Shown here one piece after another: positions 1 to 31,616 of a stretch of DNA of 31,616 bases. Each line of letters opens with the position of its first letter. Position 1 is the first letter of the stretch. The position numbers were made by a program, and so were the translations under genes. This DNA is from Alloascoidea africana (Eukaryota > Ascomycota > Alloascoideomycetes > Alloascoideales > Alloascoideaceae): the NCBI GenBank assembly GCA_030581615.1, contig JAKTTT010000111.1:1-31616 (forward strand), written 5' to 3'. The notes beneath the pieces are model-generated. The model had not been told where the DNA came from, did not search any database, and was given only the letters and a program-made list of their open reading frames with translations.

Positions 1-126
1 CAAGAAAACCTTTATTGATTACCTCTCTCTCCCTCTCCCTCTATAAAAGCCTTTCTTCTCATTAGGGTCTCATCTCCTGGTTCTCACCTCGCATCAGAAA
101 ACGATCTGTGAAAAAACCAAAAATAT

Positions 127-197
127 GCGTCAGTAGTTTAGTGGTAAAATCATACATTCCCATTGTATGGCCCCGGGTTCGATTCCCGGCTGTCGCA
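127..197 (+). tRNA. tRNA-Gly (anticodon CCC)
   Basis: A 71-nt cloverleaf can be folded by eye. The anticodon stem ATACA/TGTAT closes the loop TTCCCAT, giving anticodon CCC (glycine, GGG codons). The T arm is CCGGG-TTCGATT-CCCGG, and the discriminator base A is at 197. The D arm (AGTGGTAAAA) matches the second glycine tRNA in this window. The acceptor stem GCGTCAG/CTGTCGC has one T-T mismatch at the fourth pair; all other pairs are Watson-Crick. A TTTTT run at 204-208 is a good Pol III terminator. No intron is present. Confidence 0.93.
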
Positions 198-208
198 GAC
201 TTATTTTT

Positions 209-1321
209 GAGATCTTTGTTATGGTTCCTTTTGTTTCTTATGATTTTTCGTAATCGACTTTCTCCTCGTTTTTTTGTACTTTCGGATGATCAGTAAAGTC
301 TCAAAAATAGAATCGTATAAATATGAGACACACGAAAAACAAGTTGAAAACTTTCCGCACTAGTAGCGTTAGCAAGACCCATTCCTCGAGTCTTGCTAAA
401 GGCCGCCTGCCATTATGAGAGGAAAAGCATTATACTGTGGGGTATATGTACAGGCAGAGAATGGAATTGTCTGAATAAACTGTTCATATGAATCAGCACC
501 GTGAAAAGAAAATGCTCTATCAGAAAAGCGTCACCCATTAAAAATCATCCCTTGACTTTTTAAAACTTTGTACCAGAAAAGTGATATTCCGCCAATTGTT
601 TCTGATGATGAAGGCCTCTATATATTTGCACACAATCAGATATCTCTTTGATTTACGACGACATTTGCAAACTCTCATCCAGTCTTTGGTTTTCAATTAT
701 CCTATTTGCTCTCAAAAGATAGATCTACTTCCGAATTTGAAAACGTCAATCAACAAAGTATAAAGTGTGTTATACCGCCAAGAACGCGCACAGAACATGT
801 ATATGTGGATAGTTTTACCCCACATGCTGAGCGAAATAATGGCATCGAGAGGCAGTTTTTATCAGCCTTTGGAAAGTCTCAAATTGTCGCATTCAAGTCA
901 CTATGCCTTCATCTATCAGTAGATCTGAAGCTAATTCTTCTAAACATATTCCAATACGCAGACAACTCCTTCCTATTCAATGCCAATACCCAATTAATAT
1001 TTTTGAATGACACAGGTTAATTCAAGCATGGACTGTCTTACGCTTTGCAGAAATGAGTCTTTTGGTCAGTTGTTGCTTTCGTTTTGTTTGGGCTGCTTAC
1101 CGCTTTCCGGGTAATGACGAATTGCTCACATGAAGCTTGACTGACGACCATTATTAATCTCTTATCCCTTATGCCTTCGTACTGACGTTTCCAGTTTTCA
1201 TAGCACTCTACCCCTTATTTTCAGGTTTGGCAACCTGTCACTATTACCTAGACCATCTAGAGTCGTTGAGCTTAACAGAACTTTCGTTATTGGCTTTGAG
1301 TCTGCTGCACAGTGTGGGATA
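209..1321. other. Intergenic region without a recognised gene
   Basis: About 1.1 kb between the tRNA-Gly terminator and the HRT3 start. Short open frames exist (for example 706-1020, which starts with TTG rather than ATG), but none shows a recognisable domain. A possible spliced leader for HRT3 lies in 1111-1194: donor GTAATG, branch-like TACTGAC at 1180-1186, and CAG ending at 1194. I see no RNA gene or repeat of note. Confidence 0.5.
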
Positions 1322-2484
1322 ATGACGTCTCACGTTACGGACTCGCCTCAAGACAGAGCGCTCCAGGCATTTGAAAATGCTATAGCCAAAGAGCAAATAG
1401 GTTCTATGACTGATGCTGTTAGGTTTTACCGCCAGGCGTTTAAAGTAGGTAGAAACTCTTTGTGGCAGATGTTGGAGAGGTAATCATGCTCACCGATAAG
1501 GACTTTTAGCTTGATGAGAAGGTGGACATTCTCTATCGCCAGAAGTACAGTTCAGTCATAAAAAAGGCAGGGGCTAATTCTACACAGAATAGAACTGGGG
1601 CAAAAAGGACCAAAGATGGAGACGTCAACGAGTTATTGGATAGCTTTGCAGACCTGACAATCGAGCCAGAAGATGAAACTCAACCATGCCATATACTGAA
1701 GCTTCCAGAAGAAATCATCACTTGTGTAATGGAGACAATTATTTTTGATAATGATGCTAGATCCTTTATTTCTTTTTCCTTGTCTTGTCGCAAGCTAAGC
1801 TATATTGGTTTACACAGGAGTGACCTTTGGAAGCTTTTGTGCCTTCTTATTTATCCCAACATGAGTTATGTGAAGAAAATTGAGCCGGATGAGATTGATT
1901 CTGGTTCTGAATTTGATCAGAATTGGACAGACATAAAAGAGACAGTAGAGAGGCAAACCCAATACGGGGGTTGGAAGTCCATGCTGTTTCAACGTCCTTT
2001 TCTCAAGTTTGGAGGTATCTATATCAGCGTGTGCAACTATCTGCGACCCGGGCTCAGAGACCATGACTCGAGTTCTTGGAGTACACCGGTACATATGGTA
2101 ACATACTATCGGTACATCCGTTTTTATCCAGATGGAACTTGTATCCGTCTTTTAACTACAGATGAGCCCTCATTAGTCGTTCCATCGTTTTCAAAGTGCA
2201 CCTCTCTGAAAGACGTGTATCATGGAAAATGGCACATGACTCAAGACGGGCGATTGAAAATAAAGAGCGAAGGGTGTGTAGACAAGTACCTGTTTTATGC
2301 TGTGTTGCAAATTCGATCTTCTGGTAAGGCTCGACATCACAAACTGCAGTGGGTAAACTCTTACTCCATAGATAAAGTCACCGGCGAGAAGCTGTCTTTT
2401 TCGCTAAAAAATGATAAAGATTTCAAATTTGTTCGAGTAAAGCGGAGCATTCTGAAACAGGACATGGACGTTACGGGAACATAG
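1322..2484 (+). CDS. HRT3: F-box protein, HRT3/Pof7/FBXO9 family (two exons)
   Basis: Substrate-recognition subunit of an SCF ubiquitin ligase. CDS is join(1322..1444,1510..2484), 365 aa. Exon 1 encodes 41 residues of the N-terminal helical repeat (DAVRFYRQAFK), which continues across the splice as LDEKVDILYRQKY, the family pattern; this decides the intron boundaries. The F-box follows at about residues 103-150 (LPEEIITCVMETII). The conserved C-terminal half includes the WKSMLFQRPFLKFGGIYIS segment, the YYRYIRFYPDGTC motif and a GKWHM..DGRLKIK strand pattern typical of FBXO9. Length is close to yeast Hrt3 (about 344 aa). The start is the ATG just before the conserved helix; the frame is open further upstream, so a longer spliced N-terminus is not excluded. 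Confidence 0.9.
1445..1509 (+). other. Spliceosomal intron of HRT3 (65 nt)
   Basis: Donor GTAGGT at 1445, acceptor TTTTAG ending 1509, possible branch CTCAC at 1489-1493. Phase 0. Removing it joins AFK to LDEKVD, which restores the FBXO9-family sequence; retention would stop translation inside the intron. The same GTAGGT donor is used in the Medusa-type gene of this window. Confidence 0.85.
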
Positions 2485-2568
2485 ATATTCATATACCATA
2501 CATTTTTCATTCTGACATTTTGTGTAGTAGAAGTTAGCATTGGGGCAGTCCTGATCTGACAGGAGCAT

Positions 2569-2691
2569 ATGACCGGGTAACCACCGACCGTGTCAGTGGA
2601 TTGCGACTTTCACACGCTTTTTGCTCTAGTCCGGTTTTAAATGCACACCAGCCCGTGAATATCGCTTCAGTGTATGACGCTCAAGGCTTGA
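2569..2691 (+). promoter_or_regulatory. Three minimal uORFs upstream of the bHLH gene
   Basis: Between HRT3 and the bHLH start (208 bp) there are three very short upstream frames: ATG at 2569 (3 codons), ATG at 2641 (5 codons) and ATG at 2674 (5 codons). The last one ends with TGA at 2689-2691, one base before the main ATG at 2693. Whether they are in the transcript depends on the unmapped start site. INO2, a yeast bHLH regulator of the same broad group, is reported to carry a uORF. Confidence 0.5.
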
Positions 2692-2692
2692 G

Positions 2693-4252
2693 ATGAGAAT
2701 GGATGACCACGACTTTGATCAGCAGTTTATTGATGCGAACACGGATTTTGAAGCGGCTTACAAGGTCTTCACAGAGCTCAACATGCTTCAAACCAATCTT
2801 GCTGAGCATGGTGGTGGCGGAAGTGGTGTTAACACTACTTCTTCGTCTAACGCTCTCAGCAATAATGCGGCCATAACCAACTATCCTCTACCGAATAACA
2901 AGTCTATTTATTCTTTGGATCAAGGATCGGGAATGTTTGGCCACTCTCAAAATGCTCCTCAAAGTGGAATGAACAACCTGTATCAACACCAAATCCACCG
3001 CGACCCTGATAGCAATACCACCAACCAACATCACTTCCATAACCCGCACAGTCCGCCGATTACAATATCTTCTAATTATCAAGAGGACTACAATGCCATG
3101 CAGGGAAGGGATGCTTACGAATCACCACTTTTGAATGCCCAGGAAACTAGTGCGTTTACAGATTTTTTCAACAGCATTGAGACTGGCGAAGATTTGGATC
3201 AAGCTGTTTTAGAAAGTTTTAAACCAAAAGAAAAACAAAACTACCACGAAACTGAGGAAGGAAACCCTTCTAAAAGTGATGCACCGTACAATGAGGGTGA
3301 GAGGAGTAGACTCCACACGCTACAGTTTGGGTCAGATGGATCATTTTCTTCGGATGGATTCAAGCCAAGCGATCACCCTTTCAATAATAATAATAGTAAT
3401 AATAGTCATTATCAGCAACGACAACAATCAGCACCATCCAATGTTTCAAAGGTTCCAATCAGCAATGGCAGTTCTTCTACCAACCGTCTTTCTAATGTCT
3501 CACCTTTCGTCACTTCTTCCGTATCTAATGCGATTCCTAAAGTCAGTCAGCCATCTCTAAATTCCTTAAAAGAGCAACTTCCCCAGCTAGACAGCATGGA
3601 TGTCTTTTCAATACACAACCAGCTACTGGAAGTTCAGACAGCTTCGGGAAAGAAGGGCAGTTATGATGCACAGCTTTCACATTTTCCTCGCCCTATAACA
3701 AATCTGAGAAATTCAAATGGAACAAGTAGCTCTGTCAATTCACCGGGGCAAAGTGTTGCTGTGCTTGATGGAGTTACTCCTGTTAATAGAAGAGGGTCAG
3801 GAGCACAACTACCGAGCACGTTAGCCTTGAGTTACATAAAAGGGGAAAACAAAAACACTTCGGCAAGTACAACTACAATAGTCGAAGGTACTGCTGCTAA
3901 TTTGTCCAAAACCAAGAAAAAGAGCAAGCGCGAGTATCTAACCGAGGATCAGAAACGACAGAATCACATAACCAGCGAAAAACGAAGACGAGCCATCATC
4001 AAACAGGAATTTGAAACGCTTTGCCGTTTGACGCCTACCGTCCGTAATTTACAGCAGCAAAGCAAAGATCTGAAAGGCTGCGGAGAACAACAGCTAGGAT
4101 CCAGTAGAGAGGGAGATTCTAATAATTCTACTGGAAGTGGCAGTGGTAAAAGCGGACATTTTTCAAAGTCCAGCGTCTTGAACCTAGTTGCTGATTATAT
4201 GATATTCCTAGAGAAGTGCAACCGAGAACTACGGCACCTGTTGGACCAGTAA
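2693..4252 (+). CDS. bHLH transcription factor, INO2/INO4-like
   Basis: 519 aa. The only recognisable domain is a C-terminal basic helix-loop-helix. The basic region starts near residue 420 (DQKRQNHITSEKRRR), with the E-box contacts H425, E429 and R433 in correct spacing (class B, CANNTG/CACGTG binders). Helix 1 is IIKQEFETLCRLTP, followed by an unusually long Ser/Gly/Asn-rich loop of about 45 residues, then helix 2 (SSVLNLVADYMIFLEKCNRE) running to the C-terminus with no leucine zipper. The first 410 residues are Asn/Ser/Gln-rich and probably disordered activation or interaction sequence. The DQKRxNHIxSExxRR pattern is that of fungal Ino4/Yas-type regulators of phospholipid or lipid genes; exact orthology is not established. 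The start ATG directly follows a 5-codon uORF. Confidence 0.85.
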   Translation: MRMDDHDFDQQFIDANTDFEAAYKVFTELNMLQTNLAEHGGGGSGVNTTSSSNALSNNAAITNYPLPNNKSIYSLDQGSGMFGHSQNAPQSGMNNLYQHQIHRDPDSNTTNQHHFHNPHSPPITISSNYQEDYNAMQGRDAYESPLLNAQETSAFTDFFNSIETGEDLDQAVLESFKPKEKQNYHETEEGNPSKSDAPYNEGERSRLHTLQFGSDGSFSSDGFKPSDHPFNNNNSNNSHYQQRQQSAPSNVSKVPISNGSSSTNRLSNVSPFVTSSVSNAIPKVSQPSLNSLKEQLPQLDSMDVFSIHNQLLEVQTASGKKGSYDAQLSHFPRPITNLRNSNGTSSSVNSPGQSVAVLDGVTPVNRRGSGAQLPSTLALSYIKGENKNTSASTTTIVEGTAANLSKTKKKSKREYLTEDQKRQNHITSEKRRRAIIKQEFETLCRLTPTVRNLQQQSKDLKGCGEQQLGSSREGDSNNSTGSGSGKSGHFSKSSVLNLVADYMIFLEKCNRELRHLLDQ

Positions 4253-5145
4253 CACGCCAGCCCGTTTTCTTGGTATTATATTTATTTATTAGCTGTGCTT
4301 TTATCTGCCTTGAAGTGGGAGCCGATTGCGGGAGCGGGAGCGGGACCGGTCTCTACCATGGAAGGGGACTTCAGAGATGTTTGTAATGACGATATGACAA
4401 TAATGATGATTACTCCGTGTGCCTTCAGCATGTGAATATGCACCCAGCTTTATCTGTATTTGTATCTGTGTGTATGCAAAGCCGCATGCCTTTGCTTTTC
4501 TGGGACGGCTGCATCAAAGCTGGCTTGCGGAACTGGCTAGTATATAAAAGGAGAGAAATAAAAAGATGATAACCATCATTTAAAAAAATCGATTACAGGT
4601 AAGTATATTGGGATCTATTGGCATATTGTACTGCTGAGACCCAAACACTTTGCTTCAACTAGACATTGTCAACAGGATCCAAGAAATATGACCCAAGCTT
4701 TCGTAAATTACACGTCACCTTGGTTTAACAAGTAGAATCAACGTGTTTGATTGAAGCGATCTTCAGGATCCAAGACATATGGATATATATTTCGCAAATC
4801 ACACGTTGTTTTGATATAACTAAGTAGAGGAACGACGAACGTGTTTGGTTTAGGCGATCTTTGGACATATTTCATCTGTTGAGACACTCAAAAGCATTTT
4901 GGCCATACCCATGTGAGGTCTTCTGGCAAAGAAGATTCAATACCCGGAAAATGTTGAACCTTCAGCACGTTCTCCAGCAAGTCTGATCTCTCTAGCTCCG
5001 GCTAGTTGTTCCAGTTGGTGGTGGCGTTTTCCAATAGTAGCGTTAGCGGACTTTTTGAGCTCTCGGCATTTGCGGCGTTAAGTGCCACAGCGGGTTCATC
5101 CTCGCCAGATAAAAAGGCTCACTCACCCACAATCGTCAACCAGCA
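4253..5145. promoter_or_regulatory. Upstream region of the CLD1-like gene
   Basis: 893 bp without a gene. Contents: a short GGGAGC-type repeat at about 4329-4347, a TATA-like TATATAAAAG at 4541-4550, a canonical splice donor CAG/GTAAGT at 4599-4604 shortly after it, and a diverged tandem repeat (4675-4864). An intron from 4599 to a CAG just before the ATG (ending 5143, preceded by GTCAAC) is possible but not proven. Confidence 0.45.
4675..4864. repeat. Diverged tandem duplication, two copies of about 91-99 bp
   Basis: Copy A (4675-4765) and copy B (4766-4864) both begin GGATCCAAGA.ATATG and share, in order, TTTCG.AAAT.ACACGT, AAGTAGA, AACGTGTTTG.TT and GCGATCTT, with small indels in between. 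They lie head to tail with no spacer. No coding potential is visible; it sits in the presumed 5' UTR or promoter of the next gene. Confidence 0.75.
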
Positions 5146-6594
5146 ATGCCTTCACTTCCTTTCCCGACCCCTTCTGTGTCCCTGGTGCCTCCCACTTATA
5201 AAGACTCCTTTATACAATGGATACACTCACCATCGCTGAAAAATGCAGAGGAGAAAGTCCTCCAACTGTTACCGTTTTATCCTGCTCCGGATATGGATGG
5301 GAAGAGAAAAGCCTATTCTCGCGATATTTCTGTTGGTAAAAACGAATGGATCCACGAGTTTGAGGTGGTAAACTCATCTGAACCAAACGCAGGGAAAAGC
5401 CAAGCAGGGCCCGAAACGCTTGTTCTTCTCCACGGGTATGGTGCTGCTCTCGGATTCTTCTATAAGAACTTTGCAGCATTGTCAAAGTACCCAAATTCTC
5501 GGTTGATTGCTTTAGACCTTCCTGGGCATGGACTTTCTTCACGACATCCGTTTAATGTAAAAGCTGTGAAATCAGGATCAATCAAGGTGGTTTTGCCAGA
5601 CCCCGCAAAGCAAACCAATGAATCAGATCGCCCTGTGATTAATCGAAAGGACATCAAGTTTCTGTTGAATGAGAAAGAATTTGAAAAGTCTGCCGAAGGA
5701 ACGATAAAAATGGTACAAGATACTGAGGATTGGTTTATTGATTCCATTGAAAAGTGGCGAAAAGCGAAAAAGCTCGAAAAGTTTTCTTTATTGGGACACT
5801 CTATGGGTGGGTATCTAGCAGTGTCATATGCCTTGAAATATCCAGAACGCATCGATAAGCTCATTTTAGTTTCGCCTGTGGGGGTCGAAAGAAGCCCCTT
5901 CGCCATAACTGCACGAGGAAAAGTGATCACAAAGCAGCTCAAGAAAGAGACTGAAGGAGCTGGATCTGCAAAACTCGGTTTAACACGTTCTGATAAGGCT
6001 AGTAGTCGTTTTGCGATGATTGAACCTTCAGATAGTCCCGATTCTTACAACTATGTGGGAAGACTAGGCATGGTTCCAAAATGGTTCACTTATATCTGGG
6101 AAAGACACTATTCTCCACTCGCAGCATTTAGGACACTGGGTCCTGTGGGGCCCAAGCTACTGTCAAGCTGGACATATTTCAGGTTTGGGAAACAATTTCG
6201 GGACATATCTATCAGTGACAATCTGGTTGCTACTCCTGATACTAACAATATCGGTGCTGATGATGAGATTGCTGCGATCAAGGCAATGCATCTTTACACT
6301 TACAAGACCTTCACAGCTACGCCCAGTGGTGAATATGCAATCACGCGGCTGCTATCGGCGGGAGCTCTAGCAAGATACCCATTGCTAGATAAAGTGCAAA
6401 AGTTAAAGCCCAAGACATTATGGATCTACGGGGATGAGGACTGGATGAACGCTGATGCCGGAAAGATTGCATCCCAATCAACGCATGGAGAGAGCGACTA
6501 CGGAATAATTCCCAACGCTGGACATAATATATTCCTAGATAATCCCCGGGCCTTTGATGAGCGAGTTTTGACATTTTTGGGATGGAAAAAGTAA
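5146..6594 (+). CDS. CLD1: Alpha/beta-hydrolase, CLD1/ICT1/ABHD5 family
   Basis: 482 aa serine hydrolase of the group containing yeast Cld1 (mitochondrial cardiolipin deacylase), Ict1 (acyltransferase), Ecm18 and animal ABHD4/5. Visible elements: oxyanion-hole HGYG at residues 96-99, strand and turn ALDLPGHGLS, nucleophile elbow GHSMGG with S219, a lid or insert region (residues 245-350), the acid segment YGDEDWM (D430/D432), and the catalytic histidine in NAGHNIFLD at H460. H460 and D465 also form the H-x4-D motif that marks this family. The N-terminus is Pro/Ser-rich and could include a weak mitochondrial signal. The ATG is the first in frame after a long leader and precedes the family-typical SFIQWI segment. 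It converges on RPS8 (216 bp between stops). Cardiolipin specificity is inferred from the family; Ict1-like acyltransferase activity is the main alternative. Confidence 0.88.
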   Translation: MPSLPFPTPSVSLVPPTYKDSFIQWIHSPSLKNAEEKVLQLLPFYPAPDMDGKRKAYSRDISVGKNEWIHEFEVVNSSEPNAGKSQAGPETLVLLHGYGAALGFFYKNFAALSKYPNSRLIALDLPGHGLSSRHPFNVKAVKSGSIKVVLPDPAKQTNESDRPVINRKDIKFLLNEKEFEKSAEGTIKMVQDTEDWFIDSIEKWRKAKKLEKFSLLGHSMGGYLAVSYALKYPERIDKLILVSPVGVERSPFAITARGKVITKQLKKETEGAGSAKLGLTRSDKASSRFAMIEPSDSPDSYNYVGRLGMVPKWFTYIWERHYSPLAAFRTLGPVGPKLLSSWTYFRFGKQFRDISISDNLVATPDTNNIGADDEIAAIKAMHLYTYKTFTATPSGEYAITRLLSAGALARYPLLDKVQKLKPKTLWIYGDEDWMNADAGKIASQSTHGESDYGIIPNAGHNIFLDNPRAFDERVLTFLGWKK

Positions 6595-6810
6595 ATGACA
6601 TAACTGTTTCTGTACAGAATTGGGGCTAGACATAGAACATTAACCTGAATACTATTAGAATCTAATGGACGCCTTTTATAGGCAAAAATTTCAAAGCATG
6701 CCTTTTTCACGTACTGCTTCGAGGCTTGCAAATTGGGATGAGGGTTAACGAGATTTATTGTGTAGGTTAAAAGAGCAATAATATTAACAATAAGTACCAG
6801 AGTAAAAAAC

Positions 6811-7422
6811 TTATTTCTTTGCAGTGAGTCTTCGAAGGTAAAAGGCAAGCTCTTCTCCTTCCAAAATGTAACCGTCACATCTGCCAGATTGACCAGGTCT
6901 AGAAGAAACAGCAGCATACAGTCTTCCGGCTCCAAACTGGGACTCCAAAGCTGACTCAACCTTAGCAGTGCTCTGTCTTGCCGCTAACTTCTTTTGCAAT
7001 TTCTTAGATCTATGGGTCTCCTCAACCTCTTCGGCATGCTGCTTTCCCTTCTTCTTACCCAAGGTGTGGCCGTAATGAGTTTCGTAAAACTGTCTGAAGG
7101 GGGTGGCATCAATCTGAACGATGGCGCTCTTTGTTAACGTATTTGTTCTAACCAACTCATTGTTTGAAGGATGGTAAGCGACGCCAACAATTCTGGTCTT
7201 GCGAGAAACGCCCTCAGAGCCCCATGAAAAGTTGCCAGTGTCGAGTCTCAAAGCACGGAACTTTGTGTTGCCTCCTCTAGTTCGCACAGTGTGGATTCTC
7301 TTGGCTCCAATACGGGTGTTGGCTGGCTGTCTTCCCAACTCAAACTTTCTCTTCTTACGGTAAGAAGCACGTTTGGCACCGGTATGGGAGCGCTTGTGGC
7401 GGGAGTCTCTCGAAATACCCAT
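6811..7422 (-). CDS. RPS8: 40S ribosomal protein S8 (eS8)
   Basis: 203 aa, near-identical in pattern to fungal eS8: N-terminal [18 protein letters not shown], the [18 protein letters not shown] segment, the [20 protein letters not shown] core, and C-terminal [20 protein letters not shown] component of the small ribosomal subunit. The ATG is fixed by the invariant MGISRD start. The coding region is intronless, but a canonical intron lies directly upstream in the 5' UTR, its acceptor TAG abutting the ATG. It is divergent from ETP1 across about 650 bp. Confidence 0.98.
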
Positions 7423-7610
7423 CTACTCAAAGCTGTTAGAGGTTAATTGCAAAAAGTGTACAGTGCGGACAGAGCTCGTCACAGAATAGTAAGACTGGAA
7501 ATCGACACAATCCGTTGAGAGCTGGTTGTTCAGAAATCACCAATCCTCATTTGCATAGCTATTCCGGGACTGCTTCTTGTTTCCCGTTCAAAATGTGAAC
7601 ACAAACATAC
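7423..7610 (-). other. 5' UTR intron of RPS8 (188 nt)
   Basis: On the minus strand the donor GTATGT begins at 7610, the branch sequence TCTAAC lies at 7440-7435, and the acceptor GAGTAG ends at 7423, the base before the ATG. All three signals match budding-yeast consensus. Introns at or near the start codon are a habit of yeast ribosomal-protein genes. I looked for C/D-box snoRNA motifs inside and found no convincing pair. Confidence 0.75.
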
Positions 7611-8071
7611 CTTCGATCTGTCGTACTGGCTGGAAGAACAAAAACAGAGAAGCTTGGTTTTCGATGTTGAGGTTTCTGCCCCGTCGCACTCTGGCATTTC
7701 TAAATGTACTCCGTTCTGAGATGTACCGTGACTTTGTGTTGCATCGGGAAACTCCCAAGCCCTAACCTACTCCGGGGGTGAGTGGGTGGATTGGATGTCC
7801 TGTCAGCTTGGCCATTTTGGCGGTGAACGCCATCGTTCGACTCAAGAAAACACCTCTTGCAATGTCCGTGTGCTATAGAAGTTTTGAATTATACTGTACC
7901 TAAAACTCTACTCATGAAAGCTAGCTGTTTCCCAGATCACAGACCCGAGATCCTCCAGAGTGTCAGTGTTAGCTGATGGCGATCATGTGACATGTATCTG
8001 GAGTATCAAATCACTATCAAGTTGCGCTCCAGCTCATCATCACCAGAGATGATTACCAGTGTCCACCTCTA
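7611..8071. promoter_or_regulatory. Divergent RPS8/ETP1 promoter region
   Basis: No gene is visible. An AGCCCTAA motif at 7758-7765 resembles the Tbf1 site (RCCCTAA) used in ribosomal-protein promoters of many yeasts outside the Saccharomyces lineage; it lies about 150 bp upstream of the RPS8 intron donor. A short frame at 7992-8072 runs into the ETP1 start (separate entry). Confidence 0.35.
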
Positions 8072-8072
8072 A
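7992..8072 (+). promoter_or_regulatory. uORF overlapping the ETP1 start codon
   Basis: ATG at 7992 opens a 26-codon frame with a second in-frame ATG at 8049. It ends with TAA at 8070-8072, so the stop and the main start share one base (TAATG). If either ATG lies in the mRNA, ribosomes ending the uORF would be exactly at the ETP1 start. The transcript start is not known. Confidence 0.4.
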
Positions 8073-10232
8073 TGGTGAATGCAACGTTTACACTTGTGTT
8101 CGATATAATAACACCATCTGAGCTTAACAGTGGTAGTGCTGTGTCGAAAGCATATATAGACCATCTCATACAGAGCGATAGCAACACCTTCACGAACAAC
8201 TCTGGCGTGGCGACTCGCGTAAATAGCAGCAATAACGGTTTAACATCAGGAACAGCACCTCAAGATCACATTTGTCAACGGGAGGTTCATGATTGGTGCA
8301 AGCGCGTGTTTGTGAATAAAGATATTTTTACTACAACTCAAGCCGTCGAAGATCCAACTACTCTTGACAAGCTCTTTACGAAAGAGACTAGTGCTAGGGA
8401 AAGGAAAAGAAGGAGCCCAACAGATCCCCCTTCTTCCAACGCTAATAATTCTGTGCTGAGAAGTGGAACTGTAGATTGGAGATTCAGTGCGGTTGAAATC
8501 ATCAATATTGATTTTGTAGAAGGAGAAATGGCTTCTTGTTCAAACTCTGATACCAACAATAGTGCAGGAAAAAGTCAGTCATGATTGTTTTGTAATATAT
8601 TTTCATATTTTACTAACACGGCTTATAACTATAGCAGGATCTAAAAAGCGCACTAAAAGTGTTTCACTGTCTTCAGAACCTTTAAAGGCAAAGTTTCTTG
8701 GCTATGGCGTTGTTCGGTTATTTCGATCGTTGGAAGATGAGTTGTCTGTTGACGCATCGGGCTCAAACTCGGTTGAAGAAAAAAGTGCTTCCAATTCAGA
8801 ATCAGAAACTGAGACGGAAGTTAGTCCAATAGTCGCAATTGTCGCAGTTCCAGGATACTTTACTGCAATCGATCTCCTTGGCTTTATTGGTCAAGATGCA
8901 TTAGATGGCCTGGCCCATATTCGTTTAATTAGATCTGTTACGCCCAACAGATACATGGCGCTCATGAAATTTCAAGATACAGACTGTTCAAGCAGATTTT
9001 ACCAGCAGTTCAATAGCAAGAGCTTTAATTCGATGGAGCCTGAAAACTGTCTAGTCATTTATGTTCACTCTGTTTTGTTTCGATCAAACGCAGAAAGCGA
9101 TAAGGAGGAGTTTCCATATTTGCTTGATGATCCGATAATCTCTATCGACACTGAGGAATACTCGCATACTGTTGTAGACTCTAGACCTCATCCCCCACGC
9201 ATGCGATTAAAAGAACTACCTACCTGTCCAGTGTGCTTGGAAAGAATGGACTCTAACATCACCGGTTTGATTACAATTGCATGCCAGCACACCTTCCATT
9301 GTCATTGTCTCAGCAAATGGACAGATGATAGCTGTCCTGTTTGTCGGTATTCAACGACAAAGCCACGTCTCAACGGGAAGTCTGTAGCTGACTTACAATC
9401 GTCGACACGAGATATTAAATGCTCTGTCTGCGGAATGGACGCAAATCTCTGGATTTGTTTGACATGTGGAAATGTTGGCTGCGGAAGATACGACCATAAG
9501 CATGCATTCGACCATTATGAACAAACTGGGCATTGCTATTCTATGGATTTGACTTCTCAAAGGGTTTGGGATTATGTTGGAGACAACTATGTCCATAGGC
9601 TACTTCAAAATCAAGTTGATGGGAAACTAGTTGAATTACCATCAACCTCAGGGTCAATGAACCAAGATAGCAAAGTCACACCTGATAAGCTCGAAAATAT
9701 AAGCATGGAGTACACATATTTGTTAACCTCTCAACTGGAATCACAACGAGAATACTATGAAGATAAACTATTAATGGCAGCTGACAGAGCATCTGAGTCC
9801 ACTGCAAAAGCAGAGAGCGCAATGAGAGAACTCGAATCAGTCAAAAAAGAAATGCAACGGCTATCGTCAATTGTGCAGCACGACATTGGCAAACTTGAAA
9901 ACGATTTAGCTAAAAAGAGGCAAAAAGGAGAAAAGCTGCGGAGTTTGTACAATGCCGTTGAGTCCAAATGGCAGGAGGAAAAAATGATTAGTACTCAGCT
10001 GTTAGAGAAACTGGAGTTCCTGGAGTCTGAAAAGAAGAACAAAGAGCAGGAGATTTCCGACTTGCAGGAACAAGTTCGGGATTTGATGTTTCATTTCGAT
10101 GCTCAGGCAAAGTTGAAGGACGCAGATACAAGTGTGGTAGAAGGTACCTGCACCGTTGGCCCAAGCTCGGGAGGCTCGGCACAAGGCAGCAAGGGTAAGA
10201 AAAAGAAGAAAAACAGAGGTAAACGCGGCTAG
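8072..10232 (+). CDS. ETP1: BRAP2/ETP1-type RING and UBP-zinc-finger protein (two exons)
   Basis: CDS is join(8072..8573,8635..10232), 699 aa. It is a fungal homologue of BRAP2/IMP; yeast Etp1 is needed for ethanol-stress adaptation and the family binds ubiquitin and acts as an E3 ligase. Domains in order: the N-terminal BRAP2 region including an RRM-like fold at about 230-315 (VAIVAVPGYFTAIDLLGFIG); a RING-H2 finger at about 364-405 (CPVCLERM, CQHTFHCHCL, CPVCR); a UBP-type zinc finger at about 430-500 (CSVCGMD, CLTCGNVGCGRYDHKHAFDH); a long coiled coil at about 520-660; and a Lys-rich tail (KGKKKKKNRGKRG). The first exon is Ser/Asn-rich and poorly conserved. The reading frame is kept with the intron acceptor at either 8634 or 8637. 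Confidence 0.92.
8574..8634 (+). other. Spliceosomal intron of ETP1 (61 nt)
   Basis: Perfect branch point TACTAAC at 8611-8617 and acceptor TATAG ending 8634 (alternative CAG ending 8637, also in frame). The donor consistent with phase is GTCAGT at 8574, which departs from the usual GTA/GTG at position 3; a second in-phase GT (GTGCAG) lies 12 bases upstream and fits U1 less well. Without splicing the frame stops at 8584. Confidence 0.8.
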
Positions 10233-10480
10233 AGACCGCCCAAATAATAACCATGGTTAAATATTTCTAGAATAGTTCCAGCTGTATGTATAATCGGAGT
10301 TGGAAAACGGAGTGCTTGCGTCATAGAGTTCTTCAATAAGCGTGATGAGAAATGCTTGGTGTGGAACGTGGTTGCACACCTTTCGATGAGAAGACAGCTA
10401 AACCCTAACACCACCATGCTCCTTCTTGCCTAGAAATCCCTTCCTGCTTCTCCGCCCAGTCTGGACATTCTTTAGTACCA
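10233..10480. promoter_or_regulatory. ETP1-PMU1 intergenic region with uORF and telomere-like motif
   Basis: 248 bp. It holds AACCCTAA at 10401-10408, which matches the Tbf1/telomeric RCCCTAA motif, and a 5-codon uORF starting with the ATG at 10416 (TAG at 10431) in a favourable CCACC context. Both are within 80 bp of the PMU1 start. Confidence 0.35.
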
Positions 10481-11590
10481 ATGGTTCAATCGCAAAAAGC
10501 CCCCGTAGGTGACTTCCTTCCCGCTAGTGCGTTGGCCGAAGCCATTGAAAGTATAACATCTTTGTACTCGAAGCTTCCTCCCTTGGTGATAGAACAGCAG
10601 AAGGCCCTTTGTTGGAGGTTTGAGAGCGTACCAGGATTCTTTCTACAGGATGAAACTTCAACAGACGATACCACATTCAACTGCATCGAGGAAAACTTTG
10701 GAATAGGCGCCGGAAAGAGATGGGAAGACGTTATTGAAAAGTTTGAAAAGCTTGTGAGAGAGAACAACGATAGCAGCGTGTTTTACAAAATGCTATTTAT
10801 TGGAAGACATGGACAAGGCTGGCACAACTTTGCTATCGAAAAATACGGCCAGGAAGAATGGGACCGCAAGTGGGCCGAGCTTAACGGTGATGGCGAGATT
10901 ACATGGGGCCCTGATCCGGAATTGACTCCACTAGGAATTGAACAAGCCAAAAGGATGAACGTTGCATGGAAAAAGCAGCTATATGACAATGGAGCACCGG
11001 CACCTCAGATATTTCACGTTTCCCCTTTCACAAGAGCGCTGGATACTATGATCTACACGTGGGATGGAATTACCGACTTTTCTCAGGACGAGTTTAACTT
11101 GGCCCGAGAATACACCCGCGATAGACCTCTGATCTTTGACGAGCTACATGAGATGTACGGTATTCACACGTGCGACAAACGGCGAAGTAAAAGTTATATC
11201 CACAAGAAGTATCCAAATTTTGCTCTCAGAGAGGATTTTACCGAAGAAGATGACCTTTGGGACCCAAATGTGAGGGAGACGGAGGAAGAGCTTGCTGCAC
11301 GTGTTTCAAGGTACTTGGCAATTTTGTTTAGCTTTGCTCTTGAAAAGAGAAGTCATGATATTATAGATGAGGACATCCCCGAAAAAGAAAAGGACTCTGA
11401 TAAATCAAACAGCGTCAAAAGCAAAGTGCAACGGTTACTCAAAAGGTACAAAGACGAGGTTTTGTACGTGAATGTCACATGCCATTCTGGCGTTATTAAT
11501 GGCTTTTTAGCTTCTACTGGCCACAGACCTTTTGCAGTTGAAACTGGTGGAATGATCCCAATAGTAATCAAAGCCACAAAAAACTTTTAG
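10481..11590 (+). CDS. PMU1: Histidine-phosphatase-fold protein, PMU1 family
   Basis: 369 aa member of the phosphoglycerate-mutase-like (branch 1 histidine phosphatase) superfamily, closest in pattern to yeast Pmu1. Catalytic elements: phospho-accepting His in FIGRHGQGWHN (R109-H110-G111), second Arg in VSPFTRALDT (R185), acid in FDELHEMYGIHTCDKR (near E221), and the second His in VTCHSGVINGF (H335). The Pmu1-specific WGPDPELTPLGIEQA segment and an inserted Lys/Glu/Ser-rich stretch (about 295-325) are present. Pmu1 was isolated as a suppressor linked to phosphoglycerate mutase and relatives act as phosphatases, so a small-molecule phosphatase is more likely than a glycolytic mutase. The start ATG is preceded by a 5-codon uORF. 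Confidence 0.92.
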   Translation: MVQSQKAPVGDFLPASALAEAIESITSLYSKLPPLVIEQQKALCWRFESVPGFFLQDETSTDDTTFNCIEENFGIGAGKRWEDVIEKFEKLVRENNDSSVFYKMLFIGRHGQGWHNFAIEKYGQEEWDRKWAELNGDGEITWGPDPELTPLGIEQAKRMNVAWKKQLYDNGAPAPQIFHVSPFTRALDTMIYTWDGITDFSQDEFNLAREYTRDRPLIFDELHEMYGIHTCDKRRSKSYIHKKYPNFALREDFTEEDDLWDPNVRETEEELAARVSRYLAILFSFALEKRSHDIIDEDIPEKEKDSDKSNSVKSKVQRLLKRYKDEVLYVNVTCHSGVINGFLASTGHRPFAVETGGMIPIVIKATKNF

Positions 11591-11939
11591 AAAAAGGAAA
11601 GTCGTAAAAATTAGAGAATAGAGAATATGACAGAAGAAGCGTAGCGCTTTTATTTATTCTATTTTCTGTGTCTGTAGACCTTCATAGCAGTTTGAGATCT
11701 GGTAGCTGAGGATCTCAGAACTATTCTCCACCTTATCTTTTATGTCATTTCGATTTGTTTTATGCTTATTGTATTACAAATCTGATCTTGTTCCCCAATG
11801 ATAACCAAGGTTTGGGTTGTTAAAACAATATAACGGACAACAATGAGCCTCAATCTAACATGAAATCGCGTCAAAATTGACTCTCAAGTTCGAAGATTGT
11901 TTTGATTTCTTTACAAACAGTCAAAAATAGCTTTGAGTA
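11591..11939. other. Intergenic region, nothing recognised
   Basis: AT-rich 3' flank of PMU1 up to the first retroelement-like residues. No gene, RNA or repeat could be supported here. Confidence 0.5.
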
Positions 11940-12691
11940 ATTATTCAAGCCCATTAATCTCTTTAAAGATTCCCCAGGAGAAGATGATTGGATGGCCATT
12001 GGTTTGTATAGTCTTCCTACATCTATAAAGACAAAAGTCAAAAGAAAAATTCAGGTGATAATAATTGAGCAAATCGATAATCTGCCGAAGAGCTTTCGAT
12101 GACACTAATGAGAACTTGGATAATCAGAATCACTATTCACGCTGAGTTTACTGTTGTAGGTGTCAATGGGACGTAGATAAGTTAATGGTCCTGGACAGTG
12201 GTGCCTCCGACCATATGAGTAGTGATTTGGATTCGCTTACTGGTTTCAAAGAGCTCTCAGAGCCGGATTATGTTATGATTGCTAATGGCTCAAGACTAGA
12301 ATTTCTGGGAAAAGGATCGCCCACGGTTAGTCTTAGAAATGGTACTCTACTTGAACTTGACGAAGTCCTCTATGTACCTGCGCTTCAGGCTAATTTAATC
12401 TCGACCAGACGTCTAAATGAAACCATTATCTTGACTCTGGATCGAGCTTACTTATGCCAGATCTCTAATAAAGATATTTCCCTTGGTGTTGAAATAGCCA
12501 CCCAACAAGATGGCCTTTTTGTAATTGGTCTGACCTATTATAAATATGCTCCTATCCATACAGCTCTGTTCGTTGCTCGACGCACCAAGCGTTTGAGCTT
12601 TGCAGCTACACAATTTTCGCATCTATTTGACGGTTGCGGAAGGAAACGAACTAGCCCATTGTTTGGTAAGAGAACAGAACCTCTGTTCTGA
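11940..12691 (+). mobile_element. Ty1/copia-type LTR retrotransposon relic (gag end and protease region)
   Basis: The 12185-12691 stretch has the copia signature VLDSGASDHM (retropepsin active site) and the following VLYVPALQANLIS motif, typical of the protease-integrase junction of Ty1/copia polyproteins. Weaker gag-like sequence precedes it from about 11940. The rest of pol and both LTRs are absent or not recognisable, so this is a fossil with several breaks. It lies in the same orientation as the Ty3 element next to it and upstream of the same tRNA gene, a usual location for such elements in yeasts. The left limit is uncertain. Confidence 0.75.
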
Positions 12692-12818
12692 ACCTTCAAG
12701 TTTTTGGCTCAAAAGATTGACATTAAGTAGCTTAAGAAGAAGAAAACTAAAAATACAAACAAAGCTGTTGAATATATTGAGCCTTTTTTTCATAATAATC
12801 ATAATTCTTTAAAAAGAA

Positions 12819-13114
12819 TGTAAGAGAAATGATTCTCTTGATCTCTGATTGGTTCTATTTAGTTTTAGTTATTCACATTCGCTCTCAGTTACCTTTCTCT
12901 TGCCTTAAGTTTACATTCAGTAACTACAAGCGATTATTCTAATAATCCTTTAGTTGCTCACATAGTTTTCTAGTTCTATATAAAGAGGCCTTTTTCCCTA
13001 AGTCTTGGGAGGAGGCATCAAAACACTGAATACATTTTCTTTCCTGTTTCTTCTGAACCTTTGAGCCCTGTTTATCCCCTTGTAGTAAGTGAATCCCCTG
13101 GCATTCATCTTACA
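12819..13114 (+). repeat. 5' LTR of the Ty3/Gypsy element (296 bp)
   Basis: Ends in the inverted hexamer TGTAAG/CTTACA. It holds a TATA box TATATAAA at 12977-12984 in the second half, the expected promoter position. By eye it is identical to the 3' copy at 17800-18095. The 5-bp AAGAA at 12814-12818 precedes it. Confidence 0.95.
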
Positions 13115-13116
13115 TT

Positions 13117-13124
13117 TGGTAGCG
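13117..13124 (+). other. Primer binding site (tRNA-iMet type)
   Basis: TGGTAGCG begins two bases after the 5' LTR. These eight bases are complementary to the 3' end of yeast initiator tRNA-Met, the primer of Ty1 and Ty3. Downstream sequence up to about 13143 loosely resembles the complement of the T arm of the same tRNA, but this is only suggestive. Confidence 0.8.
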
Positions 13125-13172
13125 ATTTCGTTTGATCCCGAGACCTACCTTACATTCTCCTCGTCCTTGTCC

Positions 13173-13263
13173 CAGTCCTCGTTCCCAGTCCTCGTTCCCA
13201 GTCCTCGTTCCCAGTCCTCGTTCCCAGTCCTCGTTCCCAGTCCTCGTTCCCAGTCCTCATTCT
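13173..13263 (+). repeat. 13-bp leader minisatellite, six perfect copies plus one imperfect
   Basis: Unit CAGTCCTCGTTCC repeats head to tail from 13173 to 13250, with a seventh variant copy to 13263. Degenerate (C/T)CAGTCCT-type units continue to about 13340. It lies in the untranslated leader between primer site and gag start. The leader contains no ATG before 13367. The antisense open frames over it are composition artefacts. Confidence 0.9.
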
Positions 13264-13366
13264 CAGTCCTTGTCCTTGTCCTTGTCTCAGTTCTCGTCCC
13301 TGTCTCAGTCCTCGTCCTCGTCTCAGTCCTCGTCCCCAGCCCTCGTCCCAACCCCCGTGTCAGTGA

Positions 13367-16300
13367 ATGAGCATCTTTGGTCTTGAAAATCCAGGAAGCT
13401 CAGACACTGAATCCGCCAACAGCAACTTCGTGGACTCAAACCAAATGCAGACCCAACCTCAAGCCTCTGATCCCCCCTCCTTGCCTCAGCCGCAGACCCC
13501 GGACCAGTCCCTGTCCATGTTTTCGTTTCGCTCTCCAACAATTGAGAAATACGATGGAGACCCGTCCCTGGAAAAGGTGGTGGCGTTTTTAAACACCGTA
13601 CGCCTGTCCTTCAATATTTTCCAAGTTAATACAGACATGGCTAAAATTTCGTATGCAGGATTGCATTTAAAGGGAAAGGCAATTATATGGTACACTACGG
13701 ATATCAATCCCATGGACATGACCTGGGAGGAATTCGAAGCGCAATTCAAGGAGCGATTTCTCCCAACCTATTACCTAGACGACATAATCATGGAGTTCGA
13801 ACACCTGACCCAGACGGGAACGGTGCGCGAATATGTCGAAAAGTTCAAGATGCTTTTAATCCAATTGGGACCGGGATGGTCGTCTGATCGGGCCATTTTA
13901 AACAAGTATCTGGCTGGTTTGAAAGAAGTACCTCAAATGCAGACTAGGATGGCAGAACCGGAAGACTTGGCGTCGGCGATTAGAAAATCCCTGGTCGTGG
14001 ACGACTATACGACAGGAGGACGCAGAAACAAGACCTCTTTCTCCAGCAATCGGAATGTCCCCAGTATCACGCCATCCACCGACAGCGACGGTGACGTGAT
14101 CATGACTCACTCTGTTTCAACCAATTTGCCGAAACTATCGCCTGGTGAACGAGAACGCTTACGCAGATTGGATAAGTGCTTTCGTTGCCGTACAGGTAAT
14201 CACTATGCGTCAGAATGCCCCTTGAACAAGCCTGCGCCACGCACCTGGCACACACCTCATCAGAACCGCCGCCCTAAGGGCCGCCTGACCCACCGCAGCT
14301 ACTCCCGCCCCAAGAACTACAGCAACAACCATGTGGAAACCAATCACGCCACATCGGATGTTCCCGTACCAAACGAACAGCTGTTAAACGTTCCATTCGT
14401 GATCAACGGATACAGAACGCCTTGCTTGTTGGACAGCGGCTGCACCACAAATTTAATCAGCCAAGAACGAGTGGCCACCCTGGAGCTGAACAACCTTATC
14501 CAGCCGCTGCCACAAACTCCAATCAAAATCTCAACAGCTGATCCCAACTCGTCAACCCTGGAGACTAAGGGTTTCATCACGTTTGACCTTGTCCTTGGAG
14601 ACTTTCGTGAGGAAGTAAGCGCCTTTGTGGTCAATGAGTTATCAAAAGGGGTCATCCTGGGAAAACAATTCATCTCCTTGCATGCAGCGGAGATCAACTG
14701 GAAGGATAATACGTTTAGAGGCGTTTCTGCACTTTCAGCAGTACTTGACGCAGGTTTAGTGCAAGCATGCCTGGTCGACGCAACAGAGTTCCGATCGGAT
14801 TTGCGATCTGGAGATCTCGGAGCCCTTACTGTTACCTTTCCCCAGGACATAAAAGAAACCCCAGTCCCTGATTTTGTATCTTCAGAATTTGCTGATGTTG
14901 TGAACAATAACCCCCTTCGATCAATCAACGACAGAGGTCCAGAATTTGAACACCGTATCGACCTCATCGAGGGATGGACGCCCAAAGCACGCAGGCCATA
15001 CAGATTGTCCTTTACTGAACGCCTGGAGCTAGATCGCCAAGTCCAAGATCTTCTCAACAAAGGCTTTATCAGGAAGTCTACTAGCCCCTTCTCCGCACCA
15101 CTCCTGTTTGTCAAAAAGCCAGATGGATCGCTAAGACTGTGTTTCGATTATCGCCTGTTGAATGAGATGACTATCCGCCACCGCTTCCCCTTGCCGCTTA
15201 TCGACGACCTTGTCAACCAGATAGGGAATGCCAAGGTCTTTTCCAAGCTTGACCTTGTATCCGGCTATCACCAGCTAGTCGTCAAGAAGCAGGATCGCTT
15301 TAAAACTGCCTTCTCGACCCCGACGGGCCATTTTGAATTTAATGTTCTCCCGTTCGGACTCTCTGGCGCCCCTGAAACATTCCAAAGACTCATGAATTCC
15401 CTATTCGGTGAAATGATAGGCAAATTCGTGGTCATTTATCTGGACGATTTCCTGGTATTCTCTCCCACACTGGAGGAACACAAGCAACACCTTCGGGCAG
15501 TCCTCTCGAAACTAAGAGAACACAAATTACAAGTTAAAAAGTCCAAGTGCATGTTTATGGTCCCTTCGGTCTCGTTCCTGGGTTTTCAGATAGATGGTGA
15601 CGGCCTTGCACCAGATCCTAAGAAAGTCACTGCCATAACCGACTGGCAAACTCCTAAGTCTTCGAGAGACACCAAATCCTTCCTAGGGCTTATAAATTAC
15701 TACAGAAGATTCGTCCCGGGTTTCTCCCACCACGCTGCTCCGCTAAACGACTTCGCAAACAACAAATGCGTGTGGGGACCGCCTCAACAAAAGTCTTTCG
15801 AGTTCTTCAAGCAGGCCCTGTCCCACTCGCCAGTCCTAATTATTCCAGATTTCCCTTCGGCCAATTTTAGGGTTTCTACAGACGCCAGCAATGTGGCAAT
15901 TGGGGCCGTACTGGAAGATGTGACAGAGGAAGGAGTTCTTAAAGGAGTCGTGGCATATTTCTCCCGAAAGTTAAACCCAGCTGAACTCAACTACCCGGTC
16001 CGCGAACAAGAACTACTCGCATTGGTCTCTGCGCTCAAAGCCTGGCGCCACTATCTAATAGGCGTACCCTTCATTGTTCGGACTGATCACCAATCACTGG
16101 TACAAGTACAAAATGGGAACAAGCAATCCATGGGAAGGCTAAACAGATGGTTACAACTACTTGCCGAATATGACTTTGCTATTGAATACATACCTGGTTC
16201 CACGAACAATGTCGCTGACGCTCTTAGCCGTCCGCCAGTCGAAGCTAATACATTACAAGCTTCAGTACGAGAGGTTTCTTTTGACATTGAACAGCTCGTG

Positions 16301-17788
16301 TTGGAATACAGAAGGGATCCCGACCTTAAACAAATCTACGACATTTTGGAATCCGGAAAAGACACACCCAAAGAAATTAACGCCTATATCAAGCATTTCC
16401 GTTTGGATTACAACAAGTGTTTATACTTTGCGGCAATTGTTGGTTCGACTACTTGGCGCTTGTGTCTTCCCCACGGTACCATCCGCGACAAAGTTATCTA
16501 CGACGCCCATGACGCGGCTATTGCTTCTCATCCTGGTTACTACAAGACTTATCTTATATTGGCAAACAAATACTGGTGGAAGAATATGTCCAGATCCATC
16601 AAAAGATATGTTCAGCGCTGTTTAGTCTGCCAAACAACCAAGTCCTCGACTTTGGCCTCACAGGGCCTCCTTATGCCGCTTGCAATCCCAGAAGAACGTT
16701 GGTCCGATGTCAGCCTTGACTTTATCACAGATCTCCCTCAAACTGAGAATGGTTACAATGCGATTTTAGTAGTCACGGACAGATTGACTAAACGCGGACA
16801 CTTTATTCCTACGACAAAGGAAGTTACGGGTGAGATTGCAGGACACCTATTCCACGAAAACATTGTCAAACTTCATGGAATTCCGAAAGTTGTGGTTTCT
16901 GACCGCGACCCGCGCTTTACGGGTAAGTTTTGGAAGTCATTGCATGCCAGAGTCGGAACAAGACTAGATATGTCTACAACAAACCATCCTGAATCGGACG
17001 GGCAAACAGAGAGACTCAATCGAACCCTCGGGCAAATGTTACGAGCCTACGCCCTTCAAAACCCATTACTATGGACTCATTACTTAGGCACGGCGGAATT
17101 TGCTTATAACGCCGCCTTTCAATCTAGTATTGGCATGAGTCCTTTCATGGCTGATCTAGGTTACGAGCCAAGCCGCCCAGAAATACTTCCGATTGGTAAT
17201 CTTCCTTATTCCTTGGCCGCCGATGACTTCACTACAAAGATTAAGGCTATTTTAAAATTGGTTCAGGACTCTATGGTGGAAGCACAAAGGTCTCAAGAGG
17301 CTTCCTACAACCAACATAAAAGAGAAGTCCTCTACAAAGTTGGTGATCTTGTTTTGATTCATCGCCAAGCTTATATTGCAACAGGAAAATTCCACAAGCT
17401 CAAACCTGTTTTCTTTGGGCCTTTCAAGCTGGTTAAAGAGGTTAACCAGAATGCGTTCGAAGTTGATATTCCTGACCATAGGAGGAAGTATAGGGTTATC
17501 AACAAGAAATGGTTTAAAAAGTTCCTTGGAGGAGATTCTTACGCTAAAAGCCCTCCCAACACTGAAGCTGAAGTGCTTTCTCGTATAAACGAGATGACGG
17601 CAATAATGGGTATTGACAAAGCAAAAGAAATGTTTTATGTTACCTGGTCTGATTGTGACCCAACCCTGGTAACTGCTGTTTCTTTTAAAACATTCTGCGA
17701 AGGTAAAGATACTCTCCTGGAAACCCTGCTCGATAATTGGAAGAGTTTACACCCGTCAGAACCCTCAGAGGTAGAAGTTGAAAAGTAA
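13367..17788 (+). CDS. Fused Gag-Pol polyprotein of the Ty3/Gypsy element
   Basis: 1,473 aa in a single frame. Order: retrotransposon Gag/capsid (about 50-220), zinc knuckle CFRCRTGNHYASEC (from 271), retropepsin LLDSGCTTN (D356), reverse transcriptase with YLDDF (D693/D694), RNase H (TDASNVAIGAVL), integrase zinc region (CLVCQTT), catalytic core D1118, D1179, E1215 (D-35-E spacing), and a C-terminal segment (about 1405-1465) that resembles a divergent chromodomain. The start ATG is the first in the leader. There is no frameshift or stop between gag and pol, unlike Ty3 itself; single-frame elements such as Tf1 are known. The frame looks whole. Confidence 0.93.
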   Translation: MSIFGLENPGSSDTESANSNFVDSNQMQTQPQASDPPSLPQPQTPDQSLSMFSFRSPTIEKYDGDPSLEKVVAFLNTVRLSFNIFQVNTDMAKISYAGLHLKGKAIIWYTTDINPMDMTWEEFEAQFKERFLPTYYLDDIIMEFEHLTQTGTVREYVEKFKMLLIQLGPGWSSDRAILNKYLAGLKEVPQMQTRMAEPEDLASAIRKSLVVDDYTTGGRRNKTSFSSNRNVPSITPSTDSDGDVIMTHSVSTNLPKLSPGERERLRRLDKCFRCRTGNHYASECPLNKPAPRTWHTPHQNRRPKGRLTHRSYSRPKNYSNNHVETNHATSDVPVPNEQLLNVPFVINGYRTPCLLDSGCTTNLISQERVATLELNNLIQPLPQTPIKISTADPNSSTLETKGFITFDLVLGDFREEVSAFVVNELSKGVILGKQFISLHAAEINWKDNTFRGVSALSAVLDAGLVQACLVDATEFRSDLRSGDLGALTVTFPQDIKETPVPDFVSSEFADVVNNNPLRSINDRGPEFEHRIDLIEGWTPKARRPYRLSFTERLELDRQVQDLLNKGFIRKSTSPFSAPLLFVKKPDGSLRLCFDYRLLNEMTIRHRFPLPLIDDLVNQIGNAKVFSKLDLVSGYHQLVVKKQDRFKTAFSTPTGHFEFNVLPFGLSGAPETFQRLMNSLFGEMIGKFVVIYLDDFLVFSPTLEEHKQHLRAVLSKLREHKLQVKKSKCMFMVPSVSFLGFQIDGDGLAPDPKKVTAITDWQTPKSSRDTKSFLGLINYYRRFVPGFSHHAAPLNDFANNKCVWGPPQQKSFEFFKQALSHSPVLIIPDFPSANFRVSTDASNVAIGAVLEDVTEEGVLKGVVAYFSRKLNPAELNYPVREQELLALVSALKAWRHYLIGVPFIVRTDHQSLVQVQNGNKQSMGRLNRWLQLLAEYDFAIEYIPGSTNNVADALSRPPVEANTLQASVREVSFDIEQLVLEYRRDPDLKQIYDILESGKDTPKEINAYIKHFRLDYNKCLYFAAIVGSTTWRLCLPHGTIRDKVIYDAHDAAIASHPGYYKTYLILANKYWWKNMSRSIKRYVQRCLVCQTTKSSTLASQGLLMPLAIPEERWSDVSLDFITDLPQTENGYNAILVVTDRLTKRGHFIPTTKEVTGEIAGHLFHENIVKLHGIPKVVVSDRDPRFTGKFWKSLHARVGTRLDMSTTNHPESDGQTERLNRTLGQMLRAYALQNPLLWTHYLGTAEFAYNAAFQSSIGMSPFMADLGYEPSRPEILPIGNLPYSLAADDFTTKIKAILKLVQDSMVEAQRSQEASYNQHKREVLYKVGDLVLIHRQAYIATGKFHKLKPVFFGPFKLVKEVNQNAFEVDIPDHRRKYRVINKKWFKKFLGGDSYAKSPPNTEAEVLSRINEMTAIMGIDKAKEMFYVTWSDCDPTLVTAVSFKTFCEGKDTLLETLLDNWKSLHPSEPSEVEVEK

Positions 17789-17791
17789 AGT

Positions 17792-17799
17792 GAGGAGGA
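17792..17799 (+). other. Polypurine tract
   Basis: GAGGAGGA lies directly before the TG of the 3' LTR, just after the gag-pol stop codon, the expected place for priming of plus-strand synthesis. Confidence 0.7.
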
Positions 17800-18095
17800 T
17801 GTAAGAGAAATGATTCTCTTGATCTCTGATTGGTTCTATTTAGTTTTAGTTATTCACATTCGCTCTCAGTTACCTTTCTCTTGCCTTAAGTTTACATTCA
17901 GTAACTACAAGCGATTATTCTAATAATCCTTTAGTTGCTCACATAGTTTTCTAGTTCTATATAAAGAGGCCTTTTTCCCTAAGTCTTGGGAGGAGGCATC
18001 AAAACACTGAATACATTTTCTTTCCTGTTTCTTCTGAACCTTTGAGCCCTGTTTATCCCCTTGTAGTAAGTGAATCCCCTGGCATTCATCTTACA
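17800..18095 (+). repeat. 3' LTR of the Ty3/Gypsy element (296 bp)
   Basis: Same length and, read by eye, same sequence as the 5' copy. Followed directly by the target duplication AAGAA at 18096-18100. Confidence 0.95.
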
Positions 18096-18107
18096 AAGAA
18101 AAAATAA

Positions 18108-18178
18108 GCGTTAGTGGTTTAGCGGTAAAATTCGTCGTTGCCATCGACGAGCCCCCGGTTCGACTCCGGGCTGACGCA
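18108..18178 (+). tRNA. tRNA-Gly (anticodon GCC)
   Basis: 71-nt cloverleaf. Acceptor stem GCGTTAG/CTGACGC is fully paired (one T-G), anticodon stem CGTCG/CGACG closes TTGCCAT (anticodon GCC), T arm is CCCGG-TTCGACT-CCGGG, discriminator A. It is very close to the yeast tRNA-Gly(GCC) sequence. Pol III terminator T runs stand at 18194-18198 and 18203-18208. The Ty3 element sits in its 5' flank, upstream of the internal promoter boxes, so the gene itself is intact. Confidence 0.96.
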
Positions 18179-18193
18179 TACGTATACTATTTA

Positions 18194-18208
18194 TTTTTGA
18201 CCTTTTTT
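18194..18208 (+). terminator. Pol III terminator of tRNA-Gly(GCC)
   Basis: TTTTT at 18194-18198 followed by TTTTTT at 18203-18208, starting 16 bases after the tRNA. The double run gives a back-up stop. Confidence 0.8.
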
Positions 18209-18394
18209 GCTGAACATCAAACGAACTGAAGTGTAACTGGTTTGAGTTCGTAATTCTTCTAGCTGTTCAAACTAACACAATGTCTTTCATTGTCTGCGAC
18301 TGCAAAACCATTTGTAATGGAGTCATTAACTATTTTAGGAGAATTTTATCAGATACGCTCTGCCTATAAAAACACCAACAAACCCAACTATATA

Positions 18395-18949
18395 TCAGCC
18401 TGTTAAAGGGGCAGGCCGGTTCTTGAATATTAACTTGTGTTTGATTATGTCGATAACCTCAGCACTTAGTTCAAACGCGTCCAGATTTTCATCTTGTTCT
18501 TCAACATTGGCATCATGTTCAATAGATTGCTTTCGAACTTTCTGTGTTCTTAAGAGCATAAACGGATCATCTAATGTTACTATTTTCCCACGCAGAATCT
18601 GGCTTGTCCCTATTTGTAATGTGGCAGACAACCCATCGATTTTCAGCTCTCCTATTCTGATAGCAGGTTTATCCTCAATTCTTCTCATTATAATTTTGCT
18701 GAAATCCGACCTATCGTGAATAAGAATATCCGAAGAACTGATAACGTTTTCTCCTTCAGCAAGTTTCGTGTCTATGATCTTGAAATCTTCATCGGGCGAT
18801 AACTTCAGTTCGTCCGGTATTACAAACTCCCCTTGTATTTCCACCAGCGCTAGACCTTGTGGCGTAACACATGTAAGGGGTCCCCAGCTGTTAGGCTCAT
18901 CGCTGGAACTTGATCCTTCCTGTGAGTTTGTTATTTGAATCGTTGGCAT
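18395..18949 (-). CDS. CTF8: Ctf8, subunit of the alternative RFC clamp loader
   Basis: 184 aa. Ctf8 pairs with Ctf18 and Dcc1 in the RFC-like complex that loads PCNA and supports sister-chromatid cohesion. Family signatures: LALVEIQGEF near the N-terminus (the WxLxELQG strand of other Ctf8 proteins), GELKIDGLSATLQIGTSQIL and GKIVTLDDPFMLL in the core (the IGxHxLxGKxVxLxKP pattern), and the C-terminal EVIDIIKHKLIFKNRPAPL, matching the conserved IIxxKIIFKxRPxPI ending. Yeast Ctf8 is 133 aa; the extra length is acidic sequence near residues 35-80 and 145-160. The ATG gives the expected N-terminus and is 98 bp from the divergent bromodomain gene. Confidence 0.88.
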   Translation of the reverse strand: MPTIQITNSQEGSSSSDEPNSWGPLTCVTPQGLALVEIQGEFVIPDELKLSPDEDFKIIDTKLAEGENVISSSDILIHDRSDFSKIIMRRIEDKPAIRIGELKIDGLSATLQIGTSQILRGKIVTLDDPFMLLRTQKVRKQSIEHDANVEEQDENLDAFELSAEVIDIIKHKLIFKNRPAPLTG

Positions 18950-19047
18950 CCAACTATAGAAAAGGTGGAGGAGGTGTGTAGTTGGGAAGTGTTCTTACAC
19001 ACTTTCACACTTCCACTGTCTCTCTACCTTCACCCTCTCTGCCAGCC
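18950..19047. promoter_or_regulatory. 98-bp divergent promoter, CTF8 and bromodomain gene
   Basis: The two start codons face away from each other with only 98 bp between them. No TATA box is visible; the plus strand has a GTGGAGGAGGTGTG stretch and a downstream pyrimidine-rich leader. Both transcripts probably start very close to their ATGs. Confidence 0.5.
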
Positions 19048-20805
19048 ATGCAACCATTGCAAGAGAGCTTGGAAAAGTTGATACTTGTTCAAACGGTCCA
19101 CGAAAAGATGGCCAAGGCGAGTGCAACTAGTGGTCCTCTTGACAAGCTTGAGAGGATTGCTATAAGCTTATCTGATGTGGCTGCGGCAATGAACTCCAAT
19201 CCAGTTTTTACTAAACTGAAGAGAGATGAAATGAACATGGCAACTACACAAAGCCATCCTCCTGCTTCTAAAGATGGCACAAAAGAAGGGACTGCGAAAG
19301 ACGAGGGAAATGGCCGATCGAAAACGACAAAGAAGAGGTATTTCACTCTTCTCCAATGTGGAACCATTCTCTCTACTATCTTCCAAGGAAACACGCAAGC
19401 CCTTCAAATAAAGCGAACTGAAAGAGATATTTTACTCTGTATGACTCCAGATAGCGTTTCCACTAAGATACCAATTTTGTACAAGCAATATAAACAAGAT
19501 ATGATAACAGCTATAAAATTGGAGGAAGAACAATACAAACTCAACCTGGAGGAGATTCAAAAAATCGAAAAAGGAGAAATGGACACCGAGCTTTTAGCTG
19601 AATTTGAGGCTTTGCAAAAACAAGAAGAAAGCGCCAAGACTAGAGCTGGCATTAAAAGTAAGGACGAGGTTAAAACAACTACTTCAGAAGTTTCAAAACC
19701 GATCAATAGCAGTCAATCCAAGCCTACGAGCCAAAATGTGGCTTCGGCCTTACCCAATGAGAAGGGTAAAACTCCCGCAGAAAAGCAACAGAATATTCCG
19801 AAAGGGGAAGATAGTAATCGAGACGATGAAGATGTTGTAATGGAACCTGTAACAGAAGAAGCCGCGCCACAGCAAGATGAGGTTAGAAAAGAAGCGGAGA
19901 ATAATGCGGATGTTGTCTCTAAATCGGATACCAAAGAAAGCAGTAGTGATGTTGAGGAGACAAAACCTTCTATAAACGGAAATGAAGTGGATGATGCAAA
20001 GATTTCAGAGGTTTCCGGTGTGGACAATGAGCAGAACAAAAATAGTCCTGTCGAGAAAGAACAGGACAATAAGGCCGAGGAAGACAACAGAAAAGAGGAA
20101 ACTGAGAAGGAGAAGAAAGTATTGGAAGGCCGCGTACAGCCTAAAGATAGCTCACAAGATGAAAAGGACAATAAAGACTCTTTAGATCCAGAAAATTCAG
20201 CTGTTGGCGATAAACCAAATGCTGAAGAAGGTGAAAAAGAGACTGGAAATGATAGCGAAAATGAAAACAAAAACGATAACGAAGTTGACAAGACTGATGA
20301 AGCGCAGACGAATAATGATGATGATAAAAATCCAGAAGTGGAGGAAGAAGACGATGAACACTCTACCAGGCGAAGTCGAAAACGGAAACTACCCGTGAGA
20401 AGAGCTCTTCGCAGTAGGAGTTCTGTGAAAAGAGCACGCTCAGCAACACCGATAGGATCATCACCTGCACCGGTGGATCGGCGTTGGTTGAACATCATAA
20501 CTCCCCTAATTTCAAATATTGCATCTCATAAATCTGCTTCATTCTTTGCAAATCCCGTAAATGGAAATGATGCGCCAGGATACTACCAATTGATCCGCCA
20601 ACCAACGGATTTGCGTACGATAAAGGCGCAGGTTAAAGATGGCACAATTACAAATAGCGCCGAACTAGAAAGAGAAATATGCAAAATGTTTGCAAATTCA
20701 CTAATGTATAATCGTAAAGACAGTGATGTTGCTGCCTGGACAAGAGAAATGCAAATAGAAGCGGAAAATCTGATTATGAACTTTAGAGACGCAGAGGATC
20801 GATAA
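19048..20805 (+). CDS. Bromodomain protein, BRD8/Bdc1-like (NuA4 subunit candidate)
   Basis: 585 aa from the first in-frame ATG at 19048. The frame is open 22 codons further up, but that extension starts with TTG. Three zones: a conserved-looking N-terminus (LDKLERIAISLSDVAAAMN, then YFTLLQCGTIL, then a helical TKIPILYKQYKQDMITAIKLEEEQY stretch) resembling the SANT-like and coiled part of BRD8/Bdc1; a long Glu/Lys/Asp/Asn-rich disordered middle (about 205-450) with a basic patch RRSRKRKLPVRRALRSRSSVKR; and a C-terminal bromodomain at about 475-580 (PLISNIASHKSASFFANPV, APGYYQLIRQPTDLRTIK, MFANSLMYNR), where the N of MYNR is the acetyl-lysine contact. A histone-acetylation reader in the NuA4/Tip60 complex is the best guess; another bromodomain subunit remains possible. 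Confidence 0.82.
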   Translation: MQPLQESLEKLILVQTVHEKMAKASATSGPLDKLERIAISLSDVAAAMNSNPVFTKLKRDEMNMATTQSHPPASKDGTKEGTAKDEGNGRSKTTKKRYFTLLQCGTILSTIFQGNTQALQIKRTERDILLCMTPDSVSTKIPILYKQYKQDMITAIKLEEEQYKLNLEEIQKIEKGEMDTELLAEFEALQKQEESAKTRAGIKSKDEVKTTTSEVSKPINSSQSKPTSQNVASALPNEKGKTPAEKQQNIPKGEDSNRDDEDVVMEPVTEEAAPQQDEVRKEAENNADVVSKSDTKESSSDVEETKPSINGNEVDDAKISEVSGVDNEQNKNSPVEKEQDNKAEEDNRKEETEKEKKVLEGRVQPKDSSQDEKDNKDSLDPENSAVGDKPNAEEGEKETGNDSENENKNDNEVDKTDEAQTNNDDDKNPEVEEEDDEHSTRRSRKRKLPVRRALRSRSSVKRARSATPIGSSPAPVDRRWLNIITPLISNIASHKSASFFANPVNGNDAPGYYQLIRQPTDLRTIKAQVKDGTITNSAELEREICKMFANSLMYNRKDSDVAAWTREMQIEAENLIMNFRDAEDR

Positions 20806-21238
20806 AACTTTCACAAATTGAGAAAGAACGCATAGCTGGAGTCTGTTGATGCTAAATAATCATATCAAACGCAACATAATGTACCCATTAGTTTTATTCC
20901 TATAAATGGAATTTGTATTTTTATTCAATATTGACAAAACCTCTTAAGGCCCAACTTTTTTAAAAGCGAACACGTACAGTACCTGTGTATTATAGCTTTG
21001 GGACTATTCTCTCGATATATATTAATCACTATATACTGTGAACGGCTAGTACGTAAATTGGATAACCTTCCATTCCCTTACAAGAGGATCCATTGTTTAC
21101 TCACACAACTAAAGTACAATACAGTTTATCTTTTTTGCTGAGGTTACGCTAACCTTTGGTAACAACCTTAGCAGTTTTTCACTAAACTTGATTAATGCAA
21201 ACAAAAAAAAACATTCTATTCCGAAAGGAGTTTTTGGG
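20806..21238. other. Convergent 3' intergenic region
   Basis: 433 bp AT-rich DNA between the stop codons of two convergent genes. Nothing but likely polyadenylation signals (TATATA, AATAAA-like) is seen. Confidence 0.5.
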
Positions 21239-23124
21239 TTATTGCCGGCTTTCACTTTGAGTATGTTTTATTAAGTGTGACAATTGTGGCAATGGGTGTG
21301 AGACTTGGCTATATCCTATAGCTGTTGGCTGAGATTGAGGTTGTGCTTGATGATAGTTATAAGAGTATAGGTCAGAGTTTGTGTTTTGAGAATTAATAAA
21401 GGTGTTTTGGGGTTGTTGAGACTGGATATATCCACCACCAGCATGAACTGGGTATAAAGAAGGCAAATTTGGTAAACCATTGCTGGTGACTGGAACTGAA
21501 GATGCCTGTGTTTGATATATTGCTTGTACTTGATAATCGTTGTTTGTATTGGGTTGAGGATGGACATAAGCGGTCGGCGCCTTAACAAACGAAGAAGCTG
21601 AAGATGTTGGATACTCGTAATCTCCACTGTATGCACTACTGTATTGTTGAGATTGACCTCTTGGATAAGCGGCACCATAAAACGGTTGAGGATTAAGAGC
21701 CAATTCAGAGGTCCCTCTTTCAGGAGCAGAAGCAGGAGTAGTAGCAGTAGCAGTAGCGGCAGCGGCGGTCACTGTTGTAGCGGTAATGCTACTATAATCT
21801 CCACTGTATCGACTAATGACTTTTCTCAGAGCATCAGGGAGTTTATACCATAAGAAAACTTTGACATCCTTTTCGATGTTTCTCGGTTTGGGGTTACCAA
21901 ATCCCATTATCAACTTGAAAAAATTATCAAATCTTGGATTTCCTTTTGAAACTGTCATAGGTTTAAACCCTTGCAAATTTCTTCTTATTCGATTCTTTTC
22001 TTCTATTGAAAATTTCGTGTCAACAAGACTCTCCAGTAAATGAATTGTATCAACAGACGTCACGTAAAACTGGTTCATCTCTGTCCAGTAGATGCAGCTT
22101 ATACAGATCATATTACAACTGGAATCATACTCGTCAACGTCGATTGGGGTAAAGCTAACTTTTATTGAAGTTCCAATTTGTACCTTGTTGAATCTTACAA
22201 TCCGTCTTTTTTGCCGTACTTCCTTTTCAGTCCAGTTTGTCATCATTTCTTCAAGGTCTCCAAATATTTCCAGTTTTGCATTTTGGTTTGTAGATACGAC
22301 AGGAGCTCGGGGGGTAGAATCCGCTCCTTGGCTGGAACTGTTCCTCGATGTATCAGCTTTAAGATTATTAGTGTCTTTTTGTCTCTGCTCCAGAGCTATT
22401 GTCCTAACCAGTGGTGGTGCATAAGAGTTGCTAGTGGAATTTCGCGTAGGAATTCCTAATGGAACTTGTGAAACAGAGCCAGTTGGATGCTGAGGAATGT
22501 ACATGTTAGAATCAGGTTCTATAGACGAATGGATTTGAGGCAGTACTCGTGCTTGTAATTGTTGTACGGGATTTGATGGTCTTGCAATGCTTCCTTTCAT
22601 CGAGCTGTAGTTTCCGCTTTAAAAAAACATTGTTAGCCCTATAGAACGCAGTAAAATATTCAGATTTCTACCTACATTTTAGAAGTTGAGTCTGAACGAC
22701 CTTTCTGCTTTCCCTCGGTCAGTGCTGGAGCACTATTCCAGGACGATAATTTGCTCAGAGGGGGGATGTAAATAGGGGCCATGATGGCTGAAGAATCTCG
22801 TTTTTGATCTTGATAATCTAACTGATTCTCTTGTGGGCCTGTTGTAGTAGTTGTTGTAAGCGAAGAAACTGAAGGCAGTTTTACTTGATTAGAGCTGTAT
22901 GATGAGACATGATTATTATTATAACTGTTATTGTTACTATTATTTTTATGATTATGGTTATCATAGCTTGGTCTCATGGTAGTCTCGAATGATGCAGCTG
23001 GTGACTTTGATGAAGATTGCGAAGACAAAGATGAATAAGAGGATGGGGATGAGTTCATTGAACCTTCATACCGTTCTGTTGAGCTTGTTGCAGATTCGTA
23101 GCCGAAATTATAGTGATAATTCAT
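21239..23124 (-). CDS. medA: Medusa (MedA/Acr1)-type transcriptional regulator with DUF7082 domain (two exons)
   Basis: CDS on the minus strand is join(23124..22676,22616..21239), 608 aa. The central domain (about 273-420) has the DUF7082 signatures of MedA/ACON-type developmental regulators: WTEKEVRQKRRIVRF, ISCIYWTEMNQFYVTSVD, SIEEKNRIRRNLQGFKPMTV and the near-invariant FFKLIMGFGNPKPRNIEKDV. The N-terminus is Ser/Asn-rich and the C-terminus Gln/Tyr/Pro-rich, both likely disordered. In filamentous ascomycetes MedA controls conidiophore development, adhesion and filamentation; the role here is probably morphogenesis, by inference. The start at MNYHYNFGYE is preferred; an in-frame ATG at 23253 would add 43 residues including a hydrophobic run that looks unlike the family. 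About 3.1 kb of gene-free DNA lies upstream. Confidence 0.87.
22617..22675 (-). other. Spliceosomal intron of the Medusa-type gene (59 nt)
   Basis: Minus-strand donor GTAGGT at 22675, branch GCTAAC at 22637-22632, acceptor TTTAAAG ending 22617. Phase 2; splicing joins STSK-I-GNYSSMKGS in frame. Without splicing the first exon ends at a TAG formed by the donor itself. Confidence 0.85.
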
Positions 23125-25401
23125 GATACTATTTGGGATTTCGAAGTACCAGGAAAAAGAGAAAGAGAATAAGATGGATAAAAGAAGTGACATCCAGGAA
23201 CAAGCATGGGGATCACAATAGCGTTCGGAATGATTGCAACGATGAGGTCTCATATTGAGTCTAAGACCTCATCTTACTGGTATGCCCGTTTTTTATTTTA
23301 TTTTGCTGGCTCACTCACTCCGTTAACGACACACCAAGACAATATCAAGTTTCAAACGTTTTCCTGTCATCAATGCTTAATTGAATACACTGTTCAATCT
23401 CAATTTTATTCCTCGGCTCATAACAGTTATATTCCAAGCTGACGGAAGGAGAATATCTTTTACACAAGATGATGATGATGATATATCAGCCGCATACAGA
23501 GTCCAGAAGTAGTATGGTTAGATAATCCGCAAACGGTCATAATAAAGTTAGACCGAAGATTTTCCATTACGAATGATCTTTCCTCTTCAGCCTCAATCCA
23601 ATAATCTCAGGAACCGTTGAAAAATTAACGCGCTCTCCTGAAGATTCATTCCTCAATGATATATTATTATTCTTTTCTGGCATGAAAACACTATATATAA
23701 GCTCTAACAGTATCTCCGAATCTTAAAGAAAACAGAGTGATAAAAATGGAATATTTTCCTAATTTGTCTCATTCCTTAATATTCCTATTTTGTTATAAAT
23801 TATGGAAGATCTATTCCCCATTTTTATGAAGGGTTGAGTTTTTAAGCAAATGACACATGACTTGTCAATGGCTTGTGACTGGTAAGAGCAGAAACAGTTT
23901 AAAGTGGTAGTAAACTCTGGCAGAAAGCTTTTCGGATGCCTCATATTTTCATACGTTTTTATTTCCTTCTCCCCCCCTCCCTCCCCTCGGTTGAAGAAGT
24001 CAAGTCAAGCCGTGCTGAATAATTGCAAATGGTTCCTATAGTTGTAAACATTATCTCAAGTTTAGAATGCCACAGTTGTATTTTTCTCTCTTCCTGGTCA
24101 GGAATATCCATTTCTAAGGAATTGTACAATGTACTTTTGGAGACTATGGATCACTGACGGTCTATTACGTCTAAAATTTGCGCATCCAATAGAGTCTACA
24201 ATCAGCGTCTACCTTGTATACATCATGAAATGGGGATCCACAAGGCATGCATCTCTCCACTATATACCAGAACCGCAAGATAAAATCAGTATCTATTTAC
24301 CGTAAGCTCTTGTGTCATTTATCCACTCTTTAACAACAGATCCATCCCAATTCCACATCTGCTTTTAGAACGTTCGGAAAATAAACAACGCGCATAACGG
24401 TGGTGGCCAATTAAGAGTGACATTTTGAGAGAGAAAGAAAGAAAATCGGCTCTTTGGGTTTTCAGGAAATTCACGTGTAGTAGTTAAGAAGTAAGTTCAT
24501 GAGACGTCACCAAAAATGAAGGAGAAATGTACTGTGTGTGCGTAGCCAGTCAAGTCATTATTATCTTAACATCCTCCTCGGTAGTTTTGCGTGATGTTTA
24601 GGAAATTGAGTTTTGGGGCTAAAAGAAAATAGAAAAAGGGGGTTTCTAGCAATGTAAGAGCACCAAACTATACCGGCTTAAGCTCAAGCTTGCCGGACTA
24701 AGACCTCACTCTCTCCATTTCCTTTTTCCCATATATGTAACGGCTGCACTGATGCGTTATCTTACATGGATCAACAACTCTTTTCCCAAAGTCGTGAAGC
24801 AAAGAGTGGAAACTTGGAGGTTTGTAGAGCCTTGATTCCAGGGTAATGCCGTGCTTGAAATTATACAGCAATGTTGCTTTGCAACTGGAATGTGTAAAAA
24901 GTTCCTAATTGTGAAGGTTTTTACTCCATTATTTACAAAGCAAAAAAAAAAATACAAATTCAGCGTTGCCCCATTGGATTAAATGAAATTGAGATGATAA
25001 GTGGTTTAACATAGAGAGGGCACTAGTAAGTTAGATCCATCAACAAAAGTCGGTTCATCGCAGGGCAAGATGAGACGTTATGAGAAGGGTAAGTTGACAA
25101 CTGGAGAAAAATATTTTGTGATTTGAAGAGTAAAATGTTAACAAGTCGACTTTAGCTCGTACTGTAAAATGAAATGTAACAGAGTCACTGGGGTCTAGTA
25201 ATGATTTGGATTCGTTCCTGCTGAAACTGAGTTAGTCTCTATTGCAGGATTGCATGCAAGATGGCAGTGAAAGCCTACAACAATATTTTACAGGGGAAGC
25301 TGTTAGATTTTGAAGTAAGGAAAGAGAAACAAGTAAGAGATTTTATTTTCCAAAGATAAGCATTTGAATTGCCTACTACGAAGAATTACACTCTAGAAAA
25401 A

Positions 25402-25433
25402 TCAAAACCTCAAATAAGAAACTGAGGTTTTGA
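25402..25433. other. Perfect 11-bp inverted repeat with 10-nt loop, followed by T8
   Basis: TCAAAACCTCA (25402-25412) and TGAGGTTTTGA (25423-25433) pair perfectly. A second, overlapping stem GGTTTT/AAAACC (25426-25431 with 25441-25446) would compete with it, and a T8 run follows at 25448-25455. On the plus strand this resembles the 3' end of a structured Pol III-type transcript, but no A/B boxes or known RNA could be recognised. Confidence 0.45.
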
Positions 25434-25603
25434 CGATTGGAAAACCGTTTTTTTTGTCACGAGACAAAAAATCATTAACAGTTGTGCATACGAGATTTCT
25501 GTATTTTAGTTCGGTTTGCTAATAACTCAGAAACAGTACAATTGAGCACCAAAAAATATACAAAGTTTTATTAGAATCTAGATGTGATCAATTTCCAAGA
25601 CAT

Positions 25604-25626
25604 TAGTAGTAGTAGTAGTAGTAGTA
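25604..25626. repeat. (TAG)n microsatellite
   Basis: Seven to eight uninterrupted TAG units in AT-rich intergenic DNA. Confidence 0.9.
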
Positions 25627-26280
25627 CAGAAAGAAAACCAATCTTTTAGGAAACTTGGAAAAAACGAGAGATAAAAATGTGATCTCTATTTTCAGAAATT
25701 ATTCTTCTATTTTGTGGGAGGTTTTCAGCATAACTAAAGATTTTAATAATTATAACCCAATGAAAGAATAAAACCAAAAATAGTAATAAAAAGATTTAAT
25801 CAATTACCCCAATACTATATACCACTTGGTGATGGTGGTGGGGTTCCTCTCTACATCAAATCCAAAACCCGAATACAGATCCAAAGGTCTTACAGAACCT
25901 TCAATAATCTACCCAAAATCAGAGACTTTAACAATGTTTTCCACCTCTTCTCAGCGTATCAAAGTCGTTTAGATTATATTATTTATACCATCTATCAATA
26001 AAATAAAAAAAACTCTAAAAAAAGGTACATGGGGAAAGGAGGGGTTCAAAAATGCACCAACAATCTTTGATTCGACTTTAAAATTTTACAAAGGATTCTA
26101 ATAAATCCAAATATAAAACAAAGATATATATAAAAAAAAATTAGACAGGCAACATTGTATCACGGGGAAGCAATTTGCACTACTCATTGCAAAGTCAGAC
26201 AACAACAAAAAAAGGAAAAGGAAAAGGAAAAGGATGGTTGTAGGAATGCAGGAATGGTTGGGGTGGTTGGGTATAAAAAA

Positions 26281-28257
26281 TCAATCCTTCTTTATGGCCT
26301 GGAAAATGGTCAAAAGGAACCACCAATTGACCAACCAAGAAACGCTTGCGAGAATGAGGCCCATGACGATTGAGATTATGGCGCATCCAAAAATGTACAA
26401 GTAGCCACTTGTCCAATCTCCAAATTTGAGTTGGGAGATGACTAGAGCATGTCCAAACATGTAAAGGGCGGGAGCAAAACCATTTGCGAATGCAAGCCAA
26501 GCCCAGCGATGATTTTGGTTTACGAGACGGTAATAATTCAGGGCAATTGTGATAATGCATGAGGCAAACAACATGAGGGCAATGGACAAAGAGAGGAATC
26601 CAAACATGTAGTAGATTTTGTTAAACCAGAGGGAGGATAGGATGAAAGTGAGTTCTGCACAGATTGCACCAAAGGGGAAGATACCTGAAATTGCCATGGA
26701 AGGGATAAGACGAAGAGTTAAAGGTTGGGATTTTGGGATTTGACGTTCGATGATATTGTGTCTGATGGGTACATTTGCACCGAAAAAGCTACTTAATCTG
26801 TTGTTACCAGTTGATTTTATAGCGAGGTAGGAACCCAAAAAGGAGAGAGGCATTGAACAGGCGACAGTGAGAACAAATAGGACACATAGAGTTCCAAAGG
26901 GGATTGCACCGGAGGAGTGGACGTTTATGAGGGAGTTGTTCATAAGTAGGACGATTAAGAAGAGGGCACCAGGGACAAGTAAAGGGGTGAACAACAGGTT
27001 ATAGAATAGACGTTCACCTTGGAAGATTTTGTAGATAGTTGTTGAAGAAAAACCTCCAATGAAGCTGAGCAAAGAGTAAGATACGATTGCACAAGTTGTT
27101 AAGGAGCCCGAATTTTCTGGAGATATAAAGCCTAGAGTTCCAACGGCCAAGGTCAATAACATTGTTCCAAACAATTGTAAGCCAGTTCCGATGAGAATGG
27201 AGAGTAGCATAGGGTTTGAAGGGGTACGGAAAACGTCACCTGCGATCAAGTTCCATGAGTCTGAAGAGGAGGAAACGACAGTATCGATATCATCATCTAG
27301 ATCGGAATCACTGGAAGAGCGACCTTGTTCGAGGATGGTGGACAGTTGCAAAGAGTTTTTGTTGTTGTTAAAACGGCGGATATCGTTGGAAACGTTTCTA
27401 AACAGGAGGTTAAAGAATAGTGCCAAGAGGAAGATTGCTATTAGACCAAAGTTGCCGAGGGTTATCCATTGGATGGTGGGATCGAAGGAATGAAGGTATT
27501 GGTCCCAACGGTCGGACCATCTTATAGGGGAGGATTCGAAACGGACATGATAAGTGTAAACTATAGTTTGAGTAATGTCTTCATTTAAAGCGACTTGGGG
27601 TTCCAAAGTACACTTTGGCTTTTCAGCTTGGTAAGGTCGATCAAGAGATTGGGGGTTTATGAGGGCACCAACCACACGATATCGACCACCTTTCACTTGA
27701 TGAACATTGATGAGGATGTCATAATGGTTATAGATATGGGCGACTTTATTTTCGTCCACGTAACCCATTTCAAAGCCGGGAGAAATGAAGTCTGAATGGG
27801 TTTTTGAATCGTGGACTTTTTGTCCGACAGGGATGCCGTCGACCATTAAATTTATGGAATAACCTCTTCGGATCAGGTCATTTGTGAACTTTGCCTTTTC
27901 CGGAGAGTATTCTGAGGTACACATTAGATGGCATTTATCCTCTTCCATCATTTTCACGTTTTCGATTGGGGAGTTAAATATTCTGTCGCCTAGCAAGGCC
28001 TGACCGATAGATTCCGATTGTTTGTGTTCCCCTTGCTTCGGAGTACAGAAGCTAAGGAGAGGGTAGTAGTAGTCATAGGAATAGAGGAAAAGGGTGTCGT
28101 CTTGGCCTGGGCCATTAGGGGAGACGTGGTTGACGGAGATGGGGATAGGATCACCTTTCTGGTAGGTTTTCATTTTGGAAGCGGAGATGTACCAGGCCTG
28201 GGATTGGAGGGCCGTGGCAAGCAGGCCGAGGAGGATCCAGAGATGGGTTGAGAGCAT
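26281..28257 (-). CDS. EMP70: Nine-transmembrane (TM9SF/EMP70) endomembrane protein
   Basis: 658 aa. A transmembrane-9 superfamily protein of the Golgi/endosome system, involved in sorting and adhesion. N-terminal signal peptide (THLWILLGLLATALQSQAW), then the family-typical lumenal domain: NHVSP, LYSYDYYYPLLSFC, GDRIFNSPIEN, FEMGYVDENK, YRVVGALINPQS. The first membrane span is near residue 265 (TLGNFGLIAIFLLALFF); eight more follow in the C-terminal half, with the conserved FTPLLVPGALFL, LPFGAICAEL-like and SLWFNKIYYMFGFL blocks. The protein ends in KKD, fitting the KxD/E COPI-binding signal of TM9 proteins. Length equals yeast Emp70 (667 aa). The frame is open 195 codons further upstream, but that stretch is low-complexity leader with no homology and its ATG lies in the TATA box, so the start at 28257 is preferred. 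Confidence 0.94.
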   Translation of the reverse strand: MLSTHLWILLGLLATALQSQAWYISASKMKTYQKGDPIPISVNHVSPNGPGQDDTLFLYSYDYYYPLLSFCTPKQGEHKQSESIGQALLGDRIFNSPIENVKMMEEDKCHLMCTSEYSPEKAKFTNDLIRRGYSINLMVDGIPVGQKVHDSKTHSDFISPGFEMGYVDENKVAHIYNHYDILINVHQVKGGRYRVVGALINPQSLDRPYQAEKPKCTLEPQVALNEDITQTIVYTYHVRFESSPIRWSDRWDQYLHSFDPTIQWITLGNFGLIAIFLLALFFNLLFRNVSNDIRRFNNNKNSLQLSTILEQGRSSSDSDLDDDIDTVVSSSSDSWNLIAGDVFRTPSNPMLLSILIGTGLQLFGTMLLTLAVGTLGFISPENSGSLTTCAIVSYSLLSFIGGFSSTTIYKIFQGERLFYNLLFTPLLVPGALFLIVLLMNNSLINVHSSGAIPFGTLCVLFVLTVACSMPLSFLGSYLAIKSTGNNRLSSFFGANVPIRHNIIERQIPKSQPLTLRLIPSMAISGIFPFGAICAELTFILSSLWFNKIYYMFGFLSLSIALMLFASCIITIALNYYRLVNQNHRWAWLAFANGFAPALYMFGHALVISQLKFGDWTSGYLYIFGCAIISIVMGLILASVSWLVNWWFLLTIFQAIKKD

Positions 28258-28839
28258 GGCGATGGCGAAGGCGAAGGTGATAGCGAGTGTGAGCGAGAGA
28301 GGGAAAGGGAGAAAAAGGGAGGGAGAAGAAGGAGAAGAAGGGACAGGGACAGGGACAGGGAAAAGGAAAAGGACAGGGAAAGGGAGAAAAGGGAAAGGAA
28401 TAGGAAAAGGAAAAGGAAAAGACAAAAACAGCTGGGAAGGGCAAAAAGAGTTTGGCCAGGACCCTTGCAAGCGGGCTCCTGTACAGCGCGCCCCGGTCGC
28501 GTGCACCCCTGCACGGGTAGCCCTGGCGTGTGCGGAAGGCGCGTGCGGGCCCGGCGAGAGAGGCGACCCGGGAGCGCAGACCCGGTATGGGCCCGGTAGG
28601 GACCCGGCAGCTGAGGAGAGGCTGACTGGGCGGCAGGAGGTCGTGTGAGCAAAACTGAGAACGAGAAGGAGATTCGAAGGAGATTGGAACGAGAATGAGA
28701 GAACGGGAAGGAGAGCAAGAAGGAGCGTAACAGTAAGAATGAGAGCTGGAGAACGATGACTAGAACAAAGGTCTCTGATCAAGATCCCGATCCCGATCCA
28801 GGTCTCCGAGAACAATGGGACGGACACAAAGAAAGCTGC
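28258..28839 (-). promoter_or_regulatory. ATG-free leader of EMP70 with polypyrimidine tract and GC-rich island
   Basis: On the sense (minus) strand no ATG occurs in any frame between the TATA-proximal ATG at 28842 and the EMP70 start. The part next to the gene (about 28270-28435) is a CT-only-like tract of TTTTCC units; then a block at about 28461-28620 reaches about 74% G+C by hand count, against AT-rich surroundings. TATATATA at 28841-28848 is the likely TATA box, so most of this region would be 5' UTR. Confidence 0.6.
28270..28435. repeat. Polypurine/polypyrimidine tract
   Basis: The plus strand is almost only A and G, with repeated GGGACA, GGAAAAGGAAAAGG and AGGGAGAAAAGGG units; the EMP70 sense strand is the pyrimidine complement. 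Confidence 0.85.
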
Positions 28840-28850
28840 CATATATATAG

Positions 28851-30269
28851 AGTGCTTCTACCTCTACTTGTCACTTATCCATTGCTCCAACACCACCACA
28901 TCCATGACAGAAAAATGTTGAGAACACATGGTTGAGCAGTGGAATAAATATGTAGGAGGACCCTTAGGTAGCATCTTATTTTCTTCATAGCTCCCATAGT
29001 TAAGGAGCATCCACCAATTTCGCCCCATAGTTAAGGAGTAACCAGAAACTTCTCAACGACACAGAGGCCACAAAACACGGCTAAAGACCCGTAAAAATTC
29101 GTTTTGAAGAGAAAAAAGACGAAAAAAACATGCTACTGAATTTTTTAAGAGCTCGTTTCCAGTAAAGTCGAGCAAAATGGGGCACACCTTTTATCTTGTA
29201 CAATGGAGACCTATTCTTGAAGTAACAAACAATCCCAGTTGAAGAATGAATACCTTTTCAAAGGCGACATAGTTTACAGTCTTTTTCTTCTTGTTCTTCT
29301 TCATTTTCCATCAAGAAATTGGTATGTCCGACCTTAGAACATGCCAAGTCCAGACAATGAGAGCGTTCAACGAACAAAAGAGGACACATACATCGGCGTT
29401 TCCAAGCTCATATCACTTCAAATCACACATTTTAACGGTCATAGAGATATTGCCATTATGCTCCATCTTTGATATCTTTTAAGAATCTTACGAGAATCAG
29501 GAGTGGTCTACGGTGTGTTCATGACGCCTCATCTAGACCGCTCGCCGTTGAACGAGCATTTCCCACAAACCATCAAACTCAACAATCCGTTAGCTGACCA
29601 TACCTAAGGATTAAACTCCAACTATTCAATCGAACATCAATCATAAGATACTAAACCTGGTCGATAGCATCAGACTAGGCAGATGATGGAGGCAGAATCA
29701 GTTTGTAGCTAAGGGAATACAGAAGACAATTCACCATCTCCAACAGATACCTTACAATCAAGATAGAAAACCACTTATTGACATTATTATCCTTTCCGAG
29801 CACAAACAATACACGAAAATCCTTGTTACAAATCATACACGACTACTTTTTGTTACACCAGTAAAATCTAATAAGAACTCGTTTGCACACTAAACCTATG
29901 CAATAGTATCTAATACAAAAACTACTGATCTTTCACTAACTACCTTTCGACCCAATCAAAAGGTTCATCAGCAGATGCTGACAAGGAAATTTTTTGCTCT
30001 GTACAATAGGCGTCTATTCTTGAACAACAAGAATCCTCGGTAAAACCCTCATGCTTTCTTTCTGGAAAATGGAAACCATTTTTCGTCTTCTTTCAAAAGA
30101 TCAATAATGTGGTACTTTTTTTTTGATTTTACCATGCTTAACCGTTAACCTCTCCATCTTTGACTTTGAAGCACGGAACTGGAGCAGAAAATCCCGAGAA
30201 GAGGTACATCGAGGAAAATTAATTTCGTCATCTTTCTCGATATGCAACCTTAACCGCTTCACAGATTCT
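28851..30269. other. Gene-free, repeat-bearing region
   Basis: No coding frame recognised. A 14-base sequence, CCATAGTTAAGGAG, occurs twice, at 28993-29006 and 29026-29039. A diverged repeat of about 46 bp occurs at 29191-29236 and 29991-30036 (shared TGTACAAT..G.....TATTCTTGAA). These look like decayed mobile-element ends next to the transposon relics on the right. Confidence 0.45.
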
Positions 30270-31147
30270 CAAGCCTTCCTTCATAGGACCCTAGTGCGTT
30301 TAGATAATCTCGCCTGTTATGGATTTTCGCGACCCGAGAAGCGTCAACCTTTGAGTGAAGGCGATGCATCTGGTTTTGAATAGCATTTTGGCCATCCAGC
30401 AGAGGGATCCGTCGTCCTTAGTCTATGAATAAGATGCTCTCGCATTTCATGGACAGTTTGCTGCATATCGTGCGCGTTCTCTCCGAAAGGGTATGATCTG
30501 ATTCAGCTGCATCATGCTCCTTCTGAATCTGCTCAAAGGCTAAATACTCATCAGATTGAAATATTTGATGGTCCGGTAACTATTCAGGTGCAATATGTGT
30601 GATATAAGTGAAATCCTGGAAAAATTTGTCCTTCGTATAAAATCCAGAAGCTTAACTACATTTGAAACAACCAATGAATCATTTTCGAGTGGACGATTGT
30701 TTGTTGAATACATCTACTGGCACCAGCTTCTTGGTAATTCTGCATAAGGCACCAAAAATAGAAGAAAGTTTATCTAGATTTTCACTGTTTATTGCTAACA
30801 CAAAAGGATTTATAAAAGGAAATACTTAGTTTGCTAATGAATACGGAGCTTCGAATTGACTTCTTCGAATAAAAGTCCCCTTCATGGAGGGATGATGACC
30901 ACCAGCAACATGAATTGCTGTCAAGGGAATGTTAGTCAATTAGCTTTGATTCAATGCATCTGCAGACCAATGACCAAGCAGTCAAACTGCATCTACTGAA
31001 ACGACATTATAAACTAAACTTCTAGTACCTGAACCGCGAGTGGCATGTGCAATCTTCTTGGAGATAATTCTATACTTGGGAAAACTGTTCCTTGTCAATG
31101 TCTCGTGTCGATTGGGTGAGATGCCAACAGTGGAATCTTTTTTTGGT
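30270..31147 (-). mobile_element. Crypton-type tyrosine recombinase relic
   Basis: Minus strand. The stretch 31140-30828 reads, in one frame, like the catalytic half of a fungal Crypton recombinase: KKIAHATRGSGTRSL (HxxR box, 31047-31036), then LGHWSADALNQS (the G-R/H-W motif) directly followed by LTNIPLTAIHVAGGH, which matches the YLTxLPxExxRxxAGF signature, and FIRRSQFEAPYSL, matching YFLPRAxVEPPxxL. The codon for the catalytic tyrosine (30942-30940) is TAA, and a TGA lies at 30984-30982, so the enzyme is dead. Weaker similarity continues towards 30270 with coiled-coil sequence (NAIQNQMHRLHSKVDASR). The N-terminal part lies beyond the pogo insertion, outside the window. This is a DNA transposon class, not a virus-like element. 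Confidence 0.68.
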
Positions 31148-31149
31148 TA

Positions 31150-31192
31150 ACGTAAATCACATGCGAGCTGATCACACAAGCGAGCTGATCAC
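31150..31192. repeat. Terminal inverted repeat region of the pogo element with internal direct repeat
   Basis: GCGAGCTGATCAC occurs at 31163-31175 and again at 31180-31192, within the first 43 bases of the element. Paired subterminal repeats inside the TIR are known from Fot1/Tan1-like elements and are probably transposase binding sites. The partner TIR is outside the window. Confidence 0.6.
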
Positions 31193-31247
31193 TTTCCACA
31201 ACCTATCTTAATATAACAGACAATTAAGACACAACTACAATAAAAAT

Positions 31248-31616
31248 CTACTCGCTATTACCCTTATCTGAATCTCCAGACATTTCCACATCTTTTGTAC
31301 AAGTCCGTGAATTATGACCATCTTTCCCGCAAGTACGACATCGCCGAACAGTCGCCGCAGCTCGCCTCGACCGACCACCAGATTGCCTTGTTTCATGAGC
31401 TACCTGCTTATCCACCTCCTTCTGAGCTATAAAGTCTTGACCTTCTCCCACAGAAAGGGCTTCTGCTTGCCATATGCGTGTCTTTTTAACCGTTCAGCGC
31501 TTGCTAAGTCTCTGTATAGCCTCGCGAAGTGAACTATTCTCAGCACGCAGGAGGGCCATCTGGTGCATAAAAGACTGGGTTCCTTTAGCAATCTTATCAA
31601 CAGCTTCATGAATTGG
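31248..31616 (-). pseudogene. pogo/Fot1 transposase, C-terminal part with one internal stop
   Basis: Reading from the window edge: AKGTQSFMHQMALLRAENSSLREAI, a leucine-rich helix typical of the C-terminus of fungal pogo transposases, then KKTRIWQAEALSVGEGQDFIA and the terminal zinc knuckle CRTCGKDGHNSRTC, followed by an acidic tail and TAG at 31250-31248. All parts lie in one frame, but a TGA stands at 31496-31494 inside the basic stretch where relatives have arginine, consistent with a CGA-to-TGA change. The N-terminal DNA-binding and catalytic domains are outside the window. Confidence 0.8.

Follow-up and report, generated by a model that had tools for sequence, protein, structure and literature searches.

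In the window (the whole 31,616-nt stretch of Alloascoidea africana DNA analysed here), an LTR retrotransposon ends 12 nt before a tRNA-Gly(GCC) gene. Does this position reflect targeting of the Pol III initiation region, and what becomes of such a target once it has been occupied? It is known that Ty3-type elements target Pol III genes precisely; the long-term genomic effect of this targeting is less clear.

The element and its target site

Between its LTRs, the element at 12819–18095 carries protease, reverse transcriptase, RNase H and integrase in the order typical of Metaviridae, identifying it as Ty3/Gypsy (Table 1). The initial annotation had described a very young insertion with identical LTRs, an uninterrupted frame and a clean AAGAA duplication, and all of this held up: base-by-base comparison of the two LTRs gave 0 differences in 296 sites, the gag-pol frame contains no stop, and the 5-bp repeat is found at both ends. 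By the rule of three, LTR divergence is below about 1%, and 'very young' is therefore fair. Two of the earlier measurements needed adjustment. The span given, 12814–18178, does contain the element but runs from the start of the duplication to the end of the tRNA gene; the duplication, said to end 8 bp before the mature tRNA, is indeed close to it, at a distance of 7 nt (18101–18107). Because ARAGORN starts can shift by one base (some genes carry an extra leading T), such distances have an error of about 1 nt.

The 10 nt of the primer-binding site are complementary to the CCA-tailed 3' end of all three initiator tRNA-Met copies found. The match ends at 10 nt, since none of the eight genomic occurrences of the 11-mer CGAAATCGCTA, the longer primer complement, falls in an ARAGORN-recognised tRNA. 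Initiator-Met priming and a 5-bp duplication are also features of Ty3. The end of the purine-rich tract, GAGGAGGA, is found again before the copy at C23. On the distal side, the family-D solo LTR shows an identity of 94% (12666–12764) and 90% (12768–12809); a Copia fragment (about 12188–12421) adjoins it, and nothing connects the two beyond adjacency.

Table 1. Features of the retrotransposon and its surroundings, in window coordinates
Feature	Position	Strand	Remarks
Older solo LTR, family D	12666..12809	+	internal deletion; just distal to target duplication
Target-site duplication AAGAA, distal copy	12814..12818	+	from sequence
5' LTR	12819..13114	+	296 bp, TGTAAG...CTTACA; matches 17800–18095 without difference
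Primer-binding site TGGTAGCGAT	13117..13126	+	begins two nt past 5' LTR
13-bp minisatellite (TCCCAGTCCTCGT)	13157..13286	+	5' untranslated leader; repeat search
Single gag-pol ORF	13367..17788	+	1,473 aa, stop-free
Capsid, Pfam Ty3_capsid	13532..14029	+	residues 56–221, 4.6e-25
CCHC zinc knuckle, weak	14174..14221	+	E 0.036, under Pfam's cut-off; CX2CX4HX4C seen in sequence
Aspartic protease (DSG)	14390..14671	+	residues 342–435, E 4.5e-5
Reverse transcriptase	15110..15592	+	residues 582–742, 2.6e-36
RNase H	15854..16171	+	residues 830–935, 1.7e-33
Integrase H2C2 zinc domain and core	16478..16990	+	zinc residues 1038–1094, 9.5e-19; core residues 1117–1208
Integrase SH3-like C-terminal domain	17342..17488	+	SH3_Tf2-1, residues 1326–1374
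Vestigial chromodomain	17558..17755	+	aligned to Ty3 integrase 446–511
Purine-rich tract AAAGTGAGGAGGA	17787..17799	+	directly 5' of 3' LTR; from sequence
3' LTR	17800..18095	+	296 bp; no difference from 12819–13114; 12 nt before mature tRNA
Target-site duplication AAGAA, tRNA-side copy	18096..18100	+	from sequence; tRNA gene positions -12 to -8
tRNA-Gly(GCC) gene	18108..18178	+	insertion target; ARAGORN

Relationship to Ty3 and other Pol III-targeting elements

By alignment, the capsid and integrase are nearer to Ty3 than to retroviral integrases, the SH3–chromodomain tail included. The integrase matches Ty3 at 2.6e-93 versus PFV at 3.4e-26 (alignment E-values), the capsid falls in the Ty3_capsid family, and the closest solved structures for the reverse transcriptase are those of Ty3. 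The rve match of the integrase core (4.5e-5) is under Pfam's cut-off, yet it lies inside the Ty3 integrase alignment. The chromodomain region differs more, with just 19/66 positions identical to Ty3, whose integrase numbering we take to be polyprotein numbering minus 1011, from the presumed length of that integrase.

The polyprotein had initially been set apart from that of Ty3 by its single frame and its chromodomain-like end. The first distinction stands, as Ty3 has two overlapping ORFs, GAG3 and POL3, joined by a +1 frameshift (PMC5911963), where the window element has one frame. The second does not: the alignment to Ty3 integrase (PDB 7q5b) ends at most 22 residues short of the Ty3 polyprotein C-terminus, Ty3's own chromodomain included, which rules out the chromodomain as a separator. 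The chromodomain-like fold of the integrase end would also suit a chromovirus that reads histone marks and whose position at tRNA genes reflects chance or the local chromatin. We give this next to no probability. The Chromo family is absent from the 14 Pfam families matched by the whole ORF (E up to 0.1), and a chromovirus with a canonical chromodomain was rejected on this ground; the Ty3 domain to which the integrase end aligns is described as vestigial, without an aromatic cage, and as contacting TFIIIB (PMC8632968); and placement is precise to the base level.

Ty3 of Saccharomyces cerevisiae shares with the window element the domain order, the Ty3_capsid family, the SH3 domain and vestigial chromodomain of the integrase, and insertion where Pol III transcription starts (PMC8632968, PMC5911963). 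Tyl3 of Yarrowia lipolytica, compared by description and not by sequence, is reported to have the same TGTAAG/CTTACA LTR ends, a 5-bp duplication, a purine tract, an initiator-Met primer site two nt past the LTR and insertions at tRNA start sites; it differs in its 244-bp LTR (296 bp here) and in GAG and POL ORFs that lie 324 bp apart instead of forming one ORF (PMC5014426). DGLT-A of Dictyostelium is likewise a single-ORF element, located some 15 bp 5' of tRNA genes, but it has an amoeba host and reportedly neither a matching tRNA primer nor the chromodomain present in the window integrase (PMC5006619). Tj1 of Schizosaccharomyces japonicus has Pol III targeting and a 5-bp duplication in common with our element, whereas it is described as self-primed, as needing a stop codon between Gag and Pol, and as having all its sequenced Pol III insertions in one orientation (PMC4600332); in the genome studied here, both orientations are present. 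Insertions no farther than about 20 nt from a tRNA 5' end, a 5-bp duplication and an initiator tRNA-Met primer-binding site place the window element in the Ty3-type Pol III group. This kind of targeting is already known from Ty3, Tyl3, Tj1 and DGLT-A, and the renewable stacks described below are the more interesting result; in titles and abstract openings of the open-access literature we found no description of same-site LTR stacks, which is not a claim that they are absent from print.

Distribution of LTRs around tRNA genes

A search of the 23.18-Mb genome with the window LTR (family W) gave 25 matches, which reduce to 22 insertions when the window's LTR pair and two fragments at C16 are each merged and one match with E = 0.13 is dropped. 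tRNA genes were called by ARAGORN in intron mode; the intron-less mode missed intron-bearing tRNAs. A tRNA gene was found within 1.5 kb of 18 of the 22 insertions, and 17 of these 18 lie on its 5' side; by chance, about 2.7% of places would be as near to a tRNA B-box word. Five insertions lie directly at a tRNA gene, at 11–14 nt (one of the five inferred from a truncated match), and others sit farther out, displaced behind later layers. For one copy (C14:124911), the nearest tRNA found lies 102 bp away, with the copy on its downstream side. The examined flanks of four insertions contained no tRNA (C22:1004, C100:46996, C32 and C66), the first two being interrupted by a contig end. Relative to the tRNA, family W is in the same orientation in the window (C111) and in the opposite one at C4, C2 and C105. 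The initial annotation had named copies without Pol III association as the counter-evidence to look for, and the survey did not overturn the proposal. Pol III targeting by family W is supported, as proposed there, by genome-wide position, by the bias to the 5' side and by reuse of the same five bases.

The pattern extends beyond this family, although a Ty3-type polymerase is established for W only among the LTR families counted. LTRs of some twelve families end 11–14 nt upstream of tRNA genes. Such spacing was seen for 27 of 31 proximal complete LTR ends, or 17 of 21 once ten representatives whose end had been set at a tRNA were dropped. A set of 63 tRNA genes, taken from a covariance-model ranking and chosen independently of LTRs, was scored for a repeat in common with the region upstream of another isoacceptor's tRNA gene. 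Such a repeat ends within 20 nt of the gene in 30 cases and farther out in 11, and it is absent from 22. Downstream the picture differs: in 20 such genes, no repeat in the 401-bp flank recurs in the examined upstream regions or in the flank of another of these genes (0/20). From coordinates alone, 22/42 copies of family C and 17/41 of family D have a B-box word no more than 1.5 kb away (about 1.1 expected for each), 37 of these 39 being on the 5' side; eight family-C copies are at 64–66 nt by B-box coordinate count. Copia reverse transcriptase gave 34 matches, of which by-eye comparison with tRNA coordinates placed only the C75 cluster close (about 0.9 kb). 5S rRNA gave a single match in the genome.

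Selection without targeting could in principle leave such a distribution in a compact genome if elements inserted anywhere and survived solely upstream of tRNA genes, insertions within genes being purged and tRNA 5' flanks being safe (general knowledge; PMC5911963). Selection alone would hardly yield the 11–14-nt spacing, the reuse of the same five bases up to five times or the clean downstream side, and we consider it very unlikely. We favour, with a probability of roughly 90%, a recently inserted, coding-intact Ty3-type LTR retrotransposon whose integrase steers it to the region of Pol III initiation. Initiator tRNA-Met would prime reverse transcription. Through its SH3 domain and vestigial chromodomain, the integrase would dock on TFIIIB (TBP/Brf1) at the tRNA gene, a contact that we infer by homology, and would insert the LTR ends with a 5-bp stagger around -12 to -8.

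Stacked insertions and their order

Several tRNA genes bear stacks of different LTRs with the same 5-mer between layers, and one gene can hold as many as four or five insertions that different families have made successively in the same 5 bp. Junction 5-mers repeated within stacks include ATCTC and AAGGT (five times each), ATGAG (four times) and CAAAA (three times); strictly the same 5-mer flanks the inner layer in only 8 of 22 adjacent pairs with complete ends and a gap of 3–8 nt. Stacks might also arise without serial insertion, by recombination or gene conversion copying whole blocks between tRNA loci. Some neighbours do share blocks (L110, L126 and L046, which have family I in common), and the flanks of the C23 stack are mismatched (AGCAT versus TTGAC). 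Block copying would, however, transfer the same 5-mer and order, whereas the clearest stacks (C112, C14, C2 and C4) each have their own 5-mer, tRNA and family order, and we regard it as unlikely.

Serial insertion would have proceeded with many LTR families taking the same site in turn, giving LTR–5mer–LTR–5mer–tRNA with older layers outward. Age order was examined with a rule-based test of 15 stacks, reduced to 14 when L110, a tie in which one LTR was counted twice, was dropped. Of 22 adjacent pairs without a tie, 18 had the closer relative in the proximal layer (p = 0.002; the permutation test gave p = 0.00035), for which reason proximal layers look younger. Against this order stand 4 of the 22 pairs and, comparing innermost with outermost layers, 2 of the 14 stacks; the C14 tRNA-Phe stack contradicts it. 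At the window tRNA-Gly gene, an old family-D LTR is followed by the young W element nearest the gene. Since the 5 bp are duplicated, as seen in the sequence, the tRNA-side copy keeps its distance to the gene and the site is reusable; each insertion appears to renew its own target. The tRNA Pol III start is thus probably a renewable pad used serially by at least ten LTR families, some of which may not be Ty3-type: the exact 5-bp target would be regenerated, older insertions pushed outward and the stack ordered in time, the layer nearest the gene being the youngest, which would date families without a molecular clock.

That single tRNA genes hold so many successive insertions suggests that insertion does not exhaust the target and that the stacks preserve a relative chronology of retrotransposon activity. 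This chronology could be used to test for burst-wise replacement among families, and the stacks to test whether heavy LTR loading alters tRNA gene expression. The element combines Ty3's targeting tail and one continuous Gag-Pol frame, which makes it a useful contrast for how Gag excess arises.

Structure of the window element

The assembly containing the window comprises 23.18 Mb in 138 contigs, hereafter given C numbers, with the window being C111; by inspection its genes have a fungal look and are probably from a yeast. Base-by-base comparison of the two 296-bp LTRs of the Ty3-like element (family W) showed that no base differs between the two copies, and an AAGAA duplication forms both flanks. 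The mature start of tRNA-Gly(GCC) lies 7 nt past the duplication and 12 nt past the LTR. One frame of 1,473 aa encodes a Ty3-type capsid, protease, reverse transcriptase, RNase H and integrase. The Copia-type fragment in the same window is distal to a family-D LTR remnant.

Features of the window and of four LTR stacks (layers listed from outside to inside)
Feature	Location	Description
Ty3-like element	12819–18095	LTR-bounded
Primer site	begins two nt past the 5' LTR	TGGTAGCGAT, 10-nt match to the initiator tRNA-Met end
13-bp minisatellite	13157–13286	untranslated leader, primer site to gag start
Copia-type fragment	about 12188–12421 (within 12185–12691)	Pfam Pol_BBD, 7.3e-19
Family-H LTR remnant	1–113	95% identity
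tRNA-Gly(CCC), second tRNA of the window	126–198	family-H remnant ends 12 nt upstream
tRNA-Glu stack	C112	D, C, H remnants plus unassigned 93 nt, W, B; ATCTC at five junctions
tRNA-Pro(AGG) stack	C14	B, F, C, J, M; AAGGT at five junctions
tRNA-Glu stack	C2	C, E, D, W; ATGAG at four junctions
tRNA-Pro stack	C4	C, B, W; CAAAA at three junctions

The start-site context was taken from 32 tRNA loci sorted by hand as being without a nearby family match. Upstream of these loci the sequence is, roughly, T-rich from -18 to -14, with A at -12, C at -9 and an A-rich stretch thereafter. The five duplicated bases, which in the window occupy -12 to -8, span the position of this C-A step (-9/-8), a probable Pol III start judging from the sequence.

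LTR families at tRNA genes

A search with the W LTR gave 25 matches, reduced to 22 insertions by merging the window LTR pair and two C16 pieces and by dropping a match with E = 0.13. In the stretches examined around each insertion, a tRNA gene was found within 1.5 kb of 18 of the 22, and the LTR lay 5' of the gene in 17 of these 18, the exception being C14:124911, 102 bp downstream. Five insertions are directly at a tRNA gene, at 12 nt in the window, 14 nt on C4, 11 nt on C2, 13 nt on C105 and 17 nt at C14:265277, where the match is short of four LTR bases, so that the real distance is about 13 nt. Within family W, an intact frame was seen in the window copy only. The nearest relatives of its reverse transcriptase are partial matches on C10 and C92 (81–88%), and the rest are lower. 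C123:14734–15969 encodes a reverse transcriptase 34% identical to that of the window, with a long open frame of 1,613 aa, and represents a second, apparently intact Ty3/Gypsy lineage. On C62, a W LTR and its primer site reach the contig end, and therefore at least one further W copy with internal sequence may be missing from the assembly. On C83 (stretches L016/L038), two W LTRs face each other, 348 nt apart, each followed inward by a primer site, an arrangement that suggests a rearranged or doubly inserted element. On C23 (L066/L014), a family-M LTR and then a longer initiator-Met primer match, TGGTAGCGATGC, lie beyond the W LTR and its purine tract; the internal region between the M and W LTRs seems to have been mostly deleted.

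At many tRNA genes, an LTR end occupies the bases immediately upstream. Twelve families (W, B–K and M) were named from repeats common to several tRNA loci or from inverted-end duplications. At 31 tRNA loci the closest family match is complete on its tRNA side and ends no more than 30 nt away, and 27 of these ends lie 11–14 nt from the tRNA, the other four being at 9, 16, 23 and 26 nt; a possible one-base error in the ARAGORN tRNA starts affects these distances. The ends of seven family representatives (F, G, H, I, J, K and M) had been set by hand at a tRNA, and three others (B, C and E) came from a search restricted to 5–20 nt; without these ten, 17 of 21 proximal ends lie at 11–14 nt. On C62 (L007/L037), a pair of inverted family-J arms separated by 17 nt makes up a 577-bp unit, which has TGTAAG/CTTACA termini and, at the tRNA, a 5-bp duplication. 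This unit may be a derivative, either fold-back or dimeric, that used the same site.

Covariance-model scoring provided a list of 63 tRNA genes, a sample of a larger genomic total. Of these, 30 have an upstream repeat that is common to a different isoacceptor and ends within 20 nt, 11 have such a repeat further off and 22 have none; an earlier count of 62 genes gave 29, 11 and 22, respectively. The 401-bp downstream flanks of 20 listed genes had no repeat in common with the compared upstream regions or with one another. Upstream of the same genes, a shared repeat was present in 11/19 within 400 bp and in 7/19 within 20 nt, the twentieth region having been merged with another locus. On coordinates alone, a B-box word occurs within 1.5 kb of 22 of the 42 listed family-C copies and 17 of the 41 listed family-D copies, each list drawn from up to 40 scored candidates. 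Of these 39 copies, 37 are on the 5' side, as counted among the listed copies and words, the latter being part of all matches and including background words.

Stacked LTRs and their probable age order

Several tRNA genes carry successive upstream LTRs joined by the same 5-mer (see the table). Such junctions are what distance-based targeting would produce, the duplication leaving a target copy in the same place. At the C14 tRNA-Pro(AGG), two of the five junctions follow an LTR apparently one base short, and one of the four at the C2 tRNA-Glu follows a degenerate E end. Of 22 neighbouring pairs in which the ends are complete and 3–8 nt intervene, 13 have a gap of exactly 5 nt, and 8 have strictly identical 5-mers flanking the inner layer, that nearer the tRNA; other pairs have a one-base boundary difference or an incomplete inner end, and some mismatch, as on C23. 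At a contig end, C22:1–2795 (L013) contains closely spaced copies of C, F, W, C and F; no tRNA was found in the stretch examined, and this is probably another stack whose tRNA is unassembled. Our searches of an open-access library turned up no account of same-5-mer stacks; older papers may contain one.

As a proxy for age, we used identity to the nearest other copy among the copies compared, an outcome that depends on that copy set. All tRNA loci with two or more measurable layers (families W and B–F, at least 85% complete) were taken, giving 14 stacks; layers of families G–M and partial copies, which have no such identity, were left aside. The stretch L110, where one LTR was counted twice, was omitted as a tie, leaving the score unaffected. 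In 18 of the 22 pairs of neighbouring layers it is the inner one that has the closer relative (p = 0.002), and in 12 of the 14 stacks the innermost layer has a closer relative than the outermost (permutation p = 0.00035 for the age order). Reversed pairs occur at the C14 tRNA-Phe and on C112, C4 and C88.

Relation to Ty3 and other tRNA-associated elements

Ty3 is the best solved relative of both the reverse transcriptase (E = 1.2e-123) and the integrase (2.6e-93). The integrase alignment extends to residue 1525 of the 1547 in the Ty3 polyprotein and spans the Ty3 chromodomain, where 19 of 66 positions are identical. According to the available part of a cryo-EM study (PMC8632968), this chromodomain, previously thought missing from S. 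cerevisiae Ty3/Gypsy elements, is without a histone-binding cage and touches Brf1 and target DNA. The initial annotation had set the element apart from Ty3 by its single frame and chromodomain-like end; since the alignment covers Ty3's own chromodomain, we have dropped the latter contrast, while the single-frame difference stands. Ty3-gypsy elements beside tRNA genes, as named in the part of PMC5911963 available, are Ty3, Ty3p, Tj1, Tca8/beta, Tyl3, Ylt1, Tyl6 and DGLT-A. By the features reported in the available parts of PMC5014426 and PMC5006619, respectively, Tyl3 is nearest in LTR ends and primer site, and DGLT-A in its single frame. Because tRNA-adjoining Ty3-gypsy elements are thus already known from PMC5911963, as far as the part available goes, we regard the window element as a further member of that group.
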